Below are positions 1-64,000 of a DNA stretch of 64,000 bases, one piece after another (positions within the stretch are counted from its first letter, which is position 1; every line of letters starts with the position of its first letter). The position numbers and the translations under genes are program-made. Origin of the DNA: Clostridia bacterium (GTDB lineage Bacteria > Bacillota > Clostridia > Acetivibrionales > DSM-2933). Where the stretch lies: NCBI GenBank assembly GCA_026418275.1, contig JAOABQ010000113.1:1-64000 (forward strand). Reading direction: 5' to 3'. The notes under the pieces were generated by a model. The model saw only the letters and a list, made by a program, of their open reading frames with translations. It was not told the origin of the DNA and ran no database searches.

Positions 1-537
1 CTCTAATTAAATTAAAATTTATATAGAAAATTTGTTAGCTCTAGTTTTACTTACTGACTTTTATAAAGTTCGCAAGTTACTCAAATTTATTTTCGAGTTC
101 CTTTTCACTATTTACACTGTTTACTTTTCAAAGTCCATTTATTCAACTGCTCTCACCGAGCAGCTTTAGTATCTTACCATACTGTCTTCACTTTGTCAAC
201 ACTTTTTTTATTTCCACTTTTTATGTCTCCCTATGCTGCTTTATTTTGTCTTGTCCCGTGCGACAGCTTGTTTATATTATCATCGTTCCGGTCCCCATGC
301 AAACTGTATTTTCACCATTCACATAATTTATTCTGTTCAACCTTTTATATACACATGTATTCTGTCGAATACTTCGTTATCCTCATCGCCAACCTCGGTG
401 GCGTATAAATTAAAAACATCCATTGCTCAATCTATCTGTAGAGGGGAGCAATGGACATCCTAATGATATCTAGGTTTAACAGATATCATTTTATATTTCT
501 CCTGACTTATGAATATGCAAAGTGCCTTTATTTGATA
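1..537. other. non-coding left edge with two hairpins
   Basis: I see no convincing gene here. The open frames are short and lack ribosome binding sites. The stretch is AT-rich and holds two hairpins near 420-454 and 463-489 (arms ATGATATCT and AGATATCAT). The first acts as the probable terminator of the leftward dnaD/dnaI pair and is listed separately. Confidence 0.6.
409..454 (-). terminator. rho-independent terminator after the dnaI-like gene
   Basis: Read leftwards, the arms CCATTGCTC and GAGCAATGG (positions 420-428 and 446-454) form a nine-pair stem that is followed by GATGTTTTTAATTT. It lies about 85 bases after the stop of the leftward helicase-loader gene. Confidence 0.65.
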
Positions 538-1557
538 CTATTTTAAATTCATCCGTTTAGTCATTCGAATATCCTCTCCAACAAATTTAAGAAGTACAAA
601 ACTCCCTATAATCCGTGAAACAACCCTTTCCTGGTATAGCTTGTATAACTCATTTGTTCCTGCATTTGTTGAAATAATTGTTTTACAGGGTCTCGAAAGA
701 TTATTGATCTGCCGGGTATTTAATATATTTAGAAGCTCTGCAAACCGTGAACCGCTCTGTGATTCTGTTCCCAAATCATCAACTACAAGAAGGTCCACGT
801 CAAAAATGTTTTTGTAACTTGAATCGTCGTATTCATCATCTCTAAAGGATTTCATTTTATATTCTGTAATGATGTCAAATAACCGTGGTGCAGTTTCATA
901 GAGAACAGTCCTTCCCTGGTTCAGCAATTCCATCGCAATACAGTTTGCCATAAATGTTTTTCCAACACCCGTAGGTCCGCTAAAAAACAAATTCTTTTCT
1001 TCAGATACAGTAAAATTCTCTATGAATTTTATACACCGGTCTTTAATGGTTAAAATATTTTCTCTGGGTGACTCAGCGATGCCGTACTTCTCCATATTTG
1101 CGGTGTCAGAATAATAGTTTTCGTTAAAGACAGAAAAGTTTTCAGTTCGTGCCAGCTTTAAATTGGCTTGATCGTGTAAATGGTTTATCATTAGCTGTTT
1201 ATAGCATACACACTTTTCCCTAAGGGCTGTAGTTCCTGTATCCTTACATAAGCTACACTCGTAAGCCATTTCCAGATAATTTTCAGCATACCCATTTTGA
1301 ATAAGAAGCTTTTTCTTTTCATTTTTAAGCTGCACTATCTTCGACTCAAGAACTGCAACAACATCTTGAGCAGAATTTTGACCGGTCAATATCAGCTTGT
1401 TATAATTGATTCCTGCTTTTTGGATAAGAGAATCAATTTCTTCGATCCTGGGTATTTTTGTATAAATCTCGCTTCTTTTAGCTTCAAGCTTATCGAAAGC
1501 CGCTTTCTGCTTTTTTTCATATTCTCTGGCTATGAGGTTATGTACATTCGCACTCAT
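538..1557 (-). CDS. dnaI: DnaI/DnaC-like helicase loader ATPase
   Basis: This is a 339-aa AAA+ protein expected to load the replicative helicase onto DNA. The Walker A motif GPTGVGKT lies near residue 195 and Walker B is LLVVDDLGTE, followed by an arginine-finger region near the C-terminus. A cysteine cluster (CSLCKDTG then CVCY, about residues 100-118) matches the zinc-binding N-terminal domain of Bacillus DnaI, so DnaI is more likely than a phage DnaC. The gene follows a DnaD-domain gene on the same strand with a 30-base gap. That pairing is usual in Clostridia, where DnaD-type proteins and the loader act in primosome assembly. The family call is firm; the symbol is inferred from the domain layout. 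Confidence 0.85.
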   Translation of the reverse strand: MSANVHNLIAREYEKKQKAAFDKLEAKRSEIYTKIPRIEEIDSLIQKAGINYNKLILTGQNSAQDVVAVLESKIVQLKNEKKKLLIQNGYAENYLEMAYECSLCKDTGTTALREKCVCYKQLMINHLHDQANLKLARTENFSVFNENYYSDTANMEKYGIAESPRENILTIKDRCIKFIENFTVSEEKNLFFSGPTGVGKTFMANCIAMELLNQGRTVLYETAPRLFDIITEYKMKSFRDDEYDDSSYKNIFDVDLLVVDDLGTESQSGSRFAELLNILNTRQINNLSRPCKTIISTNAGTNELYKLYQERVVSRIIGSFVLLKFVGEDIRMTKRMNLK

Positions 1558-1587
1558 TTATGTAATCCCTCTCGAATCTTATCAATC

Positions 1588-2568
1588 TTATTTTGTCACC
1601 ACATTTTCAAAAAAACTATTTAAATAATCGTTGTCATATTCTCTTTGTTTATAATTTTCATGCTGCGGAACCGATGCTTCCTTGACTTTTATGCTATTTA
1701 CTGTCTTATTGACCGGTTTAGCATAAGCAAGAATCTCTTCCTTTGTCTTTAAGCCATTTTTATGCCAATCACTTATAATGGCATCAACATATTTAAGGTT
1801 GGGATTGGTCTTTGCTGTGGTTTTCTTTAAGGCAAGTTCGATTACCTCAAAATCATATTTAAATTCCATAACCCACTTTTCAACATAATCGTCCTCATAT
1901 TCGGTTAGATTTCTGGATAGTTTCAGCTTTTTAATAATTTTTCCCCGAATATCTTTAAATTTCTGGTATTCCTCAAGATACATTTCCATATCAAAGTGAT
2001 TTTTAATATTTTTGCTGTACCAGTTCTCTGCTACCTTTGCGATATAATTTTTTGCAAGGCCTTTGTGGTCATAGCAGTGTTGGAACAGGGCATACATCAC
2101 ATCTTCATCAAACTTATACCTGTCAAACCAGGCGTCAATATCCGTATACCAGGAAGGTGACATTACACCCTGGAAAAACATATTGTTAATTGCTGTGATA
2201 GTGCTGCTCCTTTTTTTATTTCGCTCCAGGCTTAATGCAGCTTCCTCGGGTGTGGATGAAAGCTTCATTCGGTATATTTTGTTTATTTCCTTCTCTTTAA
2301 GATCGGTAAGTATAATATTATCACCTTTTCTGGTAAGTACACCCAAGCACTCAAGATACGTAATAGAGTTTTTTACCTTTTCTCCATCCATCTCCAGTTT
2401 CTTGGATAATTCCTCTACAGTAGCCTGCTTGTTGTATTTCTCCAAAAACAAACAGTACACGTATACTTTGACTACGTCTCCCTCCATGGAAGGCAAATAT
2501 TCGGATATAAATATATCAGGCAAAAGTGTGTCTTGATATAGAATTGATTTAAAAGATTCAAAATACAT
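1588..2568 (-). CDS. DnaD domain protein (primosome component)
   Basis: This 326-aa protein has an N-terminal winged-helix-like part (LEKYNKQATVEELSKKLEM, about residues 55-75) and, near residues 215-275, the DnaD C-terminal helical segment with a YEDDYVEKWV-like signature. DnaD proteins remodel DNA and recruit the helicase loader. I chose the ATG at 2568 because GGAGAGGTTG precedes it; a 20-codon extension to 2628 has no ribosome binding site and runs into a terminator hairpin. It probably forms an operon with the DnaI-like gene immediately downstream. Confidence 0.85.
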   Translation of the reverse strand: MYFESFKSILYQDTLLPDIFISEYLPSMEGDVVKVYVYCLFLEKYNKQATVEELSKKLEMDGEKVKNSITYLECLGVLTRKGDNIILTDLKEKEINKIYRMKLSSTPEEAALSLERNKKRSSTITAINNMFFQGVMSPSWYTDIDAWFDRYKFDEDVMYALFQHCYDHKGLAKNYIAKVAENWYSKNIKNHFDMEMYLEEYQKFKDIRGKIIKKLKLSRNLTEYEDDYVEKWVMEFKYDFEVIELALKKTTAKTNPNLKYVDAIISDWHKNGLKTKEEILAYAKPVNKTVNSIKVKEASVPQHENYKQREYDNDYLNSFFENVVTK

Positions 2569-2631
2569 ATATGACAACCTCTCCAAACTTGTACAATTGT
2601 AATTTATTATATCATATAAGATTGACATATA

Positions 2632-2696
2632 AAAAAAGGATTAATCCATATTTAACCGTTTTATCGGTCAAAGTTGTAAAGATTAATCCTTTTTTA
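2632..2696. terminator. bidirectional terminator
   Basis: AAAAAAGGATTAATC and GATTAATCCTTTTTT form a 15-pair stem around a loop of about 35 bases. It has A and T runs on both sides, so it can stop transcription from either direction between the ABC exporter genes and the dnaD-like gene. Confidence 0.75.
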
Positions 2697-2748
2697 TCCC
2701 TAAGGCTCCAAGATGTTATTTCCTGGTTTTTACCATTGTACTGGGTGT

Positions 2749-4917
2749 CTACACAGCCTCACTTTCAAGATTTGCACCCGTAAACTGGCTGTTGTATAGA
2801 TCTGCATAGAAGCCGCCTTTTGCAAGCAATTCCTTATGATTACCCATTTCAATAATACTTCCTTGATTCATAACCAAAATGGTTTCGGCATCACGGATGG
2901 TTGAAAGCCTATGTGCAATAACAAAGCTTGTTCTATCCTTCATCAAATTGGCCATGGCTTTTTGGATCAGTACCTCAGTTCTTGTATCCACACTGCTGGT
3001 CGCTTCATCCAGTATAAGGATGGTTGGATCCGCAAGGATCGCCCGGGCTATTGTAAGAAGCTGTTTTTGCCCTTGTGAAATGTTGGTTGCCTCTTCATTA
3101 AGGACTGTATTATACCCTTCAGGCAGTGTCCTTATAAAGCGGTCTGCATGTGCAGCTTTAGCCGCACGCACGATTTCGTCCATCGTTGCACCTTCTTTTC
3201 CATAGGCAATATTGTCTTTGATGGTTCCGTTAAAGAGCCACGTATCTTGAAGTACCATACCGAACATGTTTCTTAATTCGCCACGTTTGATATCTTTGAT
3301 ATTCACACCATCAATTGTTATTTTCCCCTTGTTGATTTCATAGAAGCGCATCAAGAGGTTAACAAGTGTGGTCTTTCCTGCTCCTGTCGGTCCAACAATC
3401 GCTATCGTATGACCTTTTTGAACATCAAGATTCATATTCTCAATAAGAGGAACTTCTTCCTTGTATCTGAAAGCAACCTGTTGGAACCTGACCTCTCCTC
3501 TTGGCTCAACCAAAACTTTTGCATCCTTATTGTCAGGTATTTCCTCAGTCTCGTCCAGAACCTCAAAAACACGCTCTGCACATGCTATGGTAGATTGAAT
3601 GACATTTGCAATGTTTGCTGTTTGGACAATAGGCATTGTGAATTGCCTGGAATACTGAATAAACGCCGTCAAGTCACCAAGCTTTAATTTTTCCTTTGTC
3701 ATCCAGATACCACCAATGATACATATCAGAACATATCCAAGGTTACTCACAAAGTTCATAAGAGGAAACATTATCCCCGATATAAACTGTGCTTTCCATC
3801 CAGCCACATCGAGTCTTGTGTTAATCTCTTGAAATTTTTCAATGGACTCCTTTTCTTTTCCAAAAGCCTTCACAATCTTATGTCCCGTGTACATTTCCTC
3901 AACATGTCCACTGAGCAGTCCAAGCTCTTTCTGCTGCTCCGCAAAATGCTTCTGTGACTTCTTAGCAATAAATGCGGTAAATACTACGTAAAGGGGTAGT
4001 GTCAATATCACGACAAGCGTCAGGATAGGGCTGGTAATTAACATCATAATTATAAACCCAAGTATTTGCAGCATCGAAGTTATAATCTGTGTCAAGCTCT
4101 GCTGCAGCGTTGTAGATATTGAGTCGATATCGTTTGTAACACGGCTCAAAACATCCCCATGGGTACGGGAGTCAAAATATTTCAGCGGAAGCTTCGCCAA
4201 TTTGTTGTTGATATCGCTTCTTAAATCATACACGGTTTTCTGCGCAACACCGGACATGGTATACTGCATAACAACACCAAACAAGGCACTGAAAACATAC
4301 ATGGTGATTAAAACCAAAATAATTATTCCCACATAATTAAAGTCGATCTTCCCGTTTGTTTCTTCCAAAGCCTTGGTCATAGAGTCTAGTTGTTCTTTTG
4401 TCATATTCATCCCTTGAGACTCTTTTGAACCTTCAAGTAATTCCGGATGGCTCAGTTGGAAATTGATAAACTCCCTGCAAATTTCAGCCTTCTGTTTTGG
4501 ATCATCCACCGTATCAAGAAGCGGCAACTTGCTCAATTCCATTATTTGTGCTATTGTTTTGGGATCCTTTGGCATCTTTATTTCGGGAGAAGATCCAGGA
4601 TTTTTACCCCCCTCTAACATTTTCTTCTGCCATTGCTGGACACCCTCCAGCATTTTTCCCGACATATAGCCGTCAGAGAGCTTATTCATGGCTTCTCCGC
4701 TTACTTTCGGCCCGGCAACCATTAAAGCCGTACTTAATATTGCGAAAATCAATACAATTGCCAATTTTGCCTTATGGGGCCTCAAATAGCCCAGCAGTCT
4801 TCTAAAAGTTCCTTTAAAATTCTTAGCCTTTTCAACCGGAGCCCCCATCCCTCCAGGACCAAATTGACCTCTTCTCTGTGGGCCTCTGAGTTTCTCCTTG
4901 TTTTGCGATTCACTCAT
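2749..4917 (-). CDS. ABC exporter half-transporter with extracellular insert
   Basis: This 722-aa ATP-binding/permease fusion is one half of a heterodimeric multidrug-type exporter. The nucleotide-binding domain carries Walker A GPTGAGKTT, signature ISQGQKQL and Walker B TILILDEATSS with the catalytic glutamate intact. It is about 130 residues longer than a usual half-exporter: a hydrophilic Lys/Glu/Pro-rich insert (about residues 75-195) lies between the first two membrane helices and should be extracellular. The N-terminus is rich in Arg, Gly and Pro. Its ATG overlaps the stop of the partner gene by four bases (ATGA), which suggests translational coupling. The upstream MarR gene is the likely regulator. 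The substrate cannot be told from the sequence. Confidence 0.9.
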   Translation of the reverse strand: MSESQNKEKLRGPQRRGQFGPGGMGAPVEKAKNFKGTFRRLLGYLRPHKAKLAIVLIFAILSTALMVAGPKVSGEAMNKLSDGYMSGKMLEGVQQWQKKMLEGGKNPGSSPEIKMPKDPKTIAQIMELSKLPLLDTVDDPKQKAEICREFINFQLSHPELLEGSKESQGMNMTKEQLDSMTKALEETNGKIDFNYVGIIILVLITMYVFSALFGVVMQYTMSGVAQKTVYDLRSDINNKLAKLPLKYFDSRTHGDVLSRVTNDIDSISTTLQQSLTQIITSMLQILGFIIMMLITSPILTLVVILTLPLYVVFTAFIAKKSQKHFAEQQKELGLLSGHVEEMYTGHKIVKAFGKEKESIEKFQEINTRLDVAGWKAQFISGIMFPLMNFVSNLGYVLICIIGGIWMTKEKLKLGDLTAFIQYSRQFTMPIVQTANIANVIQSTIACAERVFEVLDETEEIPDNKDAKVLVEPRGEVRFQQVAFRYKEEVPLIENMNLDVQKGHTIAIVGPTGAGKTTLVNLLMRFYEINKGKITIDGVNIKDIKRGELRNMFGMVLQDTWLFNGTIKDNIAYGKEGATMDEIVRAAKAAHADRFIRTLPEGYNTVLNEEATNISQGQKQLLTIARAILADPTILILDEATSSVDTRTEVLIQKAMANLMKDRTSFVIAHRLSTIRDAETILVMNQGSIIEMGNHKELLAKGGFYADLYNSQFTGANLESEAV

Positions 4918-6641
4918 GCGATCTCCTCCTCTGAAAGCTGCGAGTAGACAATTTCCCGGTATACGTCACAGCTGTTTAAAAGCTCCTTATGGGTTCCAAT
5001 TCCTGCAATGCGACCTTCATTCAAAACAATGATACGGTCTGCATCCAAAACAGTCGCAACCCTCTGTGATACTATCAAAACAGTAGCTTCCGCAATCTCA
5101 CCTCTTAGTGCTGCACGGAGTTTTGCATCCGTTTTAAAATCCAAGGCTGAGAAGCTGTCGTCAAAAACGTATATTTCAGGTTTTCTTACCAATGCCCGGG
5201 CTATGGACAAACGCTGCTTCTGTCCCCCAGAAACATTGGTTCCGCCTTGTGATATTTCATGGTTGTAACCGCCATCCATTTCGGATATAAACTGGGCAGC
5301 CTGTGCAACTTCAGCAGCATGTCTTATTTCCTGCTCTGTCGCGTCATCCTTACCATACCGGATATTATCGGTAATGGTACCTGAGAACAGCACCGACTTT
5401 TGCGGCACAAAACCGATTTTATTTCTAAGGCATTCCTGAGTCATTTCACGCACATCAACTCCATCAACCAAAACACTTCCGCTATCTACATCATAAAACC
5501 GGGGAATCAGATTTACCAGTGTTGATTTGCCTGAACCGGTACTTCCGATAATCGCGGTAACCTCACCGGGCTTTGCACTGAATGTAATATTGCTAAGGGC
5601 CGGCTGCTCTGCTCCATGGTAACTGAAGGACACATCCTTAAACTCAACAACACCTTTTGTTGTTCCACATTCTGCACCTTCTTCAGGATCATTGATTTCA
5701 GGGACTACTTCCAATACCTCGTTGATTCTGACCGCTGCAGCCTGGGCTCTCGGCACCATGATAAACATCATGGAAAACATGAGAATAGAGAACATAATCT
5801 GCATTGCATATTGGACAAATGCCGAAAGTGCGCCCAAATCCATCTCTCCAGCGTCTATCCGAAGGCCTCCAAACCAAAGTATGGCAATGGATGTGAAATT
5901 CATAATCAGCATAATGGCCGGAAAAAGAAATGCCATTATTCTATTTGCAGTGATATAAGTATTTGTAAGATCTTCATTGGCATCCTGAAAACGTTTCCTT
6001 TCATGTTCAATCCTGTTGAATGCGCGTACAACACGGATCCCCGTCAAGCTTTCACGAAGTACCAGGTTAATTTTATCCAGCTTGGATTGGATAATTTTGA
6101 AAAGAGGTATAACCTTTTTGGCTACAATGACAATAAAAAGTATAAGTGCGGGAATCGCTACACCAAGGACAATAGTAAGGGGTTTATCTTTGTTAAAAGC
6201 CAGAATAATACCTCCAATACACATCATAGGTGCTGCAACCATCATACGCATAATCATCATGGTTACCATTTGAACTTGGTTAATATCATTGGTGGTTCTG
6301 GTAATCAGTGTTGACGTTCCCAGTTTGTCAAATTCATTCAAGGAAAAACTCTCAACCCGGTTGAAAACCTTGTTTCTAAGGATTGTTCCCAAACCTACCG
6401 AAGATTTTGACGCAAGATAGCTTGCAATGATCGCAAAAACTACACCAGCTCCGGTTACAAGCAGCATTTTCCCGCCGATACGCATAATTTCATCCGTATC
6501 TCCTTTAATTACCCCGTCATTTATGATATCAGACATGAGTGTAGGCAGATACAGATCGCAAATGGTTTGTAAAAATACAAGCACCAAAACACCAGTAATT
6601 GAAAGCCAATACGGTTTCAAAAACCTAAACAGTTTAAGCAT
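4914..6641 (-). CDS. ABC exporter half-transporter, degenerate-site partner
   Basis: This 575-aa membrane and ATPase fusion starts with a hydrophobic helix (residues 10-30) and has six predicted membrane spans, then Walker A GSTGSGKST, signature VSGGQKQR and Walker B IYVFDDSFSALD. The residue after the Walker B aspartate is Asp rather than the catalytic Glu. Heterodimeric bacterial exporters (TM287/288, BmrCD, LmrCD) typically carry one such non-canonical ATP site, so this half and the downstream half probably form one exporter. It lies 62 bases downstream of a MarR-family gene in a probable three-gene operon. Confidence 0.9.
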   Translation of the reverse strand: MLKLFRFLKPYWLSITGVLVLVFLQTICDLYLPTLMSDIINDGVIKGDTDEIMRIGGKMLLVTGAGVVFAIIASYLASKSSVGLGTILRNKVFNRVESFSLNEFDKLGTSTLITRTTNDINQVQMVTMMIMRMMVAAPMMCIGGIILAFNKDKPLTIVLGVAIPALILFIVIVAKKVIPLFKIIQSKLDKINLVLRESLTGIRVVRAFNRIEHERKRFQDANEDLTNTYITANRIMAFLFPAIMLIMNFTSIAILWFGGLRIDAGEMDLGALSAFVQYAMQIMFSILMFSMMFIMVPRAQAAAVRINEVLEVVPEINDPEEGAECGTTKGVVEFKDVSFSYHGAEQPALSNITFSAKPGEVTAIIGSTGSGKSTLVNLIPRFYDVDSGSVLVDGVDVREMTQECLRNKIGFVPQKSVLFSGTITDNIRYGKDDATEQEIRHAAEVAQAAQFISEMDGGYNHEISQGGTNVSGGQKQRLSIARALVRKPEIYVFDDSFSALDFKTDAKLRAALRGEIAEATVLIVSQRVATVLDADRIIVLNEGRIAGIGTHKELLNSCDVYREIVYSQLSEEEIA

Positions 6642-6703
6642 AAAAATATCATCTCCTCAATACTCCATAAGTAATGATTTATGGTTGATTTTATTACTAA
6701 AAA

Positions 6704-7141
6704 TTATTGAATACTTTTATCCAACACTTTTTTCAAAGCATCTAATCCTTCAATAATCTTTTGTATTTCCTCAGGCGTGCCTTTTTCAAGAAGCTTTGCG
6801 AAGTTTTCCTCCGCTTTTTTATGAAAATCATGATGCCGTTTAGCAAAATGCGGAGATAATTTTACATGCACAATCCTTTTATCGGTTTGGCTTCGTATTC
6901 TCTCCACAACTTGCTGTTTCTCAAGCCGGTCAATGATTCCCGATACAGTACTGTTGGATAAACCAAGCTCTTTACTTAATTCACTAATTTTCATTTCACC
7001 ATGTACGGACAGCATTCCGATCACCATTCCTTGCGGCATGGTAATCCCCATATCCTCAAAAGATTTTCGCATGTTGTATTTTAACTTGTGGCTCACATCA
7101 CGAAAAAGTTTTGCAACCTCAGCTCTTTCATTTGTTATCAA
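6704..7141 (-). CDS. MarR family transcriptional regulator
   Basis: This 145-aa winged-helix protein contains MKISELSKELGLSNSTVSG (recognition helix, about residues 50-68) and the wing DKRIVHVKLS. It starts with TTG at 7141 behind AAGGGGTGAG; the next in-frame ATG would remove the first dimerisation helix. MarR proteins are usually ligand-responsive repressors, and this one opens an operon with the two exporter genes. The likely role is therefore to de-repress export when a toxic ligand binds. A near-palindrome just upstream is a plausible operator. Confidence 0.88.
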   Translation of the reverse strand: MITNERAEVAKLFRDVSHKLKYNMRKSFEDMGITMPQGMVIGMLSVHGEMKISELSKELGLSNSTVSGIIDRLEKQQVVERIRSQTDKRIVHVKLSPHFAKRHHDFHKKAEENFAKLLEKGTPEEIQKIIEGLDALKKVLDKSIQ

Positions 7142-7190
7142 GTTTGTCGCTCACCCCTTTATATATAATACTCGCAGAAGAAGTATCGAC

Positions 7191-7232
7191 AGAAATTTCG
7201 CATGCGATTCATTAGCATGCAAATATTTCGGA
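7191..7232. promoter_or_regulatory. candidate MarR operator palindrome
   Basis: An inverted repeat built on GCATGCGATTCATTAGCATGC, with flanking AAATTTC and AAATATTTC, sits about 55 bases upstream of the marR start. The spacing suits an autoregulatory operator. This is inferred from position and symmetry only. Confidence 0.4.
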
Positions 7233-7358
7233 TACGAAATAATTGTAGTCCTTTTTTGTTTTCCTGTCAAGACCTCAGCCAATTATTTTATTCTCCTGAT
7301 GTAAATGCTTTCCAATGATTATAGGCATTTCTTTTGAACTCCACTGTCCCTTCTCTAT

Positions 7359-7394
7359 AAAAAATGGACCTACAAGTTTGTAGATCCATTTTTA
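7359..7394 (-). terminator. terminator of the ttcA/glycosidase pair
   Basis: Arms AAAAATGGA and TCCATTTTT, extended by CTACA and TGTAG, form a strong hairpin. It is followed by a T-run when read leftwards, 16 bases after the stop of the phosphodiester glycosidase gene. Confidence 0.8.
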
Positions 7395-7410
7395 AGCCTG
7401 CTTAAAAGCT

Positions 7411-10257
7411 TTAAACTAAAGGCTTAAATTCAAAGGTTACAGTACTTCCGTTGACAGTCACCAGTACATGCTTTACCAAATCCGCATTGGATGGATTTAG
7501 TCCATCAATTTGATAACCGGTTGTTGAAATATACCGTATTCCTTTTTCTACATAGCTTGTATTCGTACTTCCTTCATAGAAAACCCAAATGTTTTTACCC
7601 TTTTTCCTATATTCCGTCAATTTGTCCTGGAAAAGGTTAGCTTCCAGTCTATCGGTAAAATACTTCGGAGAATCGGCCATAAAGACAAATATATTGCTGC
7701 CTTTTGCAGATTCCAACTGTCCCATAAACCATGCCCATTGGTCTTTATCCGACTCACGGAGCCCTCTGTCACTGGTATCCAATTGAATAAACCGGCTGTT
7801 TTTCACGTCAAAAGCCTTATACCCCTTATCGGTTGAAATAAACGGAACCTTTAAGGACTTTGTAATCTTATGGGCACTTTTTCCGATGAAAGCTGCTGCT
7901 TCATTGCTTGCCGTCTTATCCAAAAGCCTCCTTAAAAGAAGCTTCTCCAAAAGATTTCGGGGCTCATGGGTCTGAGCAAAAACAGAAAATTGAAAGGAAG
8001 TACTACTTTTTTTGAAAACAACACTTTTATTGGCTTCATCCTTCCACGGAGTATCTTTAGGAAGAGTGTTTAAATCTACGGCCGGATAACTTGATGTTGT
8101 AAAGGTCAAATCATCCATATATACATATCCTGAATCACTGATATTGTCCGTTTGCACTACGTACAAGCGTGTCAACCTTTCAGGTGATTTAATCCCTTCA
8201 AGATTAGCCTCCAGGTACTTCCACCCAGTCCACTCCATCCCTTTTGCTAAGTATACAGCGTGTTTTTCTCCCGCTTCATTATAAATTTCCGCAGCAAACC
8301 AATTTGTATTTACATGATCGTTGTATACCCAAAGACCGACTTTATACATATTGGAATCCAGCTTAATACCGTCATTTGAAAATACTGCGTAAGAAGCCCG
8401 TGTTCCCTCAATGCTTGTAAAGTCATAATACAGCTTCCCTGCATAATTCCCGGAATGTTTTTCCTCATCGGTAATGAGGTAATCCCCACCCAATCCTTGA
8501 GGATAGGACATAAAAGATCCATTGATTACTTCAAATCCATCTTTCATTACAGTTTCAATTTTTTCAACCGCTACTGCACAATAAGCATGGGCATTTCCTA
8601 AAGATGCATCCAAATACCCGGTCCCCTGTCCGCTTGCTTCAAAAATACCTTTGTTGATCTTTCCAATATTCCCATTTACTTTCCATGTTAAGTCCTCCGG
8701 ACTAATCTTTGCTGTAAAACCGTTTTTGTTTTTACCCGTTGCACTTACAGATGCTGTTTTATTTAAGCGCACTTCAACCTTTTGAGTACTTAACTCGATT
8801 GAAACAGGTAAACTCAGCGCACTTATCTCCAGTTCCGCAGAAATCTTTCCGACAGCTGCTTTAACCTTTCCATCCCCAATAGCCTTTGCATGAAGTACAT
8901 TTCCTTCAAAGCTGCCCTTTAATCCCGAAATGCTCCATTTTACATCCTCCGGTTTTACAGCAATAGGGTTGAAATATTTATCATATCCTTTTACCGCAAA
9001 CTTCCTGGATGTATTGACGAACATATTCGTATCTTCGGTATCAATGACAAGTCCCTCCAGCTCACCCGGAGGTGCAACAGAAAAGATCCCCAAGGCAGTG
9101 GATATTTTCCTGGGTGCCCCATCCGAAGAGACGTTGGCCATCTCTGCCTTACTCTCTCCCAAAGGTCTTGCAGCTATGGTAGTGGACCCGCCTCCGTCAA
9201 AATTCAGCGCATTATATGCGCCCAACTCCTGCATTAACTTTGCCATTTCCAATAAAGTCATCCCAATAATAGAACCTTGGTTTCCATCTACAGTTGCAAC
9301 GATCAGCTGTTTTCCATCCTGTGTACTTCCAACAGCGGTTCTCGGCTTGTTTCCCATTATGTCCGACCCTGTGTATGAAAATTTCGCCGGGATCTGCCCA
9401 TCCTTAACCAACATCGCGCTTCCTGTTAAAGACGTTTTGATGTTCTTCCAATCCGGCGTCGTCGCTATATCCATATTTACAGGATCTCCAGCAACAAAAT
9501 TTTTCAGTAGAAAGTCTCCGCCCACTTTTCTTGTAATGACGACATAACCGTTTTGGGGTATCTCAACCGCAGGCTTTGCTTGACGGATTTCCAGTACCTT
9601 ACCACCCTCCACTACCATTTCCACAACATCCGGATAGGTCTGGGATGCCCCCAGGCTGGTGGTACCCCATTTTCTATCCCAAATGGTAAAATCGGTATAT
9701 TTGAAGTTGGGATGGCTTGGCTTGTTGTACTGCAGCACTGTTGCAGTTTTGCCATTGGGAGCAATCAGCTTTATGTCGGTTTTCCAGTAGTTATACATTA
9801 CCTGGTTTAAGTTATTTAAGGAAAAAGAGGCCATGGATTCACTATACCGGTTATACTCATTGGAAGCCGTGATTATCTTTCCGTCTTGAACAATAGGTCC
9901 GTCAGGATAGGGGTCATACCCGGCTATCCTGTTGAAGAAGCTGGCATTTACCGCCGCTACCGCCCCGCTTGCATTGGCAAGGTCTTTTACATTTACCAGC
10001 TTTTTCACCGTTTCCGAATGAATAAGAGTATCTACTTTAACATAGGGGTTGGTCAAATCTGCCCGCAGAACATTAATTTTATACCAGCCGTCCACAGTAA
10101 ACCGGGTGATTTTCTCCAGCGTTACTCCTGACGTCACCTGTTCCTTCGTTGTTTTCCCGTAAATTACTCCGGACTCTGCATTTGCAGTAACCGGTGTGAT
10201 TAAAGCGATCATCGCAAATATGAGTATCATGGATAAACTTTTTCTTATGTACTTCAT
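7411..10257 (-). CDS. secreted phosphodiester glycosidase (NAGPA-domain) protein
   Basis: A large exported protein of about 948 aa. It begins with a signal peptide (charged start, hydrophobic stretch, TANA cleavage region near residue 28). Residues of about 85-400 form the NAGPA/DUF2233 domain, with AVNASFFN, PRTAVGSTQDG and NFDGGGSTT motifs; this family cleaves phosphodiester-linked sugars, as in N-acetylglucosamine-1-phosphodiester alpha-N-acetylglucosaminidase. Bacterial Ig-like modules (about 400-570) and a carbohydrate-binding-like beta-sandwich (about 575-745) follow. The last roughly 190 residues look like a metallophosphatase fold without clear metal ligands. The ATG at 10257 follows AGGAGGGTGAAA; an in-frame GTG two codons earlier is less likely. 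It lies 18 bases after a TtcA-like gene. A wall-teichoic-acid or wall-glycan substrate is possible but not shown. Confidence 0.85.
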   Translation of the reverse strand: MKYIRKSLSMILIFAMIALITPVTANAESGVIYGKTTKEQVTSGVTLEKITRFTVDGWYKINVLRADLTNPYVKVDTLIHSETVKKLVNVKDLANASGAVAAVNASFFNRIAGYDPYPDGPIVQDGKIITASNEYNRYSESMASFSLNNLNQVMYNYWKTDIKLIAPNGKTATVLQYNKPSHPNFKYTDFTIWDRKWGTTSLGASQTYPDVVEMVVEGGKVLEIRQAKPAVEIPQNGYVVITRKVGGDFLLKNFVAGDPVNMDIATTPDWKNIKTSLTGSAMLVKDGQIPAKFSYTGSDIMGNKPRTAVGSTQDGKQLIVATVDGNQGSIIGMTLLEMAKLMQELGAYNALNFDGGGSTTIAARPLGESKAEMANVSSDGAPRKISTALGIFSVAPPGELEGLVIDTEDTNMFVNTSRKFAVKGYDKYFNPIAVKPEDVKWSISGLKGSFEGNVLHAKAIGDGKVKAAVGKISAELEISALSLPVSIELSTQKVEVRLNKTASVSATGKNKNGFTAKISPEDLTWKVNGNIGKINKGIFEASGQGTGYLDASLGNAHAYCAVAVEKIETVMKDGFEVINGSFMSYPQGLGGDYLITDEEKHSGNYAGKLYYDFTSIEGTRASYAVFSNDGIKLDSNMYKVGLWVYNDHVNTNWFAAEIYNEAGEKHAVYLAKGMEWTGWKYLEANLEGIKSPERLTRLYVVQTDNISDSGYVYMDDLTFTTSSYPAVDLNTLPKDTPWKDEANKSVVFKKSSTSFQFSVFAQTHEPRNLLEKLLLRRLLDKTASNEAAAFIGKSAHKITKSLKVPFISTDKGYKAFDVKNSRFIQLDTSDRGLRESDKDQWAWFMGQLESAKGSNIFVFMADSPKYFTDRLEANLFQDKLTEYRKKGKNIWVFYEGSTNTSYVEKGIRYISTTGYQIDGLNPSNADLVKHVLVTVNGSTVTFEFKPLV

Positions 10258-10275
10258 TTTCACCCTCCTATTTTT

Positions 10276-10983
10276 TTACCATTCATCAATATGGGAACGT
10301 TTGATTGCTCCAAAAATATTCGTCTTAATGTCCCGGTTTTGTTTCTGAAGTCCCAAGAGCAGTTCCTTCATGACCTGGCGTGTTGTAGTACCGTTCACAG
10401 GACAGGGACTTGGAACGGTTTTAATATTAAAATCCTTAATAAAACTTTTGACATCTTTCTCTTCTGTATAAATCAGCGGTCTGATAAGATATAATTCTTT
10501 GCGCTTTAGGTACGTTACGGGAGAAAATGTGTGAAACCGCCCCTCGTAAAACGTACTCATTAAAAGTGTTTCAATCACATCGTCCTTGTGGTGTGCCAGT
10601 GCTACCTTATTACAGTTTAGCCTTTTTGCCACATTATGAAGTGCTCCCCGTCTTAAGTTCGCACATAAAGAACATGGGTTCTTCTCCTGCCTCACCTCAA
10701 AGAGTATCTTTCCGATATATGTTTCCTCTATGGTATAATTTACACCGATTTTGCTGCAAAGGTCCTTTACCGGGTTAAGGTCAAATTCCCCGATCCCCAA
10801 GGTTAAAGTAACCGCCTCCAGTTCAAACTTCTTTGGATAGAAGTTTTTTAGCATATTGAGCGCCACCAGAAGCGTAAGACTGTCCTTTCCTCCGGATACC
10901 CCTACAACAACCCGGTCCCCCTCTTCAATCATTTGGTAGTCAGCGATTGCTCTTCTGATCTGACCTAGAATTTTCTTTTGCAT
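10276..10983 (-). CDS. TtcA-family tRNA 2-thiolation ATP pyrophosphatase
   Basis: This 235-aa PP-loop protein has the ATP-binding signature GVSGGKDSLT (residues 28-37). It also has a CSLCANLRRG motif near residue 101 and a PSPCPVNG motif near residue 193, supplying the cysteines expected in the TtcA/TtuA group that ligates an iron-sulfur cluster and thiolates tRNA. It lacks the N-terminal zinc cysteines of TtuA, so a TtcA-like cytidine-32 thiolase is the closer match; the exact target base is inferred. It is the first gene of a two-gene unit with the secreted glycosidase, and I see no functional link between them. Confidence 0.85.
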   Translation of the reverse strand: MQKKILGQIRRAIADYQMIEEGDRVVVGVSGGKDSLTLLVALNMLKNFYPKKFELEAVTLTLGIGEFDLNPVKDLCSKIGVNYTIEETYIGKILFEVRQEKNPCSLCANLRRGALHNVAKRLNCNKVALAHHKDDVIETLLMSTFYEGRFHTFSPVTYLKRKELYLIRPLIYTEEKDVKSFIKDFNIKTVPSPCPVNGTTTRQVMKELLLGLQKQNRDIKTNIFGAIKRSHIDEW

Positions 10984-11090
10984 AGCTCCCTCAGCCTAAG
11001 TTTTATTTGTGTACTATTATAAACCAGTTGCCGGGGGGGATCAAGTTAATGTAATGTTTCAATTTTGTTACAATTCATATGGAGAATGGA

Positions 11091-11125
11091 AAATCCAGCC
11101 CTCCGATTTGTTAGGCTGGATTTTT
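11091..11125. terminator. hairpin terminator
   Basis: AAATCCAGCC and GGCTGGATTT pair perfectly with T-runs on either side. It lies about 105 bases after the HD-domain gene that ends the leftward ppx operon. Confidence 0.7.
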
Positions 11126-11230
11126 AACAGAACGGTAATTTAATTTATGTAATTATGTAATCTAAATTTTGATGCACTTAAGATTTGAATCGCAGTTCTT
11201 GGAGTCTCAAATCAAATGAATTTTGACTCT

Positions 11231-11803
11231 TCAAGTACCCACTAACTTTATATCCATATTAAATATCTCCCTAAAAAGCTGTTTCTTCCGCGCCAGCCTA
11301 TCGTCCAAAGCTTCCGGTTTGACACCCTCAATCTGTATTTCCAATATGGATTCTATAACCCTTACACCCTTAATGGCTACTTCCTCCCGGGTATAATCAA
11401 GCGCATCCGCTGCACGAAGTATGGCACTTAGCTTCCTAACTGCCTCCCGCTCCCTTTTTGACAAAAGATAAATATCCGGATGCTCCTTTTTCCTGTGGCT
11501 GAAAGTTATGAGAGAAAGCATTTCCTTACTCTTTCTCGGGTATTTCTCCAAAAGCTCGTCATTCTCAATGAGGAACTTTGTATGCTTGTGGTGCTTTCTC
11601 CCGCTTACAAAGCTTCCGATATCATGAAGCAAGGCTGCATGCTCTAAAATAAGCCGCTCTTTTGCACCCAGCTTGTGTATGCTCTCTAATGCATCAAATA
11701 TTTTTAAAGCACATGTCCTTACAAATTGGGCATGCCTCTCCTCATATCTGTATTTTAAAGCGAGGCTCAGAATGTTTTGCTCCTGGCTTTTTTCCTTTTC
11801 CAT
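11231..11803 (-). CDS. HD-domain phosphohydrolase-like protein
   Basis: This 190-aa all-helical protein has the metal-binding H...HD...D pattern of the HD superfamily: HAQFVRTC near residue 19, HAALLHDIG near 50-58, and RAADALDYTR near 127-136. It closely resembles the C-terminal HD domain that follows many Ppx/GppA phosphatases. Here it is a free-standing protein whose start overlaps the stop of a thymidylate-kinase-like gene. The operon also contains a full Ppx/GppA protein with its own C-terminal HD-like domain. A role in polyphosphate or (p)ppGpp/nucleotide turnover is inferred from that neighbourhood. Confidence 0.75.
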   Translation of the reverse strand: MEKEKSQEQNILSLALKYRYEERHAQFVRTCALKIFDALESIHKLGAKERLILEHAALLHDIGSFVSGRKHHKHTKFLIENDELLEKYPRKSKEMLSLITFSHRKKEHPDIYLLSKREREAVRKLSAILRAADALDYTREEVAIKGVRVIESILEIQIEGVKPEALDDRLARKKQLFREIFNMDIKLVGT

Positions 11804-12495
11804 TAACCAACCCCCAAAAACTCCTCCAGGTTTTTTCGAAACTTTGCTTGAATTTTATCTATATTATCCTTCCCATTGACAACAATAAAATTATATTCAT
11901 TTACCATTTCCTCATATTCTTTTCTTAAAAGTGCATGGTACTTTTTATAGCTGTCAAACATATCACTGGACAGATATAAGTCCATTCCGGACTCCCAGTA
12001 ATCCAAATGCCCATACTTTGCAAAGGTTCTATGAAGCAGTGTATCTGCATCAAGGTCAAGGTAAAATATCATATCGGGAATCAGCGCAAACCCAAAAAGC
12101 TTGATAAGCCATTCTTTACTGGCTCCTCTTACAATATCCCTTGCCATAAGCGTATAGATATACCGGTCTGCAAGTACAATATATCCCGCAGAAAGGGCAG
12201 GTATAATTTTATTTTCCAGTTGGTCTGCAAAATCCGTACAATAAAGAAGGCCTAGAGTCGTTTTCCCCAGAATATTCCCTTTTTTTGCCTCGTTAATCAC
12301 ATTACCGACCAGCATAGACCTTTTTAATCCGGTATCCAATACAGCATGCCCCTTGGCCTCAAGCCATTCCTTCAGTAATGTTATTTGGGTTGTACGCCCC
12401 GAGCAATCCGGGCCTTCGATTACGATCAATTTTCCCGGCAAACTCTTTTGAGATAAGTATGGCAGGCCCTTCCCGTAAAACAAATTGTCCTTCAT
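11803..12495 (-). CDS. thymidylate-kinase-like protein with altered P-loop
   Basis: This 230-aa P-loop kinase fold resembles dTMP kinase: GKLIVIEGPDCSGRTTQ near residues 21-37, then a DRYIYT motif near residue 107. In the Walker A sequence the invariant lysine is replaced by arginine (SGRTT instead of SGKST), which normally cripples phosphate transfer. The rest of the fold is well kept, including the helix after the P-loop and a Leu/Asp-rich strand (DMIFYLDLDAD). It is a paralogue of the next gene upstream, which keeps the lysine, so the two may form a heterodimer of active and regulatory subunits. A true housekeeping Tmk is usually near 205-210 aa and lies elsewhere. Confidence 0.75.
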   Translation of the reverse strand: MKDNLFYGKGLPYLSQKSLPGKLIVIEGPDCSGRTTQITLLKEWLEAKGHAVLDTGLKRSMLVGNVINEAKKGNILGKTTLGLLYCTDFADQLENKIIPALSAGYIVLADRYIYTLMARDIVRGASKEWLIKLFGFALIPDMIFYLDLDADTLLHRTFAKYGHLDYWESGMDLYLSSDMFDSYKKYHALLRKEYEEMVNEYNFIVVNGKDNIDKIQAKFRKNLEEFLGVG

Positions 12496-12515
12496 CTGAT
12501 GTCTCCCTCTTATCC

Positions 12516-13217
12516 TTATGTTTTCTTTCGATAGGGTGATTTATAACCCTCCAGATTTTCTTTTACAATCTCCCTTACAATTTCCTGCTGCTTTTCGATG
12601 GATAAGGTGGCATCGATCACCTTGAAATATTCCTCCGCTGCCATATTGTCATAGTTCTTTTTAATGATCCCCTGAAATATTTTAAAGCTTTCCACCGGAT
12701 CATTACTCCATCCCATATCCATTCCCGCCTCATGATATTTTAACTGCGGCCTGCCTGCCAATATCCTTTGAATGGATACCTCAAGGGGCGCTTGAAAATA
12801 AAAGGCAATGGATGGTTTTGCGGCAAAATCATATACATTTCTAACCCAGTTGCCGTCACACCCTCTTGCCATATCCCTCGCATAAGCCGTGTAGATATAC
12901 CGGTCACATAGTACAATATAACCTGCTCTCAAGTGGGGCAAAATCAACTTCTCGTAGCGGTCCGCAAAGTCACTCGCATGAACCAGGCTAAACGTTGTCG
13001 GGGTTAAAAGATTTTTTTTCTTTGCTTTCTTTGTAGCTTCTTTAATGAGCTCGGATGAGTTCCATTCAGTAAAAAAAACAATATACCCTTTCGATTCAAG
13101 CCACTTCTTTAAAAGGTAAATCTGGGTACTTTTCCCTGATCCATCACAGCCTTCAACTACAAATAATTTTCCCGGAAAGGATTTTCCCAATCCCAAGCCT
13201 CTTACCTTTTTCAGCAT
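12516..13217 (-). CDS. thymidylate-kinase-like protein, intact P-loop
   Basis: This 233-aa protein carries a complete Walker A (EGCDGSGKST near residue 22-31) and a DRYIYTAYARDMARG segment that corresponds to the DRY/LID-proximal region of dTMP kinases. I start it at 13217, where GGAGGGAAATT precedes ATG; an upstream extension to 13286 has no ribosome binding site. It is followed after 20 bases by a paralogue with a mutated P-loop, and preceded by a Ppx/GppA phosphatase gene. The substrate need not be dTMP: polyphosphate-dependent kinases share this fold, and the operon points to polyphosphate or nucleotide chemistry. Confidence 0.78.
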   Translation of the reverse strand: MLKKVRGLGLGKSFPGKLFVVEGCDGSGKSTQIYLLKKWLESKGYIVFFTEWNSSELIKEATKKAKKKNLLTPTTFSLVHASDFADRYEKLILPHLRAGYIVLCDRYIYTAYARDMARGCDGNWVRNVYDFAAKPSIAFYFQAPLEVSIQRILAGRPQLKYHEAGMDMGWSNDPVESFKIFQGIIKKNYDNMAAEEYFKVIDATLSIEKQQEIVREIVKENLEGYKSPYRKKT

Positions 13218-13331
13218 AATTTCCCTCCAGCATGACCATTTGAAAGATGTGAGAAACCTGTAATTGTGCGCGGTATAAAAGCGCACAGCATATGCTGTGC
13301 AAAATGGTACATACCCTTTAATCCTTTTCGC

Positions 13332-14852
13332 TTATGAAATGACAAAAGATTTTCTAAATATTTTTTTAAAACTGTCGTTTTTCTCATTTGCCAGGCTGAG
13401 TTCAAGTTCAGCATCTCCTTCTTTAATTGTCTTAATCTTCACCGTACTCTCACAAATCTGGCATTCCAGAGCTTTAATAATACCCGTTTCACTCCTATCC
13501 AAACATTCGGCAATTCTTAAAAACATTGAAAGCTTGGTGAATATTTGTACATCCCCCAGTTTAAGAACCCCTTTATATTTTTTGCTCCATTCCAACAGCA
13601 TATCCTTGTTTCCATGAGATGCAGCAACAGCGGCAACCAGCAGTGTCTCCCGGTGTGTAAGGCCGTTTAATCTGGAATGCAATATAACATAAAATGAATG
13701 TATGTGATGGTCATAGTAACTGATAGAAATCCCAATATCATGTAAGAGGGCAGAAATTCTAAGAAGTTTTCTTTCATTCTCACCCAAACCATGTAATTCC
13801 CCAAGCTGGTCAAACAATGAAAGACTTATATCACAAACATGTCTTGCATGCTCTTGACGGACATCATAGAGCTGCATACAGTTATTAAGGCTAAACTCAA
13901 GTGCATCGGAATACCACTGCATTGACTTATTCTTTAACACATATTCGAATAAAATACCTTCTCTAAGGCCATTCCCGCTAATATGCAATACTTTGGCGTT
14001 TGTCAGGACAGCAATCGCCTTTAGTATGGCAAGGCCCCCCACAATAATATCTGCCCTTTTGGACGATATTCCTTTTATTTTTCTTCTGGATTCCAAATCA
14101 AGGCTGCCTAAATAATCATAGGTCTCGAAAAAATCCTTTAACGCAATACAATAGTTGTGCATTAATTCAAGGGTATAATTATTTTGTTTTTTATGAATTT
14201 CAGCAAAATTTCGGATGGTCCCGCCTAGTCCTACAATGGCTTCGTTGTCTTCCCCGGTAAGCCACTTGAGCTCCTGCAGTCTGCCTTTAATATACTCTTC
14301 CAACGACTGAAGCTTTTCGGGTACGACCGTGTCCTTGCCAAGAAACTCCTCCGTCGCAACCACCGCCCCGATGGGAATACTTACATAGTTTACAACCTGA
14401 CGGTTCTTTACCTTTATAACCTCTGTACTTCCTCCACCGATATCTACAATGATTCCATCCTTTACATCCATTGTACGCACCACCGCATTATAAACGTACA
14501 GGGCTTCTTCCTCACCCGAGAGGACTTTAAACTTCAACCCGGAGGCGTATTGTATCAATTTTAAGAAATTTTCCTTGTTTTCTGCCTTACGGACAGCAGC
14601 AGTAGCTACAGGAATAATATCCCTCAAATGGACCCCATGGTCCATGCACAGATTCTTAAACATTTTAACAATCCGGACTGCCCTTCTCATGGCAAAATCA
14701 TTTAAATATTTACCTTCTATCATTCCTTCACTGAGCCTTACGTTGTCGCTTATATCATCAATAAGCTTAAAAGCCCCATTTTGTCTAATTTCAAAAATTA
14801 CAAGCCGGATTGAGTTGGATCCCAAATCGATAATCCCTATTTTCTTTGCCAA
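13332..14852 (-). CDS. ppx: Ppx/GppA family exopolyphosphatase/guanosine pentaphosphatase
   Basis: This 506-aa protein has an actin-like ATPase fold at the N-terminus (IGIIDLGSNSIRLVIF, residues 5-20; DIGGGSTEV near 138; GLGGTIRN near 208). The C-terminal third is HD-like (EHARHVCDIS near 335, ALLHDIGISISYYDHH near 369). The family hydrolyses polyphosphate chains or pppGpp; the two activities cannot be separated by sequence alone. It heads a leftward operon with two thymidylate-kinase-like proteins and a free HD protein. I do not see a polyphosphate kinase gene in this window. Confidence 0.88.
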   Translation of the reverse strand: MAKKIGIIDLGSNSIRLVIFEIRQNGAFKLIDDISDNVRLSEGMIEGKYLNDFAMRRAVRIVKMFKNLCMDHGVHLRDIIPVATAAVRKAENKENFLKLIQYASGLKFKVLSGEEEALYVYNAVVRTMDVKDGIIVDIGGGSTEVIKVKNRQVVNYVSIPIGAVVATEEFLGKDTVVPEKLQSLEEYIKGRLQELKWLTGEDNEAIVGLGGTIRNFAEIHKKQNNYTLELMHNYCIALKDFFETYDYLGSLDLESRRKIKGISSKRADIIVGGLAILKAIAVLTNAKVLHISGNGLREGILFEYVLKNKSMQWYSDALEFSLNNCMQLYDVRQEHARHVCDISLSLFDQLGELHGLGENERKLLRISALLHDIGISISYYDHHIHSFYVILHSRLNGLTHRETLLVAAVAASHGNKDMLLEWSKKYKGVLKLGDVQIFTKLSMFLRIAECLDRSETGIIKALECQICESTVKIKTIKEGDAELELSLANEKNDSFKKIFRKSFVIS

Positions 14853-15043
14853 AATACCACCACGCTAGAATTATTTTTGACCTTTTTTATTATTTGATTT
14901 AATTAAGGTTATTATAACATAGTTGGAAAAACGGTAATATGAGAATTGCAGCATCCACTTCCGCACCTGTTAAGTCGCTTTAAAATTCCGAATATTTTCC
15001 TTAAGGAGCGTTAATGTGCGTTACATGCCATGAGAGGTTAATC

Positions 15044-17269
15044 CTACATATATTCAATAAAACACTTTCTGATTTTATCCGCAAGCCCTGAAAACCTAAG
15101 TGCTTCCCGTTCATTATTAATCATCTCGTATAAAGCATCTTCACTCCCCACAAGCACCGCTAAACTCTTAGCCCGGGTAATGGCAGTATATAAAAGGTTT
15201 CTGGTCATAAGGATCTGTGGCCCCTGATAAATGGGAAGTACTACTACAGGAAACTCCGATCCCTGGCTTTTATGAATCGTAATGGCAAAGGCAGGCTCAA
15301 TTTCGTCCAAAATACTAAAGTCATATTCTACAACTTTTTCGTCTTCAAATAATACAACTACCTTTTGTTCTTCCTGATCGATTTCCTGGATAATTCCCGT
15401 ATCCCCATTAAATACTCCTTCACCTTCCAAGTAGGGCTTCCTTTTCTTCTCCCACCTTAAACCGTAATTATTTTTAATCTGCATGACACGGTCGCCCTCC
15501 CTGAATAAATATTCCCGGAAGCTTTTTTCACTTTTATTTTTATCCGACGGGTTTAGAGCTTTTTGCAGTTCTATATTTAGGTTTGTAACCCCGGTTTGGC
15601 CCTTTCTCATGGGAGTAAGCACTTGGATATGCCGCATGGGATCATAGCCATATGCGTTGGGAAGTCTGGTACAACACAACTCAACAACCGTCTTGATCAT
15701 GTCCCCGGTCCCTCCACGGGGCATAAAATAGAAATCTTTTCCCTTCCGGTTGAGGTAGGGAATTTCACCTTTATTTATTCTATGTGCATTTACGATGATC
15801 ATGCTTTCTTCAGCTTGTCTAAAAACATCCGTTAATTTGACAGTCTTTAGCATTCCGCTCATAATGATATCTTTTAATACATTTCCCGCTCCTACCGCGG
15901 GAAGCTGGTCCACATCTCCCACAAGAATCAGCCTGGTTCCCGGCATAATGGCCTTTAGCAGGTGATTCATCAAAAGAATGTCCACCATGGACATTTCATC
16001 AATAATGATTACATCCGCATCTACAGGGTTGGAATCATTCTTCGTAAATGTAAGATTGGAATCGTCCCCTGCAAAACCAATTTCCAAAAGCCGGTGAATG
16101 GTCTTTGCTTCCACCCCGGTTGCTTCAGACATACGTTTTGCAGCCCTTCCCGTAGGCGCTGCCAATGCCACTTCATGGCCTTCCCGTTCAAGGATCTTAA
16201 TAATGCTTCTGATAATAGTGGTTTTACCTGTTCCAGGCCCACCGGTAATCACCATAACCCCATTTACCAATGCTTCCCTAATGGCCTCTTTCTGTCTCTC
16301 TGCCAGAATAATTTTATCTTCTATTTGTATGTCATGCATCAACTTGTCAAAAGTATCCTTTTCTTCTTCAAAACATAGGTTTGAAAGCTCTACCAAACGC
16401 TTGCATACGTTAAGCTCTGCTTGATAGAAAGCACTTAAATATACCTTATTATATCCATTCTCTTTTTCAACAAATACGGCTTTATCCATTACAAGGGTAA
16501 TCAAGGCATCGTCGATACTCTCTATGCTTACCTCTAACAGTGCAGAAGTATGCTCCTTGAGCTTTCCATCGGATATATAGGTATGGCCGTTGCCTGCGGC
16601 CTGAGATAAAACATATTTTATGGCACTGGAAATTCTGTACTTTGACGCAGGATCAATCCCCATATTTCTGGCAATCCTGTCTGCCGTCTTGAATCCGATC
16701 CCGAAAACCTCATCCGCAAGGCGGTATGGATTTGACTTGATTTCCTCAATGGTATTTTCGCCAAAAGTTTTATATATTTTGGTAGCATAGGTGGAGCTAA
16801 TTCCATATTCCTGGAAAAACATAATCACCTTCATTAACTCCCGCTGGTCTGCAAAAACTTGTCCGATTCTTAAAGCTTTCTCATAGTTGATCCCTTTAAC
16901 GGTAGATAGCTTTTCGGGACTAAACTGGATAATATTTAAAGTGTCTTCACCAAATTTTTTAACAATTTTTTTGGCGGTAGCCGGGCCCACCCCTTTGATA
17001 ATACCCGATGCAAGGTATTTTTCAATCGCATCCGTTGTCTCAGGAAGCATCTTCTCATAGGTTTCTACCTTGAGCTGCTCACCATAATCAGGGTGTGTCA
17101 CCCATTTTCCCGTGATTTTAACTGTTTCTCCCACATTAATAAACGGCATATATCCAACCGCCGTCACAACCTCCTGCTCATGACGTACATCACATATGGT
17201 ATAGCCGTTTACTTCATTGGAAAATATTATTTCTTCAATGGTTCCTTCGATTGTGATCAAACGATTCAC
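15044..17269 (-). CDS. recD2: ATP-dependent RecD2 helicase
   Basis: This 741-aa superfamily 1B 5'-3' DNA helicase acts in DNA repair without RecBC. After an N-terminal OB-like domain (residues 1-75), helix-hairpin-helix segments follow (GPATAKKIV near 94, GINYEKALRIG near 125, GIGFKTADRIA near 190). The helicase core has Walker A GGPGTGKTT near residue 344, Walker B VIIIDEMSMVD near 422, and motif VI YTAITRAK near 707. The length and the helix-hairpin-helix region identify RecD2 rather than RecBCD RecD. It stands alone on the leftward strand. Confidence 0.93.
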   Translation of the reverse strand: MNRLITIEGTIEEIIFSNEVNGYTICDVRHEQEVVTAVGYMPFINVGETVKITGKWVTHPDYGEQLKVETYEKMLPETTDAIEKYLASGIIKGVGPATAKKIVKKFGEDTLNIIQFSPEKLSTVKGINYEKALRIGQVFADQRELMKVIMFFQEYGISSTYATKIYKTFGENTIEEIKSNPYRLADEVFGIGFKTADRIARNMGIDPASKYRISSAIKYVLSQAAGNGHTYISDGKLKEHTSALLEVSIESIDDALITLVMDKAVFVEKENGYNKVYLSAFYQAELNVCKRLVELSNLCFEEEKDTFDKLMHDIQIEDKIILAERQKEAIREALVNGVMVITGGPGTGKTTIIRSIIKILEREGHEVALAAPTGRAAKRMSEATGVEAKTIHRLLEIGFAGDDSNLTFTKNDSNPVDADVIIIDEMSMVDILLMNHLLKAIMPGTRLILVGDVDQLPAVGAGNVLKDIIMSGMLKTVKLTDVFRQAEESMIIVNAHRINKGEIPYLNRKGKDFYFMPRGGTGDMIKTVVELCCTRLPNAYGYDPMRHIQVLTPMRKGQTGVTNLNIELQKALNPSDKNKSEKSFREYLFREGDRVMQIKNNYGLRWEKKRKPYLEGEGVFNGDTGIIQEIDQEEQKVVVLFEDEKVVEYDFSILDEIEPAFAITIHKSQGSEFPVVVLPIYQGPQILMTRNLLYTAITRAKSLAVLVGSEDALYEMINNEREALRFSGLADKIRKCFIEYM

Positions 17270-17392
17270 CCTAACCTTTACAGCCGTTTATACCGGCAAT
17301 TTCTCTATCATAAACAAATAAAAATACCTGTTTATATAAAGTATAAATTAATTCCACTTTCATGAAAAGATGTTTCATAAAATTACATAATT

Positions 17393-17752
17393 CTAGCATT
17401 CCAGCTTAAAGTCCGCAAAGACTTTTTCCTTTTCATGTTCTTCTATAATATGAAGATAGTCGTAATCTCTTTGAAATTTTTTTAATATGGACAGGGTTTC
17501 ATCCTTTGAGCCCATATCCAGCACAACAAAATTTTTGCTATGGACTAAAGATCTTGATGTCTCATTCCCGAGAATTTCTCTCATAATCCCTTCTATGGTA
17601 TCCTCCTGATCTTTAACGATCAGCACTAACTTAATATTGCTGCTTTGAGCCTTTATCCTGTGGTAAATGGAATGAAGAACGCTGTAGAGAAGGTAGATGG
17701 CGCCATATGTAGCTAAAAGGCATATCAGCACAGTGCCCAGGGTTTTAAACAT
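17393..17752 (-). CDS. small membrane-anchored protein with partial glycosyltransferase-like fold
   Basis: This 119-aa protein has one N-terminal membrane helix (residues 8-28), then a soluble part reading IKLVLIVKDQEDTIEGIMREI and FVVLDMGSKDETLSIL. That resembles the nucleotide-binding strands of GT-A (family 2) glycosyltransferases, with a DMGSKD in place of D.GS.D. It ends well before the catalytic half, so it is unlikely to be an active transferase. The ATG follows GGAGGTGATTTT. I do not recognise a named family. Confidence 0.65.
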   Translation of the reverse strand: MFKTLGTVLICLLATYGAIYLLYSVLHSIYHRIKAQSSNIKLVLIVKDQEDTIEGIMREILGNETSRSLVHSKNFVVLDMGSKDETLSILKKFQRDYDYLHIIEEHEKEKVFADFKLEC

Positions 17753-17824
17753 AAAATCACCTCCAATTTATTATATGTAGGGGTAGGTATTAAAGGTGAT
17801 TTGTTATATTTTAGTAGGATAATA

Positions 17825-17862
17825 AAAGGAACTGTCTCCTTTTTTGAGACAGTTCCTTAAAC
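17825..17862 (-). terminator. metK terminator
   Basis: AAGGAACTGTCTC and GAGACAGTTCCTT form a 13-pair stem around a six-base loop, followed leftwards by TTTTATT. It lies about 40 bases beyond the metK stop. Confidence 0.85.
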
Positions 17863-17897
17863 AACTTCTTATACTTATTTTATGAATAGTAGATAGA

Positions 17898-19091
17898 TTA
17901 TATAATCTCTGCTTCCTTCTTTAAAATTTCCGCCTTATCTGTCTTTTCCCAAGACAGTTCGATATCCGTCCTTCCCAAGTGCCCATAAGCTGCTGTCTGT
18001 TTGTAAATCGGCCTTCTCAAATTCAATGTTTGAATAATTCCGGCAGGTCTTAGATCAAAATGCTTTTGTACTAATTTTACGATTTTTTCCTCAGGGATGG
18101 ATGCTGTGCCAAATGTGTCTACCAAGACAGATACAGGCTTCGCAACACCAATCGCATAGGCAAGCTGTACTTCACACTTCCTTGCCAATCCCGCAGCTAC
18201 AATATTTTTAGCAACATACCTTGCCGCATAAGCTGCTGAACGGTCTACCTTTGTCGGGTCCTTACCCGAGAAAGCACCGCCGCCATGCCTTGCATAACCG
18301 CCATAAGTATCTACGATAATTTTTCTGCCCGTCAAGCCTGAATCCCCTTGGGGTCCGCCAATAACAAATCTTCCCGTCGGGTTTACAAGGTATCTGGTAT
18401 TGCTATCTAATAAGTTTGAAGGAATAGTAGTTTTAATAACCTTTTCAATGATATCCTTTTCGATGGTGTCATGGTCTACATCCGGCGAATGCTGCGTAGA
18501 AATAACTACGGTGTCAACCCTCACAGGCTTGTCCCCATCATATTCAACTGTTACCTGGGATTTACCGTCAGGCCTTAAATATTTTAATGTTCCATCTTTT
18601 CTTATATCTGTTAGCTTCTTAACCAATTTGTGCGCTAATGAAATCGGCATCGGCATTAATTCCGGGGTTTCATCACAAGCAAACCCAAACATCATACCCT
18701 GGTCCCCTGCACCAATTGCTTCAATTTGGGAGTCTGTCATTTCACCTGCTTTTGCCTCCAATGCTTTATCTACACCCATGGCAATATCGGTAGACTGCTC
18801 ATCAATGGATGTAATAACAGCACAGGTATCACCATCGAATCCGTATTTGGCTCTATCATACCCAATTTCCTTTATGGTATTGCGTACAACCTTCGGAATA
18901 TCTACGTAACAATTTGTCGTAATCTCACCCATAACCAGAACAAGTCCGGTTGTAACAGCAGTTTCACATGCAACTCTTGCCATAGGGTCTTTTTCATAAA
19001 TAGCATCCAATACCGCATCGGATATTTGGTCACAGATTTTATCCGGATGCCCCTCCGTAACTGATTCAGATGTAAATAACCTTCTCGCCAT
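17898..19091 (-). CDS. metK: S-adenosylmethionine synthetase
   Basis: A 397-aa enzyme that makes S-adenosylmethionine from methionine and ATP in the cytoplasm. It shows the family signatures [17 protein letters not shown] at the start, [12 protein letters not shown] near residue 117 and [16 protein letters not shown] near residue 268. Length is normal for bacteria. It is monocistronic, with AAAGGAGG upstream of ATG, a SAM-I riboswitch in the leader and its own terminator, so expression should fall when SAM is abundant. That SAM also supplies the radical SAM maturase encoded further right. Confidence 0.97.
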
Positions 19092-19221
19092 TTTAAACTC
19101 CTCCTTTATATTTGAGATTTTATTGAGACCATGCGTAAAAACATTGACTTTGAAAATGCAGGTATATCAATAAGCATTTACCAAGCATAAAGTTTTTAAG
19201 CACCTTATTAGATTTCAGAAC

Positions 19222-19356
19222 TAAAAAAACCTCTTCAATGAAGAGGCTTATTTTCGCTCCTCATCTGGCAGATATAATCTGCTGGAATTGGCACCGTACT
19301 ATAAGCCGGTTGCCGGGTTTCATCGGGCCGTTTCCCTCCACCTCTCTGGATAAGGT
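19222..19356 (-). ncRNA. SAM-I (S-box) riboswitch with terminator, upstream of metK
   Basis: Read leftwards, the leader has the S-box core: AGAGAGGTGGAGGGAAACG, then GATGAAACCCGGCAACC, then a GGTGCCAATTCCAGCAG segment. Next comes the expression platform, a hairpin with arms CCTCTTCA and TGAAGAGG and a TTTTTTT tail (about 19222-19250). Binding of SAM to this class stabilises the terminator and turns the gene off. It lies about 130 bases ahead of metK, in a 510-base gene-free stretch that otherwise shows nothing. Confidence 0.95.
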
Positions 19357-19601
19357 ATATTACAATATTTTACTTTTATAAAAATAATGTAACATAAACA
19401 TCCTTCTAAGTCAAGTATGTAGAAAAAACAGATTTGTATCCGCCATAGAAATACTTAAAATGACAGCAGGCACCCGCTGATTTGGGAAATGATACTGAAG
19501 GCGGAATGCCTCCAATTTTATCTTTTTCTCTTTAGTTGAACCACGCTTTCTTAAGCGGTATAATGAAAATGAAATTACTTGAGTACAAAGGATGAGATAA
19601 A

Positions 19602-20486
19602 ATGGATTCGATTTTACTCCCCAAAGCATGGGAAAGCTTATTAAGTTCATCCAGTTTTCTTCCCGTCATTATAAAAACCATTGAGCGGTTTCATGATACA
19701 AGCTGGTCTATGGAGCCCAATCAGCATGAATTTTTTGAAATGGTATATATTAAAAAGGGAAATGCTATTTTTGAGATTGCCGGTGAACCGGCAGCCATTG
19801 GACCCAATGACATCGTAATTATTAAGCCGAATCAGCCGCACAAATTTATTGTAAAATCCGAATCCGGCTGTGAGTTTATCGTTCTGAGCTTTAAATTTAT
19901 AAGTCCTAAGAATACGGATTATTCTGAAGTTTCTTTAGAGGATTTTTTGAAATTTATTACAGGCAGGGAATCCGGAGCTTTCATTACACTCAAGGTAAGT
20001 CAGAAGAACGAAATTATTACTTTATTGAACAGGATTTTAAAGGAGAAGGAAAGCAACGAACTGGACAGTGAATTTTTAAATTACCTCCTTGTTTTGGAAC
20101 TTTTTGTACTTTTATCGAGAGCACTAAAAAGCGAATGGGAAAACAGTATCAAGGAAAAAAGCCCTAAGGTGAAGGAACTTATTGGCATTGCCGTCAACTA
20201 TATCCGCAATAACTTCGAGCGTGATATCTCCCTCGGGGATATTGCAAAATTCGTTTTTCTTAGTCCCAGTTACTTTACAAGGGCATTTAAAGAGGAAATG
20301 GGCCTAAGCCCCATCAATTATCTTCTGCAAATAAGGATTGAACGGGCCAAGGAACTTCTCTCTGATACTGAATTAAAGATCAGTGAAATTGCACAGCAGG
20401 TGGGATTTTCAAACCAGCAGCGCTTTAATGAAATTTTTAAAAAGTATACCGGACTTGCCCCCCTGCAATATAGAAAACAAAAGTAA
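19602..20486 (+). CDS. AraC family transcriptional regulator with cupin domain
   Basis: This 294-aa protein has an N-terminal cupin-like sensor (QHEFFEMVYIKKGNAIFEI near residues 36-54, then GPNDIVIIKPNQPHKF). A C-terminal pair of helix-turn-helix motifs follows, with FERDISLGDIAKFVFLSPSY near residue 206 and the AraC signature EIAQQVGFSNQQRFNEIFKK near the end. Such proteins usually sense a sugar or small metabolite. It sits upstream of leuCDB in the same direction, but 200 bases separate them and a regulatory link to leucine synthesis is not established. Confidence 0.88.
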   Translation: MDSILLPKAWESLLSSSSFLPVIIKTIERFHDTSWSMEPNQHEFFEMVYIKKGNAIFEIAGEPAAIGPNDIVIIKPNQPHKFIVKSESGCEFIVLSFKFISPKNTDYSEVSLEDFLKFITGRESGAFITLKVSQKNEIITLLNRILKEKESNELDSEFLNYLLVLELFVLLSRALKSEWENSIKEKSPKVKELIGIAVNYIRNNFERDISLGDIAKFVFLSPSYFTRAFKEEMGLSPINYLLQIRIERAKELLSDTELKISEIAQQVGFSNQQRFNEIFKKYTGLAPLQYRKQK

Positions 20487-20598
20487 AAGGTTTTTTTACC
20501 TCAACAAAAAACGTTAAAAAATATAAGGATTAGGGTAAATAACAGGAAGATTTTTTGTTTCTGAAAATTTATAATGATTTTATCAGCATAAATATGCA

Positions 20599-20628
20599 TT
20601 AAACCAATCGATTAACTTTTCGGTTTAA
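20599..20628 (+). promoter_or_regulatory. inverted repeat in the leuC leader
   Basis: TTAAACC and GGTTTAA arms, 16 bases apart, lie about 57 bases upstream of the leuC start. They may be an operator or part of a leader fold. I found no T-box motif (no AGGGTGGNACCGCG-like sequence), so leucine control is not by that route here. Confidence 0.3.
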
Positions 20629-20684
20629 TTTAGTATTTACCTTCAAAAACAACAATCATTAATATATTAAGGAGGATGAAGTTT

Positions 20685-21944
20685 ATGGGAATGACGATGA
20701 CCCAAAAAATTCTAGCAGATCACGCAGGTTTGGAAAGCGTTAAAACCGGACAGCTTATTAAAGCAAAGCTTGATATGGTGTTGGGAAATGACATTACAAC
20801 ACCGGTAGCAGTAAACGAATTTAAGAAAATAGGGATCAACAAGGTATTCGATGTAAACAAAATTGCCATTGTCCCTGACCATTTCACACCCAATAAAGAT
20901 ATTAAGTCTGCAGAACAAGTAAAATATATCCGCGAATTTTCAAAGGAAATGGGTATTGTAAACTTTTTTGAAATCGGCCAAATGGGTGTGGAACATGCTC
21001 TCCTTCCTGAAAAGGGATTAGTAGTTGCAGGAGATGTTATCATTGGTGCGGATTCCCATACTTGTACTTACGGAGCACTGGGTGCTTTTGCGACAGGTAT
21101 CGGAAGTACGGACATGGCAGCCGGTATGGCAACCGGAGAGGCTTGGTTCAAAGTTCCTGAAGCAATTAAGTTTGTTTTAAAGGGCAAACCGGGCAAATGG
21201 GTCAGCGGTAAGGATGTTATTCTTCATATTATCGGTATGATCGGCGTGGATGGCGCACTCTACAAGTCAATGGAATTTGTCGGAGACGGCGTATCCAGCC
21301 TCTCTATGGACGACCGGTTTGCAATGGCGAACATGGCTATTGAAGCAGGTGGAAAAAACGGTGTCTTTGAAGTGGATGAAAAGACTATTGCGTATATTAA
21401 TGAACATTCTACAAAATCCTATAAAGTATATAAAGCGGATGCAGATGCGGAATACGTAGAAACATATGAAATTGACCTTGCAGCGGTTAAGCCTACCGTA
21501 TCCTTCCCTCACCTTCCTTCCAACACGCGGACAATTGATAATGTGGGTGATGTAAAAATCGACCAGGTTGTTATCGGTTCTTGCACAAACGGAAGAATTG
21601 AAGATTTAAGAATGGCAGCACAAATCTTAAAAGGGAAAAAAGTTCATCCGGAAGTAAGATGCATCATCATTCCTGCAACCCAGAAAATTTGGAAGCAAGC
21701 CATGAGTGAAGGACTCTTTGACGTATTTATCGACTCGGGAGCAGCTGTCAGCACACCTACATGCGGCCCATGCCTCGGAGGACATATGGGTATACTTGCC
21801 AAAGGGGAAAGAGCGGTTGCAACTACAAACAGAAACTTTGTCGGTAGAATGGGTCATCCGGAAAGCGAAGTATATCTTGCAAGCCCTGCAATCGCAGCGG
21901 CATCAGCAATAGTAGGAAAAATAGCCTCACCTGAGGAAGTTTAA
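20685..21944 (+). CDS. leuC: 3-isopropylmalate dehydratase large subunit
   Basis: A 419-aa aconitase-type iron-sulfur subunit of isopropylmalate isomerase, which converts 2- to 3-isopropylmalate in leucine synthesis. The cluster cysteines fall in VIGSCTNGR (near residue 300) and [10 protein letters not shown] (near residue 360). The short length matches the 420-residue LeuC2 class rather than the 466-residue enterobacterial form. I start at the second ATG (20685) because the first ATG directly abuts GGAGG with no spacer. It is followed by leuD and leuB in one operon; leuA is not next to it. Confidence 0.94.
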
Positions 21945-21966
21945 TACGAGGAGGGAATAATAAATT

Positions 21967-22461
21967 ATGAAAGCACAGGGAAAAGTAATAAAATATGGGG
22001 ATAATGTTGATACAGATGTAATTATACCTGCAAGGTATCTTAATACTTCAGATCCTGCAGAACTCGCCAAGTACTGCATGGAAGATTTGGATAAGGATTT
22101 TGTAAAAAAAGTTCAAAAGGGAGATATTATGGTAGCCGGCAAAAATTTTGGATGCGGTTCCTCCAGAGAGCATGCGCCTATCTCCATCAAAGCATCAGGT
22201 ATTTCATGTGTTATTGCCGAAACCTTCGCAAGGATTTTCTACAGAAATGCTATCAATATCGGTCTTCCGATTCTTGAATGCCCTGAAGCAGCGAAGGATA
22301 TTCAAGACGGCGACCAGATAAGTGTTGATTTTGATACAGGTAAAATTGTCAATCTAACAAAGAATAAAGAATATACCAGTGCTCCTTTCCCTGAATTCAT
22401 GCAGGAAATCATGGCAGCAGACGGCTTAATCGGGTATATTAAAAAAGATTTGAATAAATAA
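21967..22461 (+). CDS. leuD: 3-isopropylmalate dehydratase small subunit
   Basis: A 164-aa swivel-domain subunit that completes the isopropylmalate isomerase. It has the family motifs [15 protein letters not shown] at the N-terminus and [11 protein letters not shown] near residue 58. Length fits the LeuD2 class that pairs with the 420-residue LeuC. It begins 22 bases after leuC behind GAGGAGGGAATAATAAATT, and leuB follows after 36 bases. Confidence 0.95.
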
Positions 22462-22497
22462 TGATAGTATACTTCAGATTTTATAGGAGGTAGTAAA

Positions 22498-23580
22498 ATG
22501 AAATTTAACATTGCGGTACTTCCGGGTGACGGTATCGGCCCCGAAGTAATTGAGCAATCCATTGAAATTATCATGGCTGTAGGCGAAAAATACGGACATA
22601 AATTCATATTAACCGAAGCAAAACTCGGCGGATGTGCAATTGACGCATATGGCGAGCCCCTTCCGTCCGAAACACTGGAGCTCTGTAAAAACAGCGATGC
22701 AGTTTTATTAGGTGCTGTCGGCGGCTACAAATGGGATACCCTGCCCGGAAATAAGCGGCCCGAAGCAGGCCTTTTGGGAATACGCGCAGGCCTGGGTCTT
22801 TTTGCAAATCTAAGGCCTGCTGTTATCTATAATTCCCTGAAGGATGCCTCCCCTCTAAGAAGTGATATTGTAAAAGACGGCATTGATATCATGGTTGTTA
22901 GAGAGCTTACAGGCGGTATGTATTTCGGTGACAGGGGCAGGAAGCAAACAAACGATATGGGCCAGGCAGCGTATGATACAGAAATGTATAGTGAATTTGA
23001 AGTGGAAAGAATTGTCAGACTGGCTTTTGAAACTGCAATGAAAAGGAAAAAACTTTTAACCTCTGTCGACAAGGCCAATGTTCTTGAAAGCTCAAGGCTT
23101 TGGAGAGAGGTAGTATTAAAGGTATCCGCCGATTATCCGGAAGTAACTTTAAACCATATGTATGTTGATAATGCAGCAATGCAGCTCATCCGCAATCCCA
23201 TGCAGTTTGACGTAATGGTTACAACCAATATGTTCGGTGATATTCTATCGGATGAAGCTTCAATGATTACAGGTTCTATCGGTATGCTGCCTTCTGCAAG
23301 CCTAGGGAAGGGAACTTTGGGACTTTACGAACCGATCCACGGTTCTGCCCCCGACATTGCAGGTCAGGATAAAGCCAACCCCATTGCTACCATCTTATCG
23401 GTTGCAATGATGATGAAGTATTCTTTCGGACTGGATCAAATAGCCAGTGATATTGAATCTGCTGTTTGTAAAGTGCTTGATAAAGGCTATCGGACAGGTG
23501 ATATAGCTTCCCCCGGTTCCAATGTGATCGGAACTAAAATGATGGGCTGTCTCATAAAAAATGAATTACTTGCTTTATAA
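22498..23580 (+). CDS. leuB: 3-isopropylmalate dehydrogenase
   Basis: A 360-aa NAD-dependent decarboxylating dehydrogenase that oxidises 3-isopropylmalate to 2-oxoisocaproate. Motifs include [11 protein letters not shown] at the N-terminus, [13 protein letters not shown] near residue 138 and the active-site stretch [12 protein letters not shown] near residue 243. GGAGGTAGTAAA precedes the ATG. It closes the leuCDB operon and is followed by a strong terminator. Confidence 0.96.
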
Positions 23581-23596
23581 GATTAAGAATACTGCG

Positions 23597-23627
23597 AAGC
23601 GCCTGGGAGAACCCCAGGCGTTTCTAT
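23597..23627 (+). terminator. leu operon terminator
   Basis: CGCCTGGG and CCCAGGCG form a stem with an AGAA loop, followed by TTTCTATTT, about 17 bases after the leuB stop. Confidence 0.88.
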
Positions 23628-23804
23628 TTGGTCTTAAATTCCTTATGATTGATTTCTTACCGGTGCCCCAATCTAAGTTTTTTCAAAAAATATATTTTCA
23701 ATACTATCATAATATTTAAAACATATTGAAATCATAATACTTATTAGCATTCATAGAATTGATATTTAAACACCTTGATTGGTTTAAAAGGGCAGGTGTA
23801 TTTC

Positions 23805-24647
23805 ATGCATTACAATATCTTATCCGTTGATAAAACAAGCCATGCAAAGGCAGAGCTTTCTTCACTATTTAAAGGTATTGATGTGAATATCCTCTACGTA
23901 AAGGATGACATTGAAGCACTTAATACTTTGTATGACAATAGGGCTCCGGGTATTGACGCAATTATTTGGACCATCCACTCTCCAAACCCTGATGAATTTG
24001 ATGTAATTAAAAACGTTAAGCTTAAGGAAGCCTACAGCCATATTCCCATCATCATTCTGTCAAAATTTACAGATAAAAAATATATTATTAAAGCTATCGA
24101 AGTTGGTGCGGTAGAATATATTGCAAAGCCCTATGATAAAACAACAGCCCTCAATAAAATTATGAAAATCCTTGGCATAAAATTCGATGTTTCGGTTTTT
24201 GAAAAATCACATAATGACATGATCACTTTTAATTACTCCGACATGATCAGTAGAGAGCTAAAAGCCGCAAGCCGGGGCGAGTATCCGATGACCATGATGC
24301 TGGTATCCGTTACCTCTGTATATCCCGATATAAAAAAACAAAGTACGATTAGTGAAATTATCAATCTCATAAATAAAGTTATAAAATCAAGGATCCGAGA
24401 AACAGATACAACTTTTTATTACGGCATCAATAACTTAATCATTCTTCTACCTTTTGTGGGAAGAAATGCTGCATCCTTCGTAGAAAAAAAAATTCACAAC
24501 ATTTTTAAAACACACTCGCTCATTGGTGATGTTGGGAAGGGCTTTAGCCTTGTTGCAGCAAGTGTAACTTACCCTGAGGATGGGAAAATAAAAGAAAAAC
24601 TTCTCGAGAAATTGGAGACCAATTTTAAATTTGCAGCACAAGTATAA
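23805..24647 (+). CDS. degenerate response regulator (pseudo-receiver plus GGDEF-like domain)
   Basis: A 280-aa protein. Residues 1-125 follow the receiver fold (HYNILSVDKT start, IDAIIWTIHSPNPDEFD, IPIIILSKFTD, AVEYIAKPYD). The position of the phosphorylated aspartate holds a Trp/Thr and the N-terminal acidic pair is reduced to one aspartate, while the conserved lysine of KP remains. The rest (about 130-280) resembles a GGDEF-type fold, but the signature reads YYGINN, so no cyclase activity is expected. It begins at ATG 23805 behind GGGCAGGTG. It is monocistronic, with no sensor kinase beside it. It may act as a phosphorylation-independent or ligand-sensing regulator. Confidence 0.7.
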   Translation: MHYNILSVDKTSHAKAELSSLFKGIDVNILYVKDDIEALNTLYDNRAPGIDAIIWTIHSPNPDEFDVIKNVKLKEAYSHIPIIILSKFTDKKYIIKAIEVGAVEYIAKPYDKTTALNKIMKILGIKFDVSVFEKSHNDMITFNYSDMISRELKAASRGEYPMTMMLVSVTSVYPDIKKQSTISEIINLINKVIKSRIRETDTTFYYGINNLIILLPFVGRNAASFVEKKIHNIFKTHSLIGDVGKGFSLVAASVTYPEDGKIKEKLLEKLETNFKFAAQV

Positions 24648-24682
24648 AGATCATCTGTGCATGAAGCGCAGATGATCTTTGG
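24646..24682. terminator. hairpin between convergent genes
   Basis: AAAGATCATCTG and CAGATGATCTTT form a 12-pair stem just after the rightward regulator and before the leftward LexA-like gene. The T-run is short, so its efficiency is uncertain. Confidence 0.6.
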
Positions 24683-24742
24683 TAATTGATCCCTTAAGCC
24701 GCAATAAAGAGAGCTTTCAATCGGTTTAATCTTCTTTTTAAT

Positions 24743-25378
24743 CTAATATTTCGTATACTTTCCAACCAATTTTCCAACAATTACAACTTCATCTTTTTCA
24801 AAAGTATCTTTGTTTATAAGATTAACATCTGCCTCCAGCTTGATAAAATTCTCTTGCTTATCCGCAAAGTACCGTCTTAATAAAGAGTGGTTTTCATAGA
24901 CGACCAAAACTGTATCCCCGTCTTTTATATCGCATTCTCTGGATATAATAAGCATGTCTTCGTACTTAATTCCACTTTCCAAAAGGCTGTTATCAGGACA
25001 TTTAATCATAAAACAGTCTTTTTCCGATTCTACAATATCCGGAGCCACAGGTTGATATTTGTTGATATTGTATATGTTTAGCAAATCGGATACATTTCTT
25101 TTATTTACTTTTTTTACCTCTGGAATATATAAAGGATCTACATAGTGCGAATGATTTGATACAAGTTGAATAGACCGGGCCATACCGATTTCCCTCTTAA
25201 TGACCCCCTTTTGCTCCAGTCTGTTTAATATTCCCTGAACTGCTCCGGGAGTCTTTTCTCCTACCATTTCACCTATTTCTCTTACTGTAGGTGGAATCTT
25301 TTTTGACTTAATAAAAGCTTCAATAGCATAATAAATCTTTTTTTGCTTAGACGTTAACGAACTAAAATCCGGATTCAC
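24743..25378 (-). CDS. LexA-like regulator with altered protease site
   Basis: A 211-aa protein with the LexA layout. The N-terminal winged helix begins with LTSKQKKIYYAIEAFIKSK and carries PPTVREIGEMVG and AVQGILNRLEQKGVI, as in LexA. The S24-like C-terminal domain keeps a serine in CPDNSLLESGI (near residue 118), but the lysine of the catalytic dyad is replaced by arginine in HSLLRRYF (near residue 159). No clear Ala-Gly cleavage pair is visible. The paralogue may therefore bind DNA without self-cleavage. I start at GTG 25378 (AAGGGTGAT upstream); an in-frame GTG nine bases earlier lacks a spacer. A true LexA may be encoded elsewhere. Confidence 0.75.
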   Translation of the reverse strand: MNPDFSSLTSKQKKIYYAIEAFIKSKKIPPTVREIGEMVGEKTPGAVQGILNRLEQKGVIKREIGMARSIQLVSNHSHYVDPLYIPEVKKVNKRNVSDLLNIYNINKYQPVAPDIVESEKDCFMIKCPDNSLLESGIKYEDMLIISRECDIKDGDTVLVVYENHSLLRRYFADKQENFIKLEADVNLINKDTFEKDEVVIVGKLVGKYTKY

Positions 25379-25607
25379 TGTTATCACCCTTTTTCCAATA
25401 TTTATCGCTTATTGAACATACTTTACATAACCACCGCATTATAGTTTACCAGACTTAATAAACATTTTCAAATCATATAGTTTCATTTATGTAAATTTAA
25501 TACAATAAACCGGTATTAATTTATGGTATTTTTAATGGCCCTTGAATTTATGCACACGATTTGTATACCGGATACTAAAAATGGTCATACTAAAATTGGG
25601 TGATTTT

Positions 25608-25877
25608 ATGAATAATGTGAATAATTATAATCAAAAGCAGATAAACCCGGCAAAAAACTTTGTTATTTTGACTATAGGCTGGGTTTGTGCAATAGTTTCT
25701 ACTTTTTTTTATCCCTTTGTCTTCGGTGTTGTTGGGGTAATCATGGGAATTATAGCAACGAAATACGGTAGTAAAAAAGGTCTTCCACTAATTGTTACAA
25801 GTATAATTTGCATGAGTATCGGTTTAATATTCGGCGGGGTTCTATTAAACTATTTAACCCACTATATGGGTTTTTGA
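25608..25877 (+). CDS. small two-helix membrane protein (DUF4190-like)
   Basis: An 89-aa protein with a short polar start (NNVNNYNQKQINPAK) and two or three hydrophobic helices (about residues 18-41 and 55-80), with glycine-rich GVVGVIMGIIATKYG between them. The layout resembles the DUF4190 group of unknown function. ATG 25608 follows GGGTGATTTT. A 23-codon upstream extension has no start signal. A copy of the double-hairpin repeat follows 118 bases downstream, before the terminator. Confidence 0.6.
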   Translation: MNNVNNYNQKQINPAKNFVILTIGWVCAIVSTFFYPFVFGVVGVIMGIIATKYGSKKGLPLIVTSIICMSIGLIFGGVLLNYLTHYMGF

Positions 25878-25994
25878 TTCTTTGGAGGAATACGGTTTTA
25901 AAAAAGTGCGGCAAACATATCCTTCACATTCCTCCGGAATTAATTTTGTCACTCTCTTTACATTTTCAAGGTGGTAGTTTGCACTCTGAATAAG

Positions 25995-26101
25995 CTAGTG
26001 CCCCGTACCGTAATTCTTTTCTAGGGTATGCGAGGCACAAACAGAGGAAGTGCATTTTTAACACTTTGAAACTTAAAATTTGTTGTGTTAAAAAGCACTA
26101 G
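25995..26101 (+). repeat. 105-bp double-hairpin repeat, copy 1
   Basis: The element opens with CTAGTG and ends with GCACTAG. It holds two adjacent hairpins. The first has arms GTGCC(C/T)CG and CGAGGCAC. After an AAACAGAGGA linker, the second has arms AGTGCATTTTTAACAC and GTGTTAAAAAGCACT. Copies recur near 29.68, 30.98 and 48.08 kb. The first arm here carries a C for T mismatch. Confidence 0.9.
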
Positions 26102-26144
26102 TGCCTCGTAACGTATTTCCTTTCTAGAGTATGCGAGGCACTAG
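26101..26144 (+). repeat. half copy of the double-hairpin repeat
   Basis: Directly abutting copy 1 is a second first-hairpin (arms GTGCCTCG and CGAGGCAC, ending ACTAG), without the second hairpin. This suggests tandem duplication or stepwise growth of the element. Confidence 0.85.
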
Positions 26145-26169
26145 ATGATTTATTCATCTTTACGTATGT

Positions 26170-26201
26170 TAAAAAACAAGGGCCATTCCTTGTTTTTTTT
26201 A
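26170..26201 (+). terminator. rightward terminator after repeat copy 1
   Basis: AAAAACAAGG and CCTTGTTTTTTTT form a hairpin with a long T-run. It probably belonged to the small membrane protein gene before the repeat entered between them. Confidence 0.75.
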
Positions 26202-26397
26202 CTTTTGGCACTGTTCCACCCCTTATTCCCTATAAAATTCTTTGAGATTTTTAATCATATGCAGTATAATGTTATATATATTTTGTTCAATGATTCTGAA
26301 TCAAAGGGCTGGTCCCAAGCATTTGCCTTGTACTTTGCCTTGATGAACTTTCAAAAAGATACTATAAGAATTTATGTTTTAAAGAGAGGTAATAATA

Positions 26398-26961
26398 ATG
26401 ATAGATCAGGAACGTGTAAAAAAAGCGGTTCGGGAAATCCTTTTAGCTATCGGGGAAGATCCGGACCGGGAAGGCTTGGCAGAGACACCCGACCGGGTAG
26501 CCAGAATGTATGAAGAAATATTTGCCGGGCTGCACAAAGACCCGCGAGAAGATGTGAAAATATTTCAGGAAGACAACCATGAAGAAATGGTATTGGTTAA
26601 GGATATACCCCTTTATTCGGTCTGTGAGCACCACCTCTTACCTTTTGTAGGTGTTGCACATGTGGTTTATATTCCCAAAAAGGGAAAAGTCATTGGACTT
26701 AGTAAATTGGCAAGGATTGTAGATACAATTGCAAAAAAGCCGCAGCTTCAGGAACGTCTTACCAGTCAGGTAGCAGATGTCCTAATGGAAACCATGAGTC
26801 CTTTAGGGGTTGCCGTCGTAGTTGAAGCTGAACACCTTTGCATGACAATGCGGGGAATAAAAAAGCCCGGGTCCAAAACAGTCACCTCCGCGCTGAGAGG
26901 GAACATTAAAACTGACGCAAGAACAAGATCTGAAGCAATGTCTCTTATCTATGGAAGATAG
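26398..26961 (+). CDS. folE: GTP cyclohydrolase I
   Basis: A 187-aa enzyme that converts GTP to dihydroneopterin triphosphate at the entry of folate synthesis. Motifs are [19 protein letters not shown] near residues 18-36, the zinc and active-site stretch [19 protein letters not shown] near residue 74, and [17 protein letters not shown] near residue 103, with the third zinc ligand in HLCMTMRG (near residue 142). Length is standard. It is monocistronic, with AGAGAGGTAATA upstream and a terminator downstream. Confidence 0.96.
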
Positions 26962-27004
26962 AAATATTTTTTCAATAGATCTATTTGCTAAAATCATAAC
27001 TTTT

Positions 27005-27043
27005 AAATAGCCAAAACACTGGTTAGGTTTTGGCTATTTTTAT
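27005..27043. terminator. bidirectional terminator between folE and the TPR gene
   Basis: AAATAGCCAAAAC and GTTTTGGCTATTTTT form a 13-pair stem; A- and T-runs on both sides serve the rightward folE and the leftward TPR gene. Confidence 0.85.
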
Positions 27044-27052
27044 TTCAAAAAC

Positions 27053-27790
27053 TTATATTTCGGAATACTCGTTGATAAACCAGAGTTTTTCCAAATTCTT
27101 TATCTTATCTGAAATGTTTTCTTTCATTTTTTCGTTTTTAGAAATATTTTTCGCCTTTTCATAGAGTTCAAGGGCACTCTCATATTTTTTTCTTTTCTCA
27201 TAGCAATATGCCAGATTAAGTAATGTATCGATATTTTTGGAATTTAGTTTCATCGCCTTTTTAAAAAACGCTTCCGCTTCATCATACTTTCTTGCCAGGT
27301 TTAATATATATCCTTTCATCCGGTAGCTTTTCGAATTTGAAGGGTTTATACCGATTGCTTTATCGCATAAATTCAAAGCTTCCTCGCTATTTCCCATAAA
27401 CTGCAGGGAAATAGCCTTGGATGTATAATTGTCGCAATCATCAGGATTTAAAAGAATTGCTTTATCATACCATTTGATTGCCTCTTCATCCCGCTTCATA
27501 TAACTTAAGATAATTCCGCAATACCTTGAAAAATAGTAGTTGCCTGGATTCATACCGGCAGCTTCCATGCAGAGCCTTAAACTCTCAGCATAGTTTTGGC
27601 TGAAGAAATTACGCCTGCTCTGCCAGAAAAAAACCCATTCTTCCTTTCCAGCCTTCTTTGCTTCATTAATATAATTAATAATAAGTTTTTCCGAATCATT
27701 CCTGGAAAACTTCCAAAAGTCATCTACCAATTCTATAGAATATTCTATAAATTTTATATCATTTTTATCCAACCGGGCAGCACTATCCAT
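27053..27790 (-). CDS. tetratricopeptide repeat protein
   Basis: A 245-aa soluble protein of stacked helical repeats. At least four TPR units are clear from about residue 90: DEEAIKWYDKAILLNPDD, NSEEALNLCDKAIGINPSN, KYDEAEAFFKKAMKLNSKN and KYESALELYEKAKNISKNE. The first 80 residues form a divergent helical domain without a signal peptide. Such proteins serve as protein-binding scaffolds; no partner is visible. GGGGGATTGAGAT precedes the ATG. Confidence 0.82.
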   Translation of the reverse strand: MDSAARLDKNDIKFIEYSIELVDDFWKFSRNDSEKLIINYINEAKKAGKEEWVFFWQSRRNFFSQNYAESLRLCMEAAGMNPGNYYFSRYCGIILSYMKRDEEAIKWYDKAILLNPDDCDNYTSKAISLQFMGNSEEALNLCDKAIGINPSNSKSYRMKGYILNLARKYDEAEAFFKKAMKLNSKNIDTLLNLAYCYEKRKKYESALELYEKAKNISKNEKMKENISDKIKNLEKLWFINEYSEI

Positions 27791-28179
27791 ATCTCAATCC
27801 CCCAAAACGAATTTCAAAAGTATATAATCACTTTGTATTTTAATTTTCCATTTCAATTATTATTTTAGTTACGATTAAAACTTGCATAAAAATTTGCTCT
27901 ATTCGGTCTACGAATGAAATTATATGTTATCCCTTTTCGTTTGCTTTTTGCCGGCATTTTTTCTTAGCATAATTATACCACAGAATTACAAAAAATGTTA
28001 TACACTAGATCATTGAGTTCATTAAGTAAATATATTTTCTATTTTTTTCTTAACCCTAATATGGCTCTTTAGAGTTAACCGCATTTACAAGGTTATGTTT
28101 ATGGCTGTATAATAGAAGCATATAAAATAAAAAAGTAGTCATTTACCTGATTACGATTAGTTTCTAGGGGGTTAAACGT
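27791..28179. other. AT-rich intergenic stretch between divergent genes
   Basis: This 389-base region separates the leftward TPR gene from the rightward membrane glycosyltransferase-like gene and must hold both promoters. I cannot pick convincing -35/-10 boxes among the many AT tracts, and I see no gene or repeat here. Confidence 0.5.
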
Positions 28180-29631
28180 ATGGCCGTCAGTGCAAGGAAA
28201 AAAAACATGCAGGGAAAAAAAGAGTCTTCATTCCGAAGTAAGATAAGTGATTTTTTTAAGTCCCAAAAGCCAGTCCCAAGAGATATATTTATTATCGTAT
28301 CTCTCGCACTTGTCGCAATAAGGCTTTTGCTGTCACTCGTGCCGCAAAGCAAGATTGATCCGGGTTGTTACATGGCTTGGGCTACCTACCTCAATTCAAA
28401 TGATTTTGACAACTTCTATAAGGATTTCCATTATGCTATTTATGGGCCTGTATATTTGTTTCTCATGTGGCTTTCCGGCAAAATCGGAGGCTTTCTATCC
28501 ATAACCAACAACGTAGAATCCTTCGGATACCTCCTAAAGATGTGGTATGTCCTTTTTGATCTTATTGGCGGGTACCTCATTTTTAAAATTGGAAAGAAGT
28601 ATAAAAAAGAGTGGTTGGGTTTAGTTCTGGCAATCTTTTACGTTTTAAACCCGGGTGTTTTTGTGAATTCTTCCGTTTGGGGCCAGTTGGACACCATTAT
28701 AGCAACCATGATGCTGGCTGCGATTTACCTTATCAATGTTAGACAAAGTCTCCTTGCTGTGACAGTATTAATGCTTGCCATAATGACAAAACCTCAAGCA
28801 GGCGCAGTCGTCCCTGTTCTTGCCATCATGTTTTTTGCCCAGTTTCCTTGGAATAAATTCGCCTCGGATAAGGCAGGCTTTTTTAAAACCGCGTTTATTA
28901 GGACTGGCCTTGCCGCAGTCATTTGTATTTTGGTTTATACTGTAACCTTTTATCCGTTTTATAACCAAAGCCTTTCCCCCAAATCTACACTGGATGCCAA
29001 ACAGGTAGAATTCAGGGATATGTCCAAAGCCAGTACCCTTACAAAAACTGCCGACTTCTTTACATGGCTGCCCAAAAGGTATTTAAGCGGTGTTGAGCAG
29101 TATCCCTATGCAACCGCCAATGCTTTTAACTTTTGGTTCATTGCAGGAGGTCAAACGGCCCATTATGATGGCCCATTCCTTGGCAGTACCTATAAAACAT
29201 TCGGTACATTGCTTCTTGCTCTGATTATTTTACTCACCACACTCTTTATGATATTTGAATTTTTTATAAAAAAGCGAAAAAGAGTACTATCCCTTTACTT
29301 TATATCATACTTTCTTACAACAGCCTATGTAGCCTTTTATACAGCAGTCCACGAACGTTACCTTCTGCCAGCCGTTATATTTTCTACCATTTGTATCTTT
29401 TGGGATAAACGGTTTTGGATTGTTACCTTCCTTGTCAGCTTGTGTACGTTCTTAAACCAGTTCTATATTTATTACCGGATCAATAGTGACATGAACGCGT
29501 GGGTACCGCATGATGATAAAATTGGGATGATTACGAGTTATTTAACGGTAATCACAGCCCTCATCTCAATCTATATATTATTCTCTATCATGAGGAAAAA
29601 CAAAGACGAGCTTCCGGCAACTGCGAAGTAG
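28180..29631 (+). CDS. multi-pass membrane protein, GT-C glycosyltransferase-like
   Basis: A 483-aa protein with a basic cytoplasmic start (about 30 residues rich in Lys and Ser) and roughly ten membrane helices. The first outer loop reads IDPGCYMAWATYLNSNDFDNF and GPVYLFLMW, resembling the acidic first loop of GT-C enzymes that use polyprenyl-phosphate sugars (mannosyltransferase and DUF2029 relatives). Other segments are VFVNSSVWGQLDTI near residue 165 and HERYLLPAV near residue 400; the HERYL motif is typical of this group. The ribosome binding site is CTAGGGGGTTAAAC. The glycan target is unknown. Confidence 0.72.
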   Translation: MAVSARKKNMQGKKESSFRSKISDFFKSQKPVPRDIFIIVSLALVAIRLLLSLVPQSKIDPGCYMAWATYLNSNDFDNFYKDFHYAIYGPVYLFLMWLSGKIGGFLSITNNVESFGYLLKMWYVLFDLIGGYLIFKIGKKYKKEWLGLVLAIFYVLNPGVFVNSSVWGQLDTIIATMMLAAIYLINVRQSLLAVTVLMLAIMTKPQAGAVVPVLAIMFFAQFPWNKFASDKAGFFKTAFIRTGLAAVICILVYTVTFYPFYNQSLSPKSTLDAKQVEFRDMSKASTLTKTADFFTWLPKRYLSGVEQYPYATANAFNFWFIAGGQTAHYDGPFLGSTYKTFGTLLLALIILLTTLFMIFEFFIKKRKRVLSLYFISYFLTTAYVAFYTAVHERYLLPAVIFSTICIFWDKRFWIVTFLVSLCTFLNQFYIYYRINSDMNAWVPHDDKIGMITSYLTVITALISIYILFSIMRKNKDELPATAK

Positions 29632-29678
29632 TTTTGATTATGATTATAGCAAGTCCATAATATTATACTGACTATTCC

Positions 29679-29782
29679 AGTGCCTCGTAACGTAATTCTT
29701 TTCTAGGGTTTGCGAGGCACAAACAGAGGAAGTGCATTTTTAACACTTTGAAACTTAAAATTTGTTGTGATAAAAAGCACGA
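29679..29782 (+). repeat. double-hairpin repeat, copy 2
   Basis: Same two-hairpin unit as at 25.99 kb, in the same orientation. It lies 48 bases after the glycosyltransferase-like stop and just before that gene's terminator. The ends are slightly eroded (AGTGCC at the start, GCACGAG at the end instead of GCACTAG). Confidence 0.9.
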
Positions 29783-29789
29783 GTATGGA

Positions 29790-29837
29790 TAAGGTTTAAT
29801 TGAAGCTTAATGAGGCTCATATTAAACCTTTTTTATT
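29790..29837 (+). terminator. terminator of the GT-C-like gene
   Basis: AAGGTTTAAT and ATTAAACCTTTTTTA form a stem with a T-run, directly after repeat copy 2. Confidence 0.75.
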
Positions 29838-29952
29838 GTTTGCTCGATTTAACAGCCTATGATAAAAGTAGAGCCAGCATTTTTCCAGCACGCAGCAGAA
29901 CAGCCTTAAAACCTATATAAGGTCAGAGGAAAGCGTTATATAAAAGGTCGTT

Positions 29953-30591
29953 CTATTGCATGCTATGTACCGAAGAGGCAGCCAAAATAAGCTGATTCAA
30001 TTTATTGTATAAATTATATGCTTTTGCCTCTGCGTTTTTACCGTCCAAAGACAAGACAATCATGAATATTCTATTTTCAATATTATATTCAAGTGTTACA
30101 AAATAAGTATTTTTAGTATTTATATAACTTTTAAATTCATAATGGGATATACTTTTGACATCGGTTTTTGTGGAAAATGTCACACTAACGACATTACAGT
30201 TATCCAGTACACACTTATATGGATTTCTCCAAGACCGATTTGTAAGGTATACCTTATTTTGGAATAAATAAACATAACCTCTGCCAAGCCTTTCAAAATA
30301 GGGATGTCCACCCATATAAGTAATTTCCTCGAAAAAAACATATTGCCCTGCCATCTCATCCGAATGGATCTCTTGCTGCATATAAAGACGATGTTTTTCC
30401 CGGTGATTTTCCTGAAGTATCGGTATCAGGGCCAGGATAAAAAACAAAGTAAATAAGATGGATAACTCGATTTCAGTTCTGCCAATCATATATTCTGTGA
30501 AACATAGAAGTATGAGAAAAGAAACTGGAAGGGATAAAAACAAGATAGAGATAATAATTAATTTTATTTTATTTTTTAAAAGTAAATTCAT
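29953..30591 (-). CDS. membrane protein with PH-like cytoplasmic domain, family unknown
   Basis: A 212-aa protein with two adjacent membrane helices near the N-terminus (about residues 9-30 and 35-57) and a soluble part of beta-rich character (GRGYVYLFQNKVYLTNRSW, then NCNVVSVTFSTKTD), which resembles a GRAM/PH-type fold. I do not recognise a named family. The start at 30591 follows GGGGGAACAGCAA. It stands alone on the leftward strand. Confidence 0.55.
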   Translation of the reverse strand: MNLLLKNKIKLIIISILFLSLPVSFLILLCFTEYMIGRTEIELSILFTLFFILALIPILQENHREKHRLYMQQEIHSDEMAGQYVFFEEITYMGGHPYFERLGRGYVYLFQNKVYLTNRSWRNPYKCVLDNCNVVSVTFSTKTDVKSISHYEFKSYINTKNTYFVTLEYNIENRIFMIVLSLDGKNAEAKAYNLYNKLNQLILAASSVHSMQ

Positions 30592-30895
30592 TTGCTGTTC
30601 CCCCGATGTATACAACAGTATCATCCCTAAGCTAATAGTGGAAAATTTTACATCATTTTATCACTCTTTCTACACTTTTTCAATTGTCTATTTCAATTGG
30701 TAAGATCGGAATGAACATGTTTAGGAAATCTTAAGACACGGCTGCTTGCTTAGAAACCTAAAGTATCTAACCAAAACACAAAGAAAACCCAGTGGCTTCA
30801 TATTCTTTCTGCTGTAAGATCATTGTGCTGTGTAACCAAAGACCACCAGGGTATGAATTCTCAAATTTCCATACATATCAGTACTTACTCACTTC

Positions 30896-30940
30896 AAAAA
30901 AATAATACCAGAGCAGTAATTCAGACCCCTGGTATTATTA
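30896..30940 (-). terminator. terminator of the peptide operon
   Basis: Read leftwards, AATAATACCAG and CTGGTATTATT pair and are followed by TTTTTTT. It closely resembles the terminator of the gntR gene at 40.44 kb. It lies about 165 bases beyond the FAAL stop, with a repeat element in between. Confidence 0.8.
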
Positions 30941-30979
30941 TGAATAATCTAGTTTTTTCCCCAACTATAAATCATACTT

Positions 30980-31086
30980 CTAGTGCATCGTATCGTAATT
31001 CTTTTCTAGGGTATGTGAGGCACAAACAGAGGAAGTGCAATTTTAACACTTTGAAACTTAAATTTTGTTGTGTTAAAAAGCACTAG
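30980..31086 (+). repeat. double-hairpin repeat, copy 3
   Basis: Complete 107-bp copy with CTAGTG and CACTAG ends. The first arm pair differs (GTGCATCG against TGAGGCAC). It sits 22 bases after the stop codon of the truncated FAAL-ACP-KR gene, between that stop and the operon terminator. Confidence 0.92.
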
Positions 31087-31107
31087 CAGTGTAAACATGT
31101 GCGTCCG

Positions 31108-33753
31108 CTAACTTAATGCGTAGTCGGTACTATGGATAATACCATTTATCTTCTCAAACTTTTTATATACATCCTCAAGCACCTTTGTGAAGTCTTCCTC
31201 AGACGTCGCATCCGCACAATAAGGATAGATCTTCATCCCTTGACTTTTCATTTGGGAAAGTGCTGCAACCTTTTCTCCAAACTTCTCAGCCCGTGGGATA
31301 TTTTTACTGATAACAGTTGAAGTTGGGATAAAACTTCTATCCGTGAAAATTAAATGAATTGTCGGATTAAAGCTCCACAGCAGTCTGGAAATCTTAATAC
31401 CGGTTATATCCAAACCGCAAGTAATAAGGTAGACATTCTCACCTTTAACATGTATTTTTTCCTTCTTCATTCCAGCTTCTATGAATGTGACTAGATCTGA
31501 CTTCATAAAGCCGGAAGGAGAAAAGTCATTTGTACAGCCTTTATCCGGCGTTGATACTTCCATGACTTCAACCTCTTGGACTTTTAATTTATTGATCAAC
31601 CTCGCTATTTTCTCTGTCTCCCAGCCTAAAATGAACATGGATTCATTAACGCCCTTTGTCATTTGGGTGCTTTTCTCTGCTTCATCACAAGAAAGTCCTG
31701 GGATAGATTCCTTAGCGGATTCAACTCTTTTGATGGTGTATAGGTCAGAAAGCTGATTTTGCCTTTTTTCCGTTTCTAAAACCCTCCCTGTGGCTTCTTC
31801 AATCCTTTCCGCAAGCTTTCTCAGTGTAGGATACTTATAAAAGTCCGGAAGCAATAGCACATGGGGAAATACATTCTCAATTTCATTTTGCAAAGCTGCG
31901 AGCATAAGGGAACCGGAAATATAGGAACTAATATCCTCTGTTGGATTAATGGATTCCCGTTTTGTTGCTTTCTTGAAAATTTCCGACAAGGTCTCTTCTA
32001 CCCCTCCTTGCAAGGTCCAAGTGCTGTTTTCCAGTGTCCTAATCTTAAGGTCAAGCTGATGAATGACCTTATTAAAATCGCCCTGCACGTACCTTCGGGA
32101 AAGTTTATACCTCTGAACTTTCCCACTGGTTGTTTTAGGTATTTTTGCAATTGGAAGCACGTCCTTAATCTGTATACCCATCCTTTCCCATACTTCACTT
32201 TTTACTTTAGCCGCGATGGGCAAAAAATCCTTAATGTCTTTCTTAAAAGTGATAAAAAGGATGATGGATTCTGTCTCGTTCTCAGGGTCGTATACTCCAC
32301 AGGCTATAGTTTGCCCGAAGGGTAAATCGATTATCTCTCCAGCTGCTCTCTCAACATCATATGGATAAATATTTTGTCCGTTAACAATAATAATATCCTT
32401 TGATCTTCCTGTAACAACCAGTTGATCATTTCGATAAAAACCCAAATCACCGGTATCAACCCATCCATCACAGTCAACCGTTTTACGGGTCGCTTCGGGA
32501 TAACGGTAATATCCTTGGGAAACGTTTTTTCCTTTGATCAATATTCGCCCCAGCATTCGTTCTCCCAAATCCTTGCCCTTTTCATCACATATTTTAACCT
32601 GGCAATTTTTCAACACTCTTCCCTCCACAACATAGGTGGAACAGTTTTTATGATTTGATTCGACTTCTTTGATAATATTACCGATTTTTAGAGAATCACG
32701 ATGAATATGAACTGTTTCATATTCCTTTCCCGGGATTGGAAAGGCTACTCCAACTGTAGCTTCTGCCAGGCCATAGACCGGAAACATAGCTTCTTTCTTT
32801 AACTCATATCTTGACAGCGTATTTAAAAAATGCTGACAAAGCTTATGATGAATAGGCTCAGCACCATTATAGATCATGCGGATACAGGATAGATCCCAGT
32901 TTTTTTCTGTATCAGGGGCATATCTTGACAGGAAGTATTTGTATCCGAAATTCGGTGAACCTAAGGTGGTAATCCGGTGCTGACCGGCTTTTTCCATCCA
33001 GAACATGGGATTTCTTATGAATAATTCTGTGGGCATTATGTAGTGATTAATGCCGCAAAAAACGGGAAGCAGATGAAATCCTATCAATCCCATATCATGG
33101 AACATAGGCATCCATGTTAAGTAAGAATCTGTTTCATTAACTTGAGCGCCTTCCCGAATGGATTCCAAATTTGCCAAAACGTTGGCATGAGTTAATACCA
33201 CACCTTTGGGTTCTCCTGTAGACCCTGAGGAAAACTGCACAAAAGCAATCTCATCAGGTCTACATGAATATAAGCTGCTAAAGTCTTCCTGATTTTTTCC
33301 ATCTTCAAGAAGCTTTTCAATGTTTAATATTTCGATTTCTTGATTATTTAACTCATTTTCGGCAGCAAAGGTAGCCGTATTTTTAAACTTTTCCAATTTC
33401 CGTAGACTTTTTTCAGAGGCTATAATCACAGGACGCATTAGGAAATTCAGAATTCCTAAGAGTTTTTTTTCATGTTCCGCAGTTCCTCCCGAAGCAACCG
33501 GAACCGGAATCATACCGTTTAATATTGAGGCCCAAAAGCAAAGGAGAAAATGTTCAGTGTTCTCTGTTTGTAAAACCACTTCGTCCCCTTTTTTAATGCC
33601 TGCCTTCAATAAAGCTGCGGATAAGGCAGAAACTTTTATATAAAAGTCATGATAGGAAAGGAATTTTTCATAGTTAAACTCGGTAATAAAAGTAATTCCC
33701 TTATTGTGGACACCCTCTTTACTTTTTATAACCTCTCTCAGTGTCCTAAACAT
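31108..33753 (-). CDS. fatty acyl-AMP ligase fused to acyl carrier domain and truncated ketoreductase
   Basis: An 881-aa protein. Residues of about 1-565 form an adenylate-forming enzyme of the FAAL type, with core motifs FSSGSTGEPKGVVLTH near 165, YGLAEATVG near 330, VDTGDLG and GRSKDIIIVNGQNIYPYDVE near 430-455, and PKTTSGKVQRYKL near 555. It should activate a fatty acid as the adenylate and pass it to the carrier domain at about 590-665, where SGSLM replaces the usual DSL but the serine for phosphopantetheine remains. From about 775 a Rossmann segment like a PKS ketoreductase begins (VYLITCGLDITGIKISR) and stops at GIIHSTDYALS, roughly half a domain. GGAGGTGATCAAA fixes the start at 33753. 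It is the last gene of the peptide operon. Confidence 0.85.
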   Translation of the reverse strand: MFRTLREVIKSKEGVHNKGITFITEFNYEKFLSYHDFYIKVSALSAALLKAGIKKGDEVVLQTENTEHFLLCFWASILNGMIPVPVASGGTAEHEKKLLGILNFLMRPVIIASEKSLRKLEKFKNTATFAAENELNNQEIEILNIEKLLEDGKNQEDFSSLYSCRPDEIAFVQFSSGSTGEPKGVVLTHANVLANLESIREGAQVNETDSYLTWMPMFHDMGLIGFHLLPVFCGINHYIMPTELFIRNPMFWMEKAGQHRITTLGSPNFGYKYFLSRYAPDTEKNWDLSCIRMIYNGAEPIHHKLCQHFLNTLSRYELKKEAMFPVYGLAEATVGVAFPIPGKEYETVHIHRDSLKIGNIIKEVESNHKNCSTYVVEGRVLKNCQVKICDEKGKDLGERMLGRILIKGKNVSQGYYRYPEATRKTVDCDGWVDTGDLGFYRNDQLVVTGRSKDIIIVNGQNIYPYDVERAAGEIIDLPFGQTIACGVYDPENETESIILFITFKKDIKDFLPIAAKVKSEVWERMGIQIKDVLPIAKIPKTTSGKVQRYKLSRRYVQGDFNKVIHQLDLKIRTLENSTWTLQGGVEETLSEIFKKATKRESINPTEDISSYISGSLMLAALQNEIENVFPHVLLLPDFYKYPTLRKLAERIEEATGRVLETEKRQNQLSDLYTIKRVESAKESIPGLSCDEAEKSTQMTKGVNESMFILGWETEKIARLINKLKVQEVEVMEVSTPDKGCTNDFSPSGFMKSDLVTFIEAGMKKEKIHVKGENVYLITCGLDITGIKISRLLWSFNPTIHLIFTDRSFIPTSTVISKNIPRAEKFGEKVAALSQMKSQGMKIYPYCADATSEEDFTKVLEDVYKKFEKINGIIHSTDYALS

Positions 33754-33804
33754 TTTGATCACCTCCATGCACTAAAGACTGCAAGTTTGCATTACCAATG
33801 CATC

Positions 33805-34278
33805 TTATTTTAAGCTTTTTGCATATTTGACCTTGTAAAAATCAAAGCCGCCCTTTTCCAACAACGCCATTACATTGGGATTGTGACTGAATACATCGGC
33901 AGTAATATATTTTAATCCTTGGGCAGCAGCCCAGTTTTCTGCTGCATTGACCAATTGTATGGAAACTGTTCCGGCTCTTTTATCCTCATCCACATACATA
34001 TGAAGAATGTAGGCATAATCGTCTGCAAAAAATTGCATGTCGCTCCGGTGTTTCCATACCTCCGAAAACCCGAAAATTATCCCTTCGGATTCGGCTACAA
34101 ATATCCCGCAATCCGGATTTGTAAGGGCATTTTCAAACTGGCCGATGCCCTGCCCATCAAGTTCCAAACTGCCTTTATAATAACAATCCTTTTTAAGATG
34201 CTCGAGGCTGAGTTTTTTCCATAATTCAATCACTTGATCCAAGTCTTCTATTGTCGCTTGACGCAATGATATTTGCAT
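33805..34278 (-). CDS. GNAT family N-acyltransferase
   Basis: A 157-aa protein of the GCN5-related acyltransferase fold: ISLRQATIEDLDQVIELW at the N-terminus, YAYILHMYVDEDKRAGTVSIQLVNAAENWA in the middle, and a C-terminal NPNVMALLEKGGFDFYKVKYAK strand typical of the family. The acyl-CoA loop (usually R/QxxGxG/A) reads RAGTVS, so donor binding may be altered. ATG 34278 follows GGGGGAAAATCC; an upstream ATG at 34296 has no ribosome binding site. It lies between the ABC exporter and the FAAL-ACP gene. In selidamides and goadvionins, GNAT enzymes attach fatty acyl groups to ribosomal peptides, so a similar role here is reasonable but unproven. Confidence 0.82.
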   Translation of the reverse strand: MQISLRQATIEDLDQVIELWKKLSLEHLKKDCYYKGSLELDGQGIGQFENALTNPDCGIFVAESEGIIFGFSEVWKHRSDMQFFADDYAYILHMYVDEDKRAGTVSIQLVNAAENWAAAQGLKYITADVFSHNPNVMALLEKGGFDFYKVKYAKSLK

Positions 34279-34354
34279 GGATTTTCCCCCGTTCATGTAT
34301 ACTATAAAATTTCAAACCGCAGATACAATAAATCTGATGCGCATCTTCCCACAG

Positions 34355-36022
34355 TTAAGCGGGTACGGGCTTCATCTCCCTGGCTTCCTTGACCTGTCCC
34401 TTTTCAAGAATGAAAACCCTATCCGCATCAAGTATCAAATTCTCTTTGTGGGCAATGACCAGCACCGTACTCTGGCTGGAAATATCCTTTAACAGTTGCT
34501 TTATAATTTCCTCATTTTCGGGATCTAACGCGGATGTAGGTTCATCAAAGATAAAAATAGCAGGTCTTTTTATTAAAGCACGTGCAATGGCAATTCGTTG
34601 TTTTTCACCACCTGACAGGTTGACACGCTCACTGATTACGGTGTGATACTGATCCGGCAAGGACATGATTTTATTGTGCAGATTCAATTGCTTACAAATC
34701 TCTATCACCTCTTCTGAAGACGCCTTTGGATTGCCTGACAGTATATTCTCCATCACACTTTCGTTAAAAAGCTCTACATCCTGGGACACATAACTGATAT
34801 TTTTCCTTAATACATTAACCCCCAGTTCATGGATATTCATCCCCCCGATGGATACTTCTCCTCCGGTAGGACGGTAGTATCCAAGCAGCATTTTCACCAA
34901 GGTGCTTTTACCGGCACCGGAATGCCCCATAAAACCTGAAAAGGTATTTTGAGGGATTTGTAGATTGATCCCCCGAAGCGCCTGGGTTTGATCCGAATAT
35001 TCAAACCGCACATCCTTAAAAACAATATCTCCCTTTAGCTCAAGCTGCTGCTTTAGATCGGTTTTTTCGCTTTCCAGATTGAAATACTCATACAGCCTGT
35101 CAAAAATAGGCGCCGTTTTGTTAAGGTCAATATTATTGTGTAAAAGCTCACTGATGGGTTGGACCAACAGTTGGAAATACAACCCCATCGCAATGACTGC
35201 GCCCAGGGTCAAGGTTCCGTTCATTACCCAAAGGGATCCTACACCGTAAATGAGGCACAAGGAGATAACCACCACCACGCCGGTCAAATTGCCCACCAAT
35301 ATGGAAAGTGCCATATACCGTTTATTGTCTTTATAGCTTTCCTTTAATACCTTCACGTAAGCTTCCCGTGTCCGATCTTCCCTAAGAAGCGCTTTAATGG
35401 ACATAACCGAATCGGAAGCTTGATTGACCAGAACACAAAGTGCATCGGTATTTTTTTGCAGTTTCAGTGATAGCTGGCTGAATTTCTTTCCCATTAAAAA
35501 GTTAATCAAGGAAAAGATTGAAAAAAGAAAGACGATCATAATAGTAAGGCGGACTGAGATAAAAAGCATTCCTCCAAGTATCATGGCAATCTGAAATACA
35601 TTTTTTATCACCACCACAAAAAAATCGGTGATAAATTGACTGGCTCCCCTTCCATCATTGATAACCCTTGCGATGATTTCACCTTTTTTTGCTTTTTCAA
35701 AAAAGGTTAAAGGCGCGTTCAGCACCCGGTTAAAGAGCTTTTGACGAATATCATAGGTAATTCCTTCGGATACCTGAAGAAAAACCAAATCCTTTAAATA
35801 GCCCATAACAGGTTGGGATACACAAACTGCAAAGAAAATAATAAGTCCGCTGTAAAGCTTTTCCGTTGAATGGGTAGGTATTATATCATCAATCAGGTAT
35901 TTTGAAACAATGGGCGAACCGAAGACCGCCAAAGAAAAAAGCAAGGTCAGGATAAATCCGAGAACCTGAAAGCCAAGGTAAGGTTTTGCCAATTGTACAA
36001 TCCTTGATATCGTAGTTTTCAT
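34355..36022 (-). CDS. ABC exporter (permease and ATPase fusion), peptide operon
   Basis: A 555-aa full-length half-exporter: six predicted membrane helices (the first at about residues 15-35), then an ATPase domain with Walker A GHSGAGKST near 365, signature LSGGEKQR near 469 and Walker B AIFIFDEPTSALD. The catalytic glutamate is present, so a homodimer could work. It lacks an N-terminal C39 cysteine protease, so leader removal must come from another enzyme, most simply the metallopeptidase encoded just upstream. It is the only transporter of the operon and presumably exports the matured peptides. AAGAGGTGAAGT precedes the ATG. Confidence 0.88.
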   Translation of the reverse strand: MKTTISRIVQLAKPYLGFQVLGFILTLLFSLAVFGSPIVSKYLIDDIIPTHSTEKLYSGLIIFFAVCVSQPVMGYLKDLVFLQVSEGITYDIRQKLFNRVLNAPLTFFEKAKKGEIIARVINDGRGASQFITDFFVVVIKNVFQIAMILGGMLFISVRLTIMIVFLFSIFSLINFLMGKKFSQLSLKLQKNTDALCVLVNQASDSVMSIKALLREDRTREAYVKVLKESYKDNKRYMALSILVGNLTGVVVVISLCLIYGVGSLWVMNGTLTLGAVIAMGLYFQLLVQPISELLHNNIDLNKTAPIFDRLYEYFNLESEKTDLKQQLELKGDIVFKDVRFEYSDQTQALRGINLQIPQNTFSGFMGHSGAGKSTLVKMLLGYYRPTGGEVSIGGMNIHELGVNVLRKNISYVSQDVELFNESVMENILSGNPKASSEEVIEICKQLNLHNKIMSLPDQYHTVISERVNLSGGEKQRIAIARALIKRPAIFIFDEPTSALDPENEEIIKQLLKDISSQSTVLVIAHKENLILDADRVFILEKGQVKEAREMKPVPA

Positions 36023-36025
36023 ACT

Positions 36026-36136
36026 TCACCTCTTACCATATAATAGCCGGGCTAAAGAAAGCAAGATCGTTTTAGGTATCTTTTTCAAAGATCCGTTATT
36101 TTGCAGAAATTCTACAGCTTTTTCAGCCACCGTCAT
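36026..36136 (-). CDS. possible 36-aa small protein between peptidase and exporter
   Basis: An ATG at 36136 opens a 36-codon frame (MTVAEKAVEFLQNNG start, ARLLYGKR end) with an amphipathic, lysine-rich helix pattern. Its stop lies four bases ahead of the exporter ATG. No good ribosome binding site precedes it, so it may be chance. It has no cysteine and is not a tenth precursor of the same kind. Confidence 0.3.
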   Translation of the reverse strand: MTVAEKAVEFLQNNGSLKKIPKTILLSLARLLYGKR

Positions 36137-36190
36137 AAAGATTGACACTGTTTTACAGGGGAATTCCGCTCAATATCCATGCTAAGGACT

Positions 36191-36787
36191 TCATAGGATT
36201 CTCCTCATATTTTTTTTACCCAAGATTTCATCAGCCGCAAAATCAATATTGCGGCAGAGCTTTGCCATGATTTTTACACTTCCGTATTGTTCGAAGAGCT
36301 TTGCCACTGCTGCGCCGCATACTTGATAAAAGCCGTCGGTTTCATAACTGCATTCATAAATCTCCCCTTCAAAGCTTCTCTTGAGTTTCCCGAAAACCTC
36401 ACACTGGCCGGAAAGGTAAAGCGCCATTCCTTCATTGAGCCACAAGGGACAAAGCCCTCCTGTTCTGTAATGCATAAGAATATGAACAAACTCATGAAGC
36501 AGGATACGGCTTAAGGGGCCTTGTTCCCGTTCTTTCCAACATGCCTCATCCAGAAGATAAATATGGTTTCCCCTGTAGGCTCCAATGACCCAGAAAGGGA
36601 CCGAATGCCCTAGAGAAAGGGAAAAACTTGTAAGCTCATCAAAAAGTAAAATCCTTACTTTCCCAGAAAATCCGAACTGCCGGCGGAGCTCTAAAAGCCG
36701 TTTTGTACAGACAGAATCCGCCTCCATATATTTTAAAAGCCTATAATCGTTGACGGACAAATTGAGATTATCCACAGCTGCAGCCAT
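36191..36787 (-). CDS. gluzincin-type zinc metallopeptidase of the peptide operon
   Basis: A protein of about 198 aa. It carries the zinc motif HEFVH followed by WLNEGMALYLSG about 20 residues later (roughly residues 98-130), the HExxH plus downstream glutamate pattern of gluzincins. No signal peptide or membrane helix is visible, so it should act in the cytoplasm, most simply in cleaving the short leader of the cysteine-rich peptides. I use the ATG at 36787; a GTG at 36799 is also possible. Either way the start lies inside the end of the radical SAM gene, so the two are translationally coupled. Confidence 0.8.
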   Translation of the reverse strand: MAAAVDNLNLSVNDYRLLKYMEADSVCTKRLLELRRQFGFSGKVRILLFDELTSFSLSLGHSVPFWVIGAYRGNHIYLLDEACWKEREQGPLSRILLHEFVHILMHYRTGGLCPLWLNEGMALYLSGQCEVFGKLKRSFEGEIYECSYETDGFYQVCGAAVAKLFEQYGSVKIMAKLCRNIDFAADEILGKKNMRRIL

Positions 36788-38129
36788 CCTTACATGCACA
36801 TTCCTCTTCCGGAAGGTCCTTTTTCTGCGTATAAGTCAGCCTTAACACCTCATCCAAATTATATTTCCACTTTTCACATTCCGGCTTCATTCCGTTTTTT
36901 GCACCGTTATATGGGCACCCCCCCATACAAATAGGGAGGTAGGAACAGGAGACACATTCCTCATGGTTAAAAGGACTCCAAAGAATATAGTTCACATTTC
37001 TCATAAACATTTCGTCGTCGGGGGGCTGATTGAATTTTGTTACATTCCCAACAGCCGTATCAATACTCCCAACGTCATTCCAGCATTTATACATATAGCC
37101 TTCGGGATCAAGTACGAAAGAGCTGCTGGCATCCGCACAGCAGTAATTGGCTTTAATCCCCGGGTAATCCGGATATCCCCCATTTACAAACCCCTTGCTG
37201 ATGAGGAGCTTCTGGTTTTCAAGGGTGTTTTTGGCATATTCCTCAACATTCATACAATGTTCAACGATAGAACTGCATGCCTCCGTATAGGCTGTAACCT
37301 GCCCCAACCCTACCTTCAAATCCTGTAAATCGTTTTCTTTCAAAATATCCAGGAGCTCGGAAACCCGATGCATATTGGTCTTGTCCACATTAATGCGTAT
37401 ACTGGGAGAGATACCGGCTTGTTTCATTTTTTTTGTATTTTCCAATATCTTATAAAAGGTATCCTCAGTGCTGTTTTTAAGCTTTCTTCTTTGATTATGC
37501 ACATCCGGAGGCCCGTCCAGTGTGATCTGAGCACCATCAATCTTTGCCTTCTTTAACCGTTCAATGATCTCATCCGAAATCAAATATCCGTTGGTTACGA
37601 TAAAAGATGAATAGTTGGCTCCGTTTTCTTCACAAATTTTAATGATTTTCTCCGACATGTCGGAAATCAGATTGATGGCCAAAAGAGGCTCACCCCCATA
37701 CCAGGTAATACTGATATCCTTTTTCTGTTTTGCCCAGTTTTCTACCATATCAATAACGGACTGCTGTACTTCCGGCTTCATCATACCCTTTTTTTCATTC
37801 TCAAAACAATAAGGGCAGCCGAAATTACATGCAAGTGTCGGGGCAATGGTAAGTCCTAACGCACTATCGTTGAACTTTCCCGCATAATGTCTATATTTAA
37901 TGATGCTTAATTCATCAATGTTGTCTTTAATAATGAAATTTCCATAGAGCATATCGTCGACCAGCTTCTTTTTTTCATCTTCCAGTTCATCATACCGGAT
38001 ATTTTCAATTTGGTTTAAAATATTTATAAAATCTTCATCCACTTCTGCCAGAGCACAAGTCATATAATTAAATGCAATATTTGCACCATCTTCCATCTTC
38101 CAAATTTTATTGTATTTTGATGCCTTCAT
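36768..38129 (-). CDS. radical SAM/SPASM peptide maturase (Clo7bot-like)
   Basis: A 453-aa enzyme. The radical SAM cluster motif is CNFGCPYC (Cys 101, 105 and 108), with GGEP at about 145. The C-terminal SPASM region supplies further cluster cysteines in NYCCADASSSF and FKCW-like segments (about 335-360) and in CVSCSYLPICMGGCPYNG through C...C (about 395-425). SPASM maturases typically form thioether or carbon-carbon crosslinks in ribosomal peptides. From memory, the NCBI families 'Clo7bot peptide maturase' and 'Cys-rich peptide, Clo7bot' match this pairing with tandem MKY-type peptides. The start at 38129 has GGAGGATGATTGC upstream. An odd tail, CACKDGCSCG, ends the protein. Confidence 0.9.
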   Translation of the reverse strand: MKASKYNKIWKMEDGANIAFNYMTCALAEVDEDFINILNQIENIRYDELEDEKKKLVDDMLYGNFIIKDNIDELSIIKYRHYAGKFNDSALGLTIAPTLACNFGCPYCFENEKKGMMKPEVQQSVIDMVENWAKQKKDISITWYGGEPLLAINLISDMSEKIIKICEENGANYSSFIVTNGYLISDEIIERLKKAKIDGAQITLDGPPDVHNQRRKLKNSTEDTFYKILENTKKMKQAGISPSIRINVDKTNMHRVSELLDILKENDLQDLKVGLGQVTAYTEACSSIVEHCMNVEEYAKNTLENQKLLISKGFVNGGYPDYPGIKANYCCADASSSFVLDPEGYMYKCWNDVGSIDTAVGNVTKFNQPPDDEMFMRNVNYILWSPFNHEECVSCSYLPICMGGCPYNGAKNGMKPECEKWKYNLDEVLRLTYTQKKDLPEEECACKDGCSCG

Positions 38130-38229
38130 GCAATCATCCTCCTTGGAAATTCTAAATATATCAAACATGGGGCAAAACTACTTACAAAGGTACCTTCTAT
38201 TCTAATTTAACCGCAAACCTTTTGGAAAC

Positions 38230-38274
38230 AGGCAAACGGCTTTCCGATTTAAATCTTAGGGAGGCCGCTTGCCT
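38230..38274 (-). terminator. attenuator-like hairpin between precursors and maturase
   Basis: AGGCAAGCGGCCTCC and GGAAAGCCGTTTGCCT (leftward reading) form a long imperfect stem without a strong T-run, 19 bases past the last peptide stop and about 100 bases before the radical SAM start. It could reduce read-through so that precursors are made in excess over the enzymes. Confidence 0.5.
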
Positions 38275-38292
38275 ATTTGAATCCCCAATAGT

Positions 38293-38412
38293 TTACGGGT
38301 ACATACCTACACATTCCCCTCTGCAGAATGTGCCGCACTTAGGATTGCAATAATGATTGCAAACACAGTAGCCTGATGCGAAAATATTAAGTGGTTTTAT
38401 GAAATACTTCAT
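38293..38412 (-). CDS. Cys-rich precursor peptide P9
   Basis: A 39-aa peptide with leader MKYFIKP and six cysteines at 16, 18, 22, 26, 30 and 34 (a 4-residue ladder after the SGYCVC motif). AGGAGGTC precedes the ATG at a good distance. It is the last of nine precursors before the hairpin and the maturase gene. Confidence 0.85.
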   Translation of the reverse strand: MKYFIKPLNIFASGYCVCNHYCNPKCGTFCRGECVGMYP

Positions 38413-38437
38413 AAAATGACCTCCTGAATTATCATGA

Positions 38438-38581
38438 TTATCTTAGTAGTCTTTTTACGCAGATCTCACCGTCACGATCGCATCTTCCACTGCATTTTTC
38501 ATTGCAGCGCCCGCTGCAATCGGTACTGCAGAAGCAGTATCCCTTTTCAATTCCTCTTTCGGGTTTAATGATGAATTTCAT
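38438..38581 (-). CDS. Cys-rich precursor peptide P8
   Basis: A 47-aa peptide with leader MKFIIKP and KGYCFC, cysteines at 16, 18, 22, 26, 30, 34 and 41. The core is rich in Arg, Gly and Asp and ends in a basic VKRLLR tail. AAAGGAGAATTCAAT gives a strong ribosome binding site. Confidence 0.85.
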   Translation of the reverse strand: MKFIIKPERGIEKGYCFCSTDCSGRCNEKCSGRCDRDGEICVKRLLR

Positions 38582-38608
38582 ATTGAATTCTCCTTTCAAG
38601 ACTTTTTG

Positions 38609-38731
38609 TTACTTCACAACAATTCTTGTTTTACAGTTTTGATCGCAGTAACTGCCGCATGAATCATTACCCTTTTGATTACAAAAACAGTAACCGATAG
38701 ACGCTTTTTGTGGGCCTACTAAATATTTCAT
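38609..38731 (-). CDS. Cys-rich precursor peptide P7
   Basis: A 40-aa peptide with MKYLVGP leader and IGYCFC, but only five cysteines (15, 17, 25, 29 and 33), the fewest of the nine. The leader is one residue shorter than in the others. The proline is kept but the preceding lysine is glycine. AAAGAGGTGAG precedes the ATG. Confidence 0.85.
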   Translation of the reverse strand: MKYLVGPQKASIGYCFCNQKGNDSCGSYCDQNCKTRIVVK

Positions 38732-38760
38732 AGTCTCTCACCTCTTTCTTTATTATAGAA

Positions 38761-38883
38761 TCAACGGACATTGGAACTTCTGTGGCAGTAACTGTCGCAG
38801 TATTTGACACACTGACTGCAATTACTGGTACAGACACAATATCCGGTAGAATTTAATCGGGTTGGAGAAACAAGATATTTCAT
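38761..38883 (-). CDS. Cys-rich precursor peptide P6
   Basis: A 40-aa peptide with MKYLVSP leader, TGYCVC motif and six cysteines (16, 18, 22, 25, 29 and 33). The tail is polar (HRSSNVR). GAGGTGAAAT lies just upstream. Confidence 0.85.
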   Translation of the reverse strand: MKYLVSPTRLNSTGYCVCTSNCSQCVKYCDSYCHRSSNVR

Positions 38884-38942
38884 ATTTCACCTCGGTTTTA
38901 TCATTCTTTCAGTCTTATGTAACTTACATCATGCTGCGATGA

Positions 38943-39083
38943 TCACGTCCTAGTTGTACACTGCCTCTGGGGACAATACTGGCTGACACATTTACCTTCG
39001 CACTTGTTGGTACATTCATTGCAAAAGCCGCAGAGACAATAACCATAATTCAATACCCTTTCGGGCTTCATTAGCCATTTCAT
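38943..39083 (-). CDS. Cys-rich precursor peptide P5
   Basis: A 46-aa peptide with leader MKWLMKP, GYCLCGFC and eight cysteines (16, 18, 21, 24, 28, 32, 37 and 42), the most in the array. AAGGAGATG precedes the ATG by seven bases; the second in-frame ATG at codon 5 is less well placed. Confidence 0.85.
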   Translation of the reverse strand: MKWLMKPERVLNYGYCLCGFCNECTNKCEGKCVSQYCPQRQCTTRT

Positions 39084-39142
39084 GAGACCACATCTCCTTG
39101 TTCTTTTGAATTTTTCCGTCTTAAGCAGCCTCTATTTCAACA

Positions 39143-39283
39143 TTAATAAGGGTTATATGGGAATGTCCTGCAATTGGGCATATAACGGTCACAAACCTTT
39201 CCGCACCCTTTAGTATAGTTGCACTCGCTGCAATAACAATAACCGGTAGCCATAGTTTGATTAGGTTTAATAATATATTTCAT
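39143..39283 (-). CDS. Cys-rich precursor peptide P4
   Basis: A 46-aa peptide with MKYIIKP leader, TGYCYCSEC motif and six cysteines (16, 18, 21, 27, 31 and 38). The tail is aromatic and proline-rich (FPYNPY). GGGAGGTAAAAAC gives a strong ribosome binding site at ATG 39283; a longer frame from 39343 has none. Confidence 0.88.
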   Translation of the reverse strand: MKYIIKPNQTMATGYCYCSECNYTKGCGKVCDRYMPNCRTFPYNPY

Positions 39284-39378
39284 GTTTTTACCTCCCTTTC
39301 TTAAAAAGGATAATTGTATTCCGATTTCAGACATATGAAGCATTAAACTTGTCTGCTTTTAGCTTCTTTCTTTTGACT

Positions 39379-39495
39379 TTATTTCAGTGTACGGCAGTAC
39401 CACTTGCAAACGTCACACCGGTCACATCTATCACATTTATCACAGTGGCAGTAGCCTTGTTGATTAAATTTTACAGGTTTCACAATATACTTCAT
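39379..39495 (-). CDS. Cys-rich precursor peptide P3
   Basis: A 38-aa peptide, the shortest of the array, with MKYIVKP leader, GYCHCDKC motif and seven cysteines at 16, 18, 21, 24, 27, 30 and 34. The core repeats C-D-R/K-C, giving two-residue spacing. GGGAGGTGAAGATC precedes the ATG. Confidence 0.88.
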   Translation of the reverse strand: MKYIVKPVKFNQQGYCHCDKCDRCDRCDVCKWYCRTLK

Positions 39496-39568
39496 TGATC
39501 TTCACCTCCCTTCTACCGTTATATTCACCGGAACAAGCATCCGAAGGGTTTATGGTATAAAAATCAAC

Positions 39569-39691
39569 TTATCGCAATGACTCGCAGTACTCTCTGGTAC
39601 AGCGCGGGCTGCATTCATTACAGCGGCTGCAGTGCTGGCAATAACAATAACTGCGATTATAGTCCCTGCTGGGTTTTATTATGTATCTCAT
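39569..39691 (-). CDS. Cys-rich precursor peptide P2
   Basis: A 40-aa peptide with MRYIIKP leader, SYCYCQHC motif and seven cysteines (16, 18, 21, 24, 27, 31 and 36). AAAGGATGGTGTGCC precedes the ATG. A 160-base gap separates it from P1, larger than the roughly 60-90 bases elsewhere. Confidence 0.85.
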   Translation of the reverse strand: MRYIIKPSRDYNRSYCYCQHCSRCNECSPRCTREYCESLR

Positions 39692-39851
39692 GGCACACCA
39701 TCCTTTTAGGAATTGTGATCCCTTGCTTGTCCAATATTTAAAGTCTTTAAAAAATAATTGTTGTCCCTGTCGCTGTCGGTATATTAAAAAACAAATTTAA
39801 TGATCGTCATATTGGAAGGCACGGGCATCGTTATAAAAAAAAACGGCCTTG

Positions 39852-40004
39852 TTAACTGGAATTTTTTATTGGAAATACTGAATCACATCTTTGACTGCAT
39901 ACCTGTTCACAATAGCCGTTGCAGACCTTTATACAGTTCTTTTTCTTGATAGAAAAACAATAGTTTTCATGCACAGTAGAGTCAGGCTGAACATAGTATT
40001 TCAT
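39852..40004 (-). CDS. Cys-rich precursor peptide P1 (divergent)
   Basis: A 50-aa peptide, first and most divergent: MKYYVQP leader, NYCFSI instead of GYCxC, and six cysteines at 16, 24, 28, 32, 36 and 40, a ladder of exact four-residue spacing. The core contains a lysine run after the first cysteine. GGAGGTGGAGGTGAGATT provides a strong ribosome binding site. It is the first gene of the operon. Confidence 0.82.
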   Translation of the reverse strand: MKYYVQPDSTVHENYCFSIKKKNCIKVCNGYCEQVCSQRCDSVFPIKNSS

Positions 40005-40433
40005 AATCTCACCTCCACCTCCCGTCCGGGATATATTTCGTTTTTTCCGGTGGCTTGCAATTCATTTTCGGCATGCTCTGAGAAACGATTCAAGTATAGG
40101 TAAAACTTAAATCTCCATTATGTACCTTCATAAAAAGGCTGTTTACACAAAATATCTCTATAATTATGAAAAACTACAGCCATATAAGGACCTTTTTTTA
40201 AAAAGCCGAAGCTAAAACATATCGTCGCTTTATTTGACAAAAACATTAAAAATTGGTTTCGGTATTTGATTGATAATAAATATATATCACTTGAAGTGTA
40301 ACTTGAGAAGTTCTAACTTTTTTAGAACTATTTTATTTTGAGTGAATCTAATGATTGACACAAGCGGATTGTACAAACATGTCCGGATTCAATTTACATA
40401 TAAAAAAGTATGTATTTACTGCTTTAGCATTTC
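40005..40433. promoter_or_regulatory. upstream region of the peptide operon
   Basis: About 430 bases precede the first precursor and follow the gntR terminator, so the peptide operon should have its own promoter here. I see AT-rich tracts and a hairpin (AGTTCT and AGAACT arms near 40313-40330), but I cannot assign promoter boxes with confidence. Confidence 0.45.
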
Positions 40434-40473
40434 AAAAAAATAATACCAAGCTAGCACTCAGCCTGGTATTATA
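40434..40473 (-). terminator. terminator of the ispE/gntR pair
   Basis: Read leftwards, TAATACCA and TGGTATTA pair around 15 bases and are followed by TTTTTTT, 28 bases past the gntR stop. Confidence 0.85.
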
Positions 40474-40500
40474 AAAATTCTAACTTTGCTTTCAATTTTC

Positions 40501-41178
40501 TTATTTCATATGCTTCAAAGCTTTTATAATCGTCTCTTCCTGGTTTTTGATATGTCTTTCCGCAACCCTTTCGGCAGCCTCTATATCTCTGTTTAAAATA
40601 GCTTCATAGATCTCTGCATGTTCCTTAATAAGTTCTTTCGGGCTGCTGTAATCCTTTAAGTAAATAACCCTGAACCTTTGCACCTGTTCTCTCAAGTTGT
40701 TTACAATCTGTATCAGCTTGTCATTTTTTGAAGAACGGTAAATGATCTCATGAAACTCTACATCTTTTTTTATCGTTCCCTGAAGGTTTTCCTTTTCCAT
40801 ATAATTGACAAACTGGCTGTAAACATGTTTCAGTTCCGCCAATTCTTCCTCTGAAATCCTCTGGGCGGATAAGGCAGCAGCAAGACCATCCAAGGATGCT
40901 CTCACCTCTAAAACATCCATAATATCCTTTACCGAAAGTTCTGCAACGTGGGCTCCTTTTCTGGGTATCATATTTACAAGCCCCTCGAGTTCCAGTTTCC
41001 TAATTGCTTCACGCACGGGCGTTCTGCTGACACCCATTTTTTCGGCTAGTTGTACTTCCATCAACCGCTCTCCGGGCTTGAGTTCACCAGAGATAATCGC
41101 CTCCCGTAAGGTATTGAAAATCACTTCTCTTAGGGGTTTATAGTCATTTAAATTTATCTTTGAAAGCTTACCAGCCAT
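40501..41178 (-). CDS. GntR/FadR-type transcriptional regulator
   Basis: A 225-aa regulator with an N-terminal winged helix (LREAIISGELKPGERLMEVQLAEKMGVSRTPVREAIRKLE, about residues 22-60) and a C-terminal all-helical FCD ligand domain (DVEFHEIIYRSSKNDKLIQIV near 145, HAEIYEAILNRD near 195). FCD-type GntR proteins sense carboxylates or sugar acids through a metal site. AGGAGAGATAAGAAT sets the start at 41178. It follows ispE directly on the same strand; no functional link is known to me. Confidence 0.9.
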   Translation of the reverse strand: MAGKLSKINLNDYKPLREVIFNTLREAIISGELKPGERLMEVQLAEKMGVSRTPVREAIRKLELEGLVNMIPRKGAHVAELSVKDIMDVLEVRASLDGLAAALSAQRISEEELAELKHVYSQFVNYMEKENLQGTIKKDVEFHEIIYRSSKNDKLIQIVNNLREQVQRFRVIYLKDYSSPKELIKEHAEIYEAILNRDIEAAERVAERHIKNQEETIIKALKHMK

Positions 41179-41192
41179 ATTCTTATCTCTCC

Positions 41193-42050
41193 TCATGCCA
41201 ATGTTTCAGTCAGGAAACTGTCCCATCTTTCATTTTTAATTTTTTCAAAAGCTTTTTTTGCCGCTTCCTTGCTCTCAAATATTCCGAACACCGAAGGCCC
41301 GCTGCCGCTCATTAAACTCCCCACAGCCCCCAGTTCCACCAACTGATTTTTAATATCATGAATAACCGTATACTTGGGAATGGTTACAGTTTCTAAAACG
41401 TTTTTCATATTCCTAGCAATGTTTCCTACCCTGTTTTCTTTTATATCCTCTATAATTAAATCGATATCCGGCCTTTCCTTAATCTCATCCAGGTTAAGAT
41501 TCTTATACACCCATGGAGTAGAAACACCAATCCTTGGTTTAATGAGGACAATATCCGTCCTTGCAAGAGGACTTAGTTCTGTGAGGATTTCACCAATTCC
41601 CTCCGCAAGCATGGTACCTCCTTTTATGCAATAGGGTACATCCGCACCGATCTGCTTTCCAAGCCTTAACAATTCCTGTTCCGGCAGGTTTAAGGAAAAC
41701 AATTTGTCCATTCCTTTTATTACGGCTGCAGCATCTGAGCTTCCACCAGCAAGACCGGCTGATACAGGTATTTTCTTATCAATTTTGATACGAACACCTC
41801 TACTGATTTTGTATTCATTGATTAACAAATTTGCTGCCTTGTAAGCAATATTTCCGCTTCCAGAGGGAATCCACCGGGATTCACAAACAACATCAATTCC
41901 ATTATCAATTTCTTCAATTATCACTTTATCGTGAAGTTCCACCGTTTGCATGATCATCCTGACATCATGGTATCCGTCAGGCCTTTTTCTCAAAACATCA
42001 ATGGACAGATTTATCTTTGCATGTGCCTTAAGCTCTACCGTATTTATCAT
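41193..42050 (-). CDS. ispE: 4-diphosphocytidyl-2-C-methyl-D-erythritol kinase
   Basis: A 285-aa GHMP-family kinase that phosphorylates CDP-methylerythritol in the MEP isoprenoid pathway. Motifs are AHAKINLSIDVLRKRPDGYHDV near the start, IPVSAGLAGGSSDAAA near residue 90 (the ATP-binding GHMP loop), and LMSGSGPSVFGIF near residue 240. Length is normal. The start follows a short AT-rich leader. It heads a two-gene unit with gntR. Confidence 0.95.
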   Translation of the reverse strand: MINTVELKAHAKINLSIDVLRKRPDGYHDVRMIMQTVELHDKVIIEEIDNGIDVVCESRWIPSGSGNIAYKAANLLINEYKISRGVRIKIDKKIPVSAGLAGGSSDAAAVIKGMDKLFSLNLPEQELLRLGKQIGADVPYCIKGGTMLAEGIGEILTELSPLARTDIVLIKPRIGVSTPWVYKNLNLDEIKERPDIDLIIEDIKENRVGNIARNMKNVLETVTIPKYTVIHDIKNQLVELGAVGSLMSGSGPSVFGIFESKEAAKKAFEKIKNERWDSFLTETLA

Positions 42051-42263
42051 AACTATTTTTATCCTTGCTTCAAGTTTTTACGGGTAAAATAATTTAAGTT
42101 CTTTACTATTCAGATTGTATACATTATATACAAAATACATTCCGATTTCAATAAAAAGTGCCTGAAATCTAAATTTCAGACACTTGAATTTAAAAAATTT
42201 TTATGTGTAAGTATTAAAAACACCTTGGTTGCAGGATTTATTTTTATCCAGTTTTTTCTTAAT

Positions 42264-43826
42264 TTAATTTTTTCTTGGAATAATAATTTGCTGCCCCGGT
42301 AAAATTGTATCATGATCAGATAACGCATTTACCCTTTTAATGTCTTCGGTTGTTGTACCATATTTCTTGGCTATTTTCCAGAGGTTATCATCCGGCTGTG
42401 TAAAGTAAATGGTTATACTTGGCTGATATAACAACTTTCTATCTTCTAAAGGAAGCTCCTGTACTTTTACTACCAGTGGATGTGTTACCTGGTTTATTAC
42501 CTTTACGTCAACCCCTATAACCAGTCTAATCTCAACCTGATTTGCCGACACCATGCTATAACTGCAGTGTTCGATCTCTAATGCCATCTTTGGCAGCATA
42601 TTGGCTTTTACACCTTTAATATCAATATCATGCTTAAAGGGAAGTTCTTGATTATAACAGTAAACAGGCTGCTCATTATTTCCTGTAAGGTATAAAATGT
42701 TGTTATTGACCAATCCTTCAACAACGATTTTGTCTTCATAAACTTTGCATTCAGCAATTCCGGGTTTTGCAAGAACATTAAAAATTTCTGACACTTCCGG
42801 GCTTTCATTGTCTAAAATGATTAGATCCTTTAATATAACCTGCCCCTTATTCTCACCCACAATTTCTTCTGTTTTCAATACTTCCTTTTCAAGGTTTAGT
42901 CTAGTCCCCGGATAGTAAGCATCCGAGAGTATTTCCACACTTTTGCGCACACTGCCTTCTGCCGCGATGTTTAGTATAACATCACCGCTTAAGACGCGCA
43001 GTTCTCCATCGCTGTCTTCCACTGCCTCAAACCTGGCATCCTCAATGCGAAATTCCACTTCGCACATAGAATCCTCTTGAATTCCGGGCAAATCAAAGGA
43101 TTGAGAAAATGGAATTCCTCCTTCCATATACTGAAGGCTCCGTTCCTCATCGTCTCCAATATATAGAGTTGAAATATTGATTTCTCCTTTTACAACCAGC
43201 TTATCGTCTGCCAATTTGAAATCTTTCTCTGCAATCTTAACATCATTTCTAAGAATCTCTCTTATGGTCGGTTTTCCTGCAGGAATTTCCAACTTATCGC
43301 TAACTGTAATTAAAGCATCACTACTTCCGATATATGCATTGATAAGGATATTATCACGAAGTACCTGTACTTCACCCTCGCCGTTTAAATCCGAAATAAT
43401 GCCGTATTCAGCTTCCTCCGTGACCTTGCCGCTAATCCTGAGTATTACCTTCGCATTTACTTTTCTACCGTTTAAAATATTAAAATTGATGTGCTCAATT
43501 TCGCATTTTGCCGTTGACCGCATTCCGGATCCCGCATTTTGGATATCCAGATCATATGAGAAATTGGAACTGGTATTTACGCTTTTCACCAGTTGGTCCG
43601 GGTCTGATAAATAAAGTATCTTATAAAGAATGGTCCCGTCCACCGTTACTCTGTCTTTAGCCGTTTCTGTTCTATTTACAACAACCTCACCATCAAAAAG
43701 TAATATACGGCCAATATCCGGATTAATATCCGGTACAATTATATCATTCTCAACAATGGTTTGAGCCGAATCTTCTCCAACTACACGGTTTAGCTTAATC
43801 GCTTCCTTAACTAGTTCAAGAGACAT
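42264..43826 (-). CDS. sipL: SipL-like spore coat assembly protein (SPOCS domains and LysM)
   Basis: A 520-aa protein built from DUF3794/SPOCS-type beta-rich repeats (about residues 30-150, 165-290 and 320-450; typical words are VVVEGLVNNNILYL and ILYKILYLSD) and a C-terminal LysM (FTQPDDNLWKIAKKYGTTTEDIKRVN, about 468-518). This matches SipL of Clostridioides difficile, which binds the SpoIVA ATPase through its LysM to start coat assembly around the forespore. Length and order agree. It shows that the host forms endospores. AAAGGAGGTCAAAAGAT precedes the ATG. Confidence 0.85.
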   Translation of the reverse strand: MSLELVKEAIKLNRVVGEDSAQTIVENDIIVPDINPDIGRILLFDGEVVVNRTETAKDRVTVDGTILYKILYLSDPDQLVKSVNTSSNFSYDLDIQNAGSGMRSTAKCEIEHINFNILNGRKVNAKVILRISGKVTEEAEYGIISDLNGEGEVQVLRDNILINAYIGSSDALITVSDKLEIPAGKPTIREILRNDVKIAEKDFKLADDKLVVKGEINISTLYIGDDEERSLQYMEGGIPFSQSFDLPGIQEDSMCEVEFRIEDARFEAVEDSDGELRVLSGDVILNIAAEGSVRKSVEILSDAYYPGTRLNLEKEVLKTEEIVGENKGQVILKDLIILDNESPEVSEIFNVLAKPGIAECKVYEDKIVVEGLVNNNILYLTGNNEQPVYCYNQELPFKHDIDIKGVKANMLPKMALEIEHCSYSMVSANQVEIRLVIGVDVKVINQVTHPLVVKVQELPLEDRKLLYQPSITIYFTQPDDNLWKIAKKYGTTTEDIKRVNALSDHDTILPGQQIIIPRKN

Positions 43827-44249
43827 ATCTTTTGACCTCCTTTACCGGGCTTATAACAAATATTACTATGTAATATATATTTGCAATACATAAAAAATAT
43901 TACAAATTAAGATTCTTCTTGTTAACTTCATTAGGGTTTTATAAAGTAATGCAAATCTTTCTGAACGCTTCTTTCCAAAGTTGTAAATGTTTTAGCATTT
44001 TTTTCCGATATTCTTTATATGCACCGCTCAAATATTATCCGTCACTGTTATAGCTTGTTAAACACTTCCATCTATGTTCGCAAAATAGAACGTCCAGGCA
44101 TCTTTAAAAATGTCAAATTATAGTATACAATATTATTAGTTGTTAACAACAAATAAATTCCAAACTAATTGGATCGCGTTCAATATAGGAAACAAATAAG
44201 AGTGATAGGATATAAAAAATTTTAGATTCAAGAGGAGGAGATAAGTTTC
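43827..44249. other. intergenic stretch upstream of sipL and a small gene
   Basis: About 420 AT-rich bases between divergent genes. They contain the ends of the sipL and small-ORF promoters and a fragment of the ATCGCGTTCAATATA repeat near 44172-44187. I see no gene here. Confidence 0.5.
44172..44187 (+). repeat. remnant of the ATCGCG repeat
   Basis: GATCGCGTTCAATATA matches the right end of the larger repeats at 46.80 and 62.36 kb (15 of 16 bases with the latter). Only this end is present. Confidence 0.5.
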
Positions 44250-44444
44250 ATGCGGTATATTCTAGAGCACATTGAAGAGGTTAAGGAATACATGGTGCAT
44301 CCACAAATAGAGTCCTTCCGCTGGAAGCAGGTTGCTTCAAGTAATGATGTTAAGATCCTTCAGGGTATCGCAGGAAGTATGGATAGGATCATAGATATTA
44401 CAACAGGAACTGAATTATTTAGGACTGCTCCACTTTATTTATAA
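44250..44444 (+). CDS. 64-aa hypothetical protein
   Basis: A small acidic-to-neutral protein (HIEEVKEYMVHPQIESF start) behind an excellent ribosome binding site (GAGGAGGAGATAAGTTTC). It has no membrane helix or recognised motif. Being next to Spo0E- and SipL-like genes, a sporulation-related role is possible but unsupported. Confidence 0.55.
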   Translation: MRYILEHIEEVKEYMVHPQIESFRWKQVASSNDVKILQGIAGSMDRIIDITTGTELFRTAPLYL

Positions 44445-44752
44445 AACTAAAAGTATTTCTTTAACCGGATAAGCCATTTCATCTTGGATACTTTTAAAGA
44501 AACATTTAATCTTTTAACATTATACCTTTTGTTCAGCAAAATTTGTAAACATAAAGTTTTTTTCACAAAAGTATGCAACATTTTCTATGAAGGACTATAT
44601 AATAAATTAGCTTTTATAGATGGTTGCATGCTTGCGAAAGGTATCCTACATATTAAAGTTTAAAAAAATTTAACATGGTATTCATGGTGATTTAATAATT
44701 AAACTTTAATATGAAAGGGTAAGTAACTACTTGGAGAGGAGGGGAATTTAAA
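44445..44752. other. intergenic stretch between two small genes
   Basis: About 310 bases. An inverted repeat (TTTCTTTAA near 44457 and TTAAAGAAA near 44494) may be the terminator of the upstream small gene. Nothing else is clear. Confidence 0.45.
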
Positions 44753-44953
44753 ATGAATAAAAACATGAATGATTTGGAAAGAAAAATTTTAGAAAAAAAT
44801 TTCATGCTTAATTCCCTTAACACTGCAAATAGACTCGATAAGGAAAAAATAGGTACTATAAAAGCTGAACTGGATAATTTACTATATTTGTATTACAAAT
44901 CTATGAAATGCAGCTGTAATAATACTTTTGTTTTATGGTCAGAAGGTGTTTAA
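44753..44953 (+). CDS. Spo0E-like aspartyl-phosphate phosphatase
   Basis: A 66-aa helical protein with the Spo0E-type signature KAELDNLLYLYYK near residue 38, matching the S/xxELD...Y pattern of phosphatases that dephosphorylate Spo0A or its kinases and delay sporulation. GGAGAGGAGGGGAATTTAAA gives a strong start. The C-terminus carries a Cys-Ser-Cys pair. It sits alone on the rightward strand. Confidence 0.75.
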   Translation: MNKNMNDLERKILEKNFMLNSLNTANRLDKEKIGTIKAELDNLLYLYYKSMKCSCNNTFVLWSEGV

Positions 44954-45245
44954 GAGTCTATATCATTGTTAAGGGTATACAACGACGACAACCATTATTT
45001 TAAATGCTTTCCCGGGCAGGTTTCCTGCCCTCTACATAGGGAAACCGCTTAGATCCGCAGCCTATCGGCCTTGTTATCGCCAGTGCTTTTTAATATCACA
45101 AATTTCCAATCCGTTCAAAATGTAAAAAAAGTCTTTTTCATCGTTATATTCCTCTTTTGGGACGGATATTGTTATGAAGTATTTATTTAATTTAGCTCTA
45201 TTTTATATCCGCAAAAAATCAGCGAGCCAGTAAAAATTTTTCAAT
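44954..45245. other. intergenic stretch with hairpins
   Basis: GGGCAGG and CCTGCCC (45014-45030) form a tight hairpin in a GC-richer patch, with no T-run after it. The rest is AT-rich. I see no gene and assign no function. Confidence 0.4.
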
Positions 45246-46748
45246 TTATAATACAGGCATGTTCCTATATTGATTTTGTTTATTCAATATACCGGATATA
45301 ATCTCTGCCAACTTTTGTAAACCTTCATGAATTTGTTCGGTATAAACCGCAGCAAAGCTTAAACGTATATGGTTCAATTTTTGTGAAGAAGAACTGCAAT
45401 AAAATATTTTACCAGGTGCAAAAACAATATTATGTGCCGCACACTGCTTTACCAATTCACTGATTGAAAAACCATAGGGTAAATCCAGCCAGATATTAAG
45501 GCCTCCCCCTGGGTGCATAAATTGAATACTATCAGGCAAGTTTTCATCCAGCTGCTTTACAATTGCCAAATACCTTTCCTTATATATTTGATACATGAAC
45601 CGATAGTGTTTATCCCAAAACCCATTTCGGATATAAAGGTCAAAGGTTCGTTGGATTAATCCGGATGTGGAAATGTCTGTAGTGTGTTTTGCTTCCAAAA
45701 TATTGCCTAAAAGTTCGGAAGGTACAATCATAAATCCGAGGCGTAAGCCCGGCATAAAGATTTTTGAAAAGCTTTTTATAAAAATAACACGATGGTTTTT
45801 ATCCAGTGCTTTAATAGGTATAAACCCTTTTAACTCGAAATCAAGATCACTCACATAATCATCTTCTATAATATACGCATTATATTTTTCAGCAAGGCGT
45901 AACAATTCCTGCCTTTTAAAGTTTGAATAAGAGTATCCTGTAGGATTTTGAAAAGTTGGAATGGTATAAATCAGCCGGGGCCTGTATTTATTTAGATTAT
46001 ACTCAAGAATTTTCAGATTAGGCCCGTCAGTCTCCAATTCTATATCGATAATCTGTGCACCTCTTGATTTAAAAACGGCAATCGCTCCCGTATAGGTGGG
46101 ACTTTCCACAATAACATAGTCCCCCTGGTTAAGAAATGCCTTTGAAATAATATCGATTCCCTGCTGCGCTCCAGAAATAATTTGGAGCATATCCGCACTG
46201 CAGGGTATTTTGCTTTGGTGCAGAATTTTTGCAATAGACTCTCTTAATGGATAGAATCCCTGACTTTCCTGATATCCGAAGGCATTTCCCTTGTCACGGT
46301 CAAGCACTTCGTTCAATGCCTGCTTAAAATCCTCCACAGGAAATAAATCGGGGTTAGGTGTAGCACTTGCAAAATTGACTGTATCCTTATTAATTTTTAT
46401 CTGCCCGTTATGAATAAGTGAAATATCATCCTGATGATACAATTCATCCGTCAGCATGCTTTCATTTTCCGGTGTCCTCGGCCTAATTAAAGGCAGCATT
46501 TTTGCCACATATGTGCCGCTTCCGGGTTTTGAAAAAGCATACTTATTGTTTTCAAGCATTCTATATGCTGAGACCACCGTAATTTGGTTGATTCCTAAAG
46601 AACCGGCCAACTGTCTTACCGAAGGCAGTCTCGTCCCAGCTGCCAAAACCCCATGTACAATCATTTCTTTAATTTTTTCATACAACTGGGTATATAAAGG
46701 ATTTTTTGAATCCTTTGAAAGCTTGATAGAATGAAATATATGCTCCAT
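45246..46748 (-). CDS. MocR/PdxR-type GntR regulator with aminotransferase domain
   Basis: A 500-aa fusion. The first 75 residues are a GntR winged helix (NPLYTQLYEKIKEMIVHGVLAAGTRLPSVRQLA). From about 115 a fold-type I aminotransferase domain follows, with NPTGYSYS near 262 and IKSFSKIFMPGLRLGF (PLP-binding lysine) near 325. MocR proteins sense PLP or amino acids; PdxR-type members activate PLP synthesis genes, but no pdxST lies nearby. It stands alone on the leftward strand. The metabolite it senses is not determined. Confidence 0.92.
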   Translation of the reverse strand: MEHIFHSIKLSKDSKNPLYTQLYEKIKEMIVHGVLAAGTRLPSVRQLAGSLGINQITVVSAYRMLENNKYAFSKPGSGTYVAKMLPLIRPRTPENESMLTDELYHQDDISLIHNGQIKINKDTVNFASATPNPDLFPVEDFKQALNEVLDRDKGNAFGYQESQGFYPLRESIAKILHQSKIPCSADMLQIISGAQQGIDIISKAFLNQGDYVIVESPTYTGAIAVFKSRGAQIIDIELETDGPNLKILEYNLNKYRPRLIYTIPTFQNPTGYSYSNFKRQELLRLAEKYNAYIIEDDYVSDLDFELKGFIPIKALDKNHRVIFIKSFSKIFMPGLRLGFMIVPSELLGNILEAKHTTDISTSGLIQRTFDLYIRNGFWDKHYRFMYQIYKERYLAIVKQLDENLPDSIQFMHPGGGLNIWLDLPYGFSISELVKQCAAHNIVFAPGKIFYCSSSSQKLNHIRLSFAAVYTEQIHEGLQKLAEIISGILNKQNQYRNMPVL

Positions 46749-46803
46749 ATTTTACCCTTTCTATACATGTCCCCCGCAAATTATTAGGTAACATAAACTA
46801 AAT

Positions 46804-46874
46804 AGATCGTGAAAATGATTTTGCATGGATAAATTGAATTTTCGCGATATTAAAACTTTATCGCGTTCAATCTA
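46804..46874 (+). repeat. ATCGTGAAAAT repeat, copy 1 (short form)
   Basis: AGATCGTGAAAATG, then GATAAATTGAATTTTCGCGAT, then TTTATCGCGTTCAATCTA. The same sequence, with an extra 29-base middle, occurs at 62.36 kb. Arms TTGAA..CGCGATA and TATCGCG..CAA are complementary, so it can fold. Confidence 0.8.
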
Positions 46875-46988
46875 GAATTATATATGAAGTTACAGTAACT
46901 CCTACAGTATTTGTAAATTATACCGTTCATGCATGTGTCTGATATAAATCCTTACAGAAGGAGCTATCATTATCATAAATTATGTAGT

Positions 46989-47462
46989 CTAAGGAAAGCG
47001 AGCATATAATTTTTCGTGTTCCAAAAGCCACTTTTTTCGCCACACTTCTCCTGCATAGCCTGTGAGATCACCGTTTTTTCCGATTACACGGTGACAAGGA
47101 ATCATTATATTGATCTTGTTTTTGCTGTTGGCATGCCCCACTGCCCTAACCGCTTTCTCATTTCCTATTTTTACAGCAAGGTCGGTATAAGCTATGGCAG
47201 CACCATAAGGTATTTCCTTCAGCTTTTCCCATACGTTTCTTTGAAAAGCCGTGCCTTGAGGCTGCAATACTACTGAAAATTCCTTCCTTTTCCCTTTAAA
47301 ATATTCATCCAATTGCGTAACACAATCCCTTAAACATTCAGGAATAATGCCAGGTTCTACCTCTTCATTGCAAAAAAGTATGGAAATCACCCCTTGTTGA
47401 TTTCCGCATATTTCTATAACCCCAATTTGTGATTTGTAATAGGCTTTAAAAATTTCTGCCAT
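46989..47462 (-). CDS. ogt: methylated-DNA--protein-cysteine methyltransferase
   Basis: A 157-aa suicide repair protein that takes the methyl group from O6-methylguanine onto its own cysteine. The active site is IMIPCHRVIG near residue 123, with GYAGEVWRKKWLL after it. AGGAGAGTGTTT sets the start at 47462. It is monocistronic with a short gap to the ArsC/Spx-like gene upstream. Confidence 0.94.
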   Translation of the reverse strand: MAEIFKAYYKSQIGVIEICGNQQGVISILFCNEEVEPGIIPECLRDCVTQLDEYFKGKRKEFSVVLQPQGTAFQRNVWEKLKEIPYGAAIAYTDLAVKIGNEKAVRAVGHANSKNKINIMIPCHRVIGKNGDLTGYAGEVWRKKWLLEHEKLYARFP

Positions 47463-47552
47463 AAACACTCTCCTAAATATTATTTAGGCTAAAAACATGA
47501 TGATTCTGGGACTGGTACAAGCTAGCTAAACAGGTTTGCTATATGTAAAATA

Positions 47553-47894
47553 CTACTCCGCCCAGGATGCCCATACTTCAGGCTGATACCCTACGGTAGC
47601 TTTCCTGCCATTTCTTACGATAGGGGTTCTGAATAGGCAAGAATTATTTAGAAGTATTTCCTCCCGAAGGCTTTCGGTAACAATACGGTCCATATTAAGG
47701 CGCTGATAATCCTTAGAGTCACTATTAATCAAGGTCTTTAGACCTACTGCAGCCTTTACGCTTTGGAGTTCTCCCTTGCTTAGGCTTTTTATGTTTAAAT
47801 CAATAAACTGAAATTTGATTCCCCGTTCCTTAAAATAACGCTCCGCTTTTTTTGTATCAAAACATTTTTTAACTCCAAAAATTTGAATATTCAT
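47553..47894 (-). CDS. ArsC/Spx-family thioredoxin-fold protein
   Basis: A 113-aa protein of the arsenate-reductase/Spx fold: QIFGVKKCFDTKKAERYFKERG with a single active-site-like cysteine at residue 9 (Cys-x3-Lys, not the Spx CxxC). It ends with FRTPIVRNGRKATVGYQPEVW, a typical family C-terminal segment. Members of this YffB-like group have no firm biochemical role. Start at 47894 follows AAAAAAGGAATATGCA. Confidence 0.8.
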   Translation of the reverse strand: MNIQIFGVKKCFDTKKAERYFKERGIKFQFIDLNIKSLSKGELQSVKAAVGLKTLINSDSKDYQRLNMDRIVTESLREEILLNNSCLFRTPIVRNGRKATVGYQPEVWASWAE

Positions 47895-48081
47895 TGCATA
47901 TTCCTTTTTTAAATAATTTTCACTCACGGTTCGAGTAGAAATAGATTCTTTATAGTAAACTACTCCTTTTCAAATATTATACCACAGACTAGGTTTCTCT
48001 CCAAAATAATAATACTGCAATTCTACTCTTAAAGTCCTATTATAATCATCATTTTTACCCGTTCAGCCCCTTATGGATAAG

Positions 48082-48188
48082 CTAGTGCCTCGTAACGCAA
48101 TTCCTTTCTTGGGTATGCGAGGCACAAACAGAGGAAGTGCATTTTTAACACTTTGAACCTTAAAATTTGTTGTGTTAAAAAACACTAG
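48082..48188 (+). repeat. double-hairpin repeat, copy 4
   Basis: Complete 107-bp copy (CTAGTG to CACTAG) in the same orientation as the other copies, with arms GTGCCTCG and CGAGGCAC and then the AACAC/GTGTT hairpin. It begins after the leftward ArsC/Spx gene and ends 11 bases past the stop of the FMN-binding gene. Confidence 0.92.
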
Positions 48189-48198
48189 TTTACTTAGT

Positions 48199-48585
48199 TT
48201 ACTTATTTAATGCATTTTCGATTGCTTTTAGATAGGCCTTACTGGTAACCGTAGCCCCCGAAACAATATCCACGTTTGTGGTTTGCTTTTCAATTACCTT
48301 GTTCAACACATTTTTTGTCCACTCCGGTTTTGGGAAAGTAACATCCTTAACCACATCCACTTTGGTTATTTTATGATCCTTTACTGTGACCTTTACCTCA
48401 TTAGACCATCTTCCTGCTTCATATTTTCCTTGATATACCCCATCATTAAGAGCCGAAAGATTTACTCCTCCAACTTCAAGACTGCTTCCTGTTTCAAGCC
48501 CGCGGGTAAGGTAAAAGAAGGCACCTCCAACCACTAAGATTCCTAGAGTAAAAATGATCAATCCAATTTTAATCAACCGTTTCAT
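48199..48585 (-). CDS. FMN-binding domain membrane-anchored protein
   Basis: A 128-aa protein with one N-terminal membrane helix (LIKIGLIIFTLGILVVGGAFF) and an extracellular FMN-binding domain. Its flavin attachment motif is SGATVTS near residue 108, where flavin is bonded to a threonine in this family. The domain occurs in Rnf/Nqr and related extracellular electron-transfer proteins. It clusters with a flavodoxin and a MarR gene. Start at 48585 follows AAGGGTGGTTTCA. Confidence 0.88.
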   Translation of the reverse strand: MKRLIKIGLIIFTLGILVVGGAFFYLTRGLETGSSLEVGGVNLSALNDGVYQGKYEAGRWSNEVKVTVKDHKITKVDVVKDVTFPKPEWTKNVLNKVIEKQTTNVDIVSGATVTSKAYLKAIENALNK

Positions 48586-48656
48586 TGAAACCACCCTTTT
48601 TCATTTTAGTAATATATTACGTATTATGCTTAAAAAATAGTTAACTACGTCTTTGA

Positions 48657-49175
48657 TTATGCTTTGTTCATGATCTGTGCAAATGCATTAATCGCATCCT
48701 CATCAATCATTGACATATCCTTTTTCATGTCTACTGCCGGTAGATTCGGATCGTTCTTTGCCGCTGCCTTTGAAACCACCTTGGTTATAAACCTTTCTGC
48801 AAAGTTCATTTTACTGAATAAGAGTTCACCTCCAAAGCACCCCTTGGTAGCCGCGGCATTTAAAACCTCCTCGGCAAATGCACTCTTAAACTGGGCTTCT
48901 GCGTTATCTTTAAACATACAGCACAAAAATAAACCCATTTTCTTGTTTTTCAGTACAGTGAGATTCTGTAAGCAAAATTGACTTGCTTCTTTTTGAAGCC
49001 TTCCTGCGTAGATTGAACCGCCTACAATTACTTTATCGTATTGAGAAAGGTCCGGGGCTGGCTCTTTTAATTTTAAATTGTGAAGCTCTACCTTTCCTGT
49101 AAGCATTTTTGATAACATCGAAGCACATTTTTCTGTAGTACCATGTTTGCTGGTATAAAGAATTAATGTATTCAT
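48657..49175 (-). CDS. flavodoxin-domain protein (HemG-like)
   Basis: A 172-aa protein with the flavodoxin phosphate-binding loop LYTSKHGTTEKCASML near the N-terminus and KVIVGGSIYAGRLQKEA near residue 50. It resembles the Flavodoxin_5 group, which includes protoporphyrinogen oxidase HemG; no haem genes are nearby, so a general redox role is as likely. It is followed by the FMN-binding protein and preceded by a MarR regulator, a probable operon. Confidence 0.85.
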   Translation of the reverse strand: MNTLILYTSKHGTTEKCASMLSKMLTGKVELHNLKLKEPAPDLSQYDKVIVGGSIYAGRLQKEASQFCLQNLTVLKNKKMGLFLCCMFKDNAEAQFKSAFAEEVLNAAATKGCFGGELLFSKMNFAERFITKVVSKAAAKNDPNLPAVDMKKDMSMIDEDAINAFAQIMNKA

Positions 49176-49192
49176 TTACATACCTCCCATAG

Positions 49193-49648
49193 TTAAATTT
49201 GTGATTTTTCAATATGCTTAATTTTTTCAAACAGCTTGTTAAATCCGCTGCATAGGATATCTATTTCCTCTTGGGTAAAATTCTTAAAAAGCTCACTCAA
49301 AAATTCGTCATCCTGGTGCTGGCGTTTTTCCCAGAACTGCCGGCATTTTTCTGTCAATTTAAGCCTTGTTGCTCTTGCGTCATCTTCATCCTTTTCAATT
49401 CTTAAAAAATCCTTTTCCTGTAATTTCAAGGCAAGCTGCTTCACATTCTGCCGGGAACTGCCTATGAGTTTCGCTACCTCGCTCAGCGTGGGATAATTAT
49501 CTCCAAACTGCGAAATCATTATGGTCAAAAACCACTGCTTTGTAGTCATATCATCCTTGCCCAGATATTGATCTCCTATAACCTGGAGTTTATTTGCAAG
49601 TAGAAACAGGCTGCCAAATATAAATTTTTGCTTCTCTAAACCGTCCAT
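49193..49648 (-). CDS. MarR family transcriptional regulator (second)
   Basis: A 151-aa winged-helix regulator (YPTLSEVAKLIGSSRQNVKQLALKL recognition segment, then EDDARATRLKLTEK wing). It has the flavodoxin gene 18 bases downstream and an FMN-binding gene after that, so it probably controls this small redox operon. GGAGGTGCATGGGAT precedes the ATG. Confidence 0.88.
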   Translation of the reverse strand: MDGLEKQKFIFGSLFLLANKLQVIGDQYLGKDDMTTKQWFLTIMISQFGDNYPTLSEVAKLIGSSRQNVKQLALKLQEKDFLRIEKDEDDARATRLKLTEKCRQFWEKRQHQDDEFLSELFKNFTQEEIDILCSGFNKLFEKIKHIEKSQI

Positions 49649-49804
49649 ATCCCATGCACCTCCATTGACAGTTTTAACTTGCGTAACACATTACCTATAT
49701 AAGTAATATATTACGCATTTGTTTTTTTGTCAAGTGTTTTATAATTTTATTCATGGGCAGCAGTGTGGAAAGGGTTGTTACAAATATTTATAGATTCCTT
49801 TCTA

Positions 49805-49846
49805 AAATAAAAAGCCAGCTTTAGCTTTTGCTGGCTCTTTATTTTA
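49805..49846. terminator. bidirectional terminator before the copper-amine-oxidase-N gene
   Basis: AAAGCCAGC and GCTGGCTCTTT arms form a stem with T-rich flanks. It lies eight bases after the stop of the leftward 49854-50798 gene. Confidence 0.75.
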
Positions 49847-49853
49847 GTAAAAC

Positions 49854-50798
49854 TTAATTTGTCAATACAAAGTGCGTATACCTATCATTACCGTTCTCAT
49901 AAGGCTTAAAGGATGTCTTAAGTATATTGGTTTTTTCACCTTTCAGTCCTATACCAAGATGCCATCCCACATACTCTGCCTTTTTCGGTTTTGAGCCGGT
50001 TACCCATTCCTCCGAATCAAATGATTTTTGAATGCTTTCGTTTAAACCAATATCTGTTCCGCCAATAACACTGGTCTTCCCAGAAATATACTGAAAATAG
50101 GGCTTAAAATATGCTGATGCATAAACTTTATTTTTGAACAAAGGATTTTTAACAGTTATATTATTGTATGTCAACGTGTACTTAAACGCAATATATTCCA
50201 ACTTATCATTTTTCAAATCACTTACCTTATATCCATTCTTTTCTGCAAAACTAACAGCAGCGCTTCCTGTTAAAACTTCATTAACAGTCATTGTGATATC
50301 AGCAGTTAATGAATTATCTTTATATGTTGAATCCCATTTACCTTTATAAGTAGTTTTTAAAGGAATAGGGTCTTCCAATGTTCCTTTCGCGGTCGTTGTA
50401 CTTGTATTGGGTTGGGGTGTGTTCGTACTTGGCTGGGGTGTACTGCTGCTTGGCTGTGCAGTGCTTCCGGTAGGTGTATTATCTTTATGAGGAAGTCCCT
50501 CATTATTCGATGTTGTGCTTATGTAAATCGACTTGGTCTCGGAATCCCATACCAGACCAGCTCCTAACATGTCGGTCACAGCTCTCACAGGAAGGTATGT
50601 TCTTCCATTCACTACAATTGGCGACATATTTGAACCGTCTGCCTCTTTAAGCTGTTGAAGTTTGTTGTTTACGTAGAGCTTAATACTGTCGTTTGCATAT
50701 GCCTCTACCTTTCTTGCAACATTGGATGCAAAAATAGAGCCTGGTATTAATAGTGATGCTATTAACCCACCCACTAGTGCAATTTTCATTCTCTTCAT
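49854..50798 (-). CDS. secreted copper-amine-oxidase-N domain protein
   Basis: A 314-aa exported protein with a signal peptide (LVGGLIASLLIPGSIFA, residues 8-25) and a copper amine oxidase-like N-terminal repeat (GRTYLPVRAVTDMLGAGLVWD, about residues 65-86). A Thr/Pro/Ser-rich linker with repeated PSSSTPQPSTNTPQP follows, then a beta-rich C-terminal domain of unknown function (about 140-314). The N-terminal module occurs in many clostridial cell-surface proteins without copper chemistry. Start at 50798 follows GAGGTAAAAGAG. Confidence 0.85.
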   Translation of the reverse strand: MKRMKIALVGGLIASLLIPGSIFASNVARKVEAYANDSIKLYVNNKLQQLKEADGSNMSPIVVNGRTYLPVRAVTDMLGAGLVWDSETKSIYISTTSNNEGLPHKDNTPTGSTAQPSSSTPQPSTNTPQPNTSTTTAKGTLEDPIPLKTTYKGKWDSTYKDNSLTADITMTVNEVLTGSAAVSFAEKNGYKVSDLKNDKLEYIAFKYTLTYNNITVKNPLFKNKVYASAYFKPYFQYISGKTSVIGGTDIGLNESIQKSFDSEEWVTGSKPKKAEYVGWHLGIGLKGEKTNILKTSFKPYENGNDRYTHFVLTN

Positions 50799-51103
50799 CT
50801 CTTTTACCTCACTTTACTATTTAGTATATACTTCCATATCAAGCAGCTATTTTAATAACAACCTTAGAATCTTTAAAAAGGTCTTCCCCTATCTTTAGCA
50901 GTTCGTACTTTCAAGATTCGGGGCTATTATTTAATATGGCAAGCTGATTCATTAAATAGTATACCATATTTATGATGTTTCTTACAAAGCATATTAATAT
51001 TCTACTCGTTAACTTTTGCTGCGTCTCACGGTAATAGCGGCAAATGAAAAATAGTAAAATGCGGGCCTCGAATGGCCCGCCAATACCATACCTATGCCTG
51101 AAT
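50799..51103. other. gene-free stretch before the hydrogenase operon end
   Basis: About 305 bases of AT-rich sequence between the secreted-protein start and the hydA-like stop. I see no clear terminator beyond a short GC-rich hairpin (GGGCC and GGCCC near 51062-51080). Confidence 0.45.
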
Positions 51104-52888
51104 CTAAATTCTTTCCCTTTCTTCAAAATGGGTGTGGAGAAGTTCATGGGCGATTTCCCCGAACGGCTCTCCCAGGTAACTTTTATAAAGCTCTAATATT
51201 TCCTTATTCTCATGAGATTTTCTGACTTTTTGTCTTCTATCCTCTTCATAGATAGCTTCCCTACGCTGTTTAACAATTTCATGATTGCCATGGTGGTAAG
51301 GCTGTCCTCCCCCAGCAATACAGCCCCCGGGACATGCCATAATTTCAATGGCATGGTAATCCGCCTTTCCATCCCTTATATCCTCCAAAATCTCACGAGC
51401 ATTTCCAAGTCCGCTGGCTATTCCTATTTTCAGCTCCTGGTCACCCACTTTTACAGTAGCCTTATGAATGCCTTCAAGCTCTCTTAAGTCTTCAAACTCT
51501 ATCTTTTCAAGCGGCTGACCCGTTATCCATTCGTGGGCAGTACGCATGACCGCTTCGATGACACCACCGGCTGTACCAAATATAACAGATGCTCCTGTTG
51601 TTTCCCCAAGGGGCCTGTCGAACTCACTGTCAGGCAGCCTGTCAAACTCTATGCCCGCTTCCTTGATCATAGCTCCCAACTCCCGGGTAGTAATAACGAT
51701 ATCTACATTATTATGCTCGTCCTTTGTAAGCTCAGGGCGTTTAGCTTCCGCCTTTTTGGCAATACAAGGCATGACCGAAACTACTACGATGTTATCAGGG
51801 TCCAGTCCGTTCTTCTCTGCATAGAAGGTCTTGGCTATGGTTCCAAACATAATGTGTGGAGATTTGCAGGTGGACGGAACGTGAATCAGTTCAGGGAACT
51901 GGTGTTCAATGAACTTGACCCAGGCAGGGCAGCAGTTTGTCAGAATGGGCAGGGTTTTATTGTTTTTAATCCGGTAAATAAGCTCGGAGGCCTCCTCCAT
52001 TACCGTAAGGTCTGCACCGAAGTCGGTGTCAAATACGCCATCAAATCCCATTCGTTTCAAAGCAGTTACCATTTTCCCGGTTACGATGGTTCCCGGCTCC
52101 ATTCCAAAAAGCTCACCCAATGCAACACGAATCGCAGGCGCTGTTTGCACCAAAACATGCTTGTCTGGATCGTTTAATGCCTCCCAAACCTTATCGGTAT
52201 GATATACCTCTGTGAGCGCAGCAGTTGGACATACCTGTACACATTGACCGCAGTATGTACAGGAGGATTCTACCATGGGTATATTGGCAAAGGGTCCCAC
52301 AAAAGCATTAAAACCGCGCCCAATTCCCGACAGTATGCCACAGGTTTGAACTTCGTTGCAACCTGTTTCACAGCGACGGCAGTATATACATTTATTGGCG
52401 TCCTTTACAATGGCATCACTGGATGTATCCTTGGGATAACTCATCCGTTCCCCTTCCCACCGTATTTCCCTTACGTTCAGTTCCTCAGCCAGAGCCTGAA
52501 GCTCGCACTCCAGGTTTTTCGGACAGGTAAAGCACTCATTAGGGTGGTTTGACAACAGAAGTTCAACGGCCCCTCTCCTTGCTGTTATTGCACGTAAAGT
52601 ATCTGTTCGTACCGCCATCCCGTCCTGTACCCTAGTGACACAGGAGGGCACCAGCTTGTTCCTGTTGTTTCGGGCATCTACCAGTTCAACCATGCACACT
52701 CTGCAAGACGCCGTCTTATTGTACATTTGAAAGTCATGCAGATCCAAATGGCACAGTGTGGGTATCTTGATACCCACCTCATGGGCAGCCTCCAGAATTG
52801 TAATTCCCTCAGGAACTGTAATTTCCTGATCATTGATTTTAACGTTAATGATTTTTTCAGTGTTGTTGTTTTCGGTACTATCTACCAT
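51104..52888 (-). CDS. hydA: [FeFe]-hydrogenase large subunit, bifurcating type
   Basis: A 594-aa catalytic subunit. Residues 1-85 form a [2Fe-2S] plant-type domain (CHLDLHDFQ, CRVC). A His-ligated [4Fe-4S] site is HPNECFTC (115-122), followed by two ferredoxin clusters (CIYCRRCETGC at 167-177 and CTYCGQCVQVC at 210-220). The H-cluster site has LTNCCPAW (316-323), VMPCIAKKAEA (372-382) and MACPGGCIAGGG (518-528). The first of these is usually TSCCPxW. Together with the two flavin/thioredoxin-like subunit genes upstream, it forms a trimeric NAD/ferredoxin-linked hydrogenase. Confidence 0.95.
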   Translation of the reverse strand: MVDSTENNNTEKIINVKINDQEITVPEGITILEAAHEVGIKIPTLCHLDLHDFQMYNKTASCRVCMVELVDARNNRNKLVPSCVTRVQDGMAVRTDTLRAITARRGAVELLLSNHPNECFTCPKNLECELQALAEELNVREIRWEGERMSYPKDTSSDAIVKDANKCIYCRRCETGCNEVQTCGILSGIGRGFNAFVGPFANIPMVESSCTYCGQCVQVCPTAALTEVYHTDKVWEALNDPDKHVLVQTAPAIRVALGELFGMEPGTIVTGKMVTALKRMGFDGVFDTDFGADLTVMEEASELIYRIKNNKTLPILTNCCPAWVKFIEHQFPELIHVPSTCKSPHIMFGTIAKTFYAEKNGLDPDNIVVVSVMPCIAKKAEAKRPELTKDEHNNVDIVITTRELGAMIKEAGIEFDRLPDSEFDRPLGETTGASVIFGTAGGVIEAVMRTAHEWITGQPLEKIEFEDLRELEGIHKATVKVGDQELKIGIASGLGNAREILEDIRDGKADYHAIEIMACPGGCIAGGGQPYHHGNHEIVKQRREAIYEEDRRQKVRKSHENKEILELYKSYLGEPFGEIAHELLHTHFEERERI

Positions 52889-52907
52889 GAATTTCCCTCC
52901 CTGGTGT

Positions 52908-54635
52908 TCAGGATTTTATTCCGATTTTATTCTTGGGAACATATCTTCCTTCTCCCCGTGGATGGTCTACATCCTTTACAAGAGCCATATATTCGTGCCA
53001 AAAATGCTTCATTGTGCTGATAACCGGATTGGGCGCTGTCTGGCACAATCCACATAAGGAGCTGTCCTTGACCAGGTAAGCCAACTGCTTCATTGCATCC
53101 AGATCCGCCATGGTAGCCTTCCCATACGTAATCTTGTGGAGCATTTCAAATAGCCTTTTAGTGCCTACACGTCCTGGAACACATCTTCCACAGGCCTCGT
53201 CCATTGTAAATTCCAGATAAAATTTTGCGATATTTACCATATTGTCGTCTTCGTCCATCACAATCATGCCGCCGGAGCCCATCATGGAGCCAATTTTTAA
53301 AAGGCTGTCGTAATCAATGGGTGTATCCAGCTCCTTCTCCGTCATAACGCCACCGGAGGGCCCTCCTGTTTGAACAGCTTTAAACTTTTTCTCTCCGGGG
53401 ATTCCTCCGCCGATATCATATATTATTTCACGCAGTGTAATGCCCATAGGCACTTCTACCAATCCCACATTGTTTATCTTGCCTGCAAGGGCAAAAACCT
53501 TTGTTCCTTTACTCTTCTCAGTGCCAATGGAAGCAAACCATTCAGCACCCTTTGTAATGATTACCGGAATATTTGCAAAGGTTTCCACATTATTTACGCA
53601 GGTAGGATGCCCCCAATACCCTTCTTCTGCCGGGTATGGCGGCTTGTAATTGGGCTCTCCCCGCTTGCCTTCGCAGGAATTGATTAACGCCGTTTCTTCC
53701 CCACATACGAAGGCACCTGCACCATATTTCAAGGTAATATCAAAGCTGAAATCGGTCCCGAAGATGTTTTTCCCTAAAAGTCCAAGCTCTCTGGCCTGCT
53801 TTAGTGCTATATTCAGTCTGGAAACAGCAAGGGGGTATTCAGCACGGATATAAACAATCCCTTTGTCAGCACCTATCGCATAGGCACCTATCGCCATGGC
53901 TTCTATCACACAGTGGGGATCACCCTCAAGGATGCTTCTATCCATAAAAGCTCCAGGATCACCTTCATCTGCATTGCATATGATAAACTTTACTTCACTT
54001 TCATGATTTTTGGTAATCTCCCATTTGCGTCCCGTGGGGAATCCACCGCCGCCCCGGCCCCGCAGCCCTGATTTTTTCACTACCTCAATCACTTCATCCC
54101 TGGACATTTGGCTAAGAACTTTTCCTAGGGCTTCATACCCTCCCACAGCGATTGACTCAAATATATCTTCCGGATTAATCAGACCACAGTTCCTTAGAGC
54201 GACTCGGAGCTGTTTTTTGTAAAATGACATGTCCTCCTGTGTATGAACCCTTTCATCCTTTAGCGGATCTTTATAAAGAAGCCTCTCTACCCTAATCCCT
54301 TTGGCAACGTGCTCATCCACTATGTCCTTGGCATCCTTTGGGCCTACACGGACATAGAATACATTGTCCGGCTCTATTTTTACAATGGGCCCCTGCTCAC
54401 AAAAGCCAAAGCAGCCTGTACGTATAATTTCTACCTGATCTGCATATCCCCGGGCTTTGAGAATGAGTTCCAGGTTTTTAATAACTTTATCCGAGTCACT
54501 TGCCAAACAGCCTGTACCTCCGCAAACCATAATATTCATACGGGGTCCCGGCGCACTGCGGTGTTCCCTTAATGCCAGCATGTCCGAATGTTCCTGCCTG
54601 ACTTTATTTAAATCATCTAAGGACTTTATTTGCAT
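52908..54635 (-). CDS. hydB: NuoF-like flavoprotein subunit of the hydrogenase
   Basis: A 575-aa subunit that carries FMN, NADH and iron-sulfur sites. It opens with a thioredoxin-like [2Fe-2S] module (CGGTGCLAS and CFGFC, about residues 35-80). The NuoF core has GLRGRGGGGFPTGRKW near 190 and GAGAFVCGEETAL near 327, and ends with the [4Fe-4S] motif CGRCVPGR near 473 and SLCGLCQT near 525. The C-terminal double-cluster ferredoxin domain found in some HydB proteins (such as T. maritima) is absent; the chain ends at KNKIGIKS. AAAGGAGAC fixes the start at 54635, overlapping hydC by 23 bases. Confidence 0.93.
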   Translation of the reverse strand: MQIKSLDDLNKVRQEHSDMLALREHRSAPGPRMNIMVCGGTGCLASDSDKVIKNLELILKARGYADQVEIIRTGCFGFCEQGPIVKIEPDNVFYVRVGPKDAKDIVDEHVAKGIRVERLLYKDPLKDERVHTQEDMSFYKKQLRVALRNCGLINPEDIFESIAVGGYEALGKVLSQMSRDEVIEVVKKSGLRGRGGGGFPTGRKWEITKNHESEVKFIICNADEGDPGAFMDRSILEGDPHCVIEAMAIGAYAIGADKGIVYIRAEYPLAVSRLNIALKQARELGLLGKNIFGTDFSFDITLKYGAGAFVCGEETALINSCEGKRGEPNYKPPYPAEEGYWGHPTCVNNVETFANIPVIITKGAEWFASIGTEKSKGTKVFALAGKINNVGLVEVPMGITLREIIYDIGGGIPGEKKFKAVQTGGPSGGVMTEKELDTPIDYDSLLKIGSMMGSGGMIVMDEDDNMVNIAKFYLEFTMDEACGRCVPGRVGTKRLFEMLHKITYGKATMADLDAMKQLAYLVKDSSLCGLCQTAPNPVISTMKHFWHEYMALVKDVDHPRGEGRYVPKNKIGIKS

Positions 54636-55164
54636 TTGCTGTCTCCTTTCCGAGATATTGATTAATAATTCTATCCACATCTTCCTCCTTGACCCTGCCA
54701 TACACCTTGCCATCAACCATTACAACAGGCGCAAGTCCACATGCGCCTATACATCGTACATCCTTGATGGTAAACATACCGTCTTCGGTAGTCTCATTTG
54801 ACTCTATTCCAAGCCGTTCCTTAAACTTTCCTATAATCTTGTCAGCACCCCGCACAAAGCAGGCAGTTCCCATACACACACTGATCGTATGTTTCCCTGA
54901 GGGTTTTGTACTAAAATAGGAATAAAAGCTTACCACGCCAAAAACCTCTGCACCGGGAATACCCAGTTTTCGTGCGATAAAAAGCTGAACATCTCTGGGA
55001 AGATATCCGAAAATATCCTGCGCTCTATGGAGGATTTCAATGAGAGCACCCTTGGTAGTCTCAAGGCCGTCTATAAAAGATTTAAGTTCATCATATTTTT
55101 CCTTCGGGAATTCTTGTCGGGCAGGCTTCATAACATCAATTTCCTGAGGTTTAGTCATATCCAT
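54613..55164 (-). CDS. hydC: NuoE-like [2Fe-2S] subunit of the hydrogenase
   Basis: A 183-aa thioredoxin-fold subunit with one [2Fe-2S] cluster: CMGTACFVRGAD near residue 98 and CIGACGLAPVVMVDG near residue 138. It transfers electrons between the flavin subunit and the rest of the complex. I start at ATG 55164, as upstream in-frame sequence to 55320 is hydrophobic and lacks family similarity; 55158 is also possible. It is the first gene of hydC-hydB-hydA. Confidence 0.92.
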   Translation of the reverse strand: MDMTKPQEIDVMKPARQEFPKEKYDELKSFIDGLETTKGALIEILHRAQDIFGYLPRDVQLFIARKLGIPGAEVFGVVSFYSYFSTKPSGKHTISVCMGTACFVRGADKIIGKFKERLGIESNETTEDGMFTIKDVRCIGACGLAPVVMVDGKVYGRVKEEDVDRIINQYLGKETANANKVLR

Positions 55165-55284
55165 CACCACTTTCAAATTTATGATATACATGCAGCTTAT
55201 AATAATAATTCCAAAGAATGTGAAATTTAATACAAGCTTTTTGTGCATACTTCCCAAGGTAATTTTATACATTAGAGATCTTTT

Positions 55285-55347
55285 AAATAAAAAAGTACTC
55301 CTTTTCGGTTTGGTAGTCAAAATTTTACCGAAAAAGAGTATCTATAG
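55285..55347 (-). terminator. terminator downstream of the XRE-family gene
   Basis: Read leftwards, CTCTTTTTCGGT and ACCGAAAAGGAG pair, followed by TACTTTTTT. It would stop transcription from the leftward XRE gene before hydC. Confidence 0.7.
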
Positions 55348-55374
55348 CTTATGAGTGCATGCCTGTCTTTTATT

Positions 55375-55399
55375 CACTTGTGATACGGTTCAACCTATC
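55375..55399 (+). repeat. degenerate rlmH-type att repeat
   Basis: Eleven leading bases (CACTTGTGATA) and 18 of 25 overall match the direct repeat at 57201. It lies left of the XRE/flavoprotein pair. This could be the left end of a second, older insertion, or chance. Confidence 0.4.
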
Positions 55400-55479
55400 A
55401 CTCACCAACTAAACCATAAAATAATAATAATTATTTGTTAAACTGAGGGGGCATCCCCTTTTGGTGTCCCGATACTAAC

Positions 55480-56310
55480 TTAAGTATCATTCCTAAATAG
55501 TACTTTAAGCTTTTCAAATGTTTCTTCATCAGCAGGTGTATGAACAGCAATTTTAATTCGAGGATCACTAGACACGTCAAAGCTTGTAAAGTCAAATACC
55601 AATTGCCCTACAGGTTCAACGTTCAATTTTTTTCGGAAATTTTCTTCAAAAGCAACATTATGTTCTAACCACCATTGCTTAAAATCGTTACTTTCAATCA
55701 TCAATTCCTCAACAAATTTTTTAAACCATTGATCGGATGCATAGATACCACAGGAAAGCCTGAATTGAGAGACTATCCATCGTGCAGCTTTATCCCATTC
55801 AGCAAATAGCCCTTTGTAACTAGGATTTGTAAACATTCGCCATATTGTGTTTCTTTCTCTATCGTTCATTTTGTCAAAATTGCCAAATATCACTTTAGCG
55901 GATGCATTCCAACCGATAACATTCCAATATTGATCTGACGCAAATGAAGGAAATGGCCCCAACTTATCTAGTACAGCTTGAAGAGGTTTACTGACAAGCT
56001 GAGATTTTTGTGGCTTTATCTCTGTCATAGTCAGTTGTGAAAGCATAAAGACATATTGCATTTCCGTTTCATCCAAAAGCAGAGCATGTCCTATACTTTC
56101 CAAAACTTGCTCTGAGACTTTTATGGGACGACCTTGTTCCAGCCAAGTATACCAAGTCAAACTGACATTTGCCAATTGAGCTACTTCTTCACGCTTTAAA
56201 CCGGGAGTTCTTCTACGGTTACCATAAGGCAACCCAACTTGAGTCGGTGAAATTCGCGCTCTTCTTGTCTTCAAAAACTGTCCTAATTCCTTGAATCTAT
56301 ATTCATCCAT
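55480..56310 (-). CDS. XRE regulator with MmyB-like sensor domain
   Basis: A 276-aa protein. An N-terminal helix-turn-helix (LGQFLKTRRARISPTQVGLP and VAQLANVSLTWYTWLEQGR, about residues 8-60) is followed by an MmyB-type ligand domain (about 105-270) with LVFDFTSFDVSSDPRIKIAVHTP near the end; such domains bind fatty acids. It is divergent from the flavin reductase gene, so it probably regulates that gene. Start at 56310 follows GAAAGGGTATATGTAT. Confidence 0.88.
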   Translation of the reverse strand: MDEYRFKELGQFLKTRRARISPTQVGLPYGNRRRTPGLKREEVAQLANVSLTWYTWLEQGRPIKVSEQVLESIGHALLLDETEMQYVFMLSQLTMTEIKPQKSQLVSKPLQAVLDKLGPFPSFASDQYWNVIGWNASAKVIFGNFDKMNDRERNTIWRMFTNPSYKGLFAEWDKAARWIVSQFRLSCGIYASDQWFKKFVEELMIESNDFKQWWLEHNVAFEENFRKKLNVEPVGQLVFDFTSFDVSSDPRIKIAVHTPADEETFEKLKVLFRNDT

Positions 56311-56444
56311 ATACATATACCCTTTCAATATTTCAAAAACATATCCTATTACTTTTTATAATAGTATAATTGATAAACTTGTTGAAGTAATTATTCCCTA
56401 TTATAATAACATCAAGATAATTACCAAATAATTGGAGGTATGTC

Positions 56445-57002
56445 ATGAATATACTGGCTATAAATGGCAGCGGGAGGCCATCTGGAAACAATTATAACAT
56501 ATTAACAGCCTGTCTGGAATCTTTCAATAAAGATACTTGCTCCACGGAACTAATATATCTTGGCCACTTAAAAATCGGAGCTTGTAAATCCTGTTACAAT
56601 TGCAAAAACGAGAGCGGTAAATGTATTATAGAAGACGATATGACCCATATTACCAAAAAAATAATGGAATCCGATCTTTTGATTATTAGTTCTCCCATAT
56701 ATATGTGGCAAATTTCCGCAGAAACAAAGTTGTTCATGGAGCGGCTGTATCCTTTATATCATTTTGACAGACCCCCTGAACTGAAGGGAAAGAAATTAAT
56801 CCTCATTTTCACTCAAGCCACACCTGACAGAGAAATGTTTAAAGCTTATTTTGAACACATTAAGGATTCTATGAGTTTTTTAGGATTTGATGTCGATGAT
56901 GTTGTTGTCATACCCGGACTACGCAAGGCTAACGACTATGCAAACTATCCAGATATGCTAAATAAAATTGCGGTCATTGGCAATAGAGATTGGAAGCTCT
57001 AA
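56445..57002 (+). CDS. NADPH-dependent FMN reductase/flavodoxin-like protein
   Basis: A 185-aa flavoprotein with the flavin phosphate loop GSGRPSGNNYNIL near residue 8 and an Fe-S-like or structural CKSCYNCKNESGKC stretch (about 48-62). SSPIYMWQISAETKLFMERL near residue 90 is typical of iron-sulfur flavoprotein relatives and NADPH quinone reductases. TTGGAGGTATGTC precedes the ATG. It is divergent from a MmyB-type regulator. Confidence 0.85.
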   Translation: MNILAINGSGRPSGNNYNILTACLESFNKDTCSTELIYLGHLKIGACKSCYNCKNESGKCIIEDDMTHITKKIMESDLLIISSPIYMWQISAETKLFMERLYPLYHFDRPPELKGKKLILIFTQATPDREMFKAYFEHIKDSMSFLGFDVDDVVVIPGLRKANDYANYPDMLNKIAVIGNRDWKL

Positions 57003-57201
57003 TTCCTTCGTATGAGTCTTCTGTCTTGCATCAGATAAGATGTGAAAATATTATTTTGCCTATATTTAAAAAGGTACATCATTTTATTTTCTTTATTTAC
57101 CTTTTTTTTATTTACTCACGGACATACTATACTGTTGTCTTTTAGAACCGCACCGGACAGGCTCCAAGTAAATTTGGAACTTATATTGAAAACCAACTAT
57201 C

Positions 57202-57222
57202 ACTTGTGATATGTCTCACCGT
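57202..57222 (+). repeat. left direct repeat of the rlmH-linked cassette
   Basis: A 21-bp perfect copy of the 3' end of rlmH (59602-59622), beginning ACTTGTGATATG. It lies 2.4 kb away from the rlmH copy. Direct repeats of an orfX/rlmH end bracketing a cassette are the hallmark of SCC-type insertion. Confidence 0.9.
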
Positions 57223-57231
57223 ATATATCTA

Positions 57232-57243
57232 AAAGGATAATTT
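57232..57243 (+). repeat. left inverted repeat of the cassette
   Basis: AAAGGATAATTT, located nine bases inside the left direct repeat. Its exact reverse complement lies at 59590-59601, directly inside the right direct repeat. Confidence 0.85.
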
Positions 57244-57345
57244 GTAGAAGTGTCCATTTTAGGCACTTCTGCCTCATTTTCTATGTTGCATTAATTTGTA
57301 ATAAGTATAGCTTAATTGGTGACGCAGTGCATAGCTATTTTGAAA

Positions 57346-58032
57346 CTATTTTATGTATTCTAATAACTCTTCGACAAGTTTATATACCTTGGTAGCAGGA
57401 AGCATTTTAGCTGGTGAGCTTACACAAGCTTCATCGTGAACTTTAATTAGTTTTTTTGCCCAACCAATTGCCTTTTGAACTTCTCCATATTTCCCAAGAA
57501 CCTCAAAAATGTCAGTTCTGTTTTTTTCATATTTCCCAAGCCCTAAACTTTCAAAATATTCTGTCAATTTATCGCAATATTTTCCCCTTTTAATTCCAGA
57601 GTTTAAATACTCGAAGTGCAAAACAAACCAAAGTTCAATCGCTTCATTTGACCATCCTACATTATATCCATAAGATTCTGCCTGTTCAATAGAACTATTA
57701 AATTGGTCATCAGAAAAATCATCCTTGTCATAAATAATCCAAACGTGTCCATAACCTAGTGGAGATTTATTAATCATTTCTTTTACAAACTCAACAAGAT
57801 CATTTGTATTTCTACCTGTTCCATGGATGTTAAGTTCAACTTTTGTAGCAACACTTATCTTATTGCCGCTATACTCTCTATTTATTCTTTTCTTAATTCC
57901 CTCGAAGTAATTAGGTTCTGTCTTTTCCCCTTCACATACAATCAAATACCTTGATGGTGCCATTATTCGGTTATTTTCTTTTCTCTTTATTTTTTCCCTT
58001 GTTCTTTTCTTAAATAAATCATCAGAACCCAT
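57346..58032 (-). CDS. rloB: RloB-family Toprim protein
   Basis: A 228-aa protein with a Toprim-like core: YLIVCEGEKTEPNYF near residue 29 supplies the acidic glutamate, and VWIIYDKDDFSDDQF near 95 the DxD metal site. EAIELWFVLHFE near 134 is the RloB family hallmark. It starts one base after the stop of the AAA ATPase gene (GAGGAGTAAT before ATG 58032), so the pair is coupled. AAA15 ATPase plus Toprim pairs occur in anti-phage systems such as PARIS (AriA/AriB) and the rloAB genes of type I restriction loci. Nuclease or sensor activity is inferred. Confidence 0.88.
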   Translation of the reverse strand: MGSDDLFKKRTREKIKRKENNRIMAPSRYLIVCEGEKTEPNYFEGIKKRINREYSGNKISVATKVELNIHGTGRNTNDLVEFVKEMINKSPLGYGHVWIIYDKDDFSDDQFNSSIEQAESYGYNVGWSNEAIELWFVLHFEYLNSGIKRGKYCDKLTEYFESLGLGKYEKNRTDIFEVLGKYGEVQKAIGWAKKLIKVHDEACVSSPAKMLPATKVYKLVEELLEYIK

Positions 58033-58033
58033 A

Positions 58034-59281
58034 TTACTCCTCATCCCCAATCATTTTGAATTCTTTGAGTAATGGGACAGCTCCGTATCTCCCTGATATA
58101 TAATCCTTATTGTAAGTAGCATCATTTCTTACTTTCGTGTTCTCATCCAGATTGTATTCAGCAAGAGAATAAAGTGATGAAACACCATAATCATCCTTTT
58201 CAACAAACCAAATTTGATCTCTTCTGAATAAGTCCCTTGTCAAGTTATAAACATCATGTGTAGAATAAATTAATTGCGCATTTTTTTTATTTGTATCCTT
58301 ATCATGAAACATTGTAATAATATACCTTAGTAGCAAAGGATGTAATTTCGCATCGAGCTCATCAATAAAAAGTAAATCACCCTTTGTTAATGCAGTACTA
58401 AAATAATTAAATAGCAAAAACATTTTTTGTGTGCCACTTGACTCCTCAGATAATTCTATTTCTTCAAGTTCATCACTATCTTTTACCTTATGTTTTGTAT
58501 AGATTTTATAAGTAGAAGAGGAATTCATGATAATTTCTTCAACTCTTACCCCTACAATCCCAGTATCAATTGCCATCATAAATTCTTCTAACTTACTTCG
58601 ATACAAATCTTCCTTTAGTTTTCTAACAAAATTTAACCTTCTAGATAAAAAGGTCTCATATCTAGCATCACCAAAATTCATCACATTTGATTTAATAAAC
58701 CATCCATAAACATTTTCAGCTTTCTCAATTTTGGTTTGTGCTAACAAAGAAATAAATAATGTCTTTTCCTGTAAAGAAGCTTTAAATTTCTCAGCATCTT
58801 TAAAGTCTTTTCCACAATCTATCCTTCCTTTTTCTCGATAAAATAATGATTTAAACTTTTTAGCTTTAATCTTTTTCGCTAATAACCACTCTTCATGCAC
58901 TTTTTCTTTGTCTACGATAAACCCATACTGATATTCTAAACCTTTATATATAAAGAATACTTCAAATAATGTTGCTGCCTTTTTACTTTCATTATCGAAA
59001 AAATAATTTTTAATAGGAATATTTTGTTCCCTACTTTCAATATCTAAACCGTTCTCTTTTAATGAAGCAAAAACATAATAGCTCATAAATTGAAACGCTT
59101 CGATCATATTAGATTTTCCACTTGCATTAGCTCCATATATTGCAGAAACTCTAAGATATTTATCATCTGTACCTATATCAATCAAGTTGTATTGATGCTC
59201 TTTAATGGAAGCAGCAGTCATATCAAAAGAAGTTTCATTTTTAAATGACTTAAAATTCTTAAAATTAAATTGTATCAGCAT
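58034..59281 (-). CDS. AAA15-family ATPase (RloA-like)
   Basis: A 415-aa ABC-type ATPase of the AAA15/OLD-like group. N-terminal FKNFKSFKNETSF precedes Walker A YGANASGKSN near residue 50. The signature SEESSGTQKMFLLF lies near 277 and Walker B LLFIDELDAKLHPLL near 305, with the HDVYNL motif of the family about 40 residues later. No membrane segments. Start at 59281 follows GGTGAGAGTT. It is the sensor/engine half of a two-gene defence unit with rloB. Confidence 0.9.
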   Translation of the reverse strand: MLIQFNFKNFKSFKNETSFDMTAASIKEHQYNLIDIGTDDKYLRVSAIYGANASGKSNMIEAFQFMSYYVFASLKENGLDIESREQNIPIKNYFFDNESKKAATLFEVFFIYKGLEYQYGFIVDKEKVHEEWLLAKKIKAKKFKSLFYREKGRIDCGKDFKDAEKFKASLQEKTLFISLLAQTKIEKAENVYGWFIKSNVMNFGDARYETFLSRRLNFVRKLKEDLYRSKLEEFMMAIDTGIVGVRVEEIIMNSSSTYKIYTKHKVKDSDELEEIELSEESSGTQKMFLLFNYFSTALTKGDLLFIDELDAKLHPLLLRYIITMFHDKDTNKKNAQLIYSTHDVYNLTRDLFRRDQIWFVEKDDYGVSSLYSLAEYNLDENTKVRNDATYNKDYISGRYGAVPLLKEFKMIGDEE

Positions 59282-59599
59282 AACTCTCACCATCCCTAAT
59301 AATTATATCGTACTATATTATATTCAAAATTACAATATTTTGTGAATATTTCTCAAATTATTAAATATTATTTTCAAATAACACAATATTATTCTCTTTT
59401 TTTGAAAATATATCTCCTAAAGCCTAATGATTAAATCTAATTTAGGATAACATACGGTCATCCTCACCTTATCCCAAATTGTCAAAATCCTTTATCATCA
59501 ATACTTTCAGCAAATCACTTCTCCAAAAATAAAAATCTCCCAAATTCGCTTAAGTCCTAAAACCCTCGCAAATAGGAGATTTTCTCAAAAAATTATCCT
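59282..59599. other. promoter side and right junction of the cassette
   Basis: About 320 AT-rich bases with the cassette promoter (unresolved), a hairpin (AAATCTCC and GGAGATTT, about 59533-59585) that could terminate rlmH leftwards, and the right inverted repeat. No gene is visible. Confidence 0.55.
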
Positions 59600-59601
59600 T
59601 T
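59590..59601 (-). repeat. right inverted repeat of the cassette
   Basis: AAATTATCCTTT, the exact reverse complement of the left inverted repeat at 57232, immediately next to the right direct repeat. Confidence 0.85.
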
Positions 59602-60079
59602 ACTTGTGATATGTCTCACCGTTGATAATCTTAAATGCCCTAAAAACCTGTTCCACAAGCATAAGCCTTACCAACTGGTGCGGAAAAGTCAAATCCGACA
59701 TGGAAAGCCTTAAGTTTGCCGCTTTTAGGAGCTGTGTCCCCAAACCCAAGGAACCTCCAATTACAAAGGTAAGATGCGAATGCCCTGTAACAAAAAAGGA
59801 TTTCATTTTTTTAGCCAACGCTTCAGAGTCAAGCTTTTCACCCTTTACATCCAGCAGTATGAGGAGGGTTCCGTCCTTTACCTTCTTCATAATCTTATCC
59901 GCTTCCCGCCCCTTAATTTGTTCCTCTTGAGCGGGGCTTATATGATCCGGTGCAGGCTCATCCTCCACCTCCATAATTTCCAAATCACAAAAGCGCCCCA
60001 GCCTCTTAGCGTATTCTGCAATTCCCTCCTTCAAATATTTCTCCTTCAGTTTTCCTACTGCAATTATTGTCAATTTCAT
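59600..60079 (-). CDS. rlmH: 23S rRNA pseudouridine-1915 N3-methyltransferase
   Basis: A 159-aa SPOUT methyltransferase (LTIIAVGKLKEKYLKEGI start, FVIGGSLGLGTQLLKAA near residue 103, LVEQVFRAFKIINGETYHK at the end) that methylates pseudouridine 1915 of 23S rRNA. The length equals staphylococcal OrfX. GGATGGTGAATACG fixes the start at 60079. Its C-terminal codons form the right repeat of the adjacent cassette, so the protein remains intact after insertion. Confidence 0.95.
   Translation of the reverse strand: MKLTIIAVGKLKEKYLKEGIAEYAKRLGRFCDLEIMEVEDEPAPDHISPAQEEQIKGREADKIMKKVKDGTLLILLDVKGEKLDSEALAKKMKSFFVTGHSHLTFVIGGSLGLGTQLLKAANLRLSMSDLTFPHQLVRLMLVEQVFRAFKIINGETYHK
59602..59622 (+). repeat. 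right direct repeat, within the 3' end of rlmH
   Basis: Identical over 21 bp to 57202-57222. It encodes the rlmH C-terminal residues GETYHK, and the stop codon lies at 59600-59602. This is the probable attachment site. Confidence 0.9.
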
Positions 60080-60156
60080 CGTATTCACCATCCGTCATTT
60101 AAAAAGAGAGGATTTTCTCCTCTCTTCATCGTGTATTCCTTTTAGATTTTTAAACT

Positions 60157-60948
60157 TTACAATACCATCACATTACCTACCCGGTCTCTTAAAGCAATGT
60201 CCAGTGTGATATCACACCCAATTTTTATATTCTTTTCATTCAAGATATTCAATGCTGTTTGATAAGCCAGTTCAGGAAAATTATTTTCCCTGCTTAAGTG
60301 CCCGAGTACGAATCTCTTGGTCCCTTTTTCCGCCAGGTACGCAACGACTTTTGCTGCCGTTTCGTTGGATAAGTGTCCCCAGTCCCCCATAATCCTTTTC
60401 TTCAGCATCCATGGATAAGGTCCCACTTTCAGCATTTCCACATCATGATTGGATTCCAAAAGCAAAATGTGGCTATCTATCAAATTTTCCAAGAGTGGCT
60501 TTGTAATATGTCCAATATCTGTCGCTGTGGTAATTTTTTTATTATGCATAAAAAAGTTAAAACCAACCGGCTCAGAAGCATCGTGGGGTATGGAAAAGGC
60601 CTTTATCCCTATATCTCCTATAACAAATTCCATGCCCGTTTCGAAGTATATTTTATTTTTAACATTCACAGGGCCGATCCATTTCTCCATGGCAGACCAG
60701 GTTGCTTCATTTGCATAGATTGGAATATCAAATTTCCTTGAAAGAATCCCTGCACCTCTGATATGGTCACTATGTTCATGAGAAATTAAAATTGCGCTAA
60801 GTTCCACCGGGTTTTCCCCAATGGTACAAAGCGCTTCTATAATTTTCTTTCCACTTAACCCTGCATCAATTAAAACCTTGGTATTCCCATCACTTAGGAA
60901 TATGGAGTTTCCACTGCTGCCGCTGTATAAGCTGCAGAACTTTATCAT
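60157..60948 (-). CDS. yycJ: MBL-fold metallo-hydrolase, YycJ-like
   Basis: A 263-aa metallo-beta-lactamase-fold protein with SHEHSDHIRG near residue 60 (zinc motif HxHxDH), SIPHDASEPVGFNF near 128 and DIGHITKPLLE near 152. It matches the YycJ/WalJ group located between yycI and rlmH in the walRK operon of Firmicutes, whose nuclease-like role is linked to cell-wall and DNA-replication coordination. GGGTGGTTACGA precedes the ATG at 60948. murA intervenes between it and yycI here. Confidence 0.9.
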   Translation of the reverse strand: MIKFCSLYSGSSGNSIFLSDGNTKVLIDAGLSGKKIIEALCTIGENPVELSAILISHEHSDHIRGAGILSRKFDIPIYANEATWSAMEKWIGPVNVKNKIYFETGMEFVIGDIGIKAFSIPHDASEPVGFNFFMHNKKITTATDIGHITKPLLENLIDSHILLLESNHDVEMLKVGPYPWMLKKRIMGDWGHLSNETAAKVVAYLAEKGTKRFVLGHLSRENNFPELAYQTALNILNEKNIKIGCDITLDIALRDRVGNVMVL

Positions 60949-61021
60949 TCGTAACCACCCAATCAATCTTAGTATAGATTATGATTATATATTGCGGCGC
61001 ATTCAAGTGAAAGACCCATAA

Positions 61022-62284
61022 CTATTCGCTCATTCTCACAATATCTGCACCAAGGCCCTTAAGCTTAACATCAAATTCCTCATATCCTCTATCAATATAT
61101 TTTACATTATACACTTCTGTAACACCATCCGCAACTAGTCCAGCAATTACCACTGCGGCGCCGCCTCTTAAATCGGTCGCTTTTACAGGTGCTCCGGAAA
61201 GGCTGCAGGCCCCTTCAATGAGCCCCATCCGCCCTTCAACTTTTATTCGTGCTCCCATACGCTTCAATTCATCCACATATTGGAACCTTAGATCCCATAC
61301 TCCCTCGGTAATCGTGCTTGTGCCTTCCGCAAGACACAATAAGACAGTAACCGGGGGGTGTAAATCAGTTGGAAACCCTGGATAAGGCAACGTTTTAATA
61401 TTTGCTTTAAGGATGGGACCATTTCCGATTACCCGTACCCAATCCTCACCTTCAACTACCTTAATATTCATTTCAATGAGCTTCGCGGTCAGAGACTCTA
61501 CATGTTTGGGAATAACGTTTTTAATCATGACGTCCCCTCCGGATGCAGCTGCAGCGATCATAAAAGTTCCTGCTTCCATAATATCCGGAATAATGGAATA
61601 AGAAGCTCCACCACTTAATATGTCTACTCCTTTAATCTTTATCACATCGGTCCCTGCACCTTTAATATTGGCGCCCATAGCATTAAGAAAACTTGCCACA
61701 TCAACAACATATGGTTCTTTTGCAGCATTCTCAATGATGGTCGTACCCTCGGCTTTAACTGCCGCCAGCATAAGGTTGATTGTTGCCCCTACACTTACAA
61801 CATCTAAGTAAATTTGCGTGCCTATCAGTTTATCCGCAGCCATTTTTACAATCCCATGCTCAATGCTCACCTTAGCGCCAAGTGCTTCAAACCCTTTGAT
61901 ATGCTGGTCAATCGGCCTAAATCCGAAATCACACCCTCCAGGCAGAGCAACTTCTGCTTTTTTAAATTTTCCTAAAAGTGCTCCTAGCAAATAATAGGAA
62001 GCCCTCATATATTTTACGGTATCATAGGATGCCTCCCATGAATTTACATTTTGTGGGTTAATACCAACCACATTTTTACCATCTTGCTCTATATCAGCCC
62101 CAAGATTTGCAATGATATCCTTTAACAACCGAACGTCACTAATATCCGGAATATTTTCTATTTTACAGGGTCCATCCAGAAGTAATGCAGCAGGTAGTAT
62201 CGCAACCGCTGCATTTTTTGCTCCACTTATGTAAACTTCTCCTCGCAAGGGCTTCTTTCGGCCCCGAATAACAAACTTATCCAA
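61022..62284 (-). CDS. murA: UDP-N-acetylglucosamine 1-carboxyvinyltransferase
   Basis: A 420-aa enzyme of the first committed step of peptidoglycan synthesis. It keeps the catalytic cysteine in [15 protein letters not shown] near residue 116, which reacts with phosphoenolpyruvate and is the fosfomycin target. [15 protein letters not shown] near residue 20 and [17 protein letters not shown] near 375 are family signatures. The length is normal. It lies between yycI and the MBL gene on the leftward strand. Confidence 0.96.
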
Positions 62285-62355
62285 TAGGATACACCAACTT
62301 TCTAATATTTATGATCCGGCTTTCCTTATTGCAAATTGATTCCCTCATTCTTATT

Positions 62356-62452
62356 AGATCGTGAAAATGTCTTTGCACGGATAAATTGAATTTTCACGAT
62401 ATTAAATCAAGGAAATTGAAGCGCGATGTAAAATCTTTATCGCGTTCAATAT
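62356..62452 (+). repeat. ATCGTGAAAAT repeat, copy 2 (long form)
   Basis: AGATCGTGAAAATG, then GATAAATTGAATTTTCACGAT, an extra middle (GAAATTGAAGCGCGATG) and TTTATCGCGTTCAATATA. The first half pairs ATCGTGAAAAT with ATTTTCACGAT, the second GAAGCGCGAT with ATCGCGTTC. It resembles copy 1 at 46.80 kb. Confidence 0.85.
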
Positions 62453-62605
62453 ATCTTAAACTTTTAACGATATATTTAAATTTTATTCATACTAAAGTAC
62501 CATTTACAAAACGGTTTTTAGGAATACAGTCCTATCCCCCGTGGTAATCTATTCCTACTTATTATACCATTTTATAAATAAAAAATAAATAAGTCTTAAG
62601 AAAGA

Positions 62606-62681
62606 AAAAATACAGATCTAAATCGGTAATGCTGTACCCCTGGTTAGGTCAGGCATTACCGTGTTTAGATCTGTATTTTTA
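62606..62681. terminator. long terminator hairpin of the yycHI operon
   Basis: AATACAGATCTAAA pairs with TTTAGATCTGTATT, and inside it GGTAATGC pairs with GCATTACC; T-runs flank both sides. It stops leftward yycHI transcription about 140 bases after the yycI stop. Confidence 0.85.
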
Positions 62682-62820
62682 TACTCATTTTAATCCAAAA
62701 TCATTTAATTTATTTCTTTGGAAAACACCCATTACAGCAGTTTAATTTACAAAATCTCTATTTATTGGCGGCCCCTTTAGAATTCAAAATTCTATCTTTG
62801 AGTCCTTATCTTTAATTGAA

Positions 62821-63654
62821 TCAGCGTATTCTTTCGCCGGTATCCGCACTATAGAAATATTCCTCGCCTTGAGTGGCTTTTATTCTCCAAACCGGCCGTT
62901 CCCCTAATGTATTTCCCTCCTGCTCCATGTCATCATAGTTGTATCCCATCTCAATCGAGAGAATGGTCTTACCTATAAAATCATTTAAGTTTCTCGTTAA
63001 AACCATATGCGCCGGAACTATTTTTTCTTTATTATTGTCAAAGCCTATGACTCTGCTGAATTTTACATCCAAGGAGTGTACACCTCTTTTGGATAAAGTA
63101 AGAGTCATTTTATTGCTAAAGACATAATAGCCTTTATATTTCTCTTTAAATGTTAAAGTAAATGTACCATTATTATTACTGGTGAACTGATCCAATTCGT
63201 ATTTCGAAACCGGAATATCCAATTTTTCCAAAAATCCTGCTGCATATTTTTCTATTTCCCCATTGCCGATTAAATTTAAATTTCCTTCCGGCCTTTGATT
63301 TTTATACTCTAAAACACCTTTTTTCTTAAATACTAAGTATTTTTCACCCTTATGGATCTGATCTCCTGCAATATCATTGTCAGACAAGGTATGATCATTC
63401 AAAAGCTCCTGAGCTATATATTTCTTATTAAAACGATACTCCTCAATATTGAGCTTGTCTGCCGCCCTGTTGAATCTAGGAATCTCGCAGCTTTTGAAAA
63501 GTTTTATGTTTCTATTATCCAGGATGGTTAGGGTATCCTTAATAACATCATTTGAAATATCACTATCAGAAAAATTGATGATTTGTACAGCCAAATAAAT
63601 ATTTAAACCCAAGAATAAAATAATCAATATGTTTTTTGCTTTTGACCAATCCAT
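62821..63654 (-). CDS. yycI: YycI-like membrane regulatory protein
   Basis: A 277-aa protein with one N-terminal membrane helix (MDWSKAKNILIILFLGLNIYLAVQI) and an extracellular beta-rich domain (about residues 110-277). The start and topology match YycI, which with YycH modulates the WalK (YycG) kinase from outside the membrane. Its ATG overlaps the stop of the yycH-like gene (TAATG), so the two are coupled. The walRK genes should lie to the right of the window. Confidence 0.85.
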   Translation of the reverse strand: MDWSKAKNILIILFLGLNIYLAVQIINFSDSDISNDVIKDTLTILDNRNIKLFKSCEIPRFNRAADKLNIEEYRFNKKYIAQELLNDHTLSDNDIAGDQIHKGEKYLVFKKKGVLEYKNQRPEGNLNLIGNGEIEKYAAGFLEKLDIPVSKYELDQFTSNNNGTFTLTFKEKYKGYYVFSNKMTLTLSKRGVHSLDVKFSRVIGFDNNKEKIVPAHMVLTRNLNDFIGKTILSIEMGYNYDDMEQEGNTLGERPVWRIKATQGEEYFYSADTGERIR

Positions 63655-64000
63655 TATTCTTCACCCTTATACGTATGCATCGGCAATACATTATACATTC
63701 CGTCAAATTTCTTAATAATCCAAACAGGCTTCAATTCCTTGTCCAGTGAGGTCTCCCTCATGTCATAATAAATATCTATATCCCGTATCGTGAGGCTTTT
63801 ATAATTTAACTTTAATTCTTTTTCAATATCCAGAAGTAAGGGAAGAAAATGAACATTATATTTTTTCATATCCTTTTTGTAAAATACTCTTGAAATCCAA
63901 GCGCATTCTAAAACACTTTTACTGTTTACCCTTATTTCAATTGCATGGTTTAAAACCGGCACATCCTTAGCTTCTGTTTTGTATGCGTTCGTCCATACCG
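63654..64000 (-). CDS. yycH: YycH-like protein, 5' part outside the window
   Basis: The open frame runs through the right window edge; the visible part is about 115 residues, ending PVWIIKKFDGMYNVLPMHTY. Upstream codons in frame continue without a stop to the edge, so the start is not seen. Neighbouring yycI overlap and position suggest the C-terminal part of YycH, which regulates WalK together with YycI. The family call rests mostly on position. Confidence 0.65.
   Translation of the reverse strand, partial: VWTNAYKTEAKDVPVLNHAIEIRVNSKSVLECAWISRVFYKKDMKKYNVHFLPLLLDIEKELKLNYKSLTIRDIDIYYDMRETSLDKELKPVWIIKKFDGMYNVLPMHTYKGEE

Follow-up and report, generated by a model that had tools for sequence, protein, structure and literature searches.

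SCC elements of staphylococci insert at the 3' end of rlmH. They are bounded by direct repeats of the gene tail, carry inner inverted repeats, form tandem composites and include members without ccr genes, known as pseudo-SCC (PMC8407400, PMC6450365). Elsewhere, ECC elements of Enterococcus occupy the same gene; these encode ccrAB, average 42 ORFs, and have inverted repeats in attR and attECC (PMC6222049). Many other Bacillota islands also lie downstream of rlmH (PMC10061031). Among these, Pol-SSB islands use a repeat of the rlmH tail as their second end, form tandem composites and carry genetic-conflict cargo (PMC10061031). Hence, the claim of the original prediction for the locus described here, that no such element was known outside staphylococci and their relatives, does not stand.

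Our subject is a feature in a 64,000 nucleotide stretch of DNA (the window) from a Clostridia bacterium. We consider it, with a probability of roughly 80%, to be a tandem array of small SCC-type cassettes at the rlmH 3' end, with Ccr-like half-sites, AbiL cargo, no recombinase, and mobilisation in trans. Like SCC, the feature lies at the 3' end of rlmH between direct repeats of the tail, and its inner inverted repeats have the layout of circular attachment-site arms, being 12 bp long and symmetric about a GA dinucleotide. Unlike SCC, which span tens of kb, the two cassettes are 1.8-2.4 kb, hold one or two genes each, have different arm sequences, and reside in Clostridia. Neither has ccr genes, so the pseudo-SCC class fits instead. 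The same small gene content and lack of ccrAB set them apart from ECC. Similarly, the window cassettes contain only cargo, with none of the recombinases, helicase and primase that Pol-SSB islands encode.

The target gene, rlmH, is on the reverse strand at 59600-60091 (PF02590, 190 bits). A 21-bp sequence of its 3' end, ACTTGTGATATGTCTCACCGT, occurs exactly at 59602-59622 and again at 57202-57222. No further copy was found in the 5.8-Mb draft genome by a search that used 20 of these bases and tolerated as many as 3 mismatches. Just inside the direct repeats are perfect 12-bp inverted repeats (given as forward strand letters): the cassette 1 left arm, AAATTATCCTTT, at 59590-59601, and the right arm, AAAGGATAATTT, at 57232-57243. 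The proximal attachment site at the rlmH end, GGT-GA-GACATATCACAAGTAA, spans 59600-59622 on the reverse strand, with its GA centre at 59616-59617. A middle site, also on the reverse strand, at 57200-57222 (GA centre 57216-57217), separates cassette 1 from a second cassette. The rlmH reading frame is intact and ends ETYHK*; its final codons (TYHK-stop) come from the cassette left end. Cassette 1 has a GC content of 29.8%, compared with about 40% either side, and this foreign base composition supports the SCC-like reading. The 2.4 kb between the repeats contains two genes only, and no recombinase was recognizable among its ORFs or by Pfam search. Hence, the anatomy originally proposed, including both sets of perfect repeats and the lack of a recombinase, was borne out. 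The proposed extent, 57202-59622, describes a real cassette, but the feature as a whole is a composite reaching 55374.

Both genes of cassette 1 are in the same direction as rlmH, and their ORFs overlap by 17 bp. The first (58034-59293, reverse strand) encodes a 419 aa AbiLi-type AAA ATPase (PF13304, AAA_21, 112 bits; PADLOC AbiLi, 307 bits). The second (57346-58050, reverse strand) encodes a 234 aa AbiLii/RloB-type Toprim effector (PF13707, 153 bits; PADLOC AbiLii, 97 bits). In alignments of seven sequences, Walker A, Walker B and a conserved His are invariant in the ATPase, as are E40, D108 and D110 in the effector. Thus, adjacent AbiLi and AbiLii (RloB/Toprim) genes are present with their motifs intact. 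According to published work (PMC10440598), the toxic effector of an abortive-infection system is AbiLii, which is of the Toprim type and has RloB as a relative. The AbiL system of Lactococcus, as cited there, is the same ATPase and RloB/Toprim pair, though the window pair is divergent in sequence. A sequence search gave no PDB relative for either protein. Judged from these family assignments, the function of the pair is most likely abortive phage defence. The genes were originally described as an AAA15 ATPase and RloB, forming a RloA/RloB pair. The gene count and the RloB family (PF13707) were right; the ATPase is AAA_21 rather than AAA15, and AbiLi/AbiLii fits the pair better.

If the pair were an ancestral, conserved neighbour of rlmH, relatives should all carry it there, and such carriage without repeats or empty sites had been named as an outcome that would count against a mobile cassette. 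We found the pair at no other searched rlmH locus of the order and reject that explanation. Among some 30 other matches to the ATPase across the class, rlmH-end sites are present on both sides only for L134/L141.

Logically, if cassette 1 can circularize, joining its ends should create an attachment site. The predicted circle junction is AAATTATCCTTTTAGATATATACGGT-GA-GACATATCACAAGTAAAGGATAATTT (cassette 1 arm sequence, AAATTATCCTTTTAGATATATAC). Its arms are symmetric about the GA of GGT-GA-GAC, with 17 of 28 positions pairing at offset 0; shifting the centre by up to 25 nt gives 12 at most. Only 2 of 20,000 arm shuffles reached 17/28. Note that a comparison of arm complementarity within a site with that between cassette ends is ambiguous without a fixed centre; centring on GA resolves this. 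The predicted junction has the form expected of a large-serine-recombinase attP. We repeated the analysis for the window, its order and other Clostridia, from which 47 segments, each running from one rlmH-end site to the next, were taken; the ends of each segment were joined as a circle. The junctions are palindromic exactly about the GA of GGT-GA-NNC, with a mean of 13.4/28, compared with 5.9-8.2 at other centres. Two segments that carry a recombinase score 23 (L096, CcrB-like) and 19 (L062, CcrC-like). The GA-centred symmetry indicates that the 12-bp inverted repeats correspond to the outer parts of attP. Mean symmetry is highest for the circle junction (13.4) and distal site (13.0), compared with the proximal site (10.7) and reconstructed empty site (11.1). 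This distribution matches that of ECC, where inverted repeats are in attR and attECC (PMC6222049). From the symmetry, we infer that GA is the crossover point. The empty rlmH site is predicted to read AACGGTGAGACATATCACAAGTGATAGTTGG on removal of cassette 1 and AACGGTGAACCGTATCACAAGTGAATAAAAG on removal of both cassettes.

These patterns bear on another explanation: that the repeats arose by local duplication of the rlmH tail, or homologous recombination, and enclose ordinary flanking genes. A longer fragment of the rlmH tail at locus L108 indicates that tail duplications exist. However, at the 57202 copy, homology to rlmH ends where the attachment core ends. Duplication would predict neither GA-symmetric inverted arms, nor arms common to different genomes, nor unrelated cargo inserted one way, and it is contradicted by the palindromy of the 47 junctions. 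We regard it as highly improbable.

We searched for attachment sites with a weight matrix built from rlmH 3' ends of the order; shuffled sequence gave 4 matches of at least 14 in 1.35 Mb. A third, degenerate rlmH-end site, scoring 24.3, is at 55374-55394 on the reverse strand (GA centre 55390-55391). Beside its core is an outer arm, GGTTTAGTTGnnnAGTGATA, that recurs at the outer end of a peptide deformylase cassette in genome G003. Across 58 genomes of the order, with up to 2 mismatches allowed, the motif has matches in the window genome and G003 alone. Allowing 3 mismatches adds one match, in G020, on a contig other than that with rlmH; the reversed motif had no match in the 58 genomes. Furthermore, the right flank of the 55374 site resembles the sequence after rlmH in a relative (L053). 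Judged from the shared outer arm and this flank, the composite most likely ends at 55374. The segment from about 55392 to 57217 is most likely a second recombinase-less cassette of 1.8 kb. Its right arm, GGTTTAGTTGGTGAGTGATAG (55395-55415, reverse strand), was identified by comparison with relatives. Within are genes for an MmyB-type HTH regulator (MLTR_LBD; 55480-56328, reverse strand; PF17765, PF13560) and an NADPH-dependent FMN reductase/flavodoxin-like protein (56445-57002, forward strand; PF03358). Two points count against our reading here: the distal site is degenerate and cassette 2 alone shows little palindromy (10/28).

The original prediction looked to related genomes for empty sites and other cargo. 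The genus of the window is represented by one genome, with no direct empty site, and relatives were compared by synteny. In G008 and G012, the gene following rlmH lies about 200 bp away and is diaminopimelate-dehydrogenase-like, a name taken from its sequence. In G009, of the same genus as these two, 1.9 kb separates rlmH from the next gene, and a MazF cassette and more lie between. The deformylase cassette of G003 precedes the same diaminopimelate-dehydrogenase-like gene. The contrast of G009 with G008 and G012 supports the cassette reading.

Similar arrangements recur widely. Strong repeats downstream of rlmH, always on the rlmH strand, were detected at ten loci among the 48 genomes of the order in which rlmH was found. 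In a sample of the class, 89 of 391 genomes matched the consensus pattern; the reversed control matched very few. Sites are co-oriented in every locus with at least two. The 47 segments range from 0.4 to 13.7 kb (median 2.3 kb), and 41 are no longer than 5 kb; some long ones may be host DNA between sites rather than cassettes. Cargo is varied. Pfam and PADLOC matches include DNA alkylation repair, Fic, peptide deformylase, ParE, MazF/PemK, CAAX protease, AraC/Cass2, a nucleoside-gate membrane protein, a DEAD-box helicase, OLD, GmrSD, an ABC transporter-type (ABC-F-like) ATPase, and a D12 methyltransferase with a type II restriction enzyme. A second AbiLi-like ATPase is found at L141. The ABC-F-like cassette is common to two families, with 79% nucleotide identity over most of its length.

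We also made several separate observations. The product of one single-gene rlmH cassette (L091:5630-6532) is an AraC-type regulator that has a Cass2 domain; Pfam took the name of this family from integron cassettes. Many rlmH-end-like sites are present in G096, G412 and G428 (L099-L104, L141-L150) on stretches of contig in which rlmH itself was not found, and cassettes or landing sites may be dispersed in these genomes. The G004 bin has two rlmH genes (L041 and L042; C86 and C100), and after each come an rlmH-end repeat and a small cassette. Either contamination or a genuine second copy could explain this. In several families (L041, L052, L053, L069, L088, L089, L158), rlmH or the cassette ends are followed by a motif like GGCAGTATTATCCTCATAACATAGTATAACAT, which is also in the 3' flank at window position 55374.

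Full-length recombinase genes are present in only 2 of the 47 segments, L062 and L096. Both are Ccr-like elements of 13 kb at the same site, and their enzymes score as CcrC-like (124 bits) and CcrB-like (325 bits), respectively. The 3' end of the L096 recombinase gene overlaps the distal site. L153 retains a fragment of 143 aa and, by comparison with seven seeds, the other 44 segments have no trace of a recombinase. Since such elements use the same site, the window feature is read as SCC-type and is plausibly mobilized in trans. The small cassettes might instead be deletion remnants of larger SCC-like elements that lost recombinase and backbone, and not mobile in their own right. ECC remnants that keep both att sites have been described (PMC6222049), and the L153 fragment, together with a broken recombinase copy elsewhere in G009, points the same way. 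Against this, 44 segments lack any trace, most segments are complete one- or two-gene units near cassette size, and the window cassette has two intact, symmetric arms. We think remnants unlikely, though they deserve more weight than duplication.

Recombinase supply in trans is our best inference for how the cassettes would move. The outer arm of L062, TCATGTATTcGGTAA, is common to recombinase-less cassettes in five genomes (G004, G033, G032, G009 and G042). Because the arm is shared, one recombinase specificity probably served both kinds of element. The L062-type enzyme is encoded directly after rlmH in G018 and G044. In the latter (L061, G044:C43), the rlmH before the element ends NGEP-stop, without the YHK tail restored by small cassettes. 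In G009, a recombinase with 69% identity to the L062 enzyme (G009:C1:3346134-3347804, L175) has two stops and lies about 200 kb from the rlmH MazF cassette; it is perhaps the decayed helper of that recombinase-less cassette.

The window genome has seven large-serine-recombinase domain matches, six full-length, and one is clearly CcrB-like (G000:C9:100950-102389, 284.6 bits). Kinship with the L096 recombinase, which sits at rlmH, makes this enzyme a candidate for moving the window cassettes. However, its own element interrupts spoVFB, with both gene halves present and a ACAGGGAA repeat at the ends, and the surrounding 20 kb contain no rlmH-type site within 2 mismatches. We therefore set it aside as a most doubtful helper. 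The element itself (L050, G000:C9:92000-111900, about 8870-14560) is some 5.7 kb long and, splitting the gene for dipicolinate synthase subunit B, looks like a sporulation-gene intervening element. An L062-type (CcrC-like) resident helper was also discounted, being absent from the genome. The look for CcrAB/CcrC-like or other serine recombinases that the original prediction called for thus found Ccr-like elements at rlmH in relatives, and no helper recombinase was identified in the window genome. This counts against our explanation; the two cassettes here are perhaps stranded by now.

Under the SCC-type reading, a Ccr-like recombinase from another element would pair the circular attP of a cassette with the rlmH end (attB), with strand exchange at the GA in the middle of GGT-GA-NNC. 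The left end of the cassette would re-supply the last rlmH codons; hence, rlmH would stay intact. A full rlmH-end site would be rebuilt beside rlmH, where further cassettes could enter. Cassette 1 would thereby bring an AbiL-type abortive-infection pair, with the Toprim effector under control of the AAA ATPase.

Integrons are characterized by an IntI tyrosine integrase and attC sites. The rlmH arrays resemble integron arrays as tandem, co-oriented, small recombinase-less modules, each with a recombination site, in organization only. Here, the site is the rlmH end and the recombinases found there are serine (Ccr-like) rather than tyrosine enzymes. Unlike in an integron, neither a platform gene nor a common promoter was identified. 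Our literature search for integron-like serine-recombinase cassettes returned mainly classical integrons. No description of gene-sized, recombinase-less tandem cassettes across Clostridia was found in the open-access literature, most subscription papers being outside the search. Widespread tandem one- or two-gene cassettes at rlmH, by analogy with integron arrays, look new; given the scope of the search, this novelty is provisional.

We tentatively suggest, at somewhat less than even odds, that rlmH in many Clostridia is an integron-like capture site. Small recombinase-less cassettes would be exchanged in trans by Ccr-like recombinases at GA-centred sites. With rlmH kept intact, this would build up defence, toxin-antitoxin and adaptive genes in tandem arrays. 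The predicted circle junction and conserved GA centre make this idea directly testable. Since similar cassettes are common at rlmH in Clostridia, the spot looks like one into which useful genes can be plugged, with the machinery familiar from the MRSA cassette as its basis. This would extend the SCC principle from islands of tens of kb to units the size of a gene in anaerobic Clostridia, and suggests that the cassette arrays of integrons have a serine-recombinase counterpart. The ends of rlmH would then be a searchable hotspot for small defence systems, including AbiL, OLD, GmrSD, restriction and toxin-antitoxin systems.
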